From positions 1-64,000 of the forward strand of contig JAAFJG010000013.1 of assembly GCA_013298075.1 (NCBI GenBank): a DNA stretch of 64,000 nucleotides, in the 5' to 3' direction. The notes below the pieces were generated by a model, which had not been told where the DNA came from, ran no database searches, and saw only the letters and a list, made by a program, of their open reading frames with translations. This DNA comes from Cytophagales bacterium (GTDB lineage Bacteria > Bacteroidota > Bacteroidia > Cytophagales > Microscillaceae). The translations under genes and the position numbers were made by a program. This document shows, piece by piece, positions 1 through 64,000 of this stretch; positions within the stretch are counted from its first letter, which is position 1, and each line of letters begins with the position of its first letter.

Positions 1-140
1 TTATAGATTTTTTACAGAATATTATACAAGTTAATTTCTATTTTATTTGTTAAAAAAAAAAGAATTTAACAACACTGACCCCAGCCCTCCCCAAAGGTGA
101 GGGAGTTTTTTTTGGGTATAATATTTTCTACTTAGTCCCT
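1..140. repeat. Partial family C (MITE-like) element, right arm plus flank
   Basis: The first 140 bases are almost identical to 56917-57054, differing mainly in homopolymer length. The stretch ends in an arm reading TTAACAACACTGACCCCAGC and on to GGTGAGGGA at 104. In the 57 kb copy this arm pairs with an inverted left arm, which here must lie outside the window. Identity runs about 36 bases past the arm, so the duplicated unit is larger than the inverted-repeat element itself. Confidence 0.85.
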
Positions 141-247
141 TATTTAAAATTCGATCCTAAGAACCAAAATAATTTCACAAAAATAATTTTTTTATTCTAT
201 TTTATGATTATATTTGTGAAAAAAATTTATTGTTCAAAATAAAAATT

Positions 248-1606
248 ATGCTTTATCAAATCTTAAAACTCATTTCTTTGCTTGCTACACGTGTTTTTTT
301 CAAATCATTGCAAGTTAAAAATAAACAAAATATTCCAAAAAAAGGGGCTTTAATTGTGATTTCAAATCACCCCAATACTTTTATGGATCCAATATTAATA
401 GCAAGTCAGGTTTATTCTCCGCTTTATTTTATGGCGAATGCGTCTGTTTTTGTAAGTCCGTTTACCAAATGGCTTTTTGAAAAACTACACATGATTCCAA
501 TTCAAAGAAAAAATGATACAAATAAAGAAAAATATAACAATGAACAAATTTTTCAACGTTGTTTTGACCATTTAAAACATCAAAAAGCAATTTTAATTTT
601 TCCCGAAGGCGTAAGTATTCGAGAAAGACGTTTGCAGGAACTCAAAACAGGCACTGCACGCATTGCTTTGGGAGCAGAAGCACAAAATAATTTTCAATTA
701 GGCACAAAAATATTAACCGTTGGACTTAATTATTCTCAGCCTGATAGTTTTAGAAGTGATGTTTTGATTAACTTTGATGAAGTAATTTATGTCAAAGATT
801 ACGAAAAATTATACAAAGAAGACCCACAAAAAGCGGTCAAAGCCTTGACAGAAGAAATGCGAAAACGATTAGAAACGCACACGATTCATACTTATTCGGC
901 TGATGAAGATTATTTGGGCTTTCAAATTGACAAAGTATATGGCGAACAACTCGATGAAGAAATTGAATTATCCAAAAAAGAACAAGAACAAACGTATTTG
1001 ATGAATAAGGGAATTATTGAGGCAGTTCGATATTTTAATGAAAAACAACCTGAACGCGTGCAAACTTTTCGTAAAAAAATTGAAAAATATATCACTAATT
1101 TAGAAAGATTAAACTTGCAAGATGAAGTATTTAAAAACAAAAAAAAGCATAAAAAATCACTTTTTGCGAGTAGTTTAGGCGATTTATGTTTCTTTGTATT
1201 TTTGTTTCCAATATTTTTTTGGGGTTGGTTAAATAATTTTATTCCTTATTGGTTTCCACAAAGAGTCGCCAAATCCATCGTAAAATGGACAGATATGGAA
1301 GAATATACCGCTCCTGTGATGATGATAACGGGCGTGATTGTGTTTCCATTTTTTTATTTGATAGAAAGTTTTGCAGTTTATTGGTTTTTTGGCGTTCAAA
1401 TCGCATTTTTATATCTGATAACTTTAGCACCTGCGGGATTTTTTGCTTTATTTTATGGAACTAAATGGATAAAGCAACGAAAAAAATGGCGTTTATGGGC
1501 AATATTTACCAAAAGAGCCAATTTAGTAGCCAATTTAGTAACGCAAAGAAAAGAAATTATTACAGATATTGAAACTGCCAAAAAAGAATATTTTGAAGCA
1601 ACGTAG
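248..1606 (+). CDS. 1-acyl-sn-glycerol-3-phosphate acyltransferase family protein
   Basis: A PlsC-type acyltransferase, which transfers an acyl chain to a glycerophosphate or similar lipid at the inner membrane. The HX4D catalytic box is visible as NHPNTFMD at about residues 40-47, and a substrate-binding FPEG (FPEGVSIRERR) lies near 118. At about 450 residues it is twice as long as a minimal PlsC. The extra C-terminal half has hydrophobic segments near 315-340 and 370-420, as in the long Bacteroidota variants. The frame also opens at a TTG at 230, but the ATG at 248 is the better start. The gene stands alone and ends at a bidirectional hairpin shared with the convergent neighbour. The exact acyl acceptor cannot be told from sequence. 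Confidence 0.85.
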   Translation: MLYQILKLISLLATRVFFKSLQVKNKQNIPKKGALIVISNHPNTFMDPILIASQVYSPLYFMANASVFVSPFTKWLFEKLHMIPIQRKNDTNKEKYNNEQIFQRCFDHLKHQKAILIFPEGVSIRERRLQELKTGTARIALGAEAQNNFQLGTKILTVGLNYSQPDSFRSDVLINFDEVIYVKDYEKLYKEDPQKAVKALTEEMRKRLETHTIHTYSADEDYLGFQIDKVYGEQLDEEIELSKKEQEQTYLMNKGIIEAVRYFNEKQPERVQTFRKKIEKYITNLERLNLQDEVFKNKKKHKKSLFASSLGDLCFFVFLFPIFFWGWLNNFIPYWFPQRVAKSIVKWTDMEEYTAPVMMITGVIVFPFFYLIESFAVYWFFGVQIAFLYLITLAPAGFFALFYGTKWIKQRKKWRLWAIFTKRANLVANLVTQRKEIITDIETAKKEYFEAT

Positions 1607-1644
1607 TTTAAAATATTCTTGTCTAAATATTTTTATACACATAA

Positions 1645-1677
1645 AAAAAAGTAACACAAATATTGCGTTACTTTTTT
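1645..1677. terminator. Bidirectional terminator hairpin
   Basis: AAAAAAGTAAC pairs perfectly with GTTACTTTTTT across an 11-nt loop. It sits between two convergent genes, with a T run on each strand's 3' side. Confidence 0.85.
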
Positions 1678-1698
1678 GTTTATAAACCTTTTAAATTG

Positions 1699-2307
1699 TT
1701 ATTTTTTGATAACAGGAGTCCACATATCTACCATTTTTTTAGTAAATTCTGTGGCATAATCTACTGTAAACATATCTTTTATTTTTGTCGGTTGTGCCAA
1801 ATTTTCTTTCCAAAAAGATGCAATTTCTTTTACATTTTCTTGCAATTTATTGACATTTGCCGTTAAAATTTCTTCTAATTCTGTAACTTCTTCTACTTTC
1901 AAAGTAACTCTTAACGCCTCAAACCATTCTTTTCCTAATTTTTCTTGTGCTTCAACTACTTCTTTGATAATAGCAGGTGCTTTTTCAAATTGGATTTGTT
2001 CTTTAATTAATTCACTTGCACCTTCCAAATTGTTTTGTTGTTTTTCTAACCATTCGTTCAAAAACTCACGTGTTTTTTCGATAGTTTCAGATGCTCCGAT
2101 TGTTTCCACGAATTTTTTAGAATTTTTTACTAAATTTTCTACTAATTTACTTTGTGCATCTTTGATAGCATTAAAAGCAGATTTTGTAGTTGATGTTACC
2201 GTTTCAGCCGTTTCGTTTACCGCTTCTGATACGCTTTCGATAACTGTCGCAGGAGTTGCGTTTACAGTTTCAGTATTTTCGTTTTGCATTTTTTTTGTAT
2301 TTTTCAT
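1699..2307 (-). CDS. Phasin-like coiled-coil protein (hypothetical)
   Basis: A 202-residue protein with no signal peptide or membrane segment. It is almost entirely predicted alpha-helix rich in E, K, A and V, with an N-terminal low-complexity stretch (ENTETVNATPATVIESVSEA). The pattern of amphipathic helices (residues 45-200) and a Trp/Phe-rich tail (VDMWTPVIKK) resembles phasins, the small proteins coating polyhydroxyalkanoate granules. No PHA synthase is in the window, so that role is inferred only from shape. A TAnnTTTG promoter lies 30 nt upstream. It could equally be a generic stress or scaffold helical protein. Confidence 0.6.
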   Translation of the reverse strand: MKNTKKMQNENTETVNATPATVIESVSEAVNETAETVTSTTKSAFNAIKDAQSKLVENLVKNSKKFVETIGASETIEKTREFLNEWLEKQQNNLEGASELIKEQIQFEKAPAIIKEVVEAQEKLGKEWFEALRVTLKVEEVTELEEILTANVNKLQENVKEIASFWKENLAQPTKIKDMFTVDYATEFTKKMVDMWTPVIKK

Positions 2308-2336
2308 AGTTTTAAACCATTTTAATATTGATAGTG

Positions 2337-2344
2337 CAAAGATA
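2337..2344 (-). promoter_or_regulatory. TAnnTTTG promoter element for the phasin-like gene
   Basis: TATCTTTG on the minus strand, 30 nt upstream of the ATG, matches the Bacteroidota -7 consensus TAnnTTTG. Confidence 0.6.
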
Positions 2345-2664
2345 CTATGTTTTGTTTTTTATTTCCAAATATTTTTATTTATATTTTTAAAAAAATATAA
2401 ATATTTATTAAAATCTAATACTTTTACGTTCTAAAATTGTATTATTCCAAGAATTTATCAAAAAAATACTCAGCTTGCATAATATTTTTTAAAACGATTA
2501 TACTCAGCTTGCCTCATATTTATAAAGTATAATTATTTTTAGATAAGAATTTAAAATCATATAATTTCGTTAGGGAAGTTATTTTTTTATACCTTTGTAT
2601 AAAATAAAAGGTTCTTAAGAAATTTATACAAAAAATGATTTTTTTCTGAAATGAAATTTTTTTT

Positions 2665-2886
2665 TGAGTTGCCTCCAGATTTATCTGGAGGATAATATAA
2701 AAATCAATAAATGGCTTTAGCCGAAATCTTTCTGTTACTCGAATTTATATTTTTCAAAAAAATACAAAGTTTCGGCTAAAGCCGACTATCAAATTGTATA
2801 TTGTCCTCCAGATAAATCTGGAGGCAATTCAAGATAAATCTGGAGGCAATTCAAGATAAATCTGGAGGCAATTCAAGATAAAATTC
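2665..2886. repeat. Family A dispersed repeat, full-length inverted copy
   Basis: The most complete copy of family A. The left half reads CCTCCAGATTTATCTGGAGG (2672-2691) followed by GGCTTTAGCCGAAA. The right half is its inverse, with TTTCGGCTAAAGCC and CCTCCAGATAAATCTGGAGG (2805-2824), so the whole element can fold into one long hairpin carrying smaller hairpins. The right end is extended by a 22-bp unit (GATAAATCTGGAGGCAATTC + AA) repeated three times at 2811-2876. It fills the gap between the phasin-like gene and the TonB-dependent receptor, where I see no other gene. Confidence 0.9.
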
Positions 2887-2945
2887 AAAAAAATTAGCAA
2901 AAGATATTTTTATTTTCCGCACAAATTTCTTATAACTTTTATTTT

Positions 2946-5930
2946 TTAAAATGAATACAAAACACTAAAATTAGCAGAACGAGGCAAAATAAAAATTCCT
3001 GTATTAACAATATTATTATCTTGTGCGGCAATAGATCCGATATTGTCCTGAGTACGTGTGTTGCCTTCCGTAATTCCTACCGCATCAAATATATTGATAC
3101 CTTGTATGCCCAACGTAAATTTGCCTGTTTTATAACTTGCTCCTGCGCCCACTTCAGAAAACGAAGGAAGTTTATACGTATTTCTACGATTGCCCCAACG
3201 CGAGCCAATATAACGCCAATTCACATAAAAATTGAATTTTTTAATCGTATAATCAGCCGTTAAATCTATTTGAATAGGCGGAACTCTCTCTACAAAATTA
3301 TTCGAAACATCAATTTGACGAGTGGCTGTAGTTGGGTTAATTCTATCGTTTACGTTTACTTCACTAATCGTAATCATTGGATATTTTGTATAAATGGCTC
3401 TTTGTAAAGATAAATTTCCGCTAAATTTTAAATTTTTAATCGGCGAATAAATTGCTTCTACTTCCAAACCTACCGTTCTGACATCATACAATAAAACATC
3501 TAATTGAATATTGCCACCTGCACCCGCTGACTGCAAAGTAAAAGGTGCATCTGTGATTTGTGTCCCAAAAATTGTAGCCGTTAAACCATATTTTTCTTTT
3601 GAAATTCTTGTGCCAATTTCTCCCTGTAAAATTTGTTCAACTGGATTTCTCAAAGGAATAGGCGAAAAAGTTGGATTGATAAAACCATTGTTATCATAAG
3701 CATTTGTCTGACCTGTCAAGGCTGTTCCCGATAATAAACCTTGGTCTTTATTGGCAATAAAATTTTGCGTAGTTGCATATCTTGTACCTCTTGACGCATT
3801 AAAAAATAAAGCAATATCTTCATTTATTCTATAATTTGCCCCTAAATTTGCGCCCCAAACATCATATTTTGTATTATACAACAAAAAAGTTGGCAAAGGA
3901 ATATCTGCATTGTTATCAAATAAAGTAAAAGAATTACCATCTAAACCACCAATTCCACCAATAGCAGTTGTCATTGGACTTCCTGCACGCACTATGCCCG
4001 CAGTGCGTCCATCACGTCTGCCTGTATTTTGCAATGTTCCTGTGGCTTGATTGACTTCATATCTAAAACCTGTCGTAATATTTAATTTGTCGGTAGGTTT
4101 CCATTCGTGTCCAATAAATCCAGCAAAAGTAATATTTCTTGAATTTGACCTTTCGTATTGAAAATTAGCACTCGAAACCCCACCTCTTGAAATTTCATAT
4201 ACTTCACTTGGATTACTTGTTCTTTGTAATTGCACATCAATCAATCTCGGATTACTTTGTAAATCCATCAATAAAGAGTTAAAATTCCAATATTCATCAG
4301 AATTATAAGCACTCAAATATCCACCAAAATTAAGTGTATGTTTGCCTATTGTTTTGCTTAATTGTAAATTATTGATAAAATTTGTATTTTGTGAATTAGT
4401 TATAAACATTCCCATTGTGCTTAACATTCCATTGCGATTCAATAAATTTGCTTGCGGAATATTATTAGTTGCCAAACTCGAAAAAGGAATTATTTCGCCC
4501 GTTATTGCAGCAGGTTGGTATAGATTGCCATTGGTTTGCAAAGGATTTGAGTAACGAATAATAGGCGTAAAAGCACCCAAACCACCTGTCAATAGCAATG
4601 GATTTCCTGCCACTGCACCTCCTAAAAGAGTTTGAATATTAGTCGGATTAGCCACTAATTGCATCAATGAAACCTGTCCACTTGCGTTCACGTAGCGTAA
4701 TTGATTTTTTAATTGCCAACCATCTCCCAAATCGTATTGCAATTCTACTCCTATATTTTTATATTTGAATTGTCCTGTATTGCTCGCACTTGCACGCCTA
4801 AATTGTCCGGGGTTTAAAGGATCAGGAAGGTTAATATCTCCCGCATTTGAAGGAATCAAATTTGCTTTTGTGAGATTATCAAAACCAGAAATGGCTCTTG
4901 GTTTATCATATCCTTGATAAGGCGTGGCTGTCCAAATATTGATATTATCATCTAAGACTTTTCCATAAAAACGAATATAACTTTTTTCGCTATTATCCAA
5001 AAAACGAGTAATATTTAGTTTTACTTGCCCGCCTACGTTTGCTGCCCCCGTAAAATCTCTCAAACCTTTGTCATAACGATAAAATCCGCCTACATTAAAA
5101 CGCCATTTTTTATCTTCTGACAAAGCACCCCCAACATTAAAATCAACTCTATATAATTGTTGAGTTCCGTAAGTATATTTTACATCACCTTTTAAAGTTG
5201 GTCCGCCTGTTTTGCTCACAAAATTGATGATACCACCGGGCGTATTGCTCGAAAAAATAACGGCATTTCCACCTCTTAAACCTTCTACTTTTTCGATAGT
5301 TAAATCATTTTTAGTAAACGCATCAGCATTAAAAAAAGTTTTATCAGACACTTCAAAATTATTCAAACCATCTTCTCTCAAAGCAGTATATCTAAAACTT
5401 CCTGTGCCAATCGGCAATCCACGTGGATAAATATTGTTGATCCCTTCACCCAAACCACTTTCTACATAAAAACCCGGAATAGCATCAATTACTTCTCCTG
5501 TACTTCTTGCGGCTTGTTGTTCGATAGTTTTTTGGTCTAAGGTTGTGATAGAAACCGTAGATTCTAATTTTGTTTGTGGATTAAAAGTACCCGTAATGAC
5601 TATATCATCAAGTCCTAAAAAATCGTCTTGTAAATTGATATTGGGTGTTAAATTTTCGTTGCCTTCTACAATTTTAATGACTTCTTCTTTTGTTTTGAAA
5701 CCAATAAAAGAAAAAACAAAAGTATATTCTGCTTTTTCTAATTTTTCAAAATAAAATTCGCCATCTTGATTGGTTGTTGTGCCTTTTTGTGTGCCTTTGA
5801 TAACTACATTTGCCCCAACCAAAGCCGTTTGATTATTATCAAATACTTTACCTCGAATGGAAGCATTTTGAGCATTTATAGTATTGAAAATCAATGCAAT
5901 AGAAAAAAATAATAGATAAAAAATTTTCAT
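2946..5930 (-). CDS. TonB-dependent receptor with carboxypeptidase-regulatory-like N-terminus
   Basis: An outer-membrane active transporter that takes up a ligand using energy from TonB-ExbBD. It has a signal peptide (MKIFYLLFFSIALIFNTINA, ending AQ), then a CarboxypepD_reg-like domain (about 22-105), a plug domain containing ITGTFNPQTKLESTVSITTL and PGGIINFVSKTGG, and a C-terminal beta-barrel ending in aromatic Phe (FSVLYSF), as expected for BAM-dependent insertion. At about 994 residues the length is normal. The plug and barrel (for example NAVIFSSNTPGGIINF) resemble FecA/siderophore-type receptors rather than SusC, and no SusD partner is adjacent. The ATG at 5930 is preferred to an earlier start seven codons upstream because it directly begins the signal peptide. 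The ligand is unknown. Confidence 0.92.
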   Translation of the reverse strand: MKIFYLLFFSIALIFNTINAQNASIRGKVFDNNQTALVGANVVIKGTQKGTTTNQDGEFYFEKLEKAEYTFVFSFIGFKTKEEVIKIVEGNENLTPNINLQDDFLGLDDIVITGTFNPQTKLESTVSITTLDQKTIEQQAARSTGEVIDAIPGFYVESGLGEGINNIYPRGLPIGTGSFRYTALREDGLNNFEVSDKTFFNADAFTKNDLTIEKVEGLRGGNAVIFSSNTPGGIINFVSKTGGPTLKGDVKYTYGTQQLYRVDFNVGGALSEDKKWRFNVGGFYRYDKGLRDFTGAANVGGQVKLNITRFLDNSEKSYIRFYGKVLDDNINIWTATPYQGYDKPRAISGFDNLTKANLIPSNAGDINLPDPLNPGQFRRASASNTGQFKYKNIGVELQYDLGDGWQLKNQLRYVNASGQVSLMQLVANPTNIQTLLGGAVAGNPLLLTGGLGAFTPIIRYSNPLQTNGNLYQPAAITGEIIPFSSLATNNIPQANLLNRNGMLSTMGMFITNSQNTNFINNLQLSKTIGKHTLNFGGYLSAYNSDEYWNFNSLLMDLQSNPRLIDVQLQRTSNPSEVYEISRGGVSSANFQYERSNSRNITFAGFIGHEWKPTDKLNITTGFRYEVNQATGTLQNTGRRDGRTAGIVRAGSPMTTAIGGIGGLDGNSFTLFDNNADIPLPTFLLYNTKYDVWGANLGANYRINEDIALFFNASRGTRYATTQNFIANKDQGLLSGTALTGQTNAYDNNGFINPTFSPIPLRNPVEQILQGEIGTRISKEKYGLTATIFGTQITDAPFTLQSAGAGGNIQLDVLLYDVRTVGLEVEAIYSPIKNLKFSGNLSLQRAIYTKYPMITISEVNVNDRINPTTATRQIDVSNNFVERVPPIQIDLTADYTIKKFNFYVNWRYIGSRWGNRRNTYKLPSFSEVGAGASYKTGKFTLGIQGINIFDAVGITEGNTRTQDNIGSIAAQDNNIVNTGIFILPRSANFSVLYSF

Positions 5931-6170
5931 AAAATTATTCCTTACTCCCAAGGAAAATAAATTAAAAATAAAACCTTTTGGAGTAAAAAGGTTTTTAGAA
6001 GTGCAAATATCAAAATAAAAAAATAAAAATAATATTTTTTTCGTGTTTTTTATGATTCGTCAAATCTAAATATAAAAAAGTATTGGGATAATTTGAGATA
6101 AATTAATCGAGTATTTTAGAGTTTGTGCATAAAAAAACATACTTTTTTAGTTTATTTTTAAACTTTTCAA

Positions 6171-6178
6171 TACCTTTG
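6171..6178 (+). promoter_or_regulatory. TAnnTTTG promoter element for sufD
   Basis: TACCTTTG, 40 nt upstream of the sufD ATG, is an exact match to the Bacteroidota -7 element. Confidence 0.65.
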
Positions 6179-6217
6179 CAAGTTATTTAGCATATAAGTA
6201 GATTTTTAAAAGTTAAA

Positions 6218-7534
6218 ATGAATATATCATCATCAAATTTTAGTGAGGTTTTTGTCAATTATTTTCAACAAGTAGAAGAAAAATTGAACGGAGAAAAAAC
6301 AACTCCTTTACATCATATAAGAAAAAAAGCAATCGATTTAGTTGCTCAAAAAATTATTCCAACTATCAAAGACGAAGAATGGAAATATACAAACTTGAAC
6401 AAAATTTTTAAACAAGATTTTATATTTGACACCGAAAATACAGATATTTCTACTGATATTTTAAAAAATATTCCTTTGATAAATTTAGATACCTATCGTT
6501 TAATTGTCGTAAACGGCGTTTTTAAACCTAATTTATCACATTTGCCCACAGGAATAGAAATTAGCACTATCACAGAAGCATACAAAAAAAATGCAACTTT
6601 GGTAGAAAAATATTTCTCAAAAGTTCCTGAATGGGAAAATGAATTATTTACTGCTTTGAATACTGCTTTTGTTGCACAAGGTTTGTTTATCTATGCTGAT
6701 AAAAATACACATCTCGATAAACCTATTTTAATTCAACATATTACCAATAGTGAAAAAAATAATATGATGAGTTTGCCAAGACATTTGTTTATTTTTGAGC
6801 AAGGAAGTAAAGTTGATTTGATAGAAAATTATTTAACTTTGGGTGATAATTATTCGTTTGTCAATGGCGTAACCGAAATTTTTGTGATGCCTAATGCCCA
6901 TATTTCTCACACAAAAATTCAAAATGAAACCGAAAAAGCGTTTCAAATATTGACTACACAAGTGAAACAAGAAAAAGATAGTATTTATGATAATATTACT
7001 ATTTCTTTCAAAGGTGCTTTAATTCGTAATAACTTAAATATTCGTTTATCAGGACAAAATATTGAATCAAATATGTTCGGTTTGTATATGTTGGACGGAA
7101 AAACACACGTGGATAATCATACGATTGCTGACCATATTGCGCCACATTCTGTGAGCAATGAATTATACAAAGGCATTTTAGATGACCATTCGACAGGCGT
7201 ATTTAATGGAAAAATTTTTGTCAGACAAGACGCACAAAAAACCAATGCGTATCAACAAAATAGAAATGTTTTATTGACCGATACTGCCAATGTAAACACA
7301 AAACCACAATTAGAAATTTGGGCTGATGACGTAAAATGTTCACATGGAGCAACGATTGGTAAGTTAGATTTGAATGCGTTATTTTATTTGAGAGCAAGAG
7401 GAATTACTGAAAAAAATGCAAAAGCGTTGTTAGTGCAGGCTTTTGGGCAAGAAATTATTGATAAAATAACTTTTGAACCGTTGAAAGAATATTTAAGTGC
7501 GTTGTTGATAGAAAGATTGCATATTGATTTTTAA
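6218..7534 (+). CDS. sufD: Fe-S cluster assembly protein SufD
   Basis: A subunit of the SufBCD scaffold that builds Fe-S clusters in the cytoplasm. The 438-residue length and the C-terminal core are typical: the signature (residues about 365-420) includes KPQLEIWADDVKCSHGATIG, then LFYLRARGI and a final helix with LIERLH. The N-terminal helical region contains DEEWKYTNLNKIF, also typical. sufB and sufC are not adjacent: the upstream neighbour is a divergent TonB-dependent receptor and the downstream one is pyrE, so the rest of the system must be elsewhere. A clear promoter and a downstream hairpin suggest a single-gene transcript. Confidence 0.95.
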   Translation: MNISSSNFSEVFVNYFQQVEEKLNGEKTTPLHHIRKKAIDLVAQKIIPTIKDEEWKYTNLNKIFKQDFIFDTENTDISTDILKNIPLINLDTYRLIVVNGVFKPNLSHLPTGIEISTITEAYKKNATLVEKYFSKVPEWENELFTALNTAFVAQGLFIYADKNTHLDKPILIQHITNSEKNNMMSLPRHLFIFEQGSKVDLIENYLTLGDNYSFVNGVTEIFVMPNAHISHTKIQNETEKAFQILTTQVKQEKDSIYDNITISFKGALIRNNLNIRLSGQNIESNMFGLYMLDGKTHVDNHTIADHIAPHSVSNELYKGILDDHSTGVFNGKIFVRQDAQKTNAYQQNRNVLLTDTANVNTKPQLEIWADDVKCSHGATIGKLDLNALFYLRARGITEKNAKALLVQAFGQEIIDKITFEPLKEYLSALLIERLHIDF

Positions 7535-7573
7535 TCGATTTTTAATTTCTTATCAAAAAAATAAATTTATCAT

Positions 7574-7618
7574 AAAATACAAAAAACATCAAATTTTTGA
7601 TTTTTTTTGTATTTTTTT
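7574..7618 (+). terminator. Terminator hairpin after sufD
   Basis: AAATACAAAAAA pairs with TTTTTTTGTATTT and is followed by a T run, 40 nt past the stop codon. Confidence 0.75.
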
Positions 7619-7630
7619 TGAAAAAAATAT

Positions 7631-7638
7631 TACCTTTG
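7631..7638 (+). promoter_or_regulatory. TAnnTTTG promoter element for pyrE-rodA
   Basis: TACCTTTG, 28 nt upstream of the pyrE ATG, matches the -7 consensus. Confidence 0.65.
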
Positions 7639-7666
7639 CAATCAATTTTTACGCATACATTTATAT

Positions 7667-8302
7667 ATGAAAAATATTGCTCAAGAAATGGCTAATTATT
7701 TATTAGAAATTTCTGCTGTTCAATTCAATTTTAAACAACCTTTTCGTTGGAGTTCGGGCTGGTTATCGCCTATTTATTGTGATTGTCGGCTGACTTTATC
7801 TTATCCAATTATCAGAAATTTTATTACAGATTCGTTTGTAGAAATTATAAAAAATCAATATCCTCACACGCAAGCGATTGCAGGTGTGGCGACTGCGGGT
7901 ATTCCACAAGCGGCTTTGGTGGCTCAAAAACTTGATTTACCTCTTTTATATGTGCGTGCAAAGGCAAAAGAACACGGCAAAGAAAATTTGATAGAAGGAA
8001 AAATTATAGATAATCAAAAAATAATTGTCATCGAGGATATTATTTCGACAGGTGGAAGTTCTTTGAATGCAGTAAAAGCATTACAAGACGCAAATATGGA
8101 AGTTTTGAGTACATTAGCCATTTTGAGTTATGGTTTCGAAACGGCTCATCAACAATTTAAAGAACAACATATAAACCTTGATACGTTGAGTGATTATACG
8201 TATTTGATAAAAGAATACGCCAAAAAAGAAGATTTATCCGAAGAAATAATGGCTTCTTTGTATGAGTGGAGAAAAAAACCAAACGAGTGGAAAGGAATTT
8301 AG
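7667..8302 (+). CDS. pyrE: Orotate phosphoribosyltransferase
   Basis: Converts orotate and PRPP to orotidine monophosphate in pyrimidine synthesis. The PRPP-binding loop is clear: IIVIEDIISTGGSSLNAVKA near residues 117-136. The family's N-terminal substrate region (FKQPFRWSSGWLSPIYCDCR) and GVATAGIPQAALVA are also present. At 211 residues it has the normal length. The stop codon is 6 nt from the rodA start, so the two are almost certainly cotranscribed. A PRPP synthase gene lies 2 kb downstream. Confidence 0.95.
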   Translation: MKNIAQEMANYLLEISAVQFNFKQPFRWSSGWLSPIYCDCRLTLSYPIIRNFITDSFVEIIKNQYPHTQAIAGVATAGIPQAALVAQKLDLPLLYVRAKAKEHGKENLIEGKIIDNQKIIVIEDIISTGGSSLNAVKALQDANMEVLSTLAILSYGFETAHQQFKEQHINLDTLSDYTYLIKEYAKKEDLSEEIMASLYEWRKKPNEWKGI

Positions 8303-8308
8303 AATAAT

Positions 8309-9670
8309 ATGGCAAATAGTACTCATAATATCAAAGGCGGAAGTGGTTTTGATTCTCTCACAGTTTTTTTATATTTTGTCTTGATTATATTTGGTTGGTT
8401 AAATATTTTTGCTGCCGAATTTGATGCAAGTTCAGGAAAGTCTATGTTTGATTTTTCGTTGGTTTCTACCAAACAAATCATCTGGATTGCTACTTCTATT
8501 ATCATTATTTTAGTGATTTATACCATTGATTATAGTACTTTTGATACTTATTCATTCGTTTTTTATATTGCAGCCTTATTTCTTTTATTGTTAGTATTGA
8601 TTTTTGGCAAAGAAATCAAAGGGAATCGGTCTTGGTTTGCCATTGGCGGTTTTACTTTGCAACCCTCCGAATTTGCCAAGTTTGCGACAGGCTTGGCATT
8701 AGCAAAATTTTTGACTATTTCAGGAAATATCAACAAAAAAAGTGCTTTTATTAGCGATACTGCTTTTGGCGTGCCTGTATTTTTATTCGAATTATGGAAT
8801 CCCATTTTGCGTGCTGCTTTGATGGTGATTGGTATTCCTGCTTTTTTAATTCTTTTGCAAGGTGATGCGGGTTCTGCGATGGTTTTTAGTGTATTTATTT
8901 TTGTTTTATATCGAGAAGGTTTATTACCTACGTGGGTTTTGACTTCTTTGTTTGTGGTGATTAGTTTGTTTGTTTTATCTTTGTTTATTCCTGCGGATAA
9001 AATTTTAGTATATCTCATTATTCCACTTCTATCTGTTGTTTTATTGATACTTTTATTAAATCTAAAAAGGTCGTATCAAAGTGTTATTTTTACTTTGATA
9101 GTAGCGGCAACTTTGGTGCTTTATATTGTAAGTGCCAAATATATTTTTGATAATGTACTCAAAAAACATCAAAGAGAAAGAATAATGGTTTTGATAGATA
9201 ACGATATAGACCCAGCAGGGCAAGATATTCGTTATAATTTGAAACATTCAAAAATTGCGATTGGCTCAGGTGGTTTTTTTGGAAAAGGATTTATGCAAGG
9301 CACACAAACCAAACTAAAATATGTTCCCGAACAAAGTACGGATTTTATTTTTTGTACCGTAGGCGAAGAATATGGTTGGTTAGGAAGTTTTATGTTGATT
9401 AGTATTTATTTAGTTTTATTGAATAGATTATTATTTTTGGCAGAGCGACAAAAGGATAAATTTGCTCGAATTTATGGTTATTCTGTTGCTTCTATTTTAT
9501 TTTTTCATTTTATGATCAATTTGTCTATGACGATTGGTTTGTTTCCTGTGGTTGGGATTCCTTTGCCATTTTTGAGTTATGGCGGTTCTTCGTTGTGGGC
9601 ATTTACTTTGCTTTTGTTTATTTTTCTAAAATTAGATGCCCATAGAGAGCAGCAAATGGTTAGAAAGTAA
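8309..9670 (+). CDS. rodA: Rod-shape-determining protein RodA (SEDS glycosyltransferase)
   Basis: A polytopic SEDS-family peptidoglycan glycosyltransferase of the elongasome at the inner membrane. Visible family signatures are GNRSWFAIGGFTLQPSEFAK (about residue 107), the periplasmic loop motif QSTDFIFCTVGEEYGWLGS and the C-terminal VVGIPLPFLSYGGSSLW. About ten membrane segments are evident. At 453 residues it is slightly longer than Escherichia coli RodA, the extra length lying in two additional hydrophobic stretches in the middle. RodA rather than FtsW is inferred from the extended loop and the absence of division genes nearby. It follows pyrE in the same operon, with no mreBCD or PBP2 gene beside it. 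Confidence 0.9.
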   Translation: MANSTHNIKGGSGFDSLTVFLYFVLIIFGWLNIFAAEFDASSGKSMFDFSLVSTKQIIWIATSIIIILVIYTIDYSTFDTYSFVFYIAALFLLLLVLIFGKEIKGNRSWFAIGGFTLQPSEFAKFATGLALAKFLTISGNINKKSAFISDTAFGVPVFLFELWNPILRAALMVIGIPAFLILLQGDAGSAMVFSVFIFVLYREGLLPTWVLTSLFVVISLFVLSLFIPADKILVYLIIPLLSVVLLILLLNLKRSYQSVIFTLIVAATLVLYIVSAKYIFDNVLKKHQRERIMVLIDNDIDPAGQDIRYNLKHSKIAIGSGGFFGKGFMQGTQTKLKYVPEQSTDFIFCTVGEEYGWLGSFMLISIYLVLLNRLLFLAERQKDKFARIYGYSVASILFFHFMINLSMTIGLFPVVGIPLPFLSYGGSSLWAFTLLLFIFLKLDAHREQQMVRK

Positions 9671-9744
9671 AATAATTTGATGCGTTCCTATTTTTGTTGC
9701 AAAAAAAATTCTTAGGAAATTTGTATAGAAAATGAATATACTGA

Positions 9745-9880
9745 GATTCTTTTTTTGAATTGCTTCCAGATTTATTTGGAAGAGAGTAATATACAATTCA
9801 ATCTTTTGTTTTAGTCGAAATTTTTATTTTTTTTGAATTGATATTTTTCTATATTTTCAAAATAAATAGGATAAATTCAA
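9745..9880 (+). repeat. Family A dispersed repeat, diverged copy
   Basis: Starts with gaattgcttccagatttattt (degenerate version of the first hairpin), then a tttagtcgaaat remnant of the second, and ends with the shared tail gatatttttctatattttca and aaataaat. No gene is visible between rodA and tRNA-Gln. Confidence 0.75.
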
Positions 9881-9973
9881 TCTATTGCCTGCAATAATTT
9901 CCTAAGAACTCATAATTTTGAAAAAAAAATTAAAAAATTTGGAAAAAAATTTGGAAATAAAAAAAACAATCTT

Positions 9974-9981
9974 TACCTTTG
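9974..9981 (+). promoter_or_regulatory. TAnnTTTG promoter element for tRNA-Gln
   Basis: TACCTTTG with an upstream TTTG at 9950-9953 (20-nt spacer), 17 nt before the tRNA 5' end. This is a good match to the two-part Bacteroidota promoter. Confidence 0.75.
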
Positions 9982-9998
9982 CACTATCAAATTAAGAT

Positions 9999-10069
9999 TG
10001 TCCGATAGTATAATGGCAGTACAGAAGTTTTTGGTACTTTTAGTCATAGTTCGAATCTATGTCGGATAA
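9999..10069 (+). tRNA. tRNA-Gln (UUG)
   Basis: A cloverleaf folds: acceptor TGTCCGA/TCGGATA (one G-U pair), a D arm with GTA/TAC, anticodon stem GAAGT/ACTTT with loop TTTTGGT giving anticodon UUG, and T arm CATAG-TTCGAAT-CTATG. The 3' CCA is not encoded. It has its own promoter and terminator. Confidence 0.93.
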
Positions 10070-10080
10070 CTCAGTAAATT

Positions 10081-10119
10081 ACTAACAATGTATCTAAAAT
10101 ACATTGTTAGTTTTGTTTT
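10081..10119 (+). terminator. Terminator after tRNA-Gln
   Basis: ACTAACAATGTAT pairs perfectly with ATACATTGTTAGT across a 5-nt loop, followed by TTTGTTTT. Confidence 0.88.
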
Positions 10120-10211
10120 AGGTAAATATTGTTTTAAGAAAAATATAAGAATAAGTATAAATTACGTCATTTTTGTCATCAAGTTCCTACATTTTAATAT
10201 CTAATTTACTT

Positions 10212-11144
10212 ATGCCTACGGAAACGGTAAAAATTTTTTCGGGTACAAATTCAAAATATTTAGCTGAAAAAATTGCAGAATTATATGGAAAGCCATTGGG
10301 AAATATGGTTGTTCAAAGATTTGGTGATGGCGAAATTGCTCCTTTTTATGAGGAATCTGTGCGTGGTTGTGATGTATTTTTGATACAATCAACTTGCCCA
10401 CCTGCCGAAAATATCATGGAACTTTTGTTGATGATTGATGCAGCCAAAAGAGCCTCAGCCAAATATGTAACCTTAGTTGTACCTTATTTTGGATATGCAA
10501 GGCAAGATAGAAAAGACAAACCAAGAGTGGCTATCGGTGCAAAAGTAGTGGCTAATTTATTTGCAGCTGCTGGAGCAGATAGGCTCATGACATGTGATTT
10601 GCACGCAGGACAAATTCAAGGTTTTTTTGATTTCCCTGTCGATCATTTAGATGGTTTGGCTAATTTTATTCCTTATATTAAAAGTTTGGCTTTAGAAAAT
10701 CTTACTTTTGCAGCCCCAGATGTAGGCGGAGTTGGGCGTGCCAGAAGTTTTGCAAAACATTTTCAAGCGGATTTAGTTGTATGTGATAAGCATCGCAAAC
10801 GGGCCAATGAAATTGCGTCAATGCAGGTGATTGGAGATGTGAAAGATGCGAATGTGATTATCGTTGATGATATTATAGATACAGGTGGCACAATTTGCAA
10901 AGCCGCCGAAATTATATTAGAAAAAGGAGCAAAATCAGTGAGAGCAATTTGTACGCACCCAGTTTTGTCAGGCAATGCTTACGCAACCGTCAGTAATTCT
11001 TTTTTAACTGAATTGATTGTTTCGGATACATTACCTTTGGTGCAAAGTGTTCCTAAAATTAAAGTCCTAAGTGTTGGAAAATTGTTTGCAGAGGCGATTA
11101 GGCGTATTCACGAACACGAATCGATTAGTTCGTTGTTCATTTAA
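10212..11144 (+). CDS. prs: Ribose-phosphate pyrophosphokinase (PRPP synthase)
   Basis: Makes PRPP from ribose-5-phosphate and ATP for nucleotide, His and Trp synthesis. The N-terminal KIFSGTNSKYLAEKIAELYG, the catalytic flexible-loop region PYFGYARQDRKDKPR, the divalent-metal motif CDLHAGQIQGFFD and the PRPP loop VIIVDDIIDTGGT are all intact. From the ATG at 10212 the protein is 310 residues, the family norm. An in-frame TTG further upstream would add 13 unrelated residues and is not favoured. The gene is 81 nt upstream of the L25 gene, a pairing common in bacteria. Confidence 0.96.
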   Translation: MPTETVKIFSGTNSKYLAEKIAELYGKPLGNMVVQRFGDGEIAPFYEESVRGCDVFLIQSTCPPAENIMELLLMIDAAKRASAKYVTLVVPYFGYARQDRKDKPRVAIGAKVVANLFAAAGADRLMTCDLHAGQIQGFFDFPVDHLDGLANFIPYIKSLALENLTFAAPDVGGVGRARSFAKHFQADLVVCDKHRKRANEIASMQVIGDVKDANVIIVDDIIDTGGTICKAAEIILEKGAKSVRAICTHPVLSGNAYATVSNSFLTELIVSDTLPLVQSVPKIKVLSVGKLFAEAIRRIHEHESISSLFI

Positions 11145-11225
11145 AAAGGCTTGGTAACTCAAGGAGATAAGCATAGCAAAAGGCTTTGGGTTCGGTATAT
11201 GTTCAATTTTTAAATAATTAATGAA

Positions 11226-11786
11226 ATGAAATCTGTTGAGATTTTAGGTTTTAAAAGAGAAGTATTGGGTAAAAGAGATTCTCGTCATTTGCGTGAAAAC
11301 GCAAGTGTTCCTTGTATATTATATGGTGGTGAAAGTGAAATTCATTTTCATACGCCTATGATTTTCTTTAGAGATTTGGTTTATACGCCTGAAGCACACA
11401 CTGTACTTTTGAATATAGAAGGCGATGAATATAACGCAATTTTGCAAGATATTCAATTTCACCCTGTGAGTGAAGTAATTTTACACGCTGATTTTTTGTT
11501 GTTGAAAGAAGATAAACCTGTAAAAATTGCAGTTCCTGTAGTTTTTGTAGGTACTTCACCAGGCGTACAACAAGGGGGTAGATTAGTTGTAAAAATTAAA
11601 AAAATTATGATTAAAGCTTTACCAAAAAATTTACCTGATAATGTAGCTGCTGATATTAGCAAATTAGAATTAGGTAAATCTATCAAAGTAAAAGATTTAA
11701 CCGTAGAAGGTTTCGAAATTTTAGATTCTCCTGCCAATCCTGTTGCCTCTGTTGAAGTACCAAGAGGATTAAAAGGTAAAGCGTAA
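11226..11786 (+). CDS. rplY: 50S ribosomal protein L25/general stress protein Ctc
   Basis: Binds 5S rRNA in the large ribosomal subunit. At 186 residues it is the long CTC form: an N-terminal L25 domain (KREVLGKRDSRHLRENASVP, LYGG) followed by a C-terminal TL5 beta domain (VPVVFVGTSPGVQQGGRL to about residue 180). It follows prs and is probably cotranscribed. A strong hairpin with a T run lies 33 nt past the stop. Confidence 0.95.
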   Translation: MKSVEILGFKREVLGKRDSRHLRENASVPCILYGGESEIHFHTPMIFFRDLVYTPEAHTVLLNIEGDEYNAILQDIQFHPVSEVILHADFLLLKEDKPVKIAVPVVFVGTSPGVQQGGRLVVKIKKIMIKALPKNLPDNVAADISKLELGKSIKVKDLTVEGFEILDSPANPVASVEVPRGLKGKA

Positions 11787-11819
11787 TTTTTTAATTCCTT
11801 TTTTTCAGATATAAACTTT

Positions 11820-11853
11820 AAACTCTTTCTAAATGTTTAGGAAGAGTTTCTTT
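11820..11853 (+). terminator. Terminator after rplY
   Basis: AAACTCTTTCTAAA pairs with TTTAGGAAGAGTTT (one G-U pair) across a 2-nt loop, followed by CTTTATGTTTT. Confidence 0.8.
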
Positions 11854-11884
11854 ATGTTTTACCTTCAGTAAATTTGTGTGAAAA

Positions 11885-12005
11885 ATTTTTTTTTTTTTGA
11901 ATTGACTCCAAATTTATCTGGAGGATACTATACAATTCAATCGTTGGCTTTAGCCGAAATCTCTGTGTTTTTCAAATTGATATTTTTCTATCTTTTCAAA
12001 ATAAA
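11885..12005 (+). repeat. Family A dispersed repeat
   Basis: Contains gaattgactccaaatttatc, tggaggatactatacaattc, ggctttagccgaaat and the tail gatatttttctatcttttca. It lies between the rplY terminator and a second convergent hairpin. A 78-codon reading frame that crosses it is not a gene. Confidence 0.85.
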
Positions 12006-12064
12006 TTCTTGTAATGAAATCATTTATTATTTATTAAAATATGAGTTTGTACGTAAAAAAAAAC

Positions 12065-12100
12065 ATCTCACAAAAAAACCTAAATCATTTTTTGTGAGAT
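12065..12100. terminator. Convergent terminator hairpin
   Basis: ATCTCACAAAAAA pairs with TTTTTTGTGAGAT, placed just beyond the stop codon of the minus-strand zinc-ribbon gene. Confidence 0.8.
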
Positions 12101-12127
12101 ATTTATATATTTAAAAATAAAACAAAA

Positions 12128-12982
12128 TTAGTCTAAATCAGCAGCAGCAATATCAGTAAAGGAAGAAACGGCAGCCATTGCTTCCTCTTTTTTGCCCGCT
12201 GTAGCGACAGTAGTTCCTGCTTTTCTACCTCTTGTTTTTTTCTCTTCAATAATTACAATTTCTTCTACGCCTGCGAATATACGCCCACAATGCTCACACA
12301 CGATAATTTTCTTTTTCTCACGAATATCGGCTTGTCTTTGTGGTGGTACGATATTGAAACAACCGCCACACGCATCACGTTTTACCATCACAACCGCCAA
12401 ACCATTGATACTATTATCTCTAATTTTATCATAAGAACGCAACAATCTATCTTCAATATTTTTAGTTTGTTTGTCGCGGTCTTTCAATAGTTTTTGCTCG
12501 TCATTTTCGCTTTCGGCTAATATAGTGCTTAGTTCTTCTTTTTTGGAATCGAGGTCTTTTTTCCTTTCCACCAAAATTTTATCTTCTTTGGCTATGCTAT
12601 TTTGTACGCCATAAATTTCGTCTTGTGCTTTTTTTATTTTTTTGTCGCAAAGTTCCATTTCGAGTTCTTCTGCTTCAATTTCTTTGCTCAACGATTCAAA
12701 TTCACGGTTATTTCTAACGTTATTTTGTTGTTCTTTGTATTTTTGAATTAGTTTTTCGGCATCTTTTTTTCGATGTTTTTTTGATTCCACTTCACTTTCA
12801 AAACTACTTATATTGTTACCATAGTTATTGATACGCGTTTGAAGACCTATAATATCATCTTCTAAATCTTGGACTTCGTTTGGTAAATCCCCTCTTACAC
12901 GCCTAAGTTCATCTAATTTTGAATCGATGCTCTGTAATTTAAGCAAGGCGTTGAGTTTTTGTTCTATAGTACGTTCAATCAT
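12128..12982 (-). CDS. Zinc-ribbon coiled-coil protein (C4-type, CT398-like)
   Basis: A 284-residue cytoplasmic protein with a long antiparallel coiled coil (about residues 15-175, very rich in E, K and D) followed by a four-Cys zinc ribbon: CGGCFNIVPPQ near 198 and CEHCGRIF near 226. The tail is low-complexity (KKTRGRKAGTTVATAGKKEE). This architecture is the widely conserved C4-type zinc-ribbon family (Chlamydia CT398/Helicobacter HP0958 type), whose members bind sigma-54 or RNA in some bacteria. The function here is not known. I prefer the ATG at 12982 over a TTG 81 nt upstream, because the family normally starts a few residues before the coil. Confidence 0.85.
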   Translation of the reverse strand: MIERTIEQKLNALLKLQSIDSKLDELRRVRGDLPNEVQDLEDDIIGLQTRINNYGNNISSFESEVESKKHRKKDAEKLIQKYKEQQNNVRNNREFESLSKEIEAEELEMELCDKKIKKAQDEIYGVQNSIAKEDKILVERKKDLDSKKEELSTILAESENDEQKLLKDRDKQTKNIEDRLLRSYDKIRDNSINGLAVVMVKRDACGGCFNIVPPQRQADIREKKKIIVCEHCGRIFAGVEEIVIIEEKKTRGRKAGTTVATAGKKEEAMAAVSSFTDIAAADLD

Positions 12983-13253
12983 AATGAATGAAATATTTTC
13001 TTGGGTTGCAAATGAATAAAAAAAATTAGCTACAAAGTTCGTTTTTTTTTTGTTATTTTCCAAAAAAAATAAGACTTTTATTGTATTTAATCAAAATAAA
13101 AATAAATGAATTGCTTTTTATGATTTTTTAAAATTATTTTATTTGTTTATAAATCATTGACTATCAAATATTTATAAAATAAAAAACGAAAAAAATATGA
13201 AATACAAAGTATCTAAAAATTAAATCACACACATAAAAAAATTTGTTTTTAGT

Positions 13254-13339
13254 TCCCTCACCACTGGGGAGGATTAGGGTGGGGCTTACTTTTTCAACAA
13301 AAAATACGCCCCACCCCAGCCCTCCCCGAAGGTGAGGGA
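13254..13339. repeat. Family C MITE-like inverted repeat, short copy
   Basis: Two 32-base arms, TCCCTCACCACTGGGGAGGA... (13254-13285) and its inverse ending GAAGGTGAGGGA (13308-13339), with about six mismatches, flank a 22-base centre. It lies in the 460-base gap between the zinc-ribbon gene and the aminotransferase. I see no gene in the rest of that gap. Confidence 0.85.
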
Positions 13340-13444
13340 GTTTTTAATTTCTTATAAAAGATGTAATTTACACTAAGAATTTTATATTTTCAACAAAATC
13401 GTTTTATACTTCATAGTTCATATTTTATCTTTATATTTTCGAAA

Positions 13445-14668
13445 CTAAACCATTTCTTTTGTCAATACTTTTTCGAAAGCATTAGTTATTTTTGTGGTTA
13501 ATTCTTTTATTTGCTCGTCAGTCCAAGCTACTTTCACGACAAAAGAAATCAATCGTGCCATCAAATTTTCGGTAATTGGTAAATATTCTTTGTAATTATT
13601 ATAATCTTGTGGCGTTTCGACAATATTCGCATAAATCGGCGCGGCTGATGTTAAATTACGCAAATGTTCCCAATTTTTGATATAATGAAAATTATTATCA
13701 TACCAATATTGTACGCCTGTGAGGGCAGGAACACCTTCTTCTATCAAGGCTTTGACTGCTTTTCGGGTCAATTCTTCATTCGGCAAAAAGAAATCCATAA
13801 AAGTGGCAGCATCTCCATTCGGGTCAGGAATATGTCTAAATGTAATTTCTGGGAATTTCGCCAAAGTATCGTGTAATATTTTTTTATTTTTACGTTGTTG
13901 TGCCAAAATATAATCAATTTTTCGCATTTGAGCCACGCCAACTGCTGCGTTCATTTCGCCCAAACGATAATTAAAACCAATCAAAGGATGTCCTTCTGCC
14001 CCACGATTATCGCCAATATGATCATGTCCATGGTCAGAAAATTGGTCGGCTCTGTGATATAAATTGGTATCATTAGTAATCATTGCTCCACCTTCTCCAC
14101 AAGTAATAATTTTAAAGAAATCAAAAGAAAAAGTACCTACTTTCCCAAAAGTTCCCGCAGGTTTTCCTTTGTAAGATGCCCCCAAACCTTGTGCAGTATC
14201 TTCGATAATAGTGATATTATGTGCTTCGCAAATTTGCATAATTTCCTCAATTTTTGCCATCGAACCGCACATATGCACCAAAACAATCGCTTTTGTTTTG
14301 GGAGTAATGGCTTTTTTCAATCCTTCGGGACTAATACACAATGTTTCGTCTATTTCTGCAAAAACAGGCAATGCACCCGCCAACAACGCTCCTTCCACAG
14401 TCGCAATGTACGTAAAAGGTGGTACAATTACTTCATCACCCAAACCAACTCCACACGCAGCCATCGCAATAGCCACCGCCGTAGAACCACTCGAACAAGC
14501 CAAAGCGTGTTTTACGCCATTAAATTGTGCTAATTGATTTTCAAATTCTCTTGTTTTCCAATGTCCTTTGCGTGGAACATCATGATTATAACGAAACAAA
14601 ATTCCTGTTTCCAAGACATCATTTACTTCTTTGCGTTCTTCTACGCCAAATAATTCTGAACCGGGCAT
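13445..14668 (-). CDS. DegT/DnrJ/EryC1/StrS family aminotransferase
   Basis: A PLP-dependent enzyme of the sugar-aminotransferase family, normally acting on nucleotide-linked keto-sugars or scyllo-inosose-type substrates. Visible motifs are CSSGSTAVAIAMAACGVGLGDEVIVPPFTY (about residues 59-88), IIEDTAQGLGA (the PLP-ring Asp) and TFSFDFFKIITCGEGGA, in which Lys is the probable Schiff-base residue. The 407-residue length is normal. The canonical SFxxxK sequence is SFDFFK here, as in a subset of the family. It is a lone gene with no sugar-nucleotide genes beside it, so the substrate is open. A promoter element lies 26 nt upstream. Confidence 0.9.
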   Translation of the reverse strand: MPGSELFGVEERKEVNDVLETGILFRYNHDVPRKGHWKTREFENQLAQFNGVKHALACSSGSTAVAIAMAACGVGLGDEVIVPPFTYIATVEGALLAGALPVFAEIDETLCISPEGLKKAITPKTKAIVLVHMCGSMAKIEEIMQICEAHNITIIEDTAQGLGASYKGKPAGTFGKVGTFSFDFFKIITCGEGGAMITNDTNLYHRADQFSDHGHDHIGDNRGAEGHPLIGFNYRLGEMNAAVGVAQMRKIDYILAQQRKNKKILHDTLAKFPEITFRHIPDPNGDAATFMDFFLPNEELTRKAVKALIEEGVPALTGVQYWYDNNFHYIKNWEHLRNLTSAAPIYANIVETPQDYNNYKEYLPITENLMARLISFVVKVAWTDEQIKELTTKITNAFEKVLTKEMV

Positions 14669-14693
14669 ATTTTTATGAGTTTAATTTTGAGTG

Positions 14694-14701
14694 CAAAGTT
14701 A
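14694..14701 (-). promoter_or_regulatory. TAnnTTTG promoter element for the DegT-family gene
   Basis: TAACTTTG on the minus strand, 26 nt upstream of the ATG at 14668. Confidence 0.65.
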
Positions 14702-14724
14702 GTGATATTTTTTGAGAAAGGCAC

Positions 14725-14765
14725 AAAAAAAAGAAAGTCATTTTTTAAAACGACTTTCTTTTTTT
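14725..14765 (-). terminator. Terminator after initiator tRNA
   Basis: AAAAAGAAAGTC pairs with GACTTTCTTTTT. On the minus strand it follows the tRNA 3' end by 7 nt and ends in a long T run. Confidence 0.85.
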
Positions 14766-14771
14766 ATATAG

Positions 14772-14844
<73 letters not shown>

Positions 14845-14922
14845 ATATTGTTTTTTGATGATGCAAAGTACGCTATAATATTTGACAACTCCAAATATTT
14901 ATCGATTTATTTTTAAATTATT

Positions 14923-16701
14923 TTAATTTTTTTTTTTTCTTTCTACAAAAAACATCTGCATTTCGCCTGCATTTTTGGCTTCAATCATACCTCTTGGCAT
15001 ACATTCAAAACTATCTTTGACAATATTATAAGTTGCTTCTGATATATTTAACTTTCCTGCTTCTCCGCTACTTTCCATTCTACTTGCCAAATTAACGGTA
15101 TCTCCCCAAATATCGTAAGCAAATTTTTTCTTACCAATTACGCCTGCCACCACGCCACCTGTATGTATGCCTATGCGAACTTCAAAAATAGGTTTGTTTT
15201 GAATTATTTTTTCTTTTTTCCATTCTTCCATAAAATCTAACATATCTAAACAGGCTTCTACTGAATTATAGGCTTGTTTTTTGGAATTAAAGAAACCACC
15301 TGCAGCCATGTATCCATCTCCAATCGTTTTAATTTTATCCAGATCATATTTTTCCATAATTGCATCAAATTTTTCAAAACAAGTAGAAAGTTCTGTTACG
15401 ACTTCTTCTGCGGTCATACTTGCAGCTAATTTTGTAAACCCTTTAAAGTCCGTAAAAATAACAGATACTTGCGAATGATAACTTGGCGTAACTACTCCTT
15501 TTTCCTTTAATTCGTGGATAACGTGTGGGGGTAAAATATTCGATAATAACGATTCGGATTTATGTTGCTCTTGAATTAATATTTTGCTTTTTTCTTCCAA
15601 AGCATCTCTTTGTGCCAATATTTCCTCTGCTTGTTGTTGTATTTCTTCAGATTTTAGTTCAATTTCTGTATTTTTTTGTTGGAGCAACGAATTTGCTTTT
15701 CTTTGATTTCTCAACCAAACAATTACAAATAAAGCCAAAGCAATTAACAAAACTATACTGACTGCAAAAATAGAAAGCCATAATCTTGATTGTGTAGCAG
15801 TTGCTTTATGCGCTTGTGATTCTTTTTCTTTGATTGCTTTTTCTTTTAGTAATTTTTGGTTCTCAATTTCTTGGATAGAAAGTTCGAGATTTCGTCCAAC
15901 TATACTATCTTGCAATCTCATTTTTTCTAATTCGCTTGCTTCTAATTTTCCTGTAATTTTTGCTTTCGCTAAAATTTCGTTTTTGAGAGAAAGTTGTTTA
16001 GAGATGAGTTCGCTTACTTTTGAGCCAATCGTAGATTCTTTTGCTTTGATAGTAGATTCTTTTGCTTTGATAGTAGATTCCTTTTCTTTAATAGTATATT
16101 CCTTTTCTTTGAGTGTTTTTTCCTTTTCCATTAATTCTTTTTTGGAGAAAATTAAGGCAATATATTCTTTAAATTCACTTTGTAATTTTTGAAAATTATC
16201 GATGGCTTTTCTGTATCTTCTTTTTTTACTATCTTTTGATTTAATATTTTCGTATAAATCAATGGCATAATTATTCAAAAAATCCAACATTTGTTCTTCT
16301 TTGATTTTTTCTGTTTCCAATAATTGTTTATACACTCGATAGGCTTTTTCGTGATATACAAATGCTTCATCAGGACGCTCATCATAATAAGCCTTTGTCA
16401 ATCCTAAATAAGTATAAGTTTCAGCCAATCCTTGCGGATAATTTATCTCGACGGCTAATTTTTCTGCTTTTGTTAAATACGTTTTTGCGTCTTTATATTT
16501 TTCGTTTTCAATATATTTTTTGCCAATCAAATTCAGATTTTGAACTTGATAATACGTTTTTGTTTTGTCATTAATTTGCGTTTTTAGTTTCTCAATTAAT
16601 GCGGTATTATCTTGTTGTGCTTTTATTTGACCAGCCTTTAAAAAAAGACTGATTAAAATTAAATTAAATATAAAATAATAATTTTTAAGGTGTGTTGTCA
16701 T
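14923..16701 (-). CDS. Membrane adenylate cyclase (class III) with TPR sensor region
   Basis: Makes cyclic AMP. Order: signal peptide (to about residue 29, ending KAQQ), a tetratricopeptide-like helical region (about 30-180), a heptad coiled coil with KEKEYTIKEKESTIKAKES repeats (about 190-300), a membrane span (LWLSIFAVSIVLLIALALFV, about 308-330), a second coiled coil, then a C-terminal cyclase domain. The domain has both metal-binding Asp residues (FTDFKGFT, TIGDGYMA), a Lys three residues before GDGYM and an Asp in YDIWGDTVN (the pair that selects ATP), and the transition-state Asn/Arg (NLASRMES). The sensor part is exported and the cyclase is cytoplasmic. This is a common Bacteroidota architecture with unknown input signal. 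Confidence 0.93.
   Translation of the reverse strand: MTTHLKNYYFIFNLILISLFLKAGQIKAQQDNTALIEKLKTQINDKTKTYYQVQNLNLIGKKYIENEKYKDAKTYLTKAEKLAVEINYPQGLAETYTYLGLTKAYYDERPDEAFVYHEKAYRVYKQLLETEKIKEEQMLDFLNNYAIDLYENIKSKDSKKRRYRKAIDNFQKLQSEFKEYIALIFSKKELMEKEKTLKEKEYTIKEKESTIKAKESTIKAKESTIGSKVSELISKQLSLKNEILAKAKITGKLEASELEKMRLQDSIVGRNLELSIQEIENQKLLKEKAIKEKESQAHKATATQSRLWLSIFAVSIVLLIALALFVIVWLRNQRKANSLLQQKNTEIELKSEEIQQQAEEILAQRDALEEKSKILIQEQHKSESLLSNILPPHVIHELKEKGVVTPSYHSQVSVIFTDFKGFTKLAASMTAEEVVTELSTCFEKFDAIMEKYDLDKIKTIGDGYMAAGGFFNSKKQAYNSVEACLDMLDFMEEWKKEKIIQNKPIFEVRIGIHTGGVVAGVIGKKKFAYDIWGDTVNLASRMESSGEAGKLNISEATYNIVKDSFECMPRGMIEAKNAGEMQMFFVERKKKN
16031..16112. repeat. 21-bp tandem repeat inside the adenylate cyclase gene
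   Basis: gtagattcttttgctttgat + a occurs twice perfectly (16031-16051, 16052-16072) and then in two degenerate copies. The 21-base period encodes the heptad KESTIKA on the minus strand, so unit gain or loss keeps the frame and lengthens the coiled coil by one heptad. Confidence 0.85.
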
Positions 16702-16815
16702 TGATATTATTTAAAATAAAATACAAAATTTGTATATCTAAAATTTTGCCATTTTTCATTATTTTTTTTGAAATTTCTTAATTTATATTACATTTGTAAG
16801 AATCAATATGTTTTT

Positions 16816-16926
16816 TTATCTTTTGTTTATAATAAAAAGAGAAAAATTACGTTTGTTGTTAGTTGATTCAGACTCGTCTTTATAAATGACATAAACGTTT
16901 AAGTACGCGGCATAGAATGTTTTCAT
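16816..16926 (-). CDS. Possible 36-residue small ORF or short RNA upstream of adenylate cyclase
   Basis: On the minus strand an ATG at 16926 opens a 36-codon frame (MKTFYAAYLNVYVIYKDESE...) ending at TAA 16816-16818. A perfect TATCTTTG promoter element (16937-16930) ends only 3 nt before the ATG, so the transcript would be nearly leaderless. Local base composition (CCGCGTACTT, GACGAGTC) is higher in GC than the surrounding spacer. It may be a small protein, a leader of the cyclase transcript, or a small RNA. I recognise no family. No other gene is seen between 16702 and 17143. Confidence 0.3.
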   Translation of the reverse strand: MKTFYAAYLNVYVIYKDESESTNNKRNFSLFIINKR

Positions 16927-17104
16927 AATGCAAAGATAAATAAAATAAATAAATAAAATGTTTATATTATTATTTTTCTAATTCTTACATCTTAATTATC
17001 AAAAAATATTTCGAATAAACCGTGATAAAATTTTAAAAATAATGTTAAAAAAAGAAAAAAAATATTTTTTTTGCTAATAATATTGTAAAAAAAAGAAAAA
17101 ATAG

Positions 17105-17112
17105 TATTTTTG
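17105..17112 (+). promoter_or_regulatory. TAnnTTTG promoter element
   Basis: TATTTTTG, 31 nt upstream of the ATG at 17144. Confidence 0.6.
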
Positions 17113-17143
17113 CACAAACGTTATTTTATATTACCATAATCGT

Positions 17144-20100
17144 ATGAACTTAAAGCTTTTTTTAATAGCATTTTTAGTATTCTTTTCTTTGTTATTTAAT
17201 TCAATATCAGCCCAAAATACCTTAGAAAAATTTGGAAAAAATAGAATTCAATACAAAAAATTTGAATGGAAATATATTAGCACACCTAATTTTGAAATTT
17301 ATTTTTATGACTCAGGCGTAAGACTTTCACAATTTGCTTCTCGACTTTTAGAAAATGATTTTACTGAAATTACAGATATGTTAGGTTTTCAACCCACCAA
17401 ACGCTCTCGTATTTTTTTGTATAATTCGATTGCTGATTTGCAACAGAGCAATATGGGTGTGCATGATGATGGATTGGTGATTGGTGGATTGACTGATTTT
17501 TTTAAGGCTCAAATTGAAGTGGCTTTTGTGGGAAGTGAAACTGATTTTAAAAAAGAATTAAGGCGTAGATTGGCTTTTATGTTGGTTCGTGAAATGATGT
17601 TTGGCGCAAATCTAAAAGATATGATTCAAAGTTCTTATTTAGGAAAATATAATGAATGGTTTTTGTTTGGCGTAGCAGATTATGTAGCAGAAGGCTGGTC
17701 GGCTGACATGGACGATAACATTCGAGATATGGTGCGTAAAAGACGTTGGAGAAAACCGCATTTGGCAAGTGGAAAAGAAGCAATTATTTTAGGGCATTCG
17801 ATTTGGAATTTTATTGCTGAAAAATATGGTAAAAATAATATCTCCAGTATTTTGAATGCTGCACGCATCACGCGCAACGAACGCTCAGGAATAGGCTATG
17901 CGTTGGGCGTAGATTATTCGGATTTTATTGATGATTGGGAAAATTTTTATACCATTCCTGCCAAAGAAACGCTCAAAAACTTAGTTGATGCTCCTTCTAC
18001 TTTACGATTAGCAGGAAAAAACAGACGTGGAAAAGTCTATAATCAATTACTTTTAAGTCCTGATGGAAGTAAAATTGCTTATTCTGAAAGCAAAAATGGA
18101 AAATATAAAATATTTACACAAAAAACAGGTTCTAAAAGAAGAAAAGTAATTTTTAAAGGCGGTTATAATGCTGTCAATCAAAGAGTTGATGAAGATATGC
18201 CTTTAATTTCTTGGCGAAATAATACAGATTTAGGCATTGTATATCAAAAAAAATCAAAATTATTTTTGTCTGTGTATAATACAAATCCGAGTAATTATAT
18301 TGTATTCAAAAAATATAAAAGAACTTATAAAAGAGAATTTGAATATTTTAATCATATCAGAGGTTTTGATTTTTCTGATAATGGCGAAAATATCGTTTTT
18401 AGTGCAGATAGAAAGCAAAATAACGAAGTGAAAATGGGTCAGAATGATATATTTATTTTTCAAATCAAAGAAAATAATTTAAAAGTTATTACTGATGATT
18501 ATTTTGATGATTTACAACCTGTTTTCTTGCCCAATTCTAATGCTACGATTGCTTTTAGTTCGAATCGTACTGATGATAGTTTGAAAAGTGTTACGCGTGT
18601 TACGCAAGGCAATTTTGGGAAAGAATTAAATAATTTTAATATTTTTATTTATAAAGCAAAAGTATCTAAAACAAGCGTTCAACGCATTACTAATACGTTG
18701 GGTATCAATACAAATCCTCGATTTTTGGACAATAAAAATATGGTTTATTTGAGCGAATCATCAGGAATTTATCAACTTAGAAAATATAATTTAGACGATA
18801 AAAAAGACGTTCAAATTACTAATTATTCACAAAGTATTAGAAAATTTGATTTATCACCCAAAGATAATAGTTTTATTTATTTGAGTTTGAATAAAAGACG
18901 TTTGTATCCAAATTATGTTCAAAACTTTGATTTTAAAACAGAAATAGCCGATATTTCAAAAACAGAAAGGGCATATTTACGTACACAACGCAATCCATTA
19001 TCTCGAATCGAAGAAGTAATTGAGCCTAAAAAAACGATAGATACATTAACCAAAAAAGTAGAAGTTCCTGTTGTTTCTGAATACGGAAAAGATGAAATAG
19101 ATACGGATAATTATCCTTTTGATGAAACAATCGTCAAAAAAGAGATAGATGTCATCGAGAAAAAACAAAACGAATTATTAGAAATTGCTAAAAAAGGACA
19201 AAATACAGAAATCAAAATAAAAGGACCTTTTGACTATACGCCCAAAGCACGATTTGAAAATGTTTTGACTACACTGCAAATTGATCCCATCAGAAGTGTA
19301 GGGATTCAAATCAATATGAGTACAGCCGATTTATTAGAAAATCATAAAATAAAAGGTGGTTTTGTGTATTATGCGGATTTTAAAAGTAGTGATTTTTTTG
19401 GAGAATATCAATATTTGGCAAAAAGATATGATTTGGGAATACGTTTTGATAGAAAAACGATTGCTATTAGTCAAGACGAACCATTAGTTGCACAAAGATA
19501 TAGTCTGAATCGTATTCAAACTACTTTTTCTTATCCAATTACTAATTTATTGCGTGCAAGTATTCACCCTTTTTATGCCAATACGATAACTACGAGTTTA
19601 GATAATCCTTTTGCTTTTCAAAATAAAGCACATTATGCAGGTGTGCGTGCCGAATTAGTCTATGATAAATCTATCGTTACAGGACAAAATATGATGTATG
19701 GCACAAGAGCAAAAGTTATTTTTGAAAATTATCAAGGTATTGCTGTCAATGAAGGTTTATCACGCCAAAATGTTAAACCAAAAGACTTAAATTTCTTTAA
19801 ATTAACCGCTGATTTGCGTCATTATTTTAGAATTCATAAAGATATAATTTTAGCAGTGAGGGGAACTTATGGACATTTTGGAGGAAATAGTCCGAAAAAT
19901 TTCTTGTTAGGTGGTATGGATAATTGGGTTTTTAATCAAAAAGAAACAGGTAGAGCTAATGACCCTTTAGCTATAGCCAGCAATTTGGATAATAGTAATT
20001 TATTATTTACCGAATTTGTTACCAATATGCGTGGGTATAATTATAATAAAATGTCAGGCGAAAATGTGATATTAGGAAATTTTGAATTGCGTTTGCCTAT

Positions 20101-20428
20101 TTTTAAATATATTTTTGGCAATAGAATTAGAAGCGGTTTTTTAAACAATTTGCAGTTAGTTGGGTTTTATGATATAGGAACGGCTTGGACAGGAATAAGT
20201 CCTTTCCAAAAACAAAATAGTATCAATACACGCACCATTGGCACAAATCAATCTGTATTTACTGCCTTAGTCAATGATTTTAAAAATCCTTGGTTGCAAG
20301 GCTACGGAGCAGGTTTGAGAACGATTGTTTTTGGATATTATGCTAAATTTGATGTGGGAATGCCTGTAGAAGATTTTATTGTAGGACCCGAACCAAAATA
20401 TTATCTAACCATTGGATATGATTTTTAG
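17144..20428 (+). CDS. Outer-membrane TolB-like propeller/beta-barrel protein
   Basis: A large secreted protein (signal peptide to AQ at about residue 24). The N-terminal part (about 40-270) resembles an M1/MA-type metallopeptidase fold, but I see no HExxH zinc motif: the equivalent position reads LVREMMFGANL, so it is probably inactive. The middle (about 290-620) has WD40/TolB-like propeller blades (LLLSPDGSKIAYSES, DFSDNGENIVFSADR, FSSNRTDD). The C-terminal 400 residues look like a surface-antigen beta-barrel ending in Phe (YLTIGYDF). Large proteins of this build occur across Cytophagales and are often named TolB-like. The role is probably at the cell surface but unproven. Confidence 0.75.
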   Translation: MNLKLFLIAFLVFFSLLFNSISAQNTLEKFGKNRIQYKKFEWKYISTPNFEIYFYDSGVRLSQFASRLLENDFTEITDMLGFQPTKRSRIFLYNSIADLQQSNMGVHDDGLVIGGLTDFFKAQIEVAFVGSETDFKKELRRRLAFMLVREMMFGANLKDMIQSSYLGKYNEWFLFGVADYVAEGWSADMDDNIRDMVRKRRWRKPHLASGKEAIILGHSIWNFIAEKYGKNNISSILNAARITRNERSGIGYALGVDYSDFIDDWENFYTIPAKETLKNLVDAPSTLRLAGKNRRGKVYNQLLLSPDGSKIAYSESKNGKYKIFTQKTGSKRRKVIFKGGYNAVNQRVDEDMPLISWRNNTDLGIVYQKKSKLFLSVYNTNPSNYIVFKKYKRTYKREFEYFNHIRGFDFSDNGENIVFSADRKQNNEVKMGQNDIFIFQIKENNLKVITDDYFDDLQPVFLPNSNATIAFSSNRTDDSLKSVTRVTQGNFGKELNNFNIFIYKAKVSKTSVQRITNTLGINTNPRFLDNKNMVYLSESSGIYQLRKYNLDDKKDVQITNYSQSIRKFDLSPKDNSFIYLSLNKRRLYPNYVQNFDFKTEIADISKTERAYLRTQRNPLSRIEEVIEPKKTIDTLTKKVEVPVVSEYGKDEIDTDNYPFDETIVKKEIDVIEKKQNELLEIAKKGQNTEIKIKGPFDYTPKARFENVLTTLQIDPIRSVGIQINMSTADLLENHKIKGGFVYYADFKSSDFFGEYQYLAKRYDLGIRFDRKTIAISQDEPLVAQRYSLNRIQTTFSYPITNLLRASIHPFYANTITTSLDNPFAFQNKAHYAGVRAELVYDKSIVTGQNMMYGTRAKVIFENYQGIAVNEGLSRQNVKPKDLNFFKLTADLRHYFRIHKDIILAVRGTYGHFGGNSPKNFLLGGMDNWVFNQKETGRANDPLAIASNLDNSNLLFTEFVTNMRGYNYNKMSGENVILGNFELRLPIFKYIFGNRIRSGFLNNLQLVGFYDIGTAWTGISPFQKQNSINTRTIGTNQSVFTALVNDFKNPWLQGYGAGLRTIVFGYYAKFDVGMPVEDFIVGPEPKYYLTIGYDF

Positions 20429-20468
20429 TTATATAAATTATTTTCTTGACCTAAAATAAATATCAAAA

Positions 20469-21068
20469 TTGGAATATAATAATTATAAAAATCTAAGACA
20501 AGCCTTAGAACGTTTAGAATTAGAGGAAACAGAATTAAATTTATTTCCAAATATTGAAAAAATAGAACCATCCGATTGGTTGAAAAAAGCATTAGAAATT
20601 GGGCAATTATTGCCACTTACAAATGAAAAAAGTAAATCAGAAAGAGTTATTTCTCCTATTTTATCTGAAATAGCGATGAGTTATTTAGAAAATTTGACTA
20701 TTTATTCGGGAGAGGATTTATATATTAATGAAAAAAAAGACCTCGCAGGTGCGTGTGATTTTTTTATTGCCAAACACAAAAAAAAGAGTGTAATGCAAGC
20801 CCCAATTATTACGATAGTTGAGGCAAAACAAGAAAATATGGACTATGGAAAAGGACAATGCGTAGCACAAATGTATGCAGCACAAATTTTCAATCAACAA
20901 AAAGAAAAACCACAGCCATATATATACGGTTGTGCGGTAACAGGTGATGCTTGGAAGTTTTTGAAATTAGAAAAAAACCAAGTCTATATTGATAATAAAA
21001 CATATTATTTATCTGAAATACCTCAAATTTTAGGTATTTTTCATCATATAATCAAATTTTATTTATAG
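20469..21068 (+). CDS. Conserved hypothetical protein, possible PD-(D/E)XK-like fold
   Basis: A 199-residue cytoplasmic protein. The pattern ERVISPILSE...GACDFFIAKH...ITIVEAKQENMDYGKGQCVAQMYAAQ resembles the restriction-endonuclease-like core (Asp ... Glu-x-Lys, here VEAK) seen in a widespread family of unnamed proteins in cyanobacteria and Bacteroidota. The frame starts at TTG (20469), which I accept because family members begin with a similar short helix before the LFPNI motif and the next ATG would remove that part. It lies 40 nt after the propeller-barrel gene and 38 nt before the CCG-domain gene. It is not part of a recognisable restriction system. Confidence 0.65.
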   Translation: MEYNNYKNLRQALERLELEETELNLFPNIEKIEPSDWLKKALEIGQLLPLTNEKSKSERVISPILSEIAMSYLENLTIYSGEDLYINEKKDLAGACDFFIAKHKKKSVMQAPIITIVEAKQENMDYGKGQCVAQMYAAQIFNQQKEKPQPYIYGCAVTGDAWKFLKLEKNQVYIDNKTYYLSEIPQILGIFHHIIKFYL

Positions 21069-21106
21069 AAAAAACAAAGAAAAATTATCGGAAAACAAAT
21101 ATAAAA

Positions 21107-21895
21107 ATGTCAGAAATTACATATAAAGTGCCTGTAATGGCAGAAATGAATGGAAAAATACCTGAAATATTATTTTGGGTAGGTTGTGCGGGGGCTTTTG
21201 ATAGTCGTTATAAAAAAGTAACGGTGGCTTTTGTCAAAATACTCAATCATTTGAATATTGATTTTGCTGTTTTGGGACCTGAAGAAACTTGCACAGGCGA
21301 TCCTGCGAAGCGTGCAGGCGATGAAATGACTTTTCAAATGCAGGCAATTCAAAATATTGAAACATTAAATATGTATCAAGTCAAAAAAATAGTAACGGCT
21401 TGTCCTCATTGTTTCAATACTTTAAAAAATGAATATCCTAATTTGGGTGGAAATTATGAAGTAATTCATCATTCTACTTATTTGCAACAACTTATCAACG
21501 ATGGAAAATTGAAAGTAGAAGGCGGAACTTTCAAAGGACAAAAAATTACTTATCACGATTCTTGTTATTTAGGGCGTGCCAACGATATTTATGAAGCACC
21601 CAGAAAAGTATTAGAAGAATTAGATGCGGATTTGGTAGAAATGAAAAGATGCAAATCAAAAGGTTTGTGTTGTGGTGCAGGTGGCGGACAAATGTTCAAA
21701 GAGCCAGAACCCGGCAATAAAGAAGTCAATCACGAAAGAATTGAAGATGCATTGGAAACAAACGCAAAAATTATTGCGGTTGCTTGTCCATTTTGTATGA
21801 CAATGATGACTGATGGCACAAAAAAGAAAAACGTAGAAGAAACTGTCAAAGTATATGATTTAGCAGAATTATTACTCGAAAACAACCAATGGTAA
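21107..21895 (+). CDS. CCG-domain (Fe-S)-binding protein, heterodisulfide-reductase-like
   Basis: A 262-residue cytoplasmic protein with two cysteine-rich CCG-type modules: WVGCAGAFDSRYKK...CTGDPAKR...ACPHCFNTLKNEYP, and HDSCYLGRANDIYEAPRKVL...GLCCGAGGGQMF...ACPFCMTMM. This is the catalytic Cys-rich domain of HdrB, GlpC and LutA-type proteins, which bind a special 4Fe-4S cluster and pass electrons to or from a quinone or disulfide. In other Bacteroidota a membrane-bound ferredoxin-domain partner often sits just upstream. Here it is a small PD-(D/E)XK-like gene instead. The flippase gene follows by 36 nt, so the two may share a transcript. Confidence 0.88.
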   Translation: MSEITYKVPVMAEMNGKIPEILFWVGCAGAFDSRYKKVTVAFVKILNHLNIDFAVLGPEETCTGDPAKRAGDEMTFQMQAIQNIETLNMYQVKKIVTACPHCFNTLKNEYPNLGGNYEVIHHSTYLQQLINDGKLKVEGGTFKGQKITYHDSCYLGRANDIYEAPRKVLEELDADLVEMKRCKSKGLCCGAGGGQMFKEPEPGNKEVNHERIEDALETNAKIIAVACPFCMTMMTDGTKKKNVEETVKVYDLAELLLENNQW

Positions 21896-21931
21896 ACGTA
21901 CATTTAAAAACCACAATTACAAATTAAAAAT

Positions 21932-23038
21932 ATGTCTGAAGAAAAACAACCGCAAGAAGCTGGTCAAGACTCAAAAATTTTAAAAACACTTAGTCCAAGA
22001 AATATCATTATTCCAATCATTATTGGTTTAGGATTGGCGGCTTATTGGTTATATTTAGATTTGAGTAATCCTGACTTTATTAAAAATTTCAAAAATCCAA
22101 ATTATTTTTGGTTAGGTATGGCTTTTATTGCTTTATTTATTCGAGATGGATTTTATATTTATCGCATTCGAGAACTTTCACGCCGAGCATTGAGTTGGGT
22201 AGGAAGTTTTTATACGATTATTTTATGGGAATTTTCGTCTGCGATTAGTCCTTCTGCGGTGGGTGGAACGGCTGTAGCTGCTTTTTTATTACTCAAAGAA
22301 GGCATTAGTTTTGGAAAATCTCTGGCGTATGTATTAGTTTCGGCTATTATGGACAATATGTTTTTCATTACACTTGGGGCAATTGTTTTGATTTTAGATG
22401 CCAATAACTTTTATCCGAATGGGATTTTTTATTTGGAAGGCATTGATCCTAGTTGGATTTCGTTGTTAAAAACTACGTTTTATACCAGTTATTCTGTGAT
22501 TGCAGCTTATACTTTATTGATGTTTTATGGTTTGTTTTATAAACCAACTGCTATCAAATGGCTATTTGTTAAAATTACTTCGATTGGTTTTTTAAAACGT
22601 TTTCAAAAAGCTGCTGAACACCAAGGTGATGAATTAGTGGTGGCTTCAAAAGAATTAAAAGGCATTGAATTTAGTTATTGGGCAAAAGCAATTATCTCTA
22701 CTGCGTTTGTTTGGATTTCTCGTTATGCTATTGTGAATTGTTTATTGGCTGCTTTTGTACCAACACTTGGCTTGGCAGAACACGGTATTATTTTCTCTCG
22801 CCACGTGATTTTATGGGTAGTATTGATTATTGCTTTTACGCCCGGTGGCTCTGGAATTGCAGAAGGAGCGTTCTTAAAATTTTATACGCCATTTGCATTC
22901 GGTATGACAGGTTTTATTGCTATTATTTGGAGAATGATTACTTATTATCCTTATTTAATTGCAGGCGTAATATTTTTACCACGTTGGTTAAGGAGAGTTT
23001 TTGTAGAACTTCCTAAATCTACTCCGCTTGAAAAATAG
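21932..23038 (+). CDS. UPF0104/lysylphosphatidylglycerol synthase-TM-like flippase
   Basis: A polytopic inner-membrane protein with 8-9 membrane segments of the LPG_synthase_TM family (MprF membrane half, AglD, YbhN). Visible marks: SSAISPSAVGGTAVAAFLLLKEG, where the family's conserved SxxPxxxGG-type motif occurs, and FTPGGSGIAEGAFLKFY near residue 308. No aminoacyl-transfer domain is present. It is probably a lipid flippase or transporter of an unknown lipid-linked substrate. A terminator follows 22 nt after the stop codon. Confidence 0.85.
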   Translation: MSEEKQPQEAGQDSKILKTLSPRNIIIPIIIGLGLAAYWLYLDLSNPDFIKNFKNPNYFWLGMAFIALFIRDGFYIYRIRELSRRALSWVGSFYTIILWEFSSAISPSAVGGTAVAAFLLLKEGISFGKSLAYVLVSAIMDNMFFITLGAIVLILDANNFYPNGIFYLEGIDPSWISLLKTTFYTSYSVIAAYTLLMFYGLFYKPTAIKWLFVKITSIGFLKRFQKAAEHQGDELVVASKELKGIEFSYWAKAIISTAFVWISRYAIVNCLLAAFVPTLGLAEHGIIFSRHVILWVVLIIAFTPGGSGIAEGAFLKFYTPFAFGMTGFIAIIWRMITYYPYLIAGVIFLPRWLRRVFVELPKSTPLEK

Positions 23039-23059
23039 ATTATTTTTTGTTTATTTCAT

Positions 23060-23100
23060 AAAAAACTCGTGTGTATGTGAAAATATGCACAAGTTTTTTT
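23060..23100 (+). terminator. Terminator after the flippase gene
   Basis: AAAAAACTCGTG pairs with CACAAGTTTTTT (one G-U pair), followed by a T run. Confidence 0.8.
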
Positions 23101-23185
23101 AATATTTGACTTTATTCTAATTTCATTCCATCTATATTTTCATAAAAAATATTGATAAGAATTTTTTTATTTAATAAAATAATAT

Positions 23186-23193
23186 TATTTTTG
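23186..23193 (+). promoter_or_regulatory. TAnnTTTG promoter element for the NucS-like gene
   Basis: TATTTTTG, 91 nt upstream of the ATG at 23285. The long leader in between has no clear structure. Confidence 0.5.
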
Positions 23194-23284
23194 CATAAAA
23201 TATAAACTTTAATATTAAAAATATGAACTTTTTAAATACGGTTTTTTATAAAATCTGAATATACAAATAAAAAATATAAATCTT

Positions 23285-24157
23285 ATGGCACGTAAAACGG
23301 CAATAGAAATTAGAAGAATAAAAGAAGCTTTTCTTACCAAAATTAGAAACCTAAATATGAAAATTACTCGAAACTCTTCTTTAGGAAATTCCTTTTATCT
23401 TGTCAATGAAGAAATATACATAGATATTGCTTACGCAAGTTTGAATTCTCGTAATGAATATTTTTTTGGTATCGAAAAGGAACAATTTAATAATGTATTT
23501 GAAAAAAATAAGAACTTTTATCAGATTTTTATTTGTGATGATGAAAATCAAGTCTTTATAATTCATGCTTCTTTATTAGATATAATCTTAAAAGATGATA
23601 AATCTACTACCCATGATGGTTATCAGCAATGGAAACCTATTATTAGACAAAAAGATGATATATTTATTATGCGTTTTTTTGGCACTTATGAAATTAATGA
23701 GCATCTAAATAATTTTAATTATTTTAAAAATAACGTTGTAAAAAAAGAAAATTTAAACAATAATGATATGAAAAGCGAAAATTTTATTAAAAATATCTTA
23801 GAAAAAGATATAAGTGTATTAAAACAAAATGGTTTAAAAATTGTAAAAAATCATCATAATCACGAGTCAGAAGTAGATTTGCTGTGTAAAGATGAAAATG
23901 GTTATATTACATTAATAATCAAAAAAAACAAAGTCGAAGATGAAGTAGTAGGACAACTTTTAAGAAGTATGGGCTGGGTACGTGAAAATTTATCTCCTAC
24001 TCAATTAGTAAGAGGATTAGTAATTGTTGCGTATGAAGGCGTAACAGAAAAACTAAGAAAAGCAGTCAAAGGAATACAAAGAGATGATAATTTAGTCCGA
24101 ATTTTATCTATCGACATCAATGCAAGCAATGAAATCAAAGTAGTAGAAAATGAGTAA
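23285..24157 (+). CDS. NucS/DUF91-like protein with altered active site
   Basis: A 290-residue soluble protein. The C-terminal part (about 195-285) matches the NucS-type endonuclease fold: HESEVDLLCKDENGYITLII, then EVVGQLLRSMGWVRENL and VRGLVIVAYE. The family core has Asp ... Glu-Leu-Lys. Here Asp (EVDLL) and Lys are retained, but aligning back from the VVGQ motif puts an Ile where the catalytic Glu should be (LIIKK instead of IELK). The N-terminal 150 residues resemble the restriction-associated binding regions of predicted DNA-binding proteins but I cannot name them. It may bind DNA without cutting. It stands alone, flanked by a terminator and a family A repeat. Confidence 0.65.
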   Translation: MARKTAIEIRRIKEAFLTKIRNLNMKITRNSSLGNSFYLVNEEIYIDIAYASLNSRNEYFFGIEKEQFNNVFEKNKNFYQIFICDDENQVFIIHASLLDIILKDDKSTTHDGYQQWKPIIRQKDDIFIMRFFGTYEINEHLNNFNYFKNNVVKKENLNNNDMKSENFIKNILEKDISVLKQNGLKIVKNHHNHESEVDLLCKDENGYITLIIKKNKVEDEVVGQLLRSMGWVRENLSPTQLVRGLVIVAYEGVTEKLRKAVKGIQRDDNLVRILSIDINASNEIKVVENE

Positions 24158-24384
24158 AAAATCAATCTCAAAAAGCTTTGAACAAAGTTGATAAGAGAGC
24201 ATCTAAAAAATAAATTACCTAGAAATATGAACATACATATAAAAATTTTTATTGAGTATAATATTTTTTACTTGCCCCCAAAACAACAAATAAATCATTT
24301 TTTTGAAAGTCAAAAAAAATAGAATCAAATTATTTTACACACTTTTAATTACAGTAACAAAATAATTAAAATTTTTGAAAAATA

Positions 24385-24485
24385 TAAATTCGAGAAACTT
24401 AGAGATTTTGGATAAAGCTAACTATTAAATTCATATTATCCTCCAGATAAATCTGGAAGCAATTCAAAAAATACATTTCAAAAAA
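24385..24485 (-). repeat. Family A dispersed repeat, reverse orientation
   Basis: Reads, on the plus strand, ggataaagctaac, then attatcctccagataaatct, ggaagcaattcaaaaa, the inverse of the family A left half. It sits between the NucS-like gene and recQ; no gene is seen in this roughly 400-base spacer. Confidence 0.8.
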
Positions 24486-24577
24486 AAAGGCATTTTCATT
24501 TTCCTCACAAAATTCCTAAAAACTATATTTTTTTTACAAAATTATTTTTTTTATTGTTACTTCAAAAAAATATAATT

Positions 24578-26542
24578 ATGTTTGCGGAGACTCACAAAAC
24601 AAAAAACGATAAGAAAATGACTATTCACGAAATTTTAGAAAAATATTGGAGTTTCAAACAATTTCGAACTCTCCAAGAAGATATTATTAATTCGGTTTTG
24701 GAAGGAAATGATACACTGGCTTTGATGCCCACAGGTGGCGGAAAATCTGTCTGTTTTCAAATTCCTGCTCTAAGTAAAAAAGGAGTCTGTATTGTGATTT
24801 GTCCTTTGATTGCATTGATGAAAGACCAAGTAGAACAATTAGAAAAAAGAGGAATTAGTGCGGCGTATATTGCCTCAGGAATGAGCCATAAATCGATAGA
24901 CAAAACATTGGATTTGGCTGTCAATGGACAACTTAAATTTTTATATGTATCCCCCGAACGCCTACAAACCGAACTCATGCGTGAACGTACCAAACGTATG
25001 AAAGTAAGTTTATTAGCCATCGACGAATCGCATTGTATTTCTCAATGGGGTTATGATTTTCGCCCTCCTTATCTTCAAATAGCAGATTTTAGAACCTTAA
25101 TTCCTGATATTACTTGTATTGCTTTGACCGCTACCGCCACTCCAAAAGTTTCCGAAGATATTCAAGAAAAATTATCATTCAAAAAAAATAAAAAAATATT
25201 TCAAAAAAGTTTTGCACGCGAAAATTTATCTTATTCGTCCATTTTAGAAGAAGGAAAAGAGCAAAAATTATTAAAAATTCTCAAAAATATCAAAGGAAGT
25301 GCCGTTGTATATCTGAGAAGCAGAATAAGAGTAGAAAAAATTACTAAATTTTTATATGAAAATAGTATTTCTGTCGATTTTTATCATGCAGGACTCGAAA
25401 CAGATATCAGAAATAAAAAACAAGAAAAATGGATAAAAGGTGAAACAAGTGTAATAGTGGCTACTAATGCGTTTGGAATGGGAATCGATAAACCTGATGT
25501 AAGAGTAGTGGTGCATTTAGATTTGCCCGATAATTTGGAGGCGTATTATCAAGAAGCAGGCAGAGCAGGGCGAGATGAACAAAAAGCCTATGCCGTTGTT
25601 TTATATACGCTGAAAGATTTGGAGGATTTGAGAAAAAAAACATGGCAAAGTTTTCCCAATATTGATACGTTGAAAAGGGTTTATCAAGCCATTGGCAATC
25701 ACTGTAATTTGCCGATTGGCTATGGAGAATTTGATAGTTATGATTTTGAGTTGCCTGAATTTTGTAATAAATTTTCTATTCCGATGCAAGATGCTTTTCA
25801 TTCTTTGAAAAGATTGGAAGAATTTGGATTGTTGCAATTTAATGAAAGTTATTTTCAGCCTTCAAAATTTATGTTTATTTTGAAAGATAAAAATTTGTAC
25901 GAATTCAAATTGACTACGCCCACCGCCCAACCAATTATTGAAGTTTTGTTGCGTTTGTATGGAGGAGTTACAGAAAATAATTTTGTTAGAATTTATGAAT
26001 CTGATATTGCCAACCATCTCAAAGTATCAATCAATCAAATCAAAAATCAATTAATGCGATTACAAGACCTGAACGTAATTACTTATCAACCTCAAAAAAA
26101 TAAAGCACAAATTATGTTGCTCACGCCAAGAATTGCTCACGAAAATTTACCTATTTCTTTGCCTAAATGGGAAACAAAAAAAAATAATGCCCTTGATAAA
26201 ATAGAAGCCGTTATCAATTATGTAACCCAAAATTTGAGATGTAGAACGCAAATTTTATTAGATTATTTTGGAGAAAAGTATAGTTTTTGTGGCGTGTGTG
26301 ATAATTGTATCCAAAGAAAAAAAGAAATCAAAAAATTGGCAGAAAATAATATCGATGACTTTCAAAAAATTAAAAATACTCTTATCAGTGGTGCGTTACC
26401 TATTAAAATATTAGTAGAAAAATTAGTCATCAATAATATAAACAATCAACAAGAAAAATATTATATAGATTTTATTCGAATTCTATTACAAAATCAAGTC
26501 GTAAGTTATCAAGAAGATGGACGTTTGAAATGGAATGAATGA
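24578..26542 (+). CDS. recQ: ATP-dependent DNA helicase RecQ
   Basis: A 3'-5' DNA helicase for recombination and repair. Motifs in order: LMPTGGGKSVCFQIPAL (Walker A), IVICPLIALMKDQ, AIDESHCISQWGYDFRPPYL (DExH plus the RecQ aromatic loop), ALTATATPKV, then VIVATNAFGMGIDKPDVR and YYQEAGRAGRDEQK (motifs V and VI), and the four-Cys zinc site CRTQILLDYFGEKYSFCGVCDNC followed by a short winged-helix region. There is no HRDC domain, so it is the short form. The frame also opens at a TTG (24554). The ATG at 24578 or the one at 24617 (MTIHEILEKYW), which matches the usual N-terminus, are more likely starts. Confidence 0.95.
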   Translation: MFAETHKTKNDKKMTIHEILEKYWSFKQFRTLQEDIINSVLEGNDTLALMPTGGGKSVCFQIPALSKKGVCIVICPLIALMKDQVEQLEKRGISAAYIASGMSHKSIDKTLDLAVNGQLKFLYVSPERLQTELMRERTKRMKVSLLAIDESHCISQWGYDFRPPYLQIADFRTLIPDITCIALTATATPKVSEDIQEKLSFKKNKKIFQKSFARENLSYSSILEEGKEQKLLKILKNIKGSAVVYLRSRIRVEKITKFLYENSISVDFYHAGLETDIRNKKQEKWIKGETSVIVATNAFGMGIDKPDVRVVVHLDLPDNLEAYYQEAGRAGRDEQKAYAVVLYTLKDLEDLRKKTWQSFPNIDTLKRVYQAIGNHCNLPIGYGEFDSYDFELPEFCNKFSIPMQDAFHSLKRLEEFGLLQFNESYFQPSKFMFILKDKNLYEFKLTTPTAQPIIEVLLRLYGGVTENNFVRIYESDIANHLKVSINQIKNQLMRLQDLNVITYQPQKNKAQIMLLTPRIAHENLPISLPKWETKKNNALDKIEAVINYVTQNLRCRTQILLDYFGEKYSFCGVCDNCIQRKKEIKKLAENNIDDFQKIKNTLISGALPIKILVEKLVINNINNQQEKYYIDFIRILLQNQVVSYQEDGRLKWNE

Positions 26543-26674
26543 ATGAATGAATGAATGATTGTATTTCTCTAAAATTTTTATTGATTTTTAATTTCTGTTA
26601 TTTTTTTGGTTATTAAAAACTACTCATCATCAAAAAATATTTTTACTTTTTTTTGAAATAAATATCTTTTTTTT

Positions 26675-26729
26675 GTTTTTCATTTGGAGCTATCAATATT
26701 GAATACTTGACAAACTCCAAATGAAAAAC
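26675..26729 (+). terminator. Long-stem hairpin after recQ
   Basis: GTTTTTCATTTGGAG pairs perfectly with CTCCAAATGAAAAAC across a 25-nt loop. The rest of the 300-base gap is AT-rich and holds no gene. Confidence 0.7.
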
Positions 26730-26849
26730 TTCTGTAAATGAAAAACTTCTGCGAATAAAAATTATTACAAGTTTTTTAACTATCAAAGAACAAAACCACC
26801 CAATTTTTTGTTTTCTATAAAAAAGATAAATTCAATAAAATATAAAAAA

Positions 26850-27935
26850 ATGTCTAATCGTATTTTTTTGCGCATACGCAACATCACACAACAAACTCCC
26901 GAAGCGGTAAGTATTACTTTTGATAAACCTGAAAATACGCATTTTGAGTATAAAGCAGGACAATTTCTAACCTTTATTATCCAAAAAGATGGCAAAGAAG
27001 TAAGGCGTGCTTATTCTTTGTGTTCTTCGCCTATCACTGACGAATTGCCCGCAGTCGCTATCAAAAAAGTACAAAATGGTAATATTTCACAATATATGAC
27101 CAACGAAGTAAAAGTAGGTGATATATTAGAATCTTTAACACCAATGGGAATTTTTACGACTGATTTTGTGCCTGATAATCAAAGACATTTGGTTTTATTT
27201 GCAGGTGGAAGTGGTATTACGCCTATGTTTTCTATCCTCAAAACAGCTTTATCTATCGAAAAAAATACAAAAGTTTCTTTGATTTATGCCAATAAAGATA
27301 ATGAAAATATTATTTTTAAAACAGAATTAGAGAGTTTAGAAAAACAATATAATGACCGATTTAAAATTATTACTGTCTTAGAAAAAGCACCATTTTTTTG
27401 GACAAAAGGCTATAAAGGTTATTTAGATACTTCCAAAATAAAGAAAATTTTAGATAGTTTACCCAAAGTAAATATCAGAGATACAGAATTTATGATGTGC
27501 GGACCGCAACCAATGATGAGAGTCATTGAAAATGCGTTTAAAGAATTATCTTTGCCTTTGGATAAATTAAAAAAAGAAAATTTTAGTTTAACACCTGAAG
27601 AATCAGCGGAAGGAAAAGTAAAAAATGATATAATTACTACCAATAATACAAATACCAAAGAAGGTTTCGAAATCAAAGTAAAATATGATGGCGAAGAACA
27701 TACATTTAAAGTTCCACCACAAAAAACTATCTTAGAAGTGGCTCTTTCTTTGAATATTGATTTACCTTTTTCTTGTCAAAGTGGTATGTGTACGGCTTGT
27801 TTGGGGCGTTGTGTGGCTGGAAAAGTACATTTAGACGAAGAAGACGCACTTACTCCCAAAGAATTGGCACAAGGAATGATTTTGACTTGCGTAGGACACC
27901 CAATAAGTGAGGGCGTAATTATTGAAATTGATTAA
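26850..27935 (+). CDS. PaaE-like ferredoxin--NAD(P) reductase with C-terminal 2Fe-2S domain
   Basis: A soluble flavin reductase of about 361 residues. Order: FAD-binding barrel (KAGQFLTFIIQ, then RRAYSLCSSP), NAD(P)-binding domain (LVLFAGGSGITPMFSILK, MMCGPQPMM), a linker, and a plant-type ferredoxin domain with CQSGMCTACLGRC plus a downstream Cys (TCVGHP) to hold the 2Fe-2S cluster. This is the domain order of PaaE, HmpX-type and class IA oxygenase reductases. None of paaABCD is nearby, so the electron acceptor is unknown. The ATG at 26850 is chosen over a TTG 42 nt upstream because it fits the family N-terminus. Confidence 0.88.
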   Translation: MSNRIFLRIRNITQQTPEAVSITFDKPENTHFEYKAGQFLTFIIQKDGKEVRRAYSLCSSPITDELPAVAIKKVQNGNISQYMTNEVKVGDILESLTPMGIFTTDFVPDNQRHLVLFAGGSGITPMFSILKTALSIEKNTKVSLIYANKDNENIIFKTELESLEKQYNDRFKIITVLEKAPFFWTKGYKGYLDTSKIKKILDSLPKVNIRDTEFMMCGPQPMMRVIENAFKELSLPLDKLKKENFSLTPEESAEGKVKNDIITTNNTNTKEGFEIKVKYDGEEHTFKVPPQKTILEVALSLNIDLPFSCQSGMCTACLGRCVAGKVHLDEEDALTPKELAQGMILTCVGHPISEGVIIEID

Positions 27936-27982
27936 AGATAAAAAAAATAGAAACCTATAAAAACCTGTAAAAAATAAAAACT

Positions 27983-28672
27983 ATGCTGCCTTTTAATGAT
28001 TTTATGCAATTAATTTTTCCTCAAAATTGTTTAACTTGTAATCAAATTTTGTTAGATACTGAAGATCAATTATGCACAAATTGTAGATTTGCACTGCCTG
28101 AAACTAATGATTTTAAAGAGAAAAATAATACTTTATATCAAAGATTGTCGGTTTATTTTCCATTACAATTTGCGGCTTCTTATTTGGTTTTTAGTAAATT
28201 AGGAAAAACACAAAAAATATTACACGCATTAAAATATCACAATAATCCCGAAATTGGAGAATTAGTAGGAAAATGGTTTGGGAATATTTTATTTACCAAT
28301 GGTTTTCAAAATCAATTTGATGTGATAATTCCTGTGCCATTGCATCCCAAAAAATTAAAATTGAGAGGATACAATCAAAGTGCTGCTTTTGGAAAAGGTT
28401 TGGCTTTTGGATTGAAAATCGAGCAAGAAGAAAAAGGATTGATTAGAAAAAAAAATACAGAAACACAAACCAAAAAAGGTAAAATGGAACGATGGCAAAA
28501 TGTTTCTGATATTTTTGAAGTGGAAAATAAAGACATAATTTATCAAAAAAATATTTTATTGGTTGATGATGTGATTACCACAGGCGCAACGATAGGCGAA
28601 TGTTTGAAAGCATTGCATCAACATCAACCTAAATCTTTGAGTGTGATTACGATTGCTACACCATCGGGATAA
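27983..28672 (+). CDS. comF: ComF family protein (phosphoribosyltransferase-like)
   Basis: A 229-residue cytoplasmic protein with an N-terminal four-Cys zinc finger (CLTCNQILLDTEDQLCTNC) and a PRTase domain ending in LLVDDVITTGATIGECLKAL. These are the two defining parts of ComF/GntX, which is needed for DNA uptake in competent bacteria and for a poorly defined purpose elsewhere. It starts 47 nt after the reductase gene and is probably cotranscribed with it. Confidence 0.9.
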   Translation: MLPFNDFMQLIFPQNCLTCNQILLDTEDQLCTNCRFALPETNDFKEKNNTLYQRLSVYFPLQFAASYLVFSKLGKTQKILHALKYHNNPEIGELVGKWFGNILFTNGFQNQFDVIIPVPLHPKKLKLRGYNQSAAFGKGLAFGLKIEQEEKGLIRKKNTETQTKKGKMERWQNVSDIFEVENKDIIYQKNILLVDDVITTGATIGECLKALHQHQPKSLSVITIATPSG

Positions 28673-28709
28673 TTATTTTAGTTTTATTTGTTTTTCTAAT
28701 ATTTTTTCT

Positions 28710-28717
28710 TAATTTTG
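28710..28717 (+). promoter_or_regulatory. TTTG/TAnnTTTG promoter for the secreted hypothetical gene
   Basis: TAATTTTG with an upstream TTTG at 28687-28690 (19-nt spacer), 36 nt before the ATG at 28754: a textbook Bacteroidota promoter pair. Confidence 0.7.
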
Positions 28718-28753
28718 CAAATAGATAAATTTCTCAAAAAAAATAAAAAAGCT

Positions 28754-29341
28754 ATGAAAAAGTTACTACAATTTTGGTTGGTTTGTCTATTGATAGTCAA
28801 ATCAATCTACGCACAAAATATTCAAAATTATAAATTTTCTAATCGAAATACTCCTGAACACGTCGAATTTTTACATTTGGATAATAAATCTAATCCAACT
28901 AAAATTGGTTATCGTGCCGCACAAGATAAAGATATTTTGAATTTGGATATTGTAAAACCCAAAGACGATGATGGAAATATTATCGTAAAGTTTCCGAAAA
29001 AGAAAATTACTTGGAAAATAAAACTCAATAGTTCTTTTTTGAGCGTCATTGATGATAAAAATAGAGTAAATACTTATTCTTTAGAAGATGGATTTATATA
29101 TCAACAAGAAAAAATTTATGTGCAGTACTCGTTGGCGGGCATTGGTGCTTTCCATTATATGCCTTCTTCACAAATTCCGCCCAAAGAACTCAAAGTAGTG
29201 AAAGAAAGTGAAACTGGTGAGATATATGACGTGATTTTTCCTAACAATGGCGGAAAAGCAGTAATTTCTTTTGATAAAGAAAATAATATGATTGTTAAAA
29301 AACAAAGCGGAAAAGAAAAAATTTTCATACGAATAAAATAA
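28754..29341 (+). CDS. Secreted hypothetical protein
   Basis: A 195-residue protein with a signal peptide (MKKLLQFWLVCLLIVKSIYAQ) and a mature part rich in beta-strand patterns (DGNIIVKFPKKKITWKI, FIYQQEKIYVQYSLAGIGAF). No motif I recognise. It begins under its own promoter and ends 6 nt before coaX, so the two are probably cotranscribed. Its place between comF and coaX says nothing clear about function. Confidence 0.7.
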   Translation: MKKLLQFWLVCLLIVKSIYAQNIQNYKFSNRNTPEHVEFLHLDNKSNPTKIGYRAAQDKDILNLDIVKPKDDDGNIIVKFPKKKITWKIKLNSSFLSVIDDKNRVNTYSLEDGFIYQQEKIYVQYSLAGIGAFHYMPSSQIPPKELKVVKESETGEIYDVIFPNNGGKAVISFDKENNMIVKKQSGKEKIFIRIK

Positions 29342-29347
29342 AAATCT

Positions 29348-30094
29348 ATGACTATAACAGAACAATACGCAACCATAGATATTGGCAATACACGCATCAA
29401 AGCAGGTATTTTTGCCAATAATGAATTAGTTCAAGAAAATTATTTTTCTGATTCCGCACAACTATATGCGTGGCTAAAAGATATTAAACCAACATTTAGC
29501 ATTGTTTCGGCAGTCAAAAATTTTTCTGATGTATATTTGAGAGAAATGTCAAGTTTTACCAAAGTATATGTATTGAACCACGAATTATCGATTCCATTCA
29601 AAAATTTATATCAAACTCCTAAAACTTTGGGAGCAGATAGATTGGCAAGTATTGCGGGTGCCATGTATTTATATCCGCAAAAAAATTGTTTAGTATTTGA
29701 TTTGGGAACTTGTATTACGGCTGATTTTTTGAATAAAAATGCAGAATTTTTAGGCGGAAATATTTCTTTGGGTATGATGACAAGATTTAGAGCCTTACAC
29801 GAGTATACCGCCAAATTGCCTTGGTTACAAGCGACAGATAAAATTACTTTGACAGGCAGTAACACAGAAAAAGCCATCGAAAACGGAGTTATTCAAGGTA
29901 TTATTTGGGAACTAAAAGGTTGTATCGAAGCCTATAAACAAAAATATACAGAAATAGAAGTTGTTTTTTGTGGAGGTGATGCAGATTTTTTTATGAATTT
30001 TTTGCCCAATCTAAATATTATTTCTTTGCCCAATATCAATCTTTGGGGACTTTATTATATTCTAAAAACGAATGTAGAAAATTTAGATTCTTAA
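29348..30094 (+). CDS. coaX: Type III pantothenate kinase
   Basis: Phosphorylates pantothenate, the first step of coenzyme A synthesis, with no feedback by CoA. The ASKHA-fold motifs are intact: ATIDIGNTRIKAGIF at the N-terminus, TLGADRLASIAGA (about residue 95) and CLVFDLGTCITADFL (about 117), then GNISLGMMTRFRALHEYTAKLP. The length of 248 is typical. coaE, the last CoA step, lies 300 nt downstream in the same direction. A family A repeat separates the two genes. Confidence 0.95.
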   Translation: MTITEQYATIDIGNTRIKAGIFANNELVQENYFSDSAQLYAWLKDIKPTFSIVSAVKNFSDVYLREMSSFTKVYVLNHELSIPFKNLYQTPKTLGADRLASIAGAMYLYPQKNCLVFDLGTCITADFLNKNAEFLGGNISLGMMTRFRALHEYTAKLPWLQATDKITLTGSNTEKAIENGVIQGIIWELKGCIEAYKQKYTEIEVVFCGGDADFFMNFLPNLNIISLPNINLWGLYYILKTNVENLDS

Positions 30095-30111
30095 GAGATT
30101 TATGTAGATTT

Positions 30112-30200
30112 TTTTTGAAATGTATTTTTTGAATTGCCTCCAGATTTATCTGGAGGTTAATATAAAATTCAATTCATGGCTTTAGCCGAAATCTTTATGT
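30112..30200 (+). repeat. Family A dispersed repeat
   Basis: Contains gaattgcctccagatttatc, tggaggttaatataaaattc and ggctttagccgaaatcttta. The second half of the element is missing or replaced by a different palindrome. Confidence 0.85.
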
Positions 30201-30205
30201 TTAAT

Positions 30206-30232
30206 CCTCGGTCTGTGTACCACAGACCGAGG
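30206..30232. repeat. 27-base GC-rich perfect hairpin
   Basis: CCTCGGTCTGTG-TAC-CACAGACCGAGG, a perfect 12-bp stem with a 3-nt loop directly joined to a truncated family A repeat. There is no T run after it, so it is not an obvious terminator. Confidence 0.9.
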
Positions 30233-30391
30233 AGAAGAACTAAAAAATATTACTCCTTTTAATTATTTGGGTAAAAATAGTGCTTTTTAAGTTTTTATTG
30301 ATAAATCAATACACTTATTTCCTCCAAAAAACTTATCAAAAATAAAAATATTTTGATAAAAAATTCGTTATCAATAAATATTCAAAATAAA

Positions 30392-31000
30392 ATGGCAAAA
30401 ATAATAGGCATCACAGGCGGAATAGGCTCAGGCAAAAGCATAGTTTGTAAGGTTTTTGCTTTGTTGGGTGTGCCAATTTATGAAGCAGATGTACGGGCAA
30501 AATATTTGATGAATCATAATCAACATATCAAACAACAACTAAAAAATGCTTTTGGGAACGACACTTATACTGAAAATGAAGAATTAAATAGACGTTTTTT
30601 GGCTGAAAATGTATTTATTTCTAATGAAAAAGTATTATTATTAAATAGCATTGTTCACCCCGAAGTTGCCCAAGATTTTAAAAAGTGGACTACCAAAAAA
30701 CAGCATTTTGATTATGTATTAAATGAAGCGGCTTTGATGTTCGAAAGTGGAAGTTATCAAAGAATGGACAAAGTAATCACTGTTTTTTCTCCTTTGGAAG
30801 TACGCAAAAAACGAATTAGACTTAGAGATACACAACGCACCGAACAAGAAATTGATAATATTATTCAAAAACAATTACCAGAAGAAGAAAAATTTAAAAA
30901 AGCAAATTATATCATCGAAAATGATGATAAAAAACCACTTTTACCACAAATATTAACATTAAATACTATTTTTCGACAACCTAATTTTTTAAAACTATGA
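30392..31000 (+). CDS. coaE: Dephospho-CoA kinase
   Basis: Catalyses the last step of coenzyme A synthesis. The P-loop is IGITGGIGSGKS at the N-terminus, followed by DVRAKYLM, LNEAALMFESG (substrate lid) and KKRIRLRDTQRTEQEIDNII (adenine-site Arg-rich region). From the ATG at 30392 the protein is 202 residues, the family norm. An upstream in-frame start is less likely. A 29-codon hydrophobic ORF overlaps its stop codon by 4 nt. Confidence 0.95.
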   Translation: MAKIIGITGGIGSGKSIVCKVFALLGVPIYEADVRAKYLMNHNQHIKQQLKNAFGNDTYTENEELNRRFLAENVFISNEKVLLLNSIVHPEVAQDFKKWTTKKQHFDYVLNEAALMFESGSYQRMDKVITVFSPLEVRKKRIRLRDTQRTEQEIDNIIQKQLPEEEKFKKANYIIENDDKKPLLPQILTLNTIFRQPNFLKL

Positions 31001-31086
31001 GTGAAAATGCTAAATTAGGCTATTTTACAGGCTATTTATTTTTGATTGGCTATTTATTTTTTTCTATTTTTGGTTATTTGGGCTGA
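30997..31086 (+). CDS. Possible 29-residue hydrophobic small protein overlapping coaE
   Basis: ATG overlaps the coaE TGA in the classic ATGA arrangement that couples translation. The peptide, MSENAKLGYFTGYLFLIGYL + FFSIFGYLG, has a three-times-repeated G-Y-(F/L) pattern and reads as one membrane span with a short polar N-terminus. No homologue can be judged from sequence. The overlap and the clean hydrophobic composition argue for it; the small size and the AT-rich context argue against it. Confidence 0.35.
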   Translation: MSENAKLGYFTGYLFLIGYLFFSIFGYLG

Positions 31087-31260
31087 TTGGGTATTTGGAT
31101 AGAAACTTTTCTATAAGTAGGATTAATAAGTTTTTTTGTGTGGTTATGTATTTAGTTAGCTACTTAAAAATGGGCTTTTTACTAACTTCGAAATGATAAA
31201 TAAAAGTTGTTTTAATTTATTTTTAGGATTATATAAATTTAGTTTTTTCTGAAATAACAA

Positions 31261-31296
31261 AAAAAAGCAACTGATGAAACATTTCAATTGCTTTTA
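31261..31296. terminator. Bidirectional terminator between coaE and the kinase gene
   Basis: AAAAGCAACTGA pairs with TCAATTGCTTTT (one mismatch) across a 9-nt loop, between convergent genes. Confidence 0.75.
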
Positions 31297-31359
31297 AGGC
31301 TAAATATTAGAAAATGTAAGTACTACTTTTGATTAGTTCAAATATAGGTAAGCGTCTTT

Positions 31360-32994
31360 TTATTTTTCCTTTTGATTTCTTTTTATTTTTTCCTTTAAAT
31401 CTTTAATTCTTTCGTTCAAAAGTTCTTTTTCTTTGCTCAAAGAATCTAAGGCTTCATTTTTTGAGAAATCGACAGGCGTTGCACTTCTTAATTTACAAGC
31501 ATATTTGGACGCATTGACCGTTTCTTGCACTTTGAATGCAATTTTTTGTCCTTCGTTTATTTCAGAAATTTCCTTTTCGACTTTTTTAACTTCTTTTCCT
31601 TTATTATTATAAAAAATAACATCAATGATAATATCTTTAAATTTCGCATCAGTTTTTTTGTTCGATACTTCGATATTGATGGTAAATTCACCCATTTCCT
31701 CGTTTTCGAGTTGGTCAGCTACGATTAAACTTTTATTGAGTTCAGATTTTAATATTTTTTGATATTCTTTTTCTTTTTCCTCAAATTTTGTTTTTGATTT
31801 TTCTAAAGAATCTAATTCGAGTTCGTCTTCAGATTTTTTATCTTCTTTTTTGTCCTCTTTTTTATCTTCTTTTTTGGCTTCATCTTTTTTTCCTAAACTA
31901 TCATCAACTTCGGCTGTTTCATTTTTATTTTCTTTCGACTTTTTATTAAATTCTAAGAATATTAAATAACCAACCACACAAATTAGAAAGAAAAATAAAA
32001 GATATAAAATAGTATAAGAACGTTTTCGAGAGGCTTGAATTTGATTGATTCGAGAAGGTTGATTGTTATTATTATTACTATTATTTGAAGAATTTTGTGC
32101 CGAATTAGTTTGCGTATTCGAATAAGTATTATTTTTAGGTTGAGTTTGAGTAAAAGAAGAAGTTGTGGGCGTAGCTTTTTCCATTAACGCTCTTTTTAAT
32201 TCTTCACAACTTTGATAACGGTCGTTTGGATTTTTGGCGGCTGCTACTTCGATTATTTTTTGCAAATAATCAGGTACAGAAGGATAAAAATCTTTTGCTT
32301 TGGGCAAAATTTCGTTCAAAATTTTGTTATAAATCGAAAATTCTGTTTCAATATTTTCATTATAAGGCGAAGTTCCTGTCAGCATTTCCCACAACGTAAC
32401 GCCCAAAGAATATATATCACTTCGAGCATCTAAATTTTCACCTTTTACTTGCTCAGGACTCATATAAAGCACTGTTCCGATTCTTGCCCCTGCTTTTGTC
32501 ATCGCAGGTTTATCATTTTTTAGGATTTTTGCGATACCAAAATCCAAAATTTTTGCTTGTCCATCTAATCCAATCAAAATATTAGAAGGTTTTATATCTC
32601 TATGCACAATTCCTTTGGCGTGTGCATACGCAAATCCATCTAAAATTTGATAAAAAATATCCAAAGCACGTTTTTCATTCAAAGGACCTGAAACATTTTT
32701 CAAAAACTCATCTAATGGATGTCCTTCTACATATTCCAATATCAAAAAAAGTCCTTTTTCATTTTCTAAATAATCGTATAAAGTTACAATATTAAGATGT
32801 TGCAAACCAGAAAGCGTAGTTGCTTCTTGTCTAAAACGGTCTTTTACTTCTTGGTGATTGACAAGAGCAGGATTTAAGACTTTGATAGCCACTTTTCGTC
32901 CTAATTGAATATGTGTGGCTAAATAAACCTGTCCAACTCCTCCTTCTCCCAATAGTTTTTCAACTTGATAATTTAAAATGCGTTCTCCAATCAT
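31360..32994 (-). CDS. Membrane Ser/Thr protein kinase (PknB-like)
   Basis: An N-terminal kinase domain (about 1-270): GEGGVGQVYLA glycine loop, VAIKVLNP, catalytic VHRDIKPSNILI, DFGIAK (DFG) and MSPEQVKG (APE-like). Then a Ser/Asn/Gln-rich linker, a single membrane span (YTILYLLFFFLICVVGYLIF, about 340-360), a charged low-complexity stretch (KKEDKKEDKKEDKKSEDELE), a beta-rich region (EFTINIEVSNKKTDAKFKDI) and a coiled-coil tail that would lie outside the membrane. There are no PASTA repeats. The ATG at 32994 fits the family start (MIGERILNYQVEKLLGEGG), 24 codons inside a longer frame. The promoter and first codons are duplicated at 35.2 kb. Confidence 0.92.
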   Translation of the reverse strand: MIGERILNYQVEKLLGEGGVGQVYLATHIQLGRKVAIKVLNPALVNHQEVKDRFRQEATTLSGLQHLNIVTLYDYLENEKGLFLILEYVEGHPLDEFLKNVSGPLNEKRALDIFYQILDGFAYAHAKGIVHRDIKPSNILIGLDGQAKILDFGIAKILKNDKPAMTKAGARIGTVLYMSPEQVKGENLDARSDIYSLGVTLWEMLTGTSPYNENIETEFSIYNKILNEILPKAKDFYPSVPDYLQKIIEVAAAKNPNDRYQSCEELKRALMEKATPTTSSFTQTQPKNNTYSNTQTNSAQNSSNNSNNNNNQPSRINQIQASRKRSYTILYLLFFFLICVVGYLIFLEFNKKSKENKNETAEVDDSLGKKDEAKKEDKKEDKKEDKKSEDELELDSLEKSKTKFEEKEKEYQKILKSELNKSLIVADQLENEEMGEFTINIEVSNKKTDAKFKDIIIDVIFYNNKGKEVKKVEKEISEINEGQKIAFKVQETVNASKYACKLRSATPVDFSKNEALDSLSKEKELLNERIKDLKEKIKRNQKEK

Positions 32995-33106
32995 TTTTTT
33001 AGATGAATTTTTAATATTTTCCTTTTTAAAAAACGTAAAATTACAAACGATTTTATATATTACCAAAAAAAAGATGTTTTTATTGCTTATAAATTGATAT
33101 TAAAAC

Positions 33107-33147
33107 AAAAAATCACGCTTAAATGGTTTTTAAACGTGATTTTTTTT
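33107..33147 (-). terminator. Terminator-like hairpin, copy 1 (kinase leader)
   Basis: AAAATCACG pairs with CGTGATTTT and is flanked by A and T runs, between the paralogue A stop codon and the kinase start. The same hairpin appears at 35293-35332. Confidence 0.75.
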
Positions 33148-33184
33148 GGATAGAAAATGGTTTGAGTGATGTTTTAACTTAAAA

Positions 33185-34123
33185 TTATTCAAAAACTTCT
33201 ATGCCTATAGCAGGAGTATAATAAGTATCTTTTTCTGTTTCATCAAAAAAACGAAATCCACGATCATACTCGTTCCACTCTTTCAATTTTTTATGAATAT
33301 TCGATATATTATAACGCCTATAAGTGTAAATTATTTTTTTTGTTTTGATATAAAAAACCCCTGTTTCCAATTCAGTGTTAGAATAAAAGTCATTTTTAGA
33401 ACGCATAAATTGTGGTATAATTTCTTTTGTTTTTTCATCTACTTTTCCAATGTATTCTATTCCCACAAATAAACCTTCTTTAGGTAACACAATACCTAAA
33501 TCTTGAATATTCAATTCTATTTTTTGTTTTCTACGTTTGCCTTTCTTTAAAGTAAAGATATTACTTTTTTCTTTGATTGCGTACGCTTCATCTGGTTGAT
33601 TATTCTTATTTTTGTAGAAATGAAACTTAAAAAGTACATCTAAATTTTGATTTCTTCGGGACAAGACAAATAACAATGATTTGATTTTTTTATTTTTGTT
33701 ATAAGGATTTTGAATAAGTGTAGTGGCTTCTTGACCTGAAGTAAATATAAAATTACTATTTGTTCGTTTTGAAGCAAATCCTAAATTTTTAATTTTTTTT
33801 TTCTGGCTTGTTACCACTACTTCGTCCAAGTGTATAAAATCGTCATCTAAAAAAAATTTATTTGGAATTTTATCAGTTTCTATTTCTTCAGTATGATAAT
33901 TTGTAGCATAAACCCTTATCAATTTGATATTTTTGGGTATATCTAATTTTATTTTTCCTTCTTCATCAGTTGGAAAGATACCTACAATAGAATCATTCTC
34001 AATATAGGTAACGGTTGCAAAAGGAATTGGCTTTTGTGTTTGTTTCGATAATATTTGTATTTCTTGGGCAGTGATATACGAAATATTGAGTAAAAGAAAC
34101 AGCAATAAAATAAGTTTTTTCAT
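33185..34123 (-). CDS. Secreted hypothetical protein, paralogue A
   Basis: 312 residues with signal peptide (MKKLILLLFLLLNISYITAQ), then a carboxypeptidase-regulatory-like beta domain (EIQILSKQTQKPIPFATVTY...TDEEGKIKLDIPK, about 21-105) and a second region (about 115-312) with LPKEGLFVGIEYIG and a C-terminal YYTPAIGIEVFE. The TonB-linked 'regulatory' domain is present but no plug or barrel follows, so it is not a receptor. It is clearly related to the protein at 35370-36371. Its start overlaps the methyltransferase stop by 4 nt (ATGA), so translation of the two should be coupled. Confidence 0.75.
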   Translation of the reverse strand: MKKLILLLFLLLNISYITAQEIQILSKQTQKPIPFATVTYIENDSIVGIFPTDEEGKIKLDIPKNIKLIRVYATNYHTEEIETDKIPNKFFLDDDFIHLDEVVVTSQKKKIKNLGFASKRTNSNFIFTSGQEATTLIQNPYNKNKKIKSLLFVLSRRNQNLDVLFKFHFYKNKNNQPDEAYAIKEKSNIFTLKKGKRRKQKIELNIQDLGIVLPKEGLFVGIEYIGKVDEKTKEIIPQFMRSKNDFYSNTELETGVFYIKTKKIIYTYRRYNISNIHKKLKEWNEYDRGFRFFDETEKDTYYTPAIGIEVFE

Positions 34124-35181
34124 TTTTTGATATATTTAGGTATTTTAAAGTGAATGTTTAGATGTCTTTTATTTCTGATTAAAATTCTAAAATATGGACA
34201 TTTTCCATTGATAGATAAATCTTTATTATCATTTCCTTTTCTAAATTTAATTATTTCAAATTGGTCAGGATTAAATTTATGTAAAAAGGTAATTGGAACG
34301 CCCATAATTCCTTTGTAATCCATAGGAATATCTTTGGTTTTATTGATATTTATAGCATCATAATTATCAAATATAGGATATTGACTTTCATTGCCTTCAT
34401 ATTTTTTAGAGAGAATAATATCTTCATATCGTTTTGAGGTGTCCAAATTTGTGAGCCACAAACAATTATTAGGAGAAATTATTCTATTACCTAAATCATC
34501 AATACGAGCCTCAGTTCCATACAATTCGTAATGCTCGGGAACTATAAAACCTGAAATACCTCTCCCCATATTGATGCCTAACCAAGCCTTATTTTCTTTG
34601 ATTAATTTAAAAATTTCTTTGTATGTTATAGCATTGATATTGCCGATGATTAGAAATTTTTTTTCGTATTTTATTAGTTGCTCTACATATTCTCTAAATA
34701 ATGAAAAAGGTGGATTGGTAACAATAATATCAGATTGTTTCAAAAGTTCGATAGATTCTTGACTACGAAAATCACCATCTTCTTTGAGATATTTTATGCC
34801 GATTTCTTCTGCATCAGGGATTTTATTTTCATTTTTCTCGCCTAAATATTCAAGAAATACTCCATTTTGAGATTCTTTTTGAATAAATAAATCTTTTTCT
34901 TGTTTTTTATAACAAGTTGTGAGTAATTTTTTTAATCCTAAATTTTCAAAATTATAAGCAAAATAATTAAAAAAATTACTATTTCTGGGGTCATCACAAT
35001 TACAAAAAACGACTTTATTTTTAAAGTGTTCTTTGTAATGTTTCAATTCTCGTTCTATATCTGAAAGTTGTGTATAAAATTCATCTTTTTTTGAAGATTT
35101 TGCTATATGTAATGTTTGGTTTAATGTTTTTTCGACTATCATTTTTCGTAATGGTTTTTCAAAAATGCGTTCTCCAATCAT
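34120..35181 (-). CDS. EcoRI-type adenine-specific DNA methyltransferase (N6-A)
   Basis: Adds a methyl group to adenine in a DNA target. The order of motifs closely follows M.EcoRI: KSSKKDEFYTQLSDIERELKHY, VVFCNCDDPRNSNFFNYFAY, catalytic motif IV in DIIVTNPPFSLFREYVEQLI (NPPF), YKEIFKLIKENKAWLGINMG, then SGFIVPEHYELYGTEARID and ISPNNCLWLTNLD and FLHKFNPDQFEIIKFRKG. I infer GAATTC specificity from this, but it is untested. M.EcoRI-like sequence begins near MIVEKTLNQTLHIAKSS (ATG 35142). The 13 codons before it (MIGERIFEKPLRK) start exactly like the nearby kinase, so the leader was copied from that gene. No matching endonuclease gene lies next to it. Confidence 0.92.
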   Translation of the reverse strand: MIGERIFEKPLRKMIVEKTLNQTLHIAKSSKKDEFYTQLSDIERELKHYKEHFKNKVVFCNCDDPRNSNFFNYFAYNFENLGLKKLLTTCYKKQEKDLFIQKESQNGVFLEYLGEKNENKIPDAEEIGIKYLKEDGDFRSQESIELLKQSDIIVTNPPFSLFREYVEQLIKYEKKFLIIGNINAITYKEIFKLIKENKAWLGINMGRGISGFIVPEHYELYGTEARIDDLGNRIISPNNCLWLTNLDTSKRYEDIILSKKYEGNESQYPIFDNYDAININKTKDIPMDYKGIMGVPITFLHKFNPDQFEIIKFRKGNDNKDLSINGKCPYFRILIRNKRHLNIHFKIPKYIKK

Positions 35182-35400
35182 TTTTTTAGATGAATTTTTA
35201 ATATTTTCCCTTTAAAAAATGTAAAATTACAAACGATTTTATATATTACCAAAAAAAAGATATTTTTATTGCTTATAAATTAAAGTTAAAACAAAAAATC
35301 ACGTTTAAATGGTTTTTAAAGGTGATTTTTTTGGATAGAAAATGGTTTGAGTGATGTTTTAACTTAAAATTACTCGTAAACTTCTATGCCTATAGCAGGA
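35150..35400. repeat. Duplicated kinase leader, intergenic region and paralogue 3' end
   Basis: This stretch is nearly identical to 32971-33225: same gcgttctccaatcatttttt, same atatattaccaaaaaaaaga, same hairpin (aatcacg...tgattttt), same ttgagtgatgttttaactta and ctatgcctatagcagg. One copy lies between kinase and paralogue A, the other between methyltransferase and paralogue B. Confidence 0.9.
35293..35332 (-). terminator. Terminator-like hairpin, copy 2
   Basis: AAAAAATCACG and GGTGATTTTTTT, the diverged copy of the 33107 hairpin, just after the stop codon of paralogue B. Confidence 0.65.
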
Positions 35401-36371
35401 GTGTAAAAAATATTTTTGGTTGTTTTATCTAAATCTTGATATATTTTGCTATAGTCGTACCAATCTTTACTATATATTCCTTTATCTAAATTAGAGAATT
35501 TGCGTCTCTGGTAACTGTAAGTAGTTTTTGCAGCTTTAATATACTTTATTCCAATTATATTATTAACATGTTTTTCTCCATCCATAATATTTTTTGGAAT
35601 TATCTTATTTGTTTTCTCGTCTATCAATCCCATGAACTCCAAACCTATAAATAAACCTTCCTTTGGCAGTTTTATTTCTAAATTTTGAATATCTATTTTT
35701 ATTTTTTTACTTTTATTCTTCTTTAGAATAAAAATATTATCATTATTTTTTGTATGTAATTTTTGGGGTTTATCATTTTCGTTTTTATATAGATTTATTT
35801 TAAAATACGCATCTAAATTTTGTTTATATGTATATACAATAAAACAAATTGTTTTTATATTTTTATCTATGTTATAAGGGTTTTTTATTAGGGTAGTTAT
35901 TTCTCCTCCCGAAAAGAAAACGTGACCATTTCTTGTTTTCTCTAAAAAATATCCCAAGTATTTAGTAGGTATTTTTTTATTCGTTATTATAATTTCTTTT
36001 AAATATGTTGTAGAATCTTGAGAAAAATTTATATTCTTTTTTAATAAATTAAAAGTATCTTTTGTTAAAAAAAAAATATCTGAATTTATGTATTCATTTA
36101 AATATATTTTTTGAGGTAGGTTTTTTGATGGTATTTTCAATAGATTTTCTTCATTAGTAATTTCTAATGAGTCAATATCACTATCAATATTAATATCTGC
36201 TTTACCTATAATATTTGTGTAAACGCCACCACCACGATAAAGAGAATTTTTGGAAACATATCTTATTTTTGAGAAAGAAAGGGGTTGTTTCGTTTGCTCT
36301 GATAATACTTGTATTTCTTGAGCAAATACTGATAGTGAGTTAATAAATAAATAAATAAATAAATATTTCAT
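35370..36371 (-). CDS. Secreted hypothetical protein, paralogue B
   Basis: 333 residues with signal peptide (MKYLFIYLFINSLSVFAQ) and the same layout as paralogue A: EIQVLSEQTKQPLSFSKIRY, then a middle region with ITTLIKNPYNIDKNIKTICF, then LPKEGLFIGLEFMGLIDEKT and YTPAIGIEVYE at the C-terminus. The sequence has drifted further from A in the N-terminal domain than at the last 40 codons, which fall in the duplicated block. Function unknown. Confidence 0.72.
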   Translation of the reverse strand: MKYLFIYLFINSLSVFAQEIQVLSEQTKQPLSFSKIRYVSKNSLYRGGGVYTNIIGKADINIDSDIDSLEITNEENLLKIPSKNLPQKIYLNEYINSDIFFLTKDTFNLLKKNINFSQDSTTYLKEIIITNKKIPTKYLGYFLEKTRNGHVFFSGGEITTLIKNPYNIDKNIKTICFIVYTYKQNLDAYFKINLYKNENDKPQKLHTKNNDNIFILKKNKSKKIKIDIQNLEIKLPKEGLFIGLEFMGLIDEKTNKIIPKNIMDGEKHVNNIIGIKYIKAAKTTYSYQRRKFSNLDKGIYSKDWYDYSKIYQDLDKTTKNIFYTPAIGIEVYE

Positions 36372-36506
36372 AATTTTTATATTTCATTAAAAAAAATCAA
36401 AACTATTCAAAAAAAACAGCCTATAAATTTTACTTTAGTATGATTTTATACTATAGATAATTTTAGAGCGTCTTTTTTGAATAGTTTTAATAATTTAGTT
36501 GTATAT

Positions 36507-37121
36507 TTAACAAATTACACTATCTATTTCTGTTTTTGTTACTCTTATCCAAAAGAAATAACCAACCATATAACACAATCTCTCTCCCATTACGCAACTT
36601 CCACATTCTACTCTATTACCTATAAATGGTCTTCTCTCTACAATATCTATATCATTATTCTGTTCTACTACTTTAATAATATCAAACTCATTAGTAGAAG
36701 CATAATCAGATGTTTTATCAATATCACTTATAATAGTAGTTGTGTTATTTGATATATTTACAACCGTCATTTTATATGTACTTCTATCAACATCCGTAAA
36801 ATAAGTAGGATTTTTTCCTGTAATATCAGTTAAGATATACCCTCTTGCTTTGGCTTCGTCATTAATAATTATCTCAGAAACAAGATAATCTACACTATTA
36901 TCAGTGGTTTTAATTTGTGCGCCAATAGTGTAATTAGCTCCCTTGTAAAAAGAACTAATAAAAGCTTGAGTTGTTGTACTAAGGTTTGTTCCTCTTTTTA
37001 CAATTTGATTTTGTAGTTCATTTTTTTGAGGTTTTGGGAGTTCATTTTGTGTCATTTTATTACAAGAAATAGGTAATAACATAACTACTAAAAGAATTGA
37101 AGATAACAATATTTTTTTCAT
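36507..37121 (-). CDS. Hypothetical lipoprotein
   Basis: 204 residues with a type II signal peptide (MKKILLSSILLVVMLLPISC), so Cys20 is the likely lipidated residue. The mature part has polar beta-type sequence (NYTIGAQIKTTDNSVDYLVS) and a Cys-rich C-terminus (VECGSCVMGERLCYMVGYFFWI...VIC) with four Cys that could hold disulfides or metal. No family recognised. It is transcribed away from the XRE regulator gene, sharing an intergenic region with a perfect dyad. Confidence 0.7.
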   Translation of the reverse strand: MKKILLSSILLVVMLLPISCNKMTQNELPKPQKNELQNQIVKRGTNLSTTTQAFISSFYKGANYTIGAQIKTTDNSVDYLVSEIIINDEAKARGYILTDITGKNPTYFTDVDRSTYKMTVVNISNNTTTIISDIDKTSDYASTNEFDIIKVVEQNNDIDIVERRPFIGNRVECGSCVMGERLCYMVGYFFWIRVTKTEIDSVIC

Positions 37122-37190
37122 AATAAATAGTTCAACGTCTATTCTATAAGCAAAGACCGTGCTGTATGTTTATTAAATAATTTTAATGGT

Positions 37191-37229
37191 GCAAAATTAG
37201 GATTTGTAAATTCAATCTCCTAATTTTGC
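37191..37229. promoter_or_regulatory. Divergent promoters with perfect inverted repeat (candidate operator)
   Basis: GCAAAATTAGGA (37191-37202) and TCCTAATTTTGC (37218-37229) are exact reverse complements, 15 nt apart. Each contains a TAATTTTG promoter element, one pointing left to the lipoprotein and one right to the XRE regulator. The regulator is a good candidate for binding this dyad. Confidence 0.7.
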
Positions 37230-37275
37230 ATCAAAATAATTATAACTCATTCGCATATAAAAACGATTATATTTT

Positions 37276-37650
37276 ATGAAAATAGGTGAAAAAATTAAAA
37301 AATTTAGAGAATATCGAGGATTTAAACAAGAAGTATTAGCCGAAAAATTACAAATGACACAAGCAGGTTATAGTCGTTTGGAGCGTAGAGAAGTAGATAT
37401 ACCTTTTAGCAGACTTGAACAATTATCAAAAGTACTTGATGTGCCTATGCGTGATTTAGTGAGTTTTGATGAACAATCTATGATTACTAACTACATTACA
37501 AGCAGTCAATTATTTACAACTAATGGTTCTATAATAGCGGATAAAGAAGTTTTAGTAAAACTTGAAAAACAATATGAATCTCGTATTGAAGCACAAGAAA
37601 AAGAAATAGAACGTTTACACGAACTTGTAAAGCAAATTCTTATGAAATAA
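37276..37650 (+). CDS. XRE-family helix-turn-helix regulator
   Basis: 124 residues. The N-terminal HTH (about 1-65) reads KIKKFREYRGFKQEVLAEKLQMTQAGYSRLERREVDIPFSRLEQLSKVLDV, a normal Cro/CI-type domain. The C-terminal 45 residues form a coiled coil (VLVKLEKQYESRIEAQEKEIERLHELVKQILMK) likely to dimerise it. Small XRE proteins next to methyltransferases often act as controller proteins, but stand-alone regulators of this build are also common in Bacteroidota. The nearby dyad suggests autoregulation. Confidence 0.85.
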   Translation: MKIGEKIKKFREYRGFKQEVLAEKLQMTQAGYSRLERREVDIPFSRLEQLSKVLDVPMRDLVSFDEQSMITNYITSSQLFTTNGSIIADKEVLVKLEKQYESRIEAQEKEIERLHELVKQILMK

Positions 37651-37686
37651 AAAAAAGTATTACTTAATTGTTTAGTACTTTTGTTT

Positions 37687-37795
37687 AAGTATTTTAAAGT
37701 GAATGTTTAAATGTCTTTTATTTCTGATTAAAATTCTAAAATATGGACATTTTCGATTGATAGATAAATCTTTATTATCATTTCCTTTAAAAAAT
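37687..37795 (-). pseudogene. Remnant of a second EcoRI-type methyltransferase copy (3' end)
   Basis: On the minus strand this encodes KGNDNKDLSINRKCPYFRIL + IRNKRHLNIHFKI, the last 35 or so codons of the methyltransferase at 34120-35181, with Gly changed to Arg. Right before it comes a stretch resembling the kinase-leader end (ctttaaaaaatgtaaaatta). The middle of the gene is absent, so this is a deletion remnant. It lies 37 nt past the XRE gene. Confidence 0.85.
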
Positions 37796-37884
37796 GTAAA
37801 ATTACAGATCCAAAAAATAATAAAATATCTTTTGAGGCATATTTGTTTAAAACTTTCTTATCTAATAACATGAGAGTAATAAAT

Positions 37885-38874
37885 TTAATGTTTTTGATTA
37901 AAAACACGTCCTTTCCAAACTACTTTTTTATTCAAAAAATAGTCAAAAAATACGATAGGAGAAATAAAATAATGAAAAATACTCAAAAAAGGAAAATAAA
38001 TGAGTAAATGAAGTTGTTTTATTTTTTGTAAATTAAAATACAAAAAAAATAATCTTACTAATTCTATCGCCAAAAAACCTATTCCAAAAAAAATAGAAAA
38101 ATAAGAAAATAATAACAAAAAAATCCCCGAAAAAGCCTTCAATATCAATAAAAATGAAAAAAAAGAATTGACTTGCATCGCACCATACAACCATCTTTTT
38201 CGTTGGGCAAGCCAATTTTTAATATTTTGGGTAGGATTAGTAAAAGCCAAAATATTTTCATGGTATAATTGTTCGAATTGCCCGCCATTTTTTACAATTT
38301 TTTGGAACAATAAAAAATCTTCTGTCAAAGAAAAAGGTAAATTTTCATAGCCACCAATTTCATTATATGCTTTTTTTTCGAATGCCATATTATTGCCAAT
38401 AGAAGTCAAAGCAATTTTTTTTTTGGCAAATAAATAAATAATTCCAAAAATTTCTGCCCACTCCAACGCTTGTATTTTTCCAAAAAAAGAATCAGATATA
38501 GGAATTGTAACACCTGTAACAATTTGTATATTTTTATCAAAATATAACATAAAATTTTGTATCCAATCTTTATTCACATAAGTATCAGCATCAGTAACAA
38601 ATATTATTTCGTTATTTGTTTTTTCAATCAGTTGTGCTAATACGTTTGTTTTTCCTTTTAAATTTGGATTTTGGGAAGGTAAAATATCAAATAAATAAAA
38701 ATTTGGTTTATTTTCGATAAATTTTTCAATCAATTTTTTAGAGTTATCACTCGAATTATCATTGCCTATCAATACATCAATACTTCGATAAGATAGATTT
38801 TGAATATGCGTTAAACATTCAATAATATTATTTTCTTCATTTCTTACGGCAATGATAATTGTAATTTTTTTCAT
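37885..38874 (-). CDS. Family 2 glycosyltransferase, membrane-bound
   Basis: 329 residues. An N-terminal GT-A domain with IIIAVRNEENNIIECLTHIQ, the metal-binding DxD in VTDADTYVNKDW, an ED catalytic-base region (LTEDFLLF) and the QxxRW motif (AQRKRWLYG) of processive enzymes. Two to three C-terminal membrane segments follow (FSFLLILKAFSGIFLLLFSY and after). It resembles glycosyltransferases that extend surface glycans or glycolipids. There is no glycan cluster around it. Confidence 0.85.
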   Translation of the reverse strand: MKKITIIIAVRNEENNIIECLTHIQNLSYRSIDVLIGNDNSSDNSKKLIEKFIENKPNFYLFDILPSQNPNLKGKTNVLAQLIEKTNNEIIFVTDADTYVNKDWIQNFMLYFDKNIQIVTGVTIPISDSFFGKIQALEWAEIFGIIYLFAKKKIALTSIGNNMAFEKKAYNEIGGYENLPFSLTEDFLLFQKIVKNGGQFEQLYHENILAFTNPTQNIKNWLAQRKRWLYGAMQVNSFFSFLLILKAFSGIFLLLFSYFSIFFGIGFLAIELVRLFFLYFNLQKIKQLHLLIYFPFLSIFHYFISPIVFFDYFLNKKVVWKGRVFNQKH

Positions 38875-38884
38875 AATTTTAGAT

Positions 38885-38945
38885 ATTTTAGCACGCGGAT
38901 AACGCGGATTTAGCGGATTAAAACGGATTTTTCTCGAATTTTTAA
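38885..38945 (-). repeat. Family B dispersed repeat, partial copy
   Basis: Reads ttttagcacgcggataacgc, ggatttagcggattaaaacg, gatttttctcgaatttttaa; the reverse of the 44 kb and 46 kb copies, shortened. Confidence 0.75.
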
Positions 38946-38970
38946 TGTTTTATTTATCCATTTAAAATCT

Positions 38971-39043
38971 CTACTATCAAAACATACAAAAATCTCGCAA
39001 GATTTTTAAAACCTTACGAGATTTTTGTATGTTTTGATAGTAG
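38971..39043. terminator. 27-bp perfect hairpin (73-base palindrome)
   Basis: CTACTATCAAAACATACAAA + AATCTCG (38971-38997) pairs perfectly with its complement at 39017-39043. The 19-base loop is itself partly complementary (CAAGATTTT and AAAACCTTA). It lies downstream of the minus-strand gene ending at 39063. Confidence 0.85.
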
Positions 39044-39062
39044 TCTTGAAAAACTATCTATT

Positions 39063-39599
39063 TTATTTGGAGTCTTTTATTTTTCCACTTCCTGAAATAT
39101 CAAAAATAACGTCATTTTTACTAAATGTAGTAGTTGAAACGGTAACTTTTTTGAGGTCTTTTGAAAGGAATATTTCGGCTGAAGCATTCGACGTACCCGC
39201 ATAAGCACCAGTCAATATGAGTGCATCTATTCGTTTGCCTGTTTTGGCATTGAAAGTAGCCACGTCAATAAAATGTGAAATAACATTACCTTTTTCACCT
39301 GTCGTATAAAACAAAACGATTACTTTATCGGTACGTTTGTAGTATGCTATTGGATAACCAAAAGATTCTTCTACTTTTTTATACGAATTTTTATCCCAGA
39401 AAACATTCCAAACTACTTTTTTTTCGAGGCTTATCTCCAAAGATTTTTCTATTTGTGCGGAAGTCAATTTATCGCCTGCTTTTATTTCAGGAATTTTTGA
39501 CAAGACCAAATTAAAGTCTGCCAAATCATTGGCTTTTTGTGCAAAAGTAACTATGCTAAACATATAGCAAAAGAAACTAAAAAAGAGTATTTTTTTCAT
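39063..39599 (-). CDS. Secreted hypothetical protein
   Basis: 178 residues with signal peptide (MKKILFFSFFCYMFSIVTFAQ). The mature part is beta-rich (KVIVLFYTTGEKGNVISHFI, EIFLSKDLKKVTVSTTTF). No family recognised. First in order of position of a run of eight minus-strand genes encoding mostly small secreted proteins (39.1-44.8 kb). Confidence 0.7.
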   Translation of the reverse strand: MKKILFFSFFCYMFSIVTFAQKANDLADFNLVLSKIPEIKAGDKLTSAQIEKSLEISLEKKVVWNVFWDKNSYKKVEESFGYPIAYYKRTDKVIVLFYTTGEKGNVISHFIDVATFNAKTGKRIDALILTGAYAGTSNASAEIFLSKDLKKVTVSTTTFSKNDVIFDISGSGKIKDSK

Positions 39600-39728
39600 T
39601 TTTTTTTAATTAAGATTATCATAAAATTTAATTTTACGGCATTTTTTTGAATTTATTTTTTATGTTTTTTCTTTTTTATCCGCAACTTTTCTCACCTATT
39701 CAGCAAGAAAAATTACGAATAAAATTAG

Positions 39729-40172
39729 TTATTTTTCTTTTCTAAAATAGACTTCGCCATCACTTGTATCGAATACAAATAAAAATTTAGTAAGTTTAAC
39801 GATTCGAAGTGCGTCTTTTTTACCATTGGCAAGCACAATAATAAGCCTTTCCTTTTTTTCATCATAACTCCATTCAAGAGTTTCTTCTGGATTTTCTTGT
39901 ATTTTTTGTACTAATTTTTTATCAGCCTTAAATTCCATAAAAGCGTTGCTACTTTCTACATTGTCTTTTACTTGTTTTCTAAGGTCTGCATCTACGGTTT
40001 TGCCTTGTTTTTCATAATCACTGAGTGTTACTCTCGCTAATTTTTCTTTATCCAAAACCCATTTGCCGACAATGGCTTTCTCAACATATTTTTGAGAACG
40101 TTGTGCAGGAACTTGTCCTTCTAATTGATTGATTATCATAATGATAACAAAAAATAAAGTGATAAAACGCAT
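39729..40172 (-). CDS. Secreted lipocalin-like hypothetical protein
   Basis: 147 residues with a signal peptide (MRFITLFFVIIMIINQLEGQ), then IVGKWVLDKEKLARV and a series of strands ending FVFDTSDGEVYFRKEK. The GKW motif followed by antiparallel strands is typical of the small Bacteroidota lipocalin-like family. It may bind a hydrophobic ligand, but no pocket residues can be judged. The proteins at 43194 and 44370 also have an IGKW start. Confidence 0.65.
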   Translation of the reverse strand: MRFITLFFVIIMIINQLEGQVPAQRSQKYVEKAIVGKWVLDKEKLARVTLSDYEKQGKTVDADLRKQVKDNVESSNAFMEFKADKKLVQKIQENPEETLEWSYDEKKERLIIVLANGKKDALRIVKLTKFLFVFDTSDGEVYFRKEK

Positions 40173-40305
40173 ATTTTTTTATTTTAAAGTTTTGTTAATG
40201 TATCAAAAAAATAGGTTTCTACGCTAAAAGTATCATTAAACAAATCGTCTAAACTCTTTTTTTCGCTATTTTCCATATTTTTTGCTATTTTTTTCAGAAT
40301 TATTA

Positions 40306-40728
40306 TTATTGTTTTTTAAAAGTAATCAAACAAGTTAAATAATCTGACTCATACCCATTATGCACATAACAAACTAAATTCCCTTTGGTAAAAATATTGC
40401 CTTGCCAAAGTTTTTCATTGGGAATTTCTATAAATAAAGACCCCATACCAATATTATAAGCGACTTCGGTTTCTTTGCTTTTGCTAATGGTAATAATATT
40501 TTTGGGCGAATCCATACCTGCAAATGCACTAAATTTCCATTTTGTACCTACAAAAACCTGCAATGCTTTTTCTGGCTCAATTTCTTGTCCTTTGTATTGC
40601 GTTTCAAGTTTTAAACTTGTTACTATCCAAGAAGTATTAGAAAGAACTTTTTCAGGCTCTAATACTTGCGTCCAAGTGCCTCCTTGCAAGTCTGCAGCGG
40701 TGGTTACTTGTGCCTCTATCGTGTGCAT
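40306..40728 (-). pseudogene. Secreted hypothetical protein with signal peptide out of frame
   Basis: The open frame from ATG 40728 reads MHTIEAQVTTAADLQGGTWTQ..., 140 residues with no signal peptide. In the next frame just upstream, ATG 40763 opens MKKIVFTLYLYICTR then a stop, which looks like the first half of a signal peptide whose end (IEAQ) is in the other frame. Removing one TA unit from the tatatata run (40727-40735) would join them as MKKIVFTLYLYMHTIEAQ. The gene is either frameshifted, phase-variable, or affected by a sequencing error. The mature part (LFIEIPNEKLWQGNIFTKGN) is otherwise intact. Confidence 0.65.
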
Positions 40729-40789
40729 ATATATAAATAAAGGGTGAATACGATTTTTTTCATTTTGATTTTGAGTTGTGAAATTAAAT

Positions 40790-41455
40790 TTATTTTTTGA
40801 CAAACGTAAATTTAGCCGTTGTTTTATTAAAAACGAGTTCACCAAATGGCATTTTCCATTTTGGAACGCCTGCATTTTTAGCTATTTCAGAACCCAATGC
40901 AATGAATAATTTGATAGTTGTGCCTTTTCTTGGCATCTCTGCATAAAAACATTCGCTACCTTCCGCACCTTTGGCAGACATTTTGGCTAAGGCTTTTTCA
41001 TATTCTTCTTTTATTTTATTTTCATCATGAGGTTGTGTTTCTAATACTTTGTCAGGGTCAGGAAAAGTAAACCTTAAATTCAGACCAGAATCGCTACCCA
41101 TAAGTCCTGTTGTTTTTACACTTTTGTCTATCAAATTTACATTTGTTAAAAAACTACCTACTATTTTGCCTTTTGCACTATTCCACACAACATATTGATT
41201 GTACTGAGCATTTTTTTCTACTATGTCTTTTTCTTGGTAAGTGCTATTTGTAACATTAAAAACATACCCATTTACTTCATCTACAATCAAATTTTTGGAT
41301 TTATAAACCACAGGCGAAGCACCATTGACAGATTCATTGATTTCAATGGCGTATTTTGGCAAATTAAAATTTTTACCTGTGTATTTGAGTGCTTGTGCTT
41401 GCACGCCCACGCTCATACATATAGAACTAAGTAGGGTAAGGATTGTTTTTTTCAT
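40790..41455 (-). CDS. Secreted hypothetical protein
   Basis: 221 residues with signal peptide (MKKTILTLLSSICMSVGVQAQ). The mature part (KYAIEINESVNGASPVVYKS, GECFYAEMPRKGTTIKLFIALG-like) is mixed strand and helix. No recognised domain. It lies 15 nt downstream of the 41470-43089 gene on the minus strand and is probably cotranscribed with it. Confidence 0.68.
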   Translation of the reverse strand: MKKTILTLLSSICMSVGVQAQALKYTGKNFNLPKYAIEINESVNGASPVVYKSKNLIVDEVNGYVFNVTNSTYQEKDIVEKNAQYNQYVVWNSAKGKIVGSFLTNVNLIDKSVKTTGLMGSDSGLNLRFTFPDPDKVLETQPHDENKIKEEYEKALAKMSAKGAEGSECFYAEMPRKGTTIKLFIALGSEIAKNAGVPKWKMPFGELVFNKTTAKFTFVKK

Positions 41456-41469
41456 GTTTTTTTTAAAAA

Positions 41470-43089
41470 TTAAAGTTTAGAAATTAAATTTACTTTTCCG
41501 TCCATATTTGGCTCTGCTACCAATAACAAACGCCCTTTTTTGCCACCATTGTATTCAAATAATTTATCATCTTCGTCCATTTTGATAGTTGTGATGATAT
41601 TTTTTTGCAAGCGATAACTTCCGCCACTTCCTTGATTATAAACCGTTACTTCGTCATTTGTATCATTTTTCATTTTGATGCTAATGTTTTTGGCTTTGCC
41701 TGCGGGTTTAGGCGTACTTGATTTTTCTTCTTTTTTCTTTTCTGTTCTTTCGTTACTTGAATTACCTGAACTACTTGAACTATCATTTGAATACGAATTA
41801 TCAAAATCTTCGTTTTCTTCTTCTTGTACTTGTTCTTGTTTTACAAATGTACCATTTTTGCACTGCAAAATATATTCTTGTATCAATCCGCCATTATATT
41901 CATCTATCACAAGCGAAATACGACTTGCCAAAGTATAAATATCTTCCAATGAATGTGTAGGAAGAGACATTTCTTCTTGTGTGCTGATATATTTATCTTC
42001 TTCTTCATTAGAGTCAGGATTTGTATAAGAACAATCTTTCATATACTTACTAATACCAGAGCGTAATTTTAAATAGTTACTTCCCTCCGTTGAGATTGAT
42101 ACTTCGCAATGTCCTGTATGCGGATTGCCACGCAAACAATCAAAAGGAGTAGTTTCTACTCTTATATAATCAACTTTTTCATTTTCAATTATCACACATG
42201 TATATGTGAGTTGTCCATTCAAATCAATATAATGGGCAAAACCTCTGTTTTCGTTCTCTCTGCTGTTTTCGGGTTGCCAATAAATCAAATCACCTTTAAA
42301 TGGAATTACTTCGCCAGATTTTGAGGTAAAAGATTGGAATTTTGGTGCGCCATGTTTTGCAATAACTTCCTGCACGCTTGTAAAAGGACGTTCAGCAAGT
42401 TTTTTGATAGTGGTCGTAAATATATTTTTATCCAAAATTTCTTTGCTTTTTTCCAATCTTTGTGCAGTTGTATTATGATACGTTTCGCTACATGTTGTTG
42501 GAAGATGTTTTAAGATTTCCTCTATAATTAAAAATTCGCTGCCTGCGTTTTTGTCTGGGGTAAGATAAATACTTGGTGAATTGTAATTTTCCTCTACTAT
42601 ATTGCTACTTCCTAACACATATCTATATTCCATTACAGATGTTGTAATCTCCAAATAAAGAGTTCCTGTAGTTCCTAAATGAGTATTACCAAAACCAGCA
42701 GGCGTGAAATATGAATAAGGCACCACTTGATAAGATATTTCTCTTACTTGTTCGTGTTTGTTGTTGGTATAATAAACATTCAAAATTTGAAGTTCATTTT
42801 CTTTAAAATCATAATACGCACATAAAGTGCCTGTTTTTGCAGTACTATGTGTGTAAGAAGTAATAAATTTGCCATCAGGAGTCAAAAACTTCACAGTTGC
42901 CCCATTCAAATTTTCAAATATTTGTTTGGTTGGATTTCCTTCTTGCTTTTTTTGTTCTTCGTTTTGATTTTGTTCATTAAAATTTTGTACGCTATCTCTT
43001 AGTCCATCAAGCGTTTTTTCGATGTTTTGTGTTTGTTCTGCTACAAAATCAGTGGCTTTTTTAAATAGATTTGAAAAAAAATCTTTCAT
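41470..43089 (-). CDS. Large hypothetical protein with N-terminal amphipathic helix
   Basis: 539 residues from ATG 43089. It has no signal peptide, starting MKDFFSNLFKKATDFVAEQT (amphipathic helix), then a beta-rich body with KFLTPDGKFITSYTHSTAKT and GTLYLEITTSVMEYRYVLGS, a Ser/Asn/Glu-rich low-complexity stretch (SYSNDSSSSSGNSSNERTEK, about 435-460), and a small C-terminal beta domain (ISIKMKNDTNDEVTVYNQGS and VAEPNMDGKVNLISKL). The only cytoplasmic-looking member of this run. No family recognised. The reading frame also opens 16 codons earlier, but the ATG at 43089 begins the helix. Confidence 0.68.
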   Translation of the reverse strand: MKDFFSNLFKKATDFVAEQTQNIEKTLDGLRDSVQNFNEQNQNEEQKKQEGNPTKQIFENLNGATVKFLTPDGKFITSYTHSTAKTGTLCAYYDFKENELQILNVYYTNNKHEQVREISYQVVPYSYFTPAGFGNTHLGTTGTLYLEITTSVMEYRYVLGSSNIVEENYNSPSIYLTPDKNAGSEFLIIEEILKHLPTTCSETYHNTTAQRLEKSKEILDKNIFTTTIKKLAERPFTSVQEVIAKHGAPKFQSFTSKSGEVIPFKGDLIYWQPENSRENENRGFAHYIDLNGQLTYTCVIIENEKVDYIRVETTPFDCLRGNPHTGHCEVSISTEGSNYLKLRSGISKYMKDCSYTNPDSNEEEDKYISTQEEMSLPTHSLEDIYTLASRISLVIDEYNGGLIQEYILQCKNGTFVKQEQVQEEENEDFDNSYSNDSSSSSGNSSNERTEKKKEEKSSTPKPAGKAKNISIKMKNDTNDEVTVYNQGSGGSYRLQKNIITTIKMDEDDKLFEYNGGKKGRLLLVAEPNMDGKVNLISKL

Positions 43090-43135
43090 AATATAAAGTT
43101 GTTTTGAATGTAATAATAATGATATGTTTTGAAAC

Positions 43136-43174
43136 AAGATTTACAATCAATGATAATCATTGATTGCAAATCTT
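43136..43174. terminator. Hairpin after the 43194 gene
   Basis: AAGATTTACAATCAATGAT pairs with ATCATTGATTGCAAATCTT (one mismatch), followed on the plus strand by a T run. It lies between the stop codon of the 43194 gene and the start of the 41470-43089 gene. Confidence 0.7.
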
Positions 43175-43193
43175 ATTTTTTTTGATGATGATT

Positions 43194-43622
43194 TTATTTT
43201 TTGAATACAAAAACTAAGTATGTACCATCTGCGCGTGGACTATCAGGAATCATTTCAAAAATTCCATTGACTACTTTAATTCTTGATTTATTTACGTTTT
43301 TTTTATCTTCGTTTTCAGTCGTCATTTCTAATTGTTTGCCTACTATTTTCCAAGTAGTTTTCTTTCCCTGAGTCATTGGGCTGGTCATAGAACCATCAGC
43401 CATAAAATCCATTACCATTGTACCGTCTAAAAACATAGGTTTGATATCATCTAAGTTTTTTTTCTGTTCGCTGGTCATCTTTTTTAAATCTTTTCCTGCT
43501 TTGTCAGCAATTTTGAGGTCAGAAAGTTTCCATTTTCCTATGAGTTGTTTTGAAACGTCTTGTGCTTGCATAGCCAAAGATATAAATACTAAAAAAAGTG
43601 TTGTGAAAGTTAATTTTTTCAT
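43194..43622 (-). CDS. Secreted lipocalin-like protein (paralogue 1)
   Basis: 142 residues with signal peptide (MKKLTFTTLFLVFISLAMQAQ), then DVSKQLIGKWKLSDLKIADK and a set of short strands ending GTYLVFVFKK. The first 33 residues are nearly identical to those of the gene at 44370, so the two come from duplication; the body has diverged. The IGKW plus beta strands suggests the lipocalin-like family. Its leader (43631-43700) is almost identical to that of the gene at 43806. The ATG at 43622 is the start; a longer frame upstream is spurious. Confidence 0.75.
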   Translation of the reverse strand: MKKLTFTTLFLVFISLAMQAQDVSKQLIGKWKLSDLKIADKAGKDLKKMTSEQKKNLDDIKPMFLDGTMVMDFMADGSMTSPMTQGKKTTWKIVGKQLEMTTENEDKKNVNKSRIKVVNGIFEMIPDSPRADGTYLVFVFKK

Positions 43623-43677
43623 TGTTTTTTGAAATATATAAATGTGAATAAAATTTTTGTTTGAAATTATAATTATG

Positions 43678-43688
43678 GACAAATTGTC
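43678..43688. promoter_or_regulatory. GACAAATTGTC palindrome, candidate operator (copy 1)
   Basis: Perfect 11-base dyad GACAA-A-TTGTC in the leader of the 43194 gene, present again at 44190-44200 in the leader of the 43806 gene. Confidence 0.45.
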
Positions 43689-43721
43689 TTTTATTCTTTT
43701 TTTATGATTTTGTATTGATTT

Positions 43722-43751
43722 AATCAAGAGAAGAAATTTCTTCTCTTGATT
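43722..43751. terminator. 30-base perfect palindrome
   Basis: AATCAAGAGAAGAAA followed directly by its complement TTTCTTCTCTTGATT, with no loop, then ATTTTTTA. It lies just past the stop codon of the 43806 gene; probably a terminator, although its perfect symmetry could also suit a protein-binding site. Confidence 0.75.
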
Positions 43752-43805
43752 ATTTTTTACTTATTGCTAATAACTATAACAAAAATTTGCTACAAACTTG
43801 CAGAT

Positions 43806-44135
43806 TTATAACTGAACGCGTGTACCACTTTTTGTGTTGGCAGTTACATTATAAATAACGCCTCCACCTTTCACTTTGACAACTGCACCCACCGCAAATT
43901 CATAACTTACAATCATTTTTTTGCCTACTCTGCCTGTGCCTGTATGAGGTTTGTTGTTTTCGAATATAAGATAAACATCAGCTGCACCGTTTTTATTTTG
44001 GAATTCAATTCTGATTCCACCTGCGTTTGGTGCTTTAATAGTTAAGTTGTTTTCTTTTTTTTGTTCACTAATAGTAGAAGAACCAAAAAAAGCAAGAGAC
44101 GATGCGATAAGACCGCATAAAATTAAATTTTTCAT
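43806..44135 (-). CDS. Small secreted hypothetical protein
   Basis: 109 residues. The N-terminus (MKNLILCGLIASSLAFFGSS) is an export signal; a Cys at position 7 is too early to be a lipobox. The mature part has IRIEFQNKNGAADVYLIFEN and KKMIVSYEFAVGAVVKVKGG, a small beta-sandwich-like pattern. No family recognised. Its leader matches that of the neighbouring lipocalin-like gene, pointing to shared control. Confidence 0.65.
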   Translation of the reverse strand: MKNLILCGLIASSLAFFGSSTISEQKKENNLTIKAPNAGGIRIEFQNKNGAADVYLIFENNKPHTGTGRVGKKMIVSYEFAVGAVVKVKGGGVIYNVTANTKSGTRVQL

Positions 44136-44189
44136 TGTTTTGAAATATATAAATGTGAATAAATTTTTTTTTTAAAAATTATAATTATG

Positions 44190-44200
44190 GACAAATTGTC
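44190..44200. promoter_or_regulatory. GACAAATTGTC palindrome, candidate operator (copy 2)
   Basis: Same 11-base dyad at the same distance from the start codon as in the 43678 copy, inside a leader of about 65 bases that is nearly identical in both genes. Confidence 0.45.
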
Positions 44201-44206
44201 TTTTAT

Positions 44207-44340
44207 TAGAGTTTTTTAAATGGTAGCCAAAAATTGACAAAAATCATTAAAAATTCGAGAGAAAAGAAAAAAAATCCGTATTAATCGGCTAAATCCGTGT
44301 TATCTGTGTGCTAAAATCTCTTTCATTTAAAAAATACTAT
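44207..44340 (+). repeat. Family B dispersed repeat, copy 1
   Basis: gagttttttaaatggtagcc, aaaaattgacaaaaatcatt, ... aatccgtattaatcggctaa, atccgtgttatctgtgtgct, aaaatctctttcatttaaaa. Almost identical over about 130 bases to 46419-46556. Confidence 0.9.
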
Positions 44341-44369
44341 TCTTTTTTTATGATTTTGTATTGATTTGA

Positions 44370-44804
44370 TTATTTTACTTTTTTGAAAACAAGAACTAAA
44401 AATGCACCTTTAGAACCATCACCATTCGTGAGTTCCAAAATTTCTTTTTTGATTTTAAAAGGAATTTTTTCTATTTTATCAGATTTTGTATTGATTACTT
44501 CTAATTCTTTACCTATTATTTTCCAAGTTCGTCTTTTGGGTTCGTCATCAGAAATAACGCTCACTGTCATAGAGCCATCAGCCATAAACTCATTGACCAT
44601 TTTTTGTTTTAGAAATATTTCTTTCATATCTTCTAATTGCGTTTTTTGTTCGTTGGTCATTTTTTTTATCCCCTTTCCTTTTGCATCGGCAAGTTTGAGT
44701 TCAGAAAGCGCCCATTTTCCTATGAGTTGTTTTGAAACGTCTTGTGCTTGCATAGCCAAAGAGATAAATACTAAAAAAAGTATTGTGAATGTTAATTTTT
44801 TCAT
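44370..44804 (-). CDS. Secreted lipocalin-like protein (paralogue 2)
   Basis: 144 residues, signal peptide MKKLTFTILFLVFISLAMQA and DVSKQLIGKWALSELKLADA, a close paralogue of the 43194 protein. The C-terminal half (KEIFLKQKMVNEFMADGSMT, then RTWKIIGKELEV) still aligns with its sister but with many substitutions. Its own promoter TAATTTTG is at 44870-44863. It is the first gene of the minus-strand run. Confidence 0.75.
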   Translation of the reverse strand: MKKLTFTILFLVFISLAMQAQDVSKQLIGKWALSELKLADAKGKGIKKMTNEQKTQLEDMKEIFLKQKMVNEFMADGSMTVSVISDDEPKRRTWKIIGKELEVINTKSDKIEKIPFKIKKEILELTNGDGSKGAFLVLVFKKVK

Positions 44805-44862
44805 TTTTTTTGAAATATATAAATGTGAATAAAAAAAAATTTGTTTTACTAAAATTTTAGTG

Positions 44863-44870
44863 CAAAATTA
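44863..44870 (-). promoter_or_regulatory. TAnnTTTG promoter element for the 44370 gene
   Basis: TAATTTTG on the minus strand, 59 nt upstream of the ATG at 44804. Confidence 0.6.
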
Positions 44871-45074
44871 GTAATTGTTTTTTTATGAAAATGAAAAATT
44901 ACATGAATGCCTACATTTTTTACATGAACGGCTGTGTTTTTTACATAAAGGGGGGAAATGGAATTATTTTTAGTAATTTTTCAGTTGGGGACAAACTAAA
45001 AAAATGGCATTTTTAAAAACGTATCAACTTACGTTACAACTTCTTTTTTTAATATTTTTAAGTAAATATTGAAT

Positions 45075-45215
45075 TTTTTAAATGAAAGAGATTTTAGCAT
45101 GTAGATACACGGATTTAGCAGATTAAACCGAATTTTTTCTCTTTTTTTCAAATTTTTAGTATTTTTTATCAATTTTTGGTCACCGTTTAAAAAAATCTAT
45201 TTTAAAATAAATCAT
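45075..45215 (-). repeat. Family B dispersed repeat, reverse diverged copy
   Basis: On the plus strand: aaatgaaagagattttagca, tgtagatacacggatttagc, agattaaaccgaattttttc, and later atcaatttttggtcaccg, the inverse of the 44 kb and 46 kb copies. A short family A-like remnant (aaaaatatcaatttaaaaaa, ttggctatagccaa) follows at about 45345-45425. No gene is seen in this 650-base gap. Confidence 0.75.
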
Positions 45216-45451
45216 GAAATTAGACTTTGGACAATATTTTTAGTATTGGTTTTCTTTCAAGAAAGTCATTTTTTTTGTTTTTCATTAAAGTTTGTTTGTT
45301 CATGGGAATTATTGTGGAGCTAATTTTGTTGTGCTATAGATAGTCATTTTTTTTGAAAATATAGAAAAATATCAATTTAAAAAAGGTAGATATTTTGGCT
45401 ATAGCCAACCTCTAATAGTAAATTTGGGCAAGCACGCCTTACATATTTTGA

Positions 45452-46183
45452 TTAGAATTTTTTAAATAAACTTTCGATTTTCATTTGAATTACGCCTAAA
45501 AAAGCTTCTTTAAAAATACCTGCGGTCATTTTTGATTGTCCTTTTGTCCTTTCTGTAAAAATAATAGGTACTTCTTTGATTTTAAAACCATATTTCCAAG
45601 CCAAAAATTTCATTTCTATTTGAAAAGCATAGCCTACAAATTTGATTTTATCTAATTCAATTTTTTGCAATACGTTACTTTTATAGCATTTAAAGCCTGC
45701 GGTTGTATCCATAATTTTCATTCCTGTAATAAATCTTACATAATATCCTGCAAAATAAGACATCAAAACACGGCTCATAGGCCAATTAACCACATTTACT
45801 CCTTGAATATAACGAGAGCCAATTGCTACATCAAAATTTTCTTGTGAGCAGGCGTAATGTAGTTTGATTAAATCTTGTGGATTGTGCGAAAAATCAGCAT
45901 CCATTTCAAAAATAAAATCATAATTTTTTTTTAAAGCCCATTTAAAACCGTGAATATACGCCGTTCCTAGTCCTAATTTACCTTTTCTTTGCTCTAAAAA
46001 AAGTCTTTCAGGGTATTTTTCTTGATATTGCTTGACGATATCAGCCGTTCCGTCAGGCGAGCCATCATCGATAATTAACAAATGAAAATCACCATTAGGC
46101 AAAACCAAATTCATGACAGTTTCGAGCATATCTGCAATGTTTTCTTTTTCGTTATAAGTTGGAATAATTACTATAGACTGCAT
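45452..46183 (-). CDS. Polyprenol monophosphomannose synthase-like glycosyltransferase (DPM1 type)
   Basis: 243 residues. GT-A domain with VIIPTYNEKENIADMLETVM, IIDDGSPDGTADIVKQYQEK, the metal-binding EMDADFSHNPQDL and GLGTAYIHGFKWA and IGSRYIQGVNVVNWPMSR. These are signatures of the DPM1 branch of GT2, which transfers mannose (or another sugar) from a nucleotide to a polyprenyl phosphate. There are no membrane segments, as in the soluble form. It stands alone, with a promoter 20 nt upstream. Confidence 0.92.
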   Translation of the reverse strand: MQSIVIIPTYNEKENIADMLETVMNLVLPNGDFHLLIIDDGSPDGTADIVKQYQEKYPERLFLEQRKGKLGLGTAYIHGFKWALKKNYDFIFEMDADFSHNPQDLIKLHYACSQENFDVAIGSRYIQGVNVVNWPMSRVLMSYFAGYYVRFITGMKIMDTTAGFKCYKSNVLQKIELDKIKFVGYAFQIEMKFLAWKYGFKIKEVPIIFTERTKGQSKMTAGIFKEAFLGVIQMKIESLFKKF

Positions 46184-46202
46184 TTTCTGTGTGTATTTTT
46201 TG

Positions 46203-46210
46203 CAAATATA
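46203..46210 (-). promoter_or_regulatory. TAnnTTTG promoter element for the DPM1-like gene
   Basis: TATATTTG on the minus strand, 20 nt upstream of the ATG at 46183. Confidence 0.6.
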
Positions 46211-46418
46211 TACATATTTTTTGAAAAATTATAAAATACTTGAAAACTGTGGAAAAAAATATTTTTTTAATAAAAAAGTCTTTAAAACCGCTTTAAATAA
46301 GTTTTTTTTATTCTTTGTTTTTTGATAAATAATTATCCAAATATAATTTGGTAAAAATATAAATCTTAAATTTTTATTTTGTTATCTTTTTTTACAATTT
46401 TTATTTTTATTGATTTAT

Positions 46419-46556
46419 TAGAGTTTTTTTAAATAGTAGCCAAAAATTGACAAAAATCATTAAAAATTCAAGAAAAAAGAAAAAAAATCCGTATTAATCC
46501 GCTAAATCCGTGTTATCTGTGTGCTAAAATCTCTTTCATTTAAAAAATACTATTAG
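46419..46556 (+). repeat. Family B dispersed repeat, copy 2
   Basis: Near-identical to 44207-44340 in the same orientation; the last 70 bases (aatccgtattaatccgctaa, atccgtgttatctgtgtgct, aaaatctctttcatttaaaa, aatactatt) differ by one or two bases. The remaining 500 bases of the gap 46184-46892 are AT-rich and hold no gene that I can see. Confidence 0.9.
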
Positions 46557-46867
46557 TTAAATACAGTTTTTTAATGAAATATATTTATTATTTAAAATTT
46601 GCATATTTGAGTTTTTGCCAAATAATATTTTGTAAAAAATATATAATTATTTTTTTTTAAGAATAAAAATAAATTTTAAATAAAATTAAGAAAATAAATT
46701 TTTTTTTTCACATCTTTCAACTTGATAAAAGAAAAGTTTTTTTCTCCACAAAAATTGTTAGACAACCACATTATTTTCTCCTTGAAATAATAATATTTTT
46801 CAAGGATACAAATACTTATTATTTATTTATCAAACGAAAAAAAATAGTTTTTTATGATTTTTATGAG

Positions 46868-46875
46868 TATTTTTG
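46868..46875 (+). promoter_or_regulatory. TAnnTTTG promoter element for the FecCD gene
   Basis: TATTTTTG, 17 nt upstream of the ATG at 46893. Confidence 0.55.
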
Positions 46876-46892
46876 CGGTCTAATTTTTATAT

Positions 46893-47888
46893 ATGTCATC
46901 TTTCAAAACGGTATTTTTTTTAGTTATTTTAGTTATTTTAGTTATTTTAAATCTCTGTATAGGCACAATAAATATTTCATTTTTGTCATTTTTATCTATT
47001 TTTTATCAAGGAAGCACAGGAAATTCTGATTTTGATATTTTATTAATCGAATTTCGTTTGCCTAGAGTTTTGGGCGCAATTTCTGCGGGAGCAAGCTTAG
47101 CTGTGGCAGGAGTTTTGATGCAAACTTGGTTTCGAAATGTATTAGCAGAGCCATCTATTTTAGGTATTACGGCAGGCGGAAGTTTGGGAGTCGCCTTATT
47201 AACTTTGGGAAGTAGTTGGGGAATTTGGGTAAGTTGGAGTTTTTTTGGAAGCATCAGCATTAGCATTGCGTCTATTGTTGGGTCTGCTTTGGTCTTAGGT
47301 ATTCTTTCTTTTTTTTCTTTTTATTTCAGACAAGGAAATTTATTGCTTTTAGTAGGAATTTTATTGGGTCAGTTAATTATGGCAGTCGTAGGTATTTGGC
47401 AATATTTTAGTCATCCTGAAAAAGTACAAGAATATTTACGTTGGACGATGGGAAGTTTAGAAGGATTAAATCTTACACAGGCTTTTATTTTATCTTTATT
47501 TGCATTGATAGGCATTGTAGGAAGTTTTATCAAATCAAAAATGTTGAATATTTGGTATTTAGGCAATGATTATGCACAAAGTTTAGGATATGCTACCCAA
47601 AAAGATAAAATGATTATTTTGTTATTAGTAAGTTGTTTAGCGGGCGGTGTAACTGCTTTTTGTGGTCCGATTGGTTTTGTAGGCATTATGATTCCTCATC
47701 TAATTCGGTATTTTTATCAAACCGCACAACATCAAATTTTATTACCTTATTCTGCTTTATTAGGAAGTATTTTGTTACTTTTTTGTGGTGGTATTTCGCA
47801 TTGGATACAAATTGCCTTGCCCATCAATGCTATTACTGCTATTTTAGGCATACCTATTAGTTTATGGATTTTAGTGAATAAAAAGTGA
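46893..47888 (+). CDS. FecCD/BtuC-type ABC transporter permease
   Basis: 331 residues, about ten membrane segments. Motifs of the iron-siderophore/cobalamin permease family are clear: RLPRVLGAISAGASLAVAGVLMQ, then NVLAEPSILGITAGGSLGVA and GPIGFVGIMIPHLIRYFY (the EAA-like loop that contacts the ATPase). Neither an ATPase nor a substrate-binding lipoprotein gene is adjacent, so the partners must be elsewhere. The substrate could be a siderophore, haem or cobalamin. Confidence 0.93.
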   Translation: MSSFKTVFFLVILVILVILNLCIGTINISFLSFLSIFYQGSTGNSDFDILLIEFRLPRVLGAISAGASLAVAGVLMQTWFRNVLAEPSILGITAGGSLGVALLTLGSSWGIWVSWSFFGSISISIASIVGSALVLGILSFFSFYFRQGNLLLLVGILLGQLIMAVVGIWQYFSHPEKVQEYLRWTMGSLEGLNLTQAFILSLFALIGIVGSFIKSKMLNIWYLGNDYAQSLGYATQKDKMIILLLVSCLAGGVTAFCGPIGFVGIMIPHLIRYFYQTAQHQILLPYSALLGSILLLFCGGISHWIQIALPINAITAILGIPISLWILVNKK

Positions 47889-47959
47889 TTTTTTTAGGTT
47901 TGTATTGAATTTAGAGAATAATTAAAAAATAGGGTCTTAGAAAATTTGTGGAAAAAATG

Positions 47960-48095
47960 TTTTTTTTGAATTGTATTTTTTAAATTGTCTATAGATTTAT
48001 ATGGAGGATAATATAAAATTGAATTGTTTGTCTTAGCCCAAAATTTCTCCGTTTTTCAAATTGATATTTTTTTATATTTTCAAAATAAATGGCTA
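47960..48095 (+). repeat. Family A dispersed repeat, diverged copy
   Basis: Contains aaattgtctatagatttata, tggaggataatataaaattg, tgtcttagcccaaaatttct and tail tttcaaattgatattttttt, atattttcaaaataaatggc. No gene is seen between the FecCD permease and the next gene. Confidence 0.75.
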
Positions 48096-48241
48096 TTTAT
48101 AATAGCATAAAATTAGCGCCCCAATAATTTTCAATGAACCTTATTTTTTTAGATACTCTCTAAAACCTCTCTCATTTTAAAAAACCTACTATAAATATCA
48201 AAATTTCAATGTATTTTTCTAAAAATAACCACAAAAAAATA

Positions 48242-48249
48242 TATCTTTG
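48242..48249 (+). promoter_or_regulatory. TAnnTTTG promoter element for the lipoprotein hydrolase
   Basis: TATCTTTG, 19 nt upstream of the ATG at 48269; this supports that start over an earlier frame opening. Confidence 0.6.
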
Positions 48250-48268
48250 CAAAAACAATGTGTCATTT

Positions 48269-49138
48269 ATGAAAAAAAAAAATTATTTCTATATATTTGT
48301 CGTCATATTGGTCATATTAAGCCTATCAAGTTGTAAAAAATCGGGTATGTTTGCCCCCAAATCTGACCAAGATTTAGGGGACTTATTCACTCGAAACAAC
48401 ACAAAACATGAAGTCAAAAGATTTCCTTTTCAAGAATATAATACACGTTATATAGAAGTAGGCAACGATTCTTTACCTTTATTGGTTTGTTTGCATGGCT
48501 CACCTGGGGCGTTGAGTTCGTTTGCCAATTTTTATAATGACAAATCATTTTTAAAACATTTTCAATTATTAATTTTTGATAGATTAGGATATGGCGGCTC
48601 AAATTTTGGAAAAATAAGTACTTCAATTGAGTTGCAAGCAGAAGCAATTTTACCTGTTTTAAGACAATATCAAGCCCAAAAAAGAAAAATATATTTGGTT
48701 GGCTCGTCTTATGGCGGTTCTGTGGCGGCGGCTGTAGCAATGAAAGCCCCCGATTTATTTGCGTCTATTTTCTTTATTTCTTCGTCTTTAATTCCCACAC
48801 AAGAAACAACGTATTGGATTTCTTATCCAAATTCTTGGCATTTTTTTAGAAAAATATTTCCTGAAGTCTTAGATTTTGCTACACAAGAAAAACTAACCCA
48901 TGAACAAGCTTTGATGCCTTTGCAAAATCACTGGGATAAAATTACTTGTTCGGTTGGATTTTTGCACGGATTAGATGATAAATTAGTATATTTTGAGAAT
49001 GTAAAACTTGCCTCTGAAAGATTAGTCAATGCCAAAAATATCAAAATTTATTCTTTTGAAGGGCAAGGGCATAGTTTATATTGGAATTATCCACAAATTG
49101 TAAAGAATACTTTAATCGAATTTTTTCAAAAATATTAA
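48269..49138 (+). CDS. Lipoprotein alpha/beta hydrolase
   Basis: 289 residues. A type II signal peptide (KKKNYFYIFVVILVILSLSS followed by Cys) makes it a lipoprotein. The mature enzyme shows the oxyanion region LVCLHGSPGALSSF, the FDRLGYGGS turn, the nucleophile elbow VGSSYGGSVAAA (Ser in GSSYG), GLDDKLVYFENV (likely acid) and GQGHSLYW (catalytic His). This is a complete alpha/beta hydrolase triad. The natural substrate is unknown. Confidence 0.88.
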   Translation: MKKKNYFYIFVVILVILSLSSCKKSGMFAPKSDQDLGDLFTRNNTKHEVKRFPFQEYNTRYIEVGNDSLPLLVCLHGSPGALSSFANFYNDKSFLKHFQLLIFDRLGYGGSNFGKISTSIELQAEAILPVLRQYQAQKRKIYLVGSSYGGSVAAAVAMKAPDLFASIFFISSSLIPTQETTYWISYPNSWHFFRKIFPEVLDFATQEKLTHEQALMPLQNHWDKITCSVGFLHGLDDKLVYFENVKLASERLVNAKNIKIYSFEGQGHSLYWNYPQIVKNTLIEFFQKY

Positions 49139-49238
49139 AAATAATAGAATATTTACGTTAAAAAATTTGCTTTTATCAAAAAAAAATCGTTATTTTGTCT
49201 TAATATAAGAAACAATTTTTAAAATAATTAAAAAAATT

Positions 49239-49883
49239 ATGAGAATTACCTATAATTCGCCTGTTGTTCTGACCTACACATTGATTTGTACGATTATTAT
49301 TTTATTGGATACGCCTTTTTCGACTACTGCCATCAGCAATGGAAAAGCAGTCGCACAAGCAGGCACAGTTTGTACCAATTTTTTTATGGTCTATCCTTTC
49401 GGAACGGCGATGATGGATTTATACAATCCTTTGACTTATTTTAGGCTATTTTCTCACGCATTAGGGCATGCAGGTTGGGAGCATTTAGTAGGAAATTTTA
49501 CGTTTATATTATTGTTAGGACCTATTTTAGAAGAAAAATATGGTAGTAAAATGACAATCACTATGATTTTTATCACCGCATTTTCTACAGGATTGTTGAA
49601 TGCATTTTTCTTTCAAAGTGGATTATTGGGAGCAAGTGGTATTGTGTTTATGATGATTTTGTTGGTATCGTTTACGAATGCCAAACGTGGTACAATTCCT
49701 TTGACTTTTATCTTGATTGCGTTATTATTTTTAGGAAAAGAAGTATATAGTGCCGTTTTTGTGAATAATCAAACGTCAGAATTTGCCCATATTATTGGTG
49801 GTTTGTTTGGTGGATTTTTTGGGTATATGATGCATAATATGCCTGAGAAAAAAATCCATTCGGATAGTGTAACAGGTTTATAA
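49239..49883 (+). CDS. Rhomboid-family intramembrane serine protease
   Basis: 214 residues with six membrane segments. The catalytic dyad is visible: Ser133 in LLGASGIVFMM and His184 in EFAHIIGGLFGG. The conserved HALGHAGWEHLVGNFTFILLLGP (residues 73-95) supplies the oxyanion His and Asn. It cuts substrates within the membrane. It could also act only as a binding protein, but the dyad is intact. No obvious substrate gene is near. Confidence 0.9.
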   Translation: MRITYNSPVVLTYTLICTIIILLDTPFSTTAISNGKAVAQAGTVCTNFFMVYPFGTAMMDLYNPLTYFRLFSHALGHAGWEHLVGNFTFILLLGPILEEKYGSKMTITMIFITAFSTGLLNAFFFQSGLLGASGIVFMMILLVSFTNAKRGTIPLTFILIALLFLGKEVYSAVFVNNQTSEFAHIIGGLFGGFFGYMMHNMPEKKIHSDSVTGL

Positions 49884-49976
49884 CTATTGAAATTTTATTT
49901 TTAGTTTGTCATTGGAATTTTTTAAAATCTCCGAATGACAGACTTCTGCGATTAAATTTTATTTTTTAAAACGCCG

Positions 49977-50019
49977 TTTTTTCAGTTTGTCAAATCTTCG
50001 ATATTGACAACTGAAAAAA
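49977..50019. terminator. Convergent terminator hairpin
   Basis: TTTTTTCAGTTTGTCAA pairs with TTGACAACTGAAAAAA (one bulged base) between the rhomboid and NUDIX genes. Confidence 0.75.
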
Positions 50020-50041
50020 CTATTAATAGAAAAAATTTTTT

Positions 50042-50665
50042 TTATTCCATTTCCTTACAAATTTCTCTCAATTCACTTAAAATCATAGCTGTTGCGCCCC
50101 AAATAGTATGATTTTCAAAATCAAAATAAGGAACATCAGAAGACATATATTGTGTAGTTATATTTTTTGTTTTGATGATATTTTCGTCTAATAACGTATC
50201 AAAAGGCATTTCAATCAAAGTTTCTACTTCTTCTTTATTCAGAATAAAATTTGGTTTTTCGAGAGAATATGCCACCACAGGCAAAATTAAAAAATTACTT
50301 GGTGGTACATATAATTCTGTTAATTGTCCCAATATTTGTTTTTTTTCAATCAGAATTCCCATCTCTTCCCACGCCTCACGCAAAGCAGTATCAATTAAAT
50401 CTTCATTTTGTTCTTTTTTTCCACCGGGCAACGAAATTTGTCCACTATGTACGCCTGAGTTTTGTGGTCTTACCATCAGAGGTAAATACCAAATATTATT
50501 TTGTGGATACAATAAAACCAAAACCGCACTTTGTTTTGTTTTTTCGTTGGGAATATATCTATTTTTTTCAGAAAATCGAAAAGGTGGAGCTAATAATACA
50601 TGTGCCTTTTCAGCAGGCAGTTCTTTTTTTAATCTTTCTGTCAAAGACTCTAAATAATTTTGCAT
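50042..50665 (-). CDS. NUDIX hydrolase, CoA pyrophosphatase (NudL) type
   Basis: About 207 residues. The Nudix box is intact: GGKKEQNEDLIDTALREAWE + EMGI (GX5EX7REUXEEXGU). Just upstream, SGQISLPGGK and LLYPQNNIWYLPLMVRPQ match the CoA-specific (UPF0035) motif that distinguishes NudL/NUDT7-like enzymes, which split CoA into 4'-phosphopantetheine and 3',5'-ADP. The frame also opens at a TTG nine bases upstream (50674). It is a single gene with its own promoter. Confidence 0.9.
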   Translation of the reverse strand: MQNYLESLTERLKKELPAEKAHVLLAPPFRFSEKNRYIPNEKTKQSAVLVLLYPQNNIWYLPLMVRPQNSGVHSGQISLPGGKKEQNEDLIDTALREAWEEMGILIEKKQILGQLTELYVPPSNFLILPVVAYSLEKPNFILNKEEVETLIEMPFDTLLDENIIKTKNITTQYMSSDVPYFDFENHTIWGATAMILSELREICKEME

Positions 50666-50687
50666 AATTTTCAAAGAGATTTTTTCA

Positions 50688-50695
50688 CAAAATTA
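50688..50695 (-). promoter_or_regulatory. TAnnTTTG promoter element for the NUDIX gene
   Basis: TAATTTTG on the minus strand, about 23 nt upstream of the ATG at 50665. Confidence 0.55.
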
Positions 50696-50798
50696 CGAAA
50701 AAATCATAAAAAAACATAATTTTTAGAAATTATCAGCATAAAATAAAAAAAATAAAGAAATTTTAAAGAAAAATTTGCGATATTAAAAACATTTTTAC

Positions 50799-50806
50799 TA
50801 ACTTTG
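50799..50806 (+). promoter_or_regulatory. TTTG/TAnnTTTG promoter for the caspase gene pair
   Basis: TAACTTTG with an upstream TTTG at 50774-50777 (21-nt spacer), 31 nt before the GTG start at 50838. Confidence 0.65.
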
Positions 50807-50837
50807 TTTTATTTTTCAAATATAAAACTTAACTGCT

Positions 50838-51662
50838 GTGAAAAAAATCTTATTTACATCTACATTTTTATTCCTTTTTGGGCTAATAACCCAATCTTAC
50901 GCACAAATTTTTTACTTTAAAAATAAAATTAAAGTCGATTTTAAAGAATCATCTATCAAATTAAATCAAGCGGACACCACTATCGGTATTACATACGATT
51001 TGAAAGCCGCCCCCGGTCGTTATTATAAAGCACGTCTGTTTTATTCGAATAACAAAGGAAATTCGTTTAAAGGTCCTTTATATTCTGTGAAAGGTCAGAT
51101 TGGAGATAGTATCAAACCGGGTAAAAGCAAGGAAGTTTATTGGTCTTTCAAAAAAGACAATCCTTATTTTGATGGTAAAAATATTATGTTCAAATTAGAC
51201 GTTACCGAAATTGCAAAAGTATCTACAGGCGGACCCAAATATGCTTTGCGTTCTCTTTTGGTGCCGGGCTGGGGCGATACAAAAGTAAGAAATGGCTACA
51301 ATTATGGCATTATTACCATTGCGACTTATGGTTGTTTGATTACAGGGGCAATTTTTCAATTAGAAGCAAACAAACGATACACACGCTATACAGATAGGCT
51401 CGCTAATAGCACACAAGAACACGAAAGTTTGTATAAACAAGCACAAAATTCAAAAAATCTAGCCACCGCATTTTTTGCAACAGGGGCTGCCATTTGGATT
51501 GGAGATATAGTGGGCGTATATATCAAAGGAGTTAAAAATAGAAGACGTGTTGCTTCAGAAAAAAGAAAATTGGAGCAGGAAAAAGGAAACGAAACGACAT
51601 TAAAAATTTATCCTTTGATTGATGGACAATCTACACAAATGGGATTGAGTTGGAAATTTTAA
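50838..51662 (+). CDS. Secreted membrane-anchored hypothetical protein, caspase-gene neighbour
   Basis: 274 residues, starting with GTG (no nearer ATG; MKKILFTSTFLFLFGLITQS is a proper signal peptide ending YAQ). The N-terminal half (about 30-130) is an all-beta region (DTTIGITYDLKAAPGRYYKA, GNSFKGPLYSVKGQIGDSIK). The second half has two hydrophobic segments (YGIITIATYGCLITGAIFQL, LATAFFATGAAIWIGDIVGV) preceded by ALRSLLVPGWGDTKVRNGYN, a motif seen in DUF5683-like proteins. The gene lies 92 nt upstream of the caspase-like gene in the same direction, so it is a likely partner or anchor. Confidence 0.68.
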   Translation: MKKILFTSTFLFLFGLITQSYAQIFYFKNKIKVDFKESSIKLNQADTTIGITYDLKAAPGRYYKARLFYSNNKGNSFKGPLYSVKGQIGDSIKPGKSKEVYWSFKKDNPYFDGKNIMFKLDVTEIAKVSTGGPKYALRSLLVPGWGDTKVRNGYNYGIITIATYGCLITGAIFQLEANKRYTRYTDRLANSTQEHESLYKQAQNSKNLATAFFATGAAIWIGDIVGVYIKGVKNRRRVASEKRKLEQEKGNETTLKIYPLIDGQSTQMGLSWKF

Positions 51663-51754
51663 TGGTTATAAATCAAAAAAACAAATCCAAACCACAACGA
51701 AATTATATATTTTACGTTTAAATAGTTAATCAGTATCTTAATTTAAGAAATAAA

Positions 51755-52693
51755 ATGAAAAAAATATTTGCATTATTTTTACTATTATCAAGCATTTCTT
51801 GGGGCTTGTTGGCACAAACCGAAATCGAAAAACCCAAAGAAAATCGTGCCTCTAAAACAAGTAGCCTACATAATTTTGACGTGAGTTATTTATTAGGAAG
51901 TGGTGAAGCAGAAGAATTAGACTTAGTAGTAAGTGAGGGAGGAAAAAATTATTTAATGATTATTGCCATTGATAAATACAAACATTGGAAGTCTTTGGCA
52001 AATGCAGTGAAAGATGCACGCGATTTGAAAGCCGTTTTGAAAGAAAAATATGGCTTTATTGATGAAAATATTTTTGAATATCTAAACGAAGAAGCTTCAC
52101 CTGAAAACGTAAGAGATGCCTTCGAAAGTTTGAAAGCAAAAGCAACTCCACAAGATAATTTGTTGATTTATTATTCGGGACATGGCTCTTATGACCCATC
52201 TTTTGATTTAGGATATTGGATTCCTTCGAGTGGTAGATTGGGTGGAAATGCTACTTCTACGTATATTCCAAACGACCATATTCGTAATTATATCAAAGCC
52301 TTAGATTTTCGCCATATATTTTTAGTGGCAGATGCTTGTTTTTCGGGTTCTTTGTTTGCCAGCGATGCGGGCAAAAGAGGCGGCAATGAAGAAGAAGCAA
52401 AAGAATCTTTAAAATCTCGTTGGGGATTGAGTTCGGGGAATTTAGAAGAAGTTTCTGATGGTGAAAAAGGGAAAAATAGTCCATTTGCGACTGCTCTTAT
52501 CAATTATTTAAAATCTAATCTGAAAGATAGATTGCGTGCCTCTGAAATTATCGATTACGTAAAAGGACAAGTTACAGCCAATACACAACAAACGCCCATC
52601 GGAAGTAATTTGGCAGGCGTAGGTCACGAAGGCGGGAATTTTATTTTTATGCTCACAGGCGAGGCAGAAAGTGCAGAAAAGAAAAAGAAATAA
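51755..52693 (+). CDS. Secreted caspase-family (C14) protease
   Basis: 312 residues with a signal peptide (MKKIFALFLLLSSISWGLLAQ). The p20 caspase core is complete: NYLMIIAIDKYKHWKSLANA, LLIYYSGHGSYDP (catalytic His143) and FLVADACFSGSLF (catalytic Cys195), followed by SPFATALINYLKSNLKDRLR. The C-terminal region has GSNLAGVGHEGGNFIFML. Bacterial orthocaspases of this type cleave after Arg or Lys in known cases; the substrate here is unknown. Exported C14 proteins with a short beta/membrane partner gene upstream are a recurring pair in this phylum as far as I can judge, but I cannot verify that here. Confidence 0.9.
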   Translation: MKKIFALFLLLSSISWGLLAQTEIEKPKENRASKTSSLHNFDVSYLLGSGEAEELDLVVSEGGKNYLMIIAIDKYKHWKSLANAVKDARDLKAVLKEKYGFIDENIFEYLNEEASPENVRDAFESLKAKATPQDNLLIYYSGHGSYDPSFDLGYWIPSSGRLGGNATSTYIPNDHIRNYIKALDFRHIFLVADACFSGSLFASDAGKRGGNEEEAKESLKSRWGLSSGNLEEVSDGEKGKNSPFATALINYLKSNLKDRLRASEIIDYVKGQVTANTQQTPIGSNLAGVGHEGGNFIFMLTGEAESAEKKKK

Positions 52694-52717
52694 TTTTTAT
52701 TTTTATATAATCAACAA

Positions 52718-52756
52718 AAAAATACAAACACAAAAAATGTGTTTGTATTTTTTTTT
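52718..52756 (+). terminator. Terminator after the caspase gene
   Basis: AAATACAAACACA pairs perfectly with TGTGTTTGTATTT, followed by a T run. Confidence 0.9.
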
Positions 52757-52814
52757 AATAAGAATATTTTTAAAAATTATTAGTTTTTAGGGGATTTTTG
52801 CATAAAATGAAAAT

Positions 52815-52925
52815 ATCTTTTGAATTGCATTTTGAATTGCCTCCAGATTTATCTGGAGGGTAATATACAATTTGATAGTTGGCTTTAGCCAAAATTTTAT
52901 ATTTTTGTATATTTCAAAATAAATC
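52815..52925 (+). repeat. Family A dispersed repeat
   Basis: gaattgcctccagatttatc, tggagggtaatatacaattt, ttggctttagccaaaatttt, then tatatttcaaaataaatc. The rest of the 52694-53223 gap is AT-rich with no gene apparent. Confidence 0.85.
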
Positions 52926-53152
52926 TCATTTTTTCAAATAATAGATGCTAAAGTAATTCCGTAAAATTTTCTAAAAAACCAAACTATTTTGGTCTTAAAT
53001 CTCATTTTTATTGTCATATTTTTTTCTTAATTTTAATTTATTTTGAGAAAAAAACAATATCATTACTATTTTCGTAATCGTTTGCGAGGAAAAATTATAT
53101 TGTTTTTTAAAAAAATTTCAAAAAAATCTTAGATAAATACAATTTTTTTTTC

Positions 53153-53160
53153 TATTTTTG
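53153..53160 (+). promoter_or_regulatory. TAnnTTTG promoter element for the GH65 gene
   Basis: TATTTTTG, 63 nt upstream of the ATG at 53224. Confidence 0.55.
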
Positions 53161-53223
53161 CCTTGAATTATGAAAAAATAAAAACATTTTAAAAACTTAT
53201 CAAAACAAAATACTTCATCATCA

Positions 53224-55557
53224 ATGAAAGATTATATAAAAGCAGACGAGTGGAAAATTATAGAGGAAGGTTTTAAACCCGAATTAAATAAAATTTCTGA
53301 AAGCCTTTGTAGCATTGGCAACGGTCATCAAGGACAAAGAGCAAATTTTGAAGAAACTTATTCTGGCGAAACTTTGCAAGGAAGCTATATGGCAGGTGTA
53401 TATTATCCTGATAAAACCAGAGTAGGTTGGTGGAAAAATGGCTATCCTGAATATTTTGCAAAAGTATTGAATGCAACTAATTGGATTGGTATAAAAATTT
53501 GGATAGATAGCGAAGAATTAGACTTGGCAAAATGCAAAGTATCGCAATTTGTACGTACTTTGAATATGCAAGAAGGATTTTTGGAAAGAAGTTTTGTAGC
53601 AAAATTAAGCACAGGAAAAGAAATAAAAGTAAAATCACAACGATTTGTAAGTGCCAAAAGAAAAGAAATTGGGGCAATCAAATATCAAATTACACCACTT
53701 AATTTCTCAGGAAAATTAGAAATGGAATTGTTTTTAGATGGCGACATCAAAAACCAAGACGCTAATTATGATGAAAAATTTTGGGAAGAAATAGATAAAC
53801 AAGCTACTAACGAAGTACTTTGTTTGACCTTAAAAACAAAAAAAACAGGTTTTTATCTAACAACTGCGACTACTTTTGAGGTTTTTCAAGATGATACAGC
53901 ACTTTCTTTGGATACACATATTACCAGCAAAGAAAAATATTTATCGCTCAAAACAGAAACTAATCTCAAACAAAACGAAAAAATAACAATTTATAAATTT
54001 GGTTCGCAAGTTACTTCGCGCGATGTTGAAAAGGCAGAATTGGTATCTACCGCAAAATCTACTTTGCAACACGCTTTTGCAGAAGGATTTGAAAGTCTGA
54101 AAAAAGAACAAGCAGAAACTTGGGCAGAAAAATGGAAACACGCCGATATTATTATTGAAGGCGATATAAAAGCACAACAAGGAATCCGTTTTAATATTTT
54201 TCAATTAGACCAAACCTACACAGGAACAGACGAAAGATTAAACATCGGACCTAAAGGATTTACAGGCGAAAAATATGGCGGAAGTACTTATTGGGACACA
54301 GAAGCCTATTGTTTAGCCTTTTATTTGGCAACAGCCGAGCCAAAAGTAGCCAAAAATTTACTCGTTTATCGTTATAAACATTTACAAAAAGCCATAGAAA
54401 ATGCCGAAAAATTAGGCTTTAAAAATGGGGCAGCATTGTTTCCGATGGTAACAATGAATGGCGAAGAATGTCATAATGAATGGGAAATTACTTTTGAAGA
54501 AATACACAGAAATGGAGCAATTGCCAGAGCAGTTTTTGATTATGTCAATTATACGCAAGACAAAGAATATTTGGCAGATTTTGGATTGGAATTATTGATT
54601 GCTATTTCGAGATTTTGGTCGCAAAGAGTACATTTTTCGAATCCAAAACAAAAATATGTAATGCATGGCGTAACAGGTCCGAATGAATACGAAAATAATA
54701 TCAATAATAATTGGTACACAAACACGTTAGCAGCTTGGTGTTTGGATTATACGAAAGAAACGATTGATTTTGTAGAAAAAAATTATCCTCAAAAATACGA
54801 AAATCTTGTAACAAAAATCAATTTTGAGCCTGAAGAAATCAAAAAATGGATAGATATTTCTCAAAATATGTATTATCCTGATGATGAAAATTTAGGTATT
54901 TTCTTACAACAAGAAGGATATTTGGATAAAGAACAAATTTTGGTGGCTGATTTACCAAAATCTGAACGTCCTATTAATCAAAAATGGAGTTGGGATAGAA
55001 TTTTACGCTCTTGCTTTATCAAACAAGCCGATACTTTGCAAGGAATTTATCTTTTTGAGGATAGATATAGTCTCGAAACTATTCGCAAAAATTTCGAGTT
55101 TTATGAACCAAGAACCGTTCACGAATCGTCTTTATCGCCTTGTGTTCATTCTATTTTGGCATCAAAATTAGGTATGAAAGAAAAATCTTACGAAATGTAT
55201 TTGCGTACTTCTCGCCTCGATTTAGATGATTATAACAATGATACAGAAGATGGTTTGCACATTACGAGTATGGCGGGAACATGGATGTCGGTTGTGCAAG
55301 GTTTTGGAGGCATGCGAATAAAAAATGGAGAATTGTTTTTTAGCCCTTATTTGCCTGAACAATGGAAAGGATTTTCGTTTAGAATTGGCTTTAAAAATGC
55401 TTGGATTCAAATCAAAGTCAAGGCTGATTTTGTTTCTCTGAAAAATGAAAATACACAAGAAGTAAGTCTATTTATTCACCAAAAAAATTATACATTGAAA
55501 GGCAATCAAGAACTAAAAATCAATACAAAAGAAATTGAAAATAGTATTTTGGTCTAA
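53224..55557 (+). CDS. Glycoside hydrolase family 65 disaccharide phosphorylase
   Basis: 777 residues, no signal peptide, so cytoplasmic. GH65 domain order is complete: an N-terminal super-sandwich (SESLCSIGNGHQGQRANFEE), a linker, the (alpha/alpha)6 barrel with GEKYGGSTYWDTEAYCLAFY, the catalytic general-acid motif VMHGVTGPNEYENNINNNWY (Glu488), QKWSWDRILRSCFIKQAD and ESSLSPCVHSILASKLG, and a C-terminal beta sheet. Members cleave maltose, trehalose, kojibiose or nigerose with inorganic phosphate. A phosphomutase gene that often accompanies it is missing here. The exact disaccharide cannot be fixed from sequence; maltose phosphorylase is the most common. Confidence 0.9.
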   Translation: MKDYIKADEWKIIEEGFKPELNKISESLCSIGNGHQGQRANFEETYSGETLQGSYMAGVYYPDKTRVGWWKNGYPEYFAKVLNATNWIGIKIWIDSEELDLAKCKVSQFVRTLNMQEGFLERSFVAKLSTGKEIKVKSQRFVSAKRKEIGAIKYQITPLNFSGKLEMELFLDGDIKNQDANYDEKFWEEIDKQATNEVLCLTLKTKKTGFYLTTATTFEVFQDDTALSLDTHITSKEKYLSLKTETNLKQNEKITIYKFGSQVTSRDVEKAELVSTAKSTLQHAFAEGFESLKKEQAETWAEKWKHADIIIEGDIKAQQGIRFNIFQLDQTYTGTDERLNIGPKGFTGEKYGGSTYWDTEAYCLAFYLATAEPKVAKNLLVYRYKHLQKAIENAEKLGFKNGAALFPMVTMNGEECHNEWEITFEEIHRNGAIARAVFDYVNYTQDKEYLADFGLELLIAISRFWSQRVHFSNPKQKYVMHGVTGPNEYENNINNNWYTNTLAAWCLDYTKETIDFVEKNYPQKYENLVTKINFEPEEIKKWIDISQNMYYPDDENLGIFLQQEGYLDKEQILVADLPKSERPINQKWSWDRILRSCFIKQADTLQGIYLFEDRYSLETIRKNFEFYEPRTVHESSLSPCVHSILASKLGMKEKSYEMYLRTSRLDLDDYNNDTEDGLHITSMAGTWMSVVQGFGGMRIKNGELFFSPYLPEQWKGFSFRIGFKNAWIQIKVKADFVSLKNENTQEVSLFIHQKNYTLKGNQELKINTKEIENSILV

Positions 55558-55693
55558 TCAATTTTAGAATATTTTTAATCTTATATATTTTCATACCTCA
55601 ATTTTAAGGTCAAAAAATTATAAAGTTGAGGCATAATCTTTAAAAAAAATAATTTTATTGGATATAAAAATATTTTTTGTATCATATTTGTAT

Positions 55694-55701
55694 TATATTT
55701 G
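55694..55701 (+). promoter_or_regulatory. TAnnTTTG promoter element for the first GAF gene
   Basis: TATATTTG, 29 nt upstream of the ATG at 55731. Confidence 0.55.
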
Positions 55702-55730
55702 CAAATATTATTGAAATCAAAAACAAAAAT

Positions 55731-56696
55731 ATGCCCCAAAGTAAATTAAATTTTTTATTGACTTCTTTATTTACCATCATAGCGGCTCTGTTGTTTGCTG
55801 GTGCGTATATGCACATGCTCAAGCTACACGAATCTGTGGAGGAGTATGCTTATTTACTTTGGTTTTTAATGAGTATGTTTTTTGTAACTTATACGGCTTT
55901 TGTATTTATTCGGTATGTTTTGGCACCTTTTCAAATTTTCAAAGAAAGATTAAAACAATTATCAGAAGGAAAAGAAATGCGGACTTATTCAGAAAGGAAA
56001 TCGGGAATTTTTTATTTTACAAATCAATATCTTAACAATATCAAAAAAAATATTGATTATATGAATGAATATACTAAAAATAGAATAGAATTAAAAGTTG
56101 ATGACCAAGAAAAACCCATTTATATTGATGAAATATTGTTTGGGGAACTCAAAAATTTACAAGAAACCATTACAGAAAATCAAAATGAAGCAAAATGGAT
56201 GAGAGTTTTAACAGAATTTTCACATTTATTAAGAAATAATACAAATCAAACTCTAGAACAAACTTTGCGTAATTTTTTAAATTATTTATTAAAATTTTTT
56301 CAAGGACAACAAGGAGCAGTCTATATTTATGACGAACAAAATAAAGATGATTTACATCTCAAATTGTTTGTTTCTTATGCGTATTCTGAAACTCGATATA
56401 AAAAAGATAGATTTGAATTGAACGAAGGTTTGATTGGTGAATGTTGGCAACACAACAAAATTATCAAAATAGAAGATGTGCCAATTACCTATACAAAAAT
56501 TAGTTCAGGTTTGGGCGAAGGACAGGCAAAAACGTTGCTTTTAGTGCCTGTAGTGTTTCGAAAAGAAGTGTTAGGCGTAATAGAAATATTATCTTTTGAA
56601 AATTATGATAGTTATAAAATAGATTTAATCGAAAATATTGCCCGAAATTTAGGTATTGCATTAGAAAATTATAGAAATATCAATCCACAAAAATAA
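55731..56696 (+). CDS. Membrane GAF-domain receptor without output domain
   Basis: 321 residues. Two membrane segments (LTSLFTIIAALLFAGAYMHM and LLWFLMSMFFVTYTAFVFIR), an amphipathic linker, then a GAF domain (about 160-315) with RVLTEFSHLLRNNTNQTLEQ, GQQGAVYIYDEQNK, RFELNEGLIGECWQHNKIIK and LLLVPVVFRKEVLGVIEILS. The C-terminus stops at the end of the GAF domain, so no kinase, cyclase or GGDEF output is present. Sensing probably works through a separate partner. The GAF domain is clearly related to the one in the gene at 57486-59633. Confidence 0.8.
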   Translation: MPQSKLNFLLTSLFTIIAALLFAGAYMHMLKLHESVEEYAYLLWFLMSMFFVTYTAFVFIRYVLAPFQIFKERLKQLSEGKEMRTYSERKSGIFYFTNQYLNNIKKNIDYMNEYTKNRIELKVDDQEKPIYIDEILFGELKNLQETITENQNEAKWMRVLTEFSHLLRNNTNQTLEQTLRNFLNYLLKFFQGQQGAVYIYDEQNKDDLHLKLFVSYAYSETRYKKDRFELNEGLIGECWQHNKIIKIEDVPITYTKISSGLGEGQAKTLLLVPVVFRKEVLGVIEILSFENYDSYKIDLIENIARNLGIALENYRNINPQK

Positions 56697-56803
56697 AAAA
56701 AAAGTTAAGCCAAAATAAAAAATTCGTTTTCTTATTTTGTAAACAACATTTAAGGGAGCATATAAAAAATAAACTACCCACTCAAAAAAAAACTATTTTT
56801 AGT

Positions 56804-57019
56804 TCCCTCACCGCTGGGGAGGGTTAGGGTCAGTGTTGTTAAGTTCTAATATTTGTCAGGTAAATTATTTTACAAATCAAAATATAATTTGCCAAATCTA
56901 TAACATTTTCAAAAAATTATAGATTTTTTACAGAATATTATACAAGTTAATTTCTATTTTATTTGTTAAAAAAAAAGAATTTAACAACACTGACCCCAGC
57001 CCTCCCCAAAGGTGAGGGA
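56804..57019. repeat. Family C MITE-like element, complete copy
   Basis: Left arm TCCCTCACCGCTGGGGAGGG (56804 onward to about 56842) and right arm TTAACAACACTGACCCCAGC ... GGTGAGGGA (56981-57019) are about 39-base inverted repeats enclosing about 138 bases with no ORF. The right half and 35 bases beyond are copied at the window start. The surrounding spacer, 56697-57485, has no other gene; a degenerate family A scrap lies near 57118-57170. Confidence 0.88.
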
Positions 57020-57485
57020 GTTTTTTTGGGTATAATATTTTCTACTTAGTCCCTAAAACATTAACGTCTATTTTTTTAGATGAGAAACAAGTTTGATTCT
57101 TAAGAAATTTGTACAAAAAAATTTTTTTTTTTTGAATTTCCTCCAAATTTATATGAAAGATAATATTATATCCGACCTTCCGCACTCTATTTTTAAAAAT
57201 GAGTTTTATCATTAAAATTCGAGAATTGATTAGTAAAATCATCTAACAAGTTTTATTTTAATAATAATCTGAATAGAAATTAATACATGGAGTAAATTAT
57301 TAGATAAATTAAATATATTTTATGTATAAATTTTAAAATATTTATATTTTTTTGAGTAAATATTCTAAAATAAAACGGAGTTACTAAAAGTCGGTTCAAT
57401 AATTCTAAAATATTATTAAAATTGGCATAATTTTGTATATTATATATATAAAATTCCTCAGTTTCAATAAAAATTATTTGTGCGA

Positions 57486-59633
57486 ATGAGCAGTTGGAAA
57501 ATAAAAAATATAAACACAAAATTACGCTTGTATTTTCTGATATTGATAGCAATCTCAGTGAGTATAGGAATAGTGTTTTTTGTCTATATTGCCAACATAA
57601 AAAGTTATCATTTTTTACGTACACAAGTCGATGAATTATTAGTTTTGATACCAAAATTAGTCAAAGAAGAACAAAATTTTATCAATATAGATTGGCAAAC
57701 TTCTACTTTTATGACAGGTGCAGACCCGCAAAGCCTTATCAATCGCCAAAAAAATATCAACAAGATAAAGATAAAATTAGAAAATATAAGCAAAAATAAA
57801 TTAAGCAATAATTTAGACGTTGTTTATTCTCTCCAAAAAATAGAAGAAAATATCAAAGAACATTTGCGTACATTTTCACAAATCAAACTAAAACTCAAAC
57901 AAAGAGGTTTCAAAAATTATGGTTTTGAAGGTCGCATGCGTGAAGCTGCACACGAATTGCAAGAAATTAAAAATTTAGATTTAGTTTCTTTGCTTACTTT
58001 GAGAAGAAATGAAAAGGATTTTTTATTGCGTAAAGACTGGATTTATGTAGATTCTCTTAAAATAGGAAGTACTAAATTGCTCGGAATATCACGTAAATCT
58101 GGTAAATTTAACGTCACAGAATTAGAAAAAATAATTTTATCTATTCGAAGATATATTCGTGAATTTGACAAAATTACACGCATAGAATCAGAAATTGGAT
58201 TGAATGAAAAACAAGGCTTAAAAGCACAACTTTTATTTACTTCGATAGAAATTGAAAAAGAATTTACAAAAATTGATGAATTAATTGTTCAAAACACAAA
58301 ATCTTTGGATGAGGTTTCTACTTCATTGGTCTGGATTTTGTTTTTAGTACTCATTTTTACGAGCGTTTTATTTGCCATTTCGGTAGCCTATCGTTTTGCA
58401 AGACCAATTATTTTATTGAATAAAATTACGCAATCTGTTAGCAAAGAACTCAATAATCAAGAAATATTATTAGATAAAATTACGAGTGATGATGAAATTG
58501 GAAGTTTAGCCAAAAATTTCAAAACGATGCTTTCACAACTCAAAAATTCACTCGAACAGGCAAACGATAAAAATAAACAATTAGAAGAATTTAGCCAAAG
58601 CGAAGGCAGAAGGGCTTGGTTTAATGAAGGTTTAGCTATTCTGAACGAAGTATTGAGAAATCACCAACAAGACTTAGAAACGCAATTAAACGATTTTGTT
58701 TGTGAATTAGTAAAATATACAAAAAGTCAACAAGGTGGAATTTTTACTATCAATCAAGAAAAATTAGAAACCTCTTATTTAGAATTAAAAGCGTGTTATG
58801 CCTATTCAAAACAACGTTTGAAATCTAAACAAGTTGAAATAGGCGAAGGTTTAATTGGTACCTCTTGGAAAAATAATCAAACTTTATATATTACTGATAT
58901 TCCTACTAATTATGCACATATTAATTCAGGTTTGGGGCAAGCAGCACCTAAAAGTATTTTGATTGTACCTATCAAAGCGGAGGAGATGGTGGTAGGAGTA
59001 TTAGAATTGCTATCTTTTCAAGATTATCAAAAACACGAAATTGAATTGGTCGAAACCATTGCATCAAGATTAGGAACGTCTATTATTATCTTACAAAATA
59101 ACTGGCGTACAAGACAACTTTTGGCGGCAAGCGAAGAAGCATCGCAAATCAAACAAGAAATTGAAGCGTCTTTGCGTTTAGAATTAGAAGAAAAAGAAAG
59201 TTGGATAAGACAATTTGAAGATAAATTAAATTTAATTTCTAATGAAAGTCAAATTTATTATACCGTTCTTGGAAAAGTTTTTTCTGGATTTATTATTACT
59301 AATCAAAATTATCAAATCAGACAAGTACACAATTCTATTGCCAAAAGATTAGGTTTTAAACGCAGTGAATTGGTAGGAAAACCGCTTGAATTATTATTAG
59401 AAACAGATTTTACACAGATTATTGATTGGAAAGATAAACAATTAATGTGGGATAATCGCCTCGCACACGCAGGAAAACTAAGACAGCAAAACGGAGAATG
59501 GTTAAATATTGATATTATCTCAGGAAAATTAGAATTAGAAACCGAAACCGTTTTTGTATTTGTGTTTAATGAAATGAAAGAATTAGATTATTTGGTACAA
59601 CCCAATGACTTATTTTGGAAGTTTGCAAGCTAG
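57486..59633 (+). CDS. Membrane receptor with HAMP, GAF and PAS domains, no kinase
   Basis: 715 residues. Membrane segment one (LYFLILIAISVSIGIVFFVY), a periplasmic helical sensing region (about 35-275, NIDWQTSTFMTGADPQSLIN), membrane span two (VWILFLVLIFTSVLFAISVA), a HAMP-like linker (FARPIILLNKITQSVSKELN), a GAF domain (about 385-540, GGIFTINQEKLE, GLIGTSWKNNQTLYITDIPT), a coiled coil and a C-terminal PAS domain (about 590-700, VLGKVFSGFIITNQNYQIRQ). It ends after PAS, again with no histidine kinase or other output. It starts with ATG 57486, two codons inside a GTG frame opening. Confidence 0.82.
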   Translation: MSSWKIKNINTKLRLYFLILIAISVSIGIVFFVYIANIKSYHFLRTQVDELLVLIPKLVKEEQNFINIDWQTSTFMTGADPQSLINRQKNINKIKIKLENISKNKLSNNLDVVYSLQKIEENIKEHLRTFSQIKLKLKQRGFKNYGFEGRMREAAHELQEIKNLDLVSLLTLRRNEKDFLLRKDWIYVDSLKIGSTKLLGISRKSGKFNVTELEKIILSIRRYIREFDKITRIESEIGLNEKQGLKAQLLFTSIEIEKEFTKIDELIVQNTKSLDEVSTSLVWILFLVLIFTSVLFAISVAYRFARPIILLNKITQSVSKELNNQEILLDKITSDDEIGSLAKNFKTMLSQLKNSLEQANDKNKQLEEFSQSEGRRAWFNEGLAILNEVLRNHQQDLETQLNDFVCELVKYTKSQQGGIFTINQEKLETSYLELKACYAYSKQRLKSKQVEIGEGLIGTSWKNNQTLYITDIPTNYAHINSGLGQAAPKSILIVPIKAEEMVVGVLELLSFQDYQKHEIELVETIASRLGTSIIILQNNWRTRQLLAASEEASQIKQEIEASLRLELEEKESWIRQFEDKLNLISNESQIYYTVLGKVFSGFIITNQNYQIRQVHNSIAKRLGFKRSELVGKPLELLLETDFTQIIDWKDKQLMWDNRLAHAGKLRQQNGEWLNIDIISGKLELETETVFVFVFNEMKELDYLVQPNDLFWKFAS

Positions 59634-59721
59634 GATTTTTTTTAGAATAGTAAAAAATTATATAAATAAAATATTTCAAAAAAAAACATTACTCACTTTG
59701 TTTATAATAAAAAAAAATATG

Positions 59722-59729
59722 TAATTTTG
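59722..59729 (+). promoter_or_regulatory. TAnnTTTG promoter element
   Basis: TAATTTTG, 48 nt upstream of the ATG at 59778. Confidence 0.55.
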
Positions 59730-59777
59730 CAGCGCTTTTGATGGTCCTCAAAATATTCACATTAAATTTTTTATCGT

Positions 59778-60470
59778 ATGAAATATCTATTTGTAATAAT
59801 TGTGGTAGCTTTTATAAATATAAATACTTTGTTTGCTCAATTTCCGTCTCTTCCCAATATTATCAATCCAACTCTGGTAGATACAAAGCAAAATCAAAAT
59901 GCGAATGGACATATTATCTCCATTCAACCTTTTTCACCTTTATTGTCCCATTATACCATTGGTTATGAACGAGGTTTGGGACACGATTATTCTATCGAAA
60001 CAAAAATAAGTATTATCAATTTACAACCACGAAAAGATGAAATTAAATACACACAACCTAAATTAGAACAAGGTTTTTTTATTCGTACAGGGCTAAAATT
60101 TTTTAGACAAAAAGACTATATTAATCCAAATGCACAACGTTATCATAGATTTCAAGGTAGATATTTTAAACCTGAAATAATAGTTGGGCATATCAAAAGT
60201 ACAGATAGGAGAAGCCCAATGAATATTCCAAAAGAGATTATTTTTGGTGCTTTGATGTTCAATTTTGGAAGGCAATTTGTATTTGCAAAACGTGTAGTAA
60301 TTGGATATGAAGTAGGAGTTGGATATGCTTTTAGTAATGAAGGCAGATCGACAAGCAAAAGAATAAATAGCAGACCACATTTTTATTACAGCCACATAGG
60401 TACGCCTAATGGTTCATTACCCATAGCAATTTCTGCAAGTTTTAATATGGGATATGTCATTGGAAAATAA
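59778..60470 (+). CDS. Probable outer-membrane beta-barrel hypothetical protein
   Basis: 230 residues, signal peptide MKYLFVIIVVAFININTLFA ending AQ, then repeated amphipathic strands (LSHYTIGYERGLGHDYSIET, GFFIRTGLKFFRQK, KRVVIGYEVGVGYAFSNEGR, IAISASFNMGYVIGK) as in small DUF3575-like barrels. It is probably inserted in the outer membrane. A terminator follows the stop codon. Confidence 0.7.
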   Translation: MKYLFVIIVVAFININTLFAQFPSLPNIINPTLVDTKQNQNANGHIISIQPFSPLLSHYTIGYERGLGHDYSIETKISIINLQPRKDEIKYTQPKLEQGFFIRTGLKFFRQKDYINPNAQRYHRFQGRYFKPEIIVGHIKSTDRRSPMNIPKEIIFGALMFNFGRQFVFAKRVVIGYEVGVGYAFSNEGRSTSKRINSRPHFYYSHIGTPNGSLPIAISASFNMGYVIGK

Positions 60471-60495
60471 AAATATTATACTAAATAAATAAATA

Positions 60496-60536
60496 AAAAT
60501 ACTCAAATAAAAGTAACTTTTTTTGAGTATTTTTTT
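60496..60536 (+). terminator. Terminator after the 59778 gene
   Basis: AAAATACTCAAA pairs with TTTGAGTATTTT, followed by more T residues. Confidence 0.85.
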
Positions 60537-60546
60537 ATGAATAATT

Positions 60547-62163
60547 ATGAAAAAATATATAATCATTGGTAGTTTTTTTATTTCTATTATCATTATTTTA
60601 TGCCTTTTTTTACTCCCCAAACAATATTTTTTATCATTATTGGTTGAAAAATTATCTTTAGAACACAAAGAAAATATTATCAAAGAACGTTTTTTTGTGG
60701 ATAATCAATGGGTAATAATACAAATAATCATTACTATTTCTTTGATTTTTTTTAATATTTTTCTTTATTTTTTTAAAATAAATACAGAAAATATAACTAA
60801 TTTTATTCGAAATATTTTTTATTTTTATCAATCAAAGCCAAAAAAAGAGCAATATTTTTTCTTATTTTTCATATTTTTATCTATTATTCCTGCTTTTTTT
60901 CAATTATTTATTTTTCCTTATTTGATAGATGAAGTTTTTGCTTATACTTTTTTATTACACAAAGGTTTTTTAGGAATTTATCCTTATTATCCCGGTCCTA
61001 ATCAACATATTTTATTTCATTTAGGAAGTTATTTTTTAAGTTTTAGTTATATTTTTGTTGATAATCCTGTTTTATATTTACGTTTTTTTGCTTTTATAGG
61101 ATTTTTTTTGAGTGTAATTAGTCTTGGAATTTGGATTTGGAAACAAAAAAATATTTATTTATCTGTTATTTCTATCTTATTTTTTGCTTATTTTCCGCCT
61201 ATTTTAGTGTATAGTTTTTTGGGAAGAGGATATAGTTGGCATATTTTTTTAACGATATTACATTTTTATTTCTTATTAAAATTATCAAAAAATTATCAAA
61301 AAAACGATAAAAGTAATTTTATTTTAGTGAATTTTGTAGGAATGTGTATGATTCCTACGCATTTATTTTTGATTGGAAGTAGTGGATTTTATTTATTTTT
61401 TACGATAAAATGGAAAGAAAATATATTTATTTTCTCACGAATATTTATATTTACGGCTTTATTTTATTTACCTGTCCTATTTTTTAATGGCTCTTCGGTT
61501 GTTTTTCAAAATAATTGGGTAAAATCTTTGACAAATATTGATTTTTTTTCTGCTATTTTTCCTTATTTTTTCGGCTTATTAAACTATTTTTTTGCTGATT
61601 TTGGTGTTTTTTTTCTACTTATTTTTATATTTTTTTTAATTTATTCGTATAAAAAAATAAGTAATCAACATAAAAAAATTATGTTTTTTTATATTTTATT
61701 TCCTATTTTATTTTGTTTGATTCGGTTTATTTTACCACCTGAAAGAGTTTTTTCTTATTTTTTGATAGGATTTTTATATGTTTTTATTCAATTTTTAGCT
61801 TTATTTCCAAAAAAATATGGCTATTTATTCTTATTTATTCCATTATTTTTTTTGATTCAACATCTATATTTATTCCCAAAACCAAGTCAGGCTTTTGTAT
61901 TTTCAAAAGAAATTATTGAAAAATATTCACAAAAAAATATAAAAATATTTGCTAATCAAGACGAATATCAAGTATATTTTCGTTATTTTTGTTTACAAAA
62001 TCAAATAAAAATTGAGATTGATGTAGAAAAATTTGACGAAAATAAATCCTATAATTATATAATTTTTGATAAAAAAACAAATCATAATCATAAAAAATAT
62101 ATCAAAAATTATAAAAAAATAGATGAAAATAATGAAATTATTGTATTTATTTTTGATAGATAA
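60547..62163 (+). CDS. Polytopic GT-C-like membrane glycosyltransferase (putative)
   Basis: 538 residues with about 10-12 membrane segments and unusually AT-rich codon use (Phe, Ile, Leu, Lys heavy). The first periplasmic loop has an acidic pair (FPYLIDEVFAYTFLLHKGFL), the position of the catalytic Asp/Glu in GT39/GT83/PMT-like GT-C enzymes, followed by YYPGPNQHILFHLGSYFLSF. The C-terminal 70 residues are soluble. I infer a lipid-linked sugar transferase acting on the outside of the inner membrane; the acceptor is unknown. It shares no operon with the RluA gene, which has its own promoter. Confidence 0.65.
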   Translation: MKKYIIIGSFFISIIIILCLFLLPKQYFLSLLVEKLSLEHKENIIKERFFVDNQWVIIQIIITISLIFFNIFLYFFKINTENITNFIRNIFYFYQSKPKKEQYFFLFFIFLSIIPAFFQLFIFPYLIDEVFAYTFLLHKGFLGIYPYYPGPNQHILFHLGSYFLSFSYIFVDNPVLYLRFFAFIGFFLSVISLGIWIWKQKNIYLSVISILFFAYFPPILVYSFLGRGYSWHIFLTILHFYFLLKLSKNYQKNDKSNFILVNFVGMCMIPTHLFLIGSSGFYLFFTIKWKENIFIFSRIFIFTALFYLPVLFFNGSSVVFQNNWVKSLTNIDFFSAIFPYFFGLLNYFFADFGVFFLLIFIFFLIYSYKKISNQHKKIMFFYILFPILFCLIRFILPPERVFSYFLIGFLYVFIQFLALFPKKYGYLFLFIPLFFLIQHLYLFPKPSQAFVFSKEIIEKYSQKNIKIFANQDEYQVYFRYFCLQNQIKIEIDVEKFDENKSYNYIIFDKKTNHNHKKYIKNYKKIDENNEIIVFIFDR

Positions 62164-62257
62164 AAATAACGAATCACTTTTTATAAAACATACAGCAAAA
62201 TATACAAAATAAAATATTTATTTTTACGATTTTAAATATAAAAAAACAAAAAATCAC

Positions 62258-62265
62258 TACCTTTG
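62258..62265 (+). promoter_or_regulatory. TAnnTTTG promoter element for rluA-murA
   Basis: TACCTTTG, 73 nt upstream of the ATG at 62339. Confidence 0.6.
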
Positions 62266-62338
62266 CACAAAAATTTATAAAAATTAAAATAGATAAAGTA
62301 AAAATAAAATTATAAAGTTAAAAAAAAATAATAAAAAT

Positions 62339-63061
62339 ATGTATCCTTTTCAAGTATTATATGAAGATAATCATTTATTGATTGTAAATAAACCAGCAGG
62401 TTTGCTCACACAAGGCGATGAAACGCGTGATAAAACCTTAGCAGATTACGCCAAAGAGTATATCAAAGAAAAATATGAAAAACCAGGTGATGTTTTTTTA
62501 GGAATTCCGCACCGTTTGGATAGACCCGTGAGTGGTTTGATTATTTTGGCACGCACCTCAAAAGGTTTGGAAAGAATGACAGAACTTTTTAGAGAAAGAA
62601 AAATTCAAAAAACATATTGGGCAGTCGTCAAAAGAAAACCAAAAGAAGAAAAAGGAAAATTAACACATTGGTTACTCAAAGACGAAAAAAGAAATTTTGT
62701 TACCGCATACGATTATCCACACGAAAACGCACTCAAAGCCGAACTCAATTATAGAGTTTTAGGAGAACTAAACGAACACTTTTTGATAGAAGTTAATCCG
62801 ATTACGGGTCGTCCTCATCAAATTAGAGTGCAATTAGCTTCAATAGGTTGTCCTATTCGAGGTGATATAAAATATGGATTTAGCAAACCCAATCAAGATG
62901 GCAATATTAATTTGCACGCAAGACGTGTTTATTTTGTGCATCCTGTCAAAAAAGAGCCAATGCTTATCAAAGCAGGCGTACCCGAAAGTGATTTTTGGGA
63001 ACAATTTTTAGTCTTAGACAATGAAGATATTGACGATAAAATGTTAGATTTTTTATACTAA
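62339..63061 (+). CDS. RluA-family RNA pseudouridine synthase
   Basis: 240 residues, cytoplasmic. The catalytic motif HRLDRPVSGLIILART (Asp in RLD) is intact, with the N-terminal DNHLLIVNKPAGLLTQ and VNPITGRPHQIRVQLASIGC, both family signatures. No S4 domain. It isomerises uridine to pseudouridine in rRNA or tRNA; which one is not decidable. The murA gene follows by 66 nt and is probably in the same transcript. Confidence 0.93.
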   Translation: MYPFQVLYEDNHLLIVNKPAGLLTQGDETRDKTLADYAKEYIKEKYEKPGDVFLGIPHRLDRPVSGLIILARTSKGLERMTELFRERKIQKTYWAVVKRKPKEEKGKLTHWLLKDEKRNFVTAYDYPHENALKAELNYRVLGELNEHFLIEVNPITGRPHQIRVQLASIGCPIRGDIKYGFSKPNQDGNINLHARRVYFVHPVKKEPMLIKAGVPESDFWEQFLVLDNEDIDDKMLDFLY

Positions 63062-63127
63062 TTTTTATCATAAAAATTCAATATTTCAATTTTTTTAATT
63101 CAAAAACAAACAATAAAAACATAAAAA

Positions 63128-64000
63128 ATGGCTTCCATTGAGGTAAAAGGCGGTAAACAATTAAAAGGCGAAATCACGCCACAAGGTGCAAAAAACGAAG
63201 CATTACAAATTTTGTGTGCCGTTTTATTGACTGAAGAACCTGTCATTATTCATAACATTCCTAATATTAGAGATGTGAATAAATTGATAGAATTATTAGA
63301 AGATTTGGGCGTAAGAGTTACGGCTTTGAAAGAAGGTTCTTATCGTTTTGAAGCAAAAAATGTTGATTTAGATTATTTAGTGAGCGATACTTTTTTGAAA
63401 AAAGGAGCGGCTTTGCGTGGTTCAGTCATGATTTTAGGACCTCTTTTGGGAAGATTTGGTAAAAGTCGTATTCCTAGACCGGGCGGTGATAAAATTGGTC
63501 GCAGACGATTAGATACACATTTTTGGGGTTTGGCTGAATTAGGAGCAGTTTTTAATTATGATGCAGAAAGAGATATTTATGATATTGAAGCCAAAAATTT
63601 GACAGGAAAATATATTTTACTCGATGAAGCATCAGTAACAGGAACGGCAAATATTATTATGGGGGCGGTATTGGCAAAAGGTACAACTACTATTTATAAT
63701 GCGGCTTGTGAGCCTTATATCCAACAATTATGTAAAATGTTGAATAGAATGGGCGCAAAAATTTCGGGAATTGCTTCTAATTTATTAACCATCGAAGGCG
63801 TAAAAGAATTGGGCGGAACAGAACATACAATGCTGCCTGATATGATTGAAATTGGAAGTTTTATTGGTTTGGCGGCTATGACAGGTTCTGAAATTACGAT
63901 AAAAAATGCAGGACTTGAACATTTAGGCATTATTCCAAAAATATTTTCACGTTTGGGAATACAAATGGAATTTAGAAATGATGATATTTTTATCCCCGCA
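63128..64000 (+). CDS. murA: UDP-N-acetylglucosamine 1-carboxyvinyltransferase (5' part; runs off window)
   Basis: First committed step of peptidoglycan synthesis. 291 codons from ATG 63128 are visible and stay open to the window edge. The start MASIEVKGGKQLKGEITPQG with GAKNEALQILCAVLL is typical. In the active-site loop, RIPRPGGDKIGRRRLDTHFW, the residue normally Cys (GGCxIGxRP) is Asp, a natural variant known to make MurA insensitive to fosfomycin in other bacteria (for example Mycobacterium). The general order of the alpha/beta repeats is intact. About a third of the gene lies beyond the window. Confidence 0.95.
   Translation, partial: MASIEVKGGKQLKGEITPQGAKNEALQILCAVLLTEEPVIIHNIPNIRDVNKLIELLEDLGVRVTALKEGSYRFEAKNVDLDYLVSDTFLKKGAALRGSVMILGPLLGRFGKSRIPRPGGDKIGRRRLDTHFWGLAELGAVFNYDAERDIYDIEAKNLTGKYILLDEASVTGTANIIMGAVLAKGTTTIYNAACEPYIQQLCKMLNRMGAKISGIASNLLTIEGVKELGGTEHTMLPDMIEIGSFIGLAAMTGSEITIKNAGLEHLGIIPKIFSRLGIQMEFRNDDIFIPA

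Follow-up and report, generated by a model that had tools for sequence, protein, structure and literature searches.

A methyltransferase gene of the M.EcoRI family that probably came to lie behind the promoter and first codons of a nearby kinase gene through local duplication

In the window (the whole stretch of 64,000 nucleotides analysed here), a local tandem duplication of roughly 2.2 kb has probably set a gene for an M.EcoRI-family DNA adenine methyltransferase behind a copy of the promoter and leader of a nearby Ser/Thr protein kinase gene, with that gene's first codons included. The genes and repeat copies concerned are the following.

31360-32994, minus strand: Ser/Thr protein kinase gene (PF00069, E 6.8e-61), starting MIGERILNYQ; native owner of the promoter and leader
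32975-33232, minus strand: repeat copy at the kinase, holding the last codons of gene B, terminator, promoter, leader and kinase codons 1-7
33185-34123, minus strand: gene B, secreted, weakly CarboxypepD_reg-like (domain match below the curated cut-off)
34120-35181, minus strand: M.EcoRI-family DNA adenine methyltransferase gene (PF13651), hybrid at both ends (start MIGERIFEKPLRK, tail HLNIHFKIPKYIKK)
35140-35142, minus strand: M14, the start codon of homologues, by comparison with their termini
35162-35420, minus strand: repeat copy at the methyltransferase, the derived copy (blastn and sectionwise comparison)
35370-36371, minus strand: gene B', an old paralogue of B (no Pfam match)

The first-pass annotation had described about 250 bases around the kinase start as recurring near the methyltransferase start. 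Indeed, a blastn comparison of the window against itself aligned 32975-33232 with 35162-35420 at ~93% identity and a spacing of 2187 bp; the blocks lie where they had been placed (32971-33225 and 35150-35400), with their exact ends a few bases off, and the hairpin and neighbouring-gene 3' end said to be part of the repeat are present in both copies. Identity amounts to 106/110 (96.4%) across promoter, leader and codons, 94/100 across terminator and 3' UTR, and 32/36 across the last 36 nt of B/B'. The repeat then runs on at 73% identity into B and B' (762 columns in total), and outside the block B and B' resemble each other no more than old paralogues do, their proteins being 44% identical across the C-terminal two thirds. 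This divergence, much greater than that of the leader copies, led us to reject the idea that B was simply duplicated along with the leader in a recent event. In the 4.7-Mb draft genome (153 contigs, 97.9% complete), good matches to the block occur at these two places alone (489 and 382 bits) and there is no third copy; the other matches are short, AT-rich and of at most 55 bits, which puts the repeat far beyond chance.

Kinase orthologues with the same start region are found in two further genomes, G001 (same genus) and G002. The G001 orthologue (87% protein identity, start MVGERILNYQ) is preceded by a homologous promoter and leader of ~90-110 nt at 85% identity. Upstream of the -33 box the G001 sequence is unrelated to the window, and the next upstream gene is divergent; genus-level conservation covers the core promoter plus leader only. 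Gene B and the methyltransferase are both absent at the G001 kinase locus. As the leader is present there without either gene, it is native to the kinase, which at the level of sequence establishes the direction of copying as kinase to methyltransferase and agrees with the earlier proposal that the methyltransferase took over the kinase promoter and start. The G002 kinase retains MIGERILNYQ, behind a largely different leader. The two window copies (96% alike) are closer to each other than either is to G001 (85%), so that the copying occurred later than the split from G001. Given a kinase dS of ~0.6 between the window species and G001, the duplication would be about one tenth as old as that split if the block evolves near neutrality.

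The match of the methyltransferase to PF13651 (EcoRI adenine methyltransferase) extends over positions 2-344 of the 345 in the profile (E 9.7e-135); a sequence search of solved structures with it gave no match. Its predicted activity is adenine methylation of GAATTC, a specificity that we presume from the family. The frame reads MIGERIFEKPLRK-MIVEKTLNQ..., and its first six residues are those of the kinase, so that, as first read, MIGERI stands in frame before M14. Homologues start at or near the M14 equivalent (MIAEKTL, MARK), and the MIGERI prefix occurs in none of those sampled (80 genome loci, the relatives' matches and 292 genomes of the order). The search of relatives that the first-pass annotation had suggested thus recovered no other methyltransferase with the hybrid start, hence none in a relative lacking the kinase. 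One of the closest homologues lies in the same-family genome G004, with the same leader sequence as locus L033. As to start codon use, an A stands at both -3 and -6 of the kinase ATG, and M14 has A at -3 and C at -6; A at both positions is favourable for start codons in Flavobacterium (PMC6847099). Because of its better context, the kinase ATG is the likelier start, and the main product would be the longer protein with 13 extra residues.

Both copies of the block carry the same predicted promoter.

33036-33067, minus strand: predicted kinase promoter, TTTG-N20-TAATTTTA (-33 box 33064-33067, -7 box 33036-33043), conserved in G001
35222-35253, minus strand: predicted captured promoter, TTTG-N20-TAATTTTA (-33 box 35250-35253, -7 box 35222-35229)

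At the methyltransferase, the copied leader places TAATTTTA 48 nt upstream of M1 and TTTG another 20 nt beyond it, with both boxes and the distance between them preserved. Primary promoters of Bacteroidota follow the consensus TTTG/TANNTTTG (PMC6847099; the -7 box is also given in PMC9723704). Since the last base of TAATTTTA differs from the TANNTTTG consensus (G missing) and a loose form of the promoter pattern has 26 matches in the window, conservation in G001 weighs more than the pattern match. In 8/8 distinct closest methyltransferase-first loci (80-86% identity), a TANNTTT(G/A/C) box lies 28-34 nt before the start ATG; in homologues with a nuclease gene upstream, the box is mostly absent. 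In contrast to those eight loci, the window methyltransferase has no such box within 70 nt before M14 and thus lacks a native promoter, which supports the takeover first proposed. With a promoter region duplicated in a known direction and the native promoter absent, the locus reads as promoter capture by duplication.

A terminator hairpin precedes the promoter in both copies, and the one upstream of the methyltransferase is the weaker.

33107-33145, minus strand: terminator hairpin after gene B, upstream of the kinase (-17.0 kcal/mol, z -6.7)
35293-35331, minus strand: terminator hairpin after B', upstream of the methyltransferase, weakened by a mismatch (-11.2 kcal/mol, z -5.5)

Given this weakening, some read-through from B' into the methyltransferase is possible. 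Such read-through would also be compatible with a neutral scar that has no effect on regulation, in which the methyltransferase is decaying and is either expressed from B' or silent. Besides the weakened terminator, the missing nuclease partner (see below) speaks for this reading, as does the recent date of the event (copies differing by 4-6%, kinase dS 0.6 to G001), which means that an intact methyltransferase frame proves little. We nevertheless consider a neutral scar rather unlikely, as the frame is intact across the whole PF13651 profile, comparison with homologues gives a dN of 0.07-0.11 and a much larger dS of 0.66-2.5 (values that mostly reflect older history), and the copied promoter has kept its boxes and their spacing.

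In seven of the eight closest homologues, the gene after the methyltransferase is of one and the same kind, and both of those that were tested encode EcoRI endonucleases (PF02963, with E 7e-118 and 2e-118). No EcoRI endonuclease match was found in the draft genome of the window species, so the window enzyme is a solitary methyltransferase, and, judged by its gene content, the system lacks the cognate endonuclease gene of a complete EcoRI-type restriction-modification (R-M) system. It resembles the solitary DNA methyltransferases, as termed in a review (PMC3874152), in having no detectable EcoRI gene in the genome, and differs from them in that the promoter and both termini of the gene are hybrid. 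Depletion of GAATTC (8 seen versus 30 expected) was discarded as a trace of a former nuclease, since CAATTG and GATATC are equally depleted and the effect is unspecific. Elsewhere in the genome, contig C77 (L161) holds a second, divergent M.EcoRI-family methyltransferase gene (5873-6943), whose intact frame of 356 codons rules out a degraded gene; a 360-codon gene overlapping it (6940-8022) may encode its nuclease partner. On contig C67 (L162), a short 3' fragment of an M.EcoRI-family methyltransferase gene (5625-5780) lies beside an intact unrelated frame.

The 3' end of the window methyltransferase is likewise hybrid. Close homologues end in ILIKNKKL or similar; the window enzyme extends as HLNIHFKIPKYIKK. 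The DNA of this tail is the leader of B, as seen from the B paralogue on the genome's own contig C5, whose ATG is directly preceded by CATTCACTTCAAAACACTTAAATATATCAAAAAAATG, against CATTCACTTTAAAATACCTAAATATATCAAAAAATG in the window; the B ATG overlaps the methyltransferase TGA as ATGA (34120-34123). A remnant of the same junction lies upstream, beyond a module that includes B'.

36507-37121, minus strand: lipoprotein-like DUF gene of the HTH-DUF-B module (module comparison)
37276-37650, plus strand: HTH regulator of the HTH-DUF-B module (PF01381, E 4.7e-12); the module also occurs on contig C5
37684-37788, minus strand: remnant comprising the 3' end of the methyltransferase gene with most of the B leader (3 mismatches in 105 nt versus 34135-34239, 97% identical)
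37797-37804, minus strand: TAATTTTA before the remnant, possibly the native methyltransferase -7 box, possibly chance

The divergence of the remnant (3/105) is similar to that of the block (4/110). It is preceded by TAATTTTACATTTTTT; joined to the 5' UTR that is kept as FEKPLRK, this sequence would form a native leader with a -7 box at -34, like those of the homologues. The flank may perhaps also be read as MLLDKKVLNKYASKDILLFFGSVILHFLKE, a truncated gene. The upstream end of the remnant shares a 23-nt similarity with the methyltransferase leader. We rejected the reading that a gene carrying the captured leader was deleted and left this scar: the similarity breaks off directly upstream of the -7 box, which makes a native promoter or chance likelier. 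G001 and G002 differ in the regions that follow the glycosyltransferase.

We suggest that the duplicated unit ran from the methyltransferase through the B leader, B, the terminator and the promoter/leader to kinase codons 1-7. Because tandem duplication joins the end of a unit to its beginning, it would produce exactly the hybrid start, with kinase codon 6/7 fused in frame to the old methyltransferase 5' UTR just before the old start. Copy 2 would thereby have come to lie behind the kinase promoter, and copy 1 would have remained upstream with the native promoter. Later, all but a small part of the methyltransferase gene would have disappeared from copy 1, and the HTH-DUF-B' module would have taken the place of B there, with one end of the exchange in the final ~22 nt that B-type genes conserve. 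The surviving methyltransferase-B pair would be transcribed from the kinase-type promoter and translated mainly from the kinase ATG, or from M14, with the ATGA overlap coupling translation of B to that of the methyltransferase; this bicistron would end at the terminator before the kinase, which has kept its original promoter. The remnant has the order and orientation required by tandem duplication. What counts against the model is that it calls for a second event, the replacement of B by HTH-DUF-B', plus deletion of the methyltransferase, both in copy 1; no strain with the intermediate arrangement was seen, and the remnant may have arisen by a separate duplication. A 6-nt microhomology at the junction was rejected upon recomputation, which left only 4 nt of a T run.

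The block has one gradual edge, inside the B/B' homology, and one sharp edge, at codon 7. A single event could give both if an incoming methyltransferase-B fragment had inserted with a long target duplication, or by homology-facilitated illegitimate recombination (PMC3240628), through a homologous crossover in the B-type 3' end and an illegitimate join at kinase codon 6/7, duplicating the sequence between. Insertion of R-M genes with long, variable target duplications has been reported (Nobusato et al. 2000, as cited in PMC3031569), and the window resembles that account in that an R-M-derived gene adjoins a long direct host repeat. In the window, however, there is no nuclease gene and B separates the methyltransferase from the second repeat, so that the direct repeats flank the methyltransferase plus B instead of immediately flanking an R-M pair; the remnant, moreover, suggests tandem duplication. 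Insertion could fit if B had come with the insert, but close homologues adjoin an EcoRI gene, not B, and the upstream methyltransferase/B-leader remnant would be left without explanation. We therefore regard insertion as unlikely.

The start of the DUF gene (~36971-37121) shares ~150 identical nt, ending at the ATG, with the C5 paralogue (L165 ~1960-2107); the rest of the two genes is only ~70-77% alike. This shared stretch implies that recent ectopic copying in the module family is real, and it would represent another recent partial copying or gene conversion. Together with the B-type tandem arrays of the related genome G013, it lends some support to one-sided gene conversion, whereby the region from the B 3' end to the kinase start was copied onto a B'-methyltransferase junction and replaced the native promoter, with B', methyltransferase and B already in a row. 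Such a conversion would need homology at one end only and does not account for the remnant, and we judge it improbable. In G013, the arrays lie on contigs C132 and C185 (L108, L114, L116, L118, L120) and comprise 2-3 copies with ~27-nt spacers.

That kinase and methyltransferase answer one signal, as first proposed, is plausible, because the copy took in everything upstream of the kinase that G001 shares; yet this shared part amounts to a core promoter plus leader, and the terminator before the methyltransferase is weakened. We consider it very doubtful that the captured promoter makes the methyltransferase and the signalling kinase a co-regulated pair, as a recently evolved epigenetic output of kinase regulation; if so, an inducer of the kinase would also alter genome-wide methylation and expression of gene B.

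Promoter capture by tandem duplication underlies citT activation in the Lenski E. coli experiment (Blount et al. 2012, as cited in PMC4718724), where, as proposed here, a duplication sets a gene behind the promoter of a neighbour. Measured against citT, the window differs in that the start codon and six residues would have been captured too, and the native-promoter copy then mostly lost; it is also a case found in nature. Promoter capture by duplication and solitary methyltransferases are thus already known, and the window is a clean, well-polarised case, not a new kind of system. It would provide a natural, polarised example of an R-M leftover gene kept and rewired without its nuclease, in which ~2 kb of duplicated DNA brought in promoter and start codon from the host, after which little was left of the other copy. 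As both copies, the remnant and an unduplicated relative are all readable, the steps can be ordered. For annotation, the first 13 and last ~14 residues of the enzyme are not ancestral.

The window holds other repeats as well. A near-perfect inverted repeat with 36-nt arms and a 1-nt loop (38971-39043; 94% complementary) separates two minus-strand genes, and interspersed repeats, in pieces that are 82-91% identical, are shared between the window (46296-46720 and 24327-24536) and contig C5 near the HTH-DUF-B module (L165:1379-3184).
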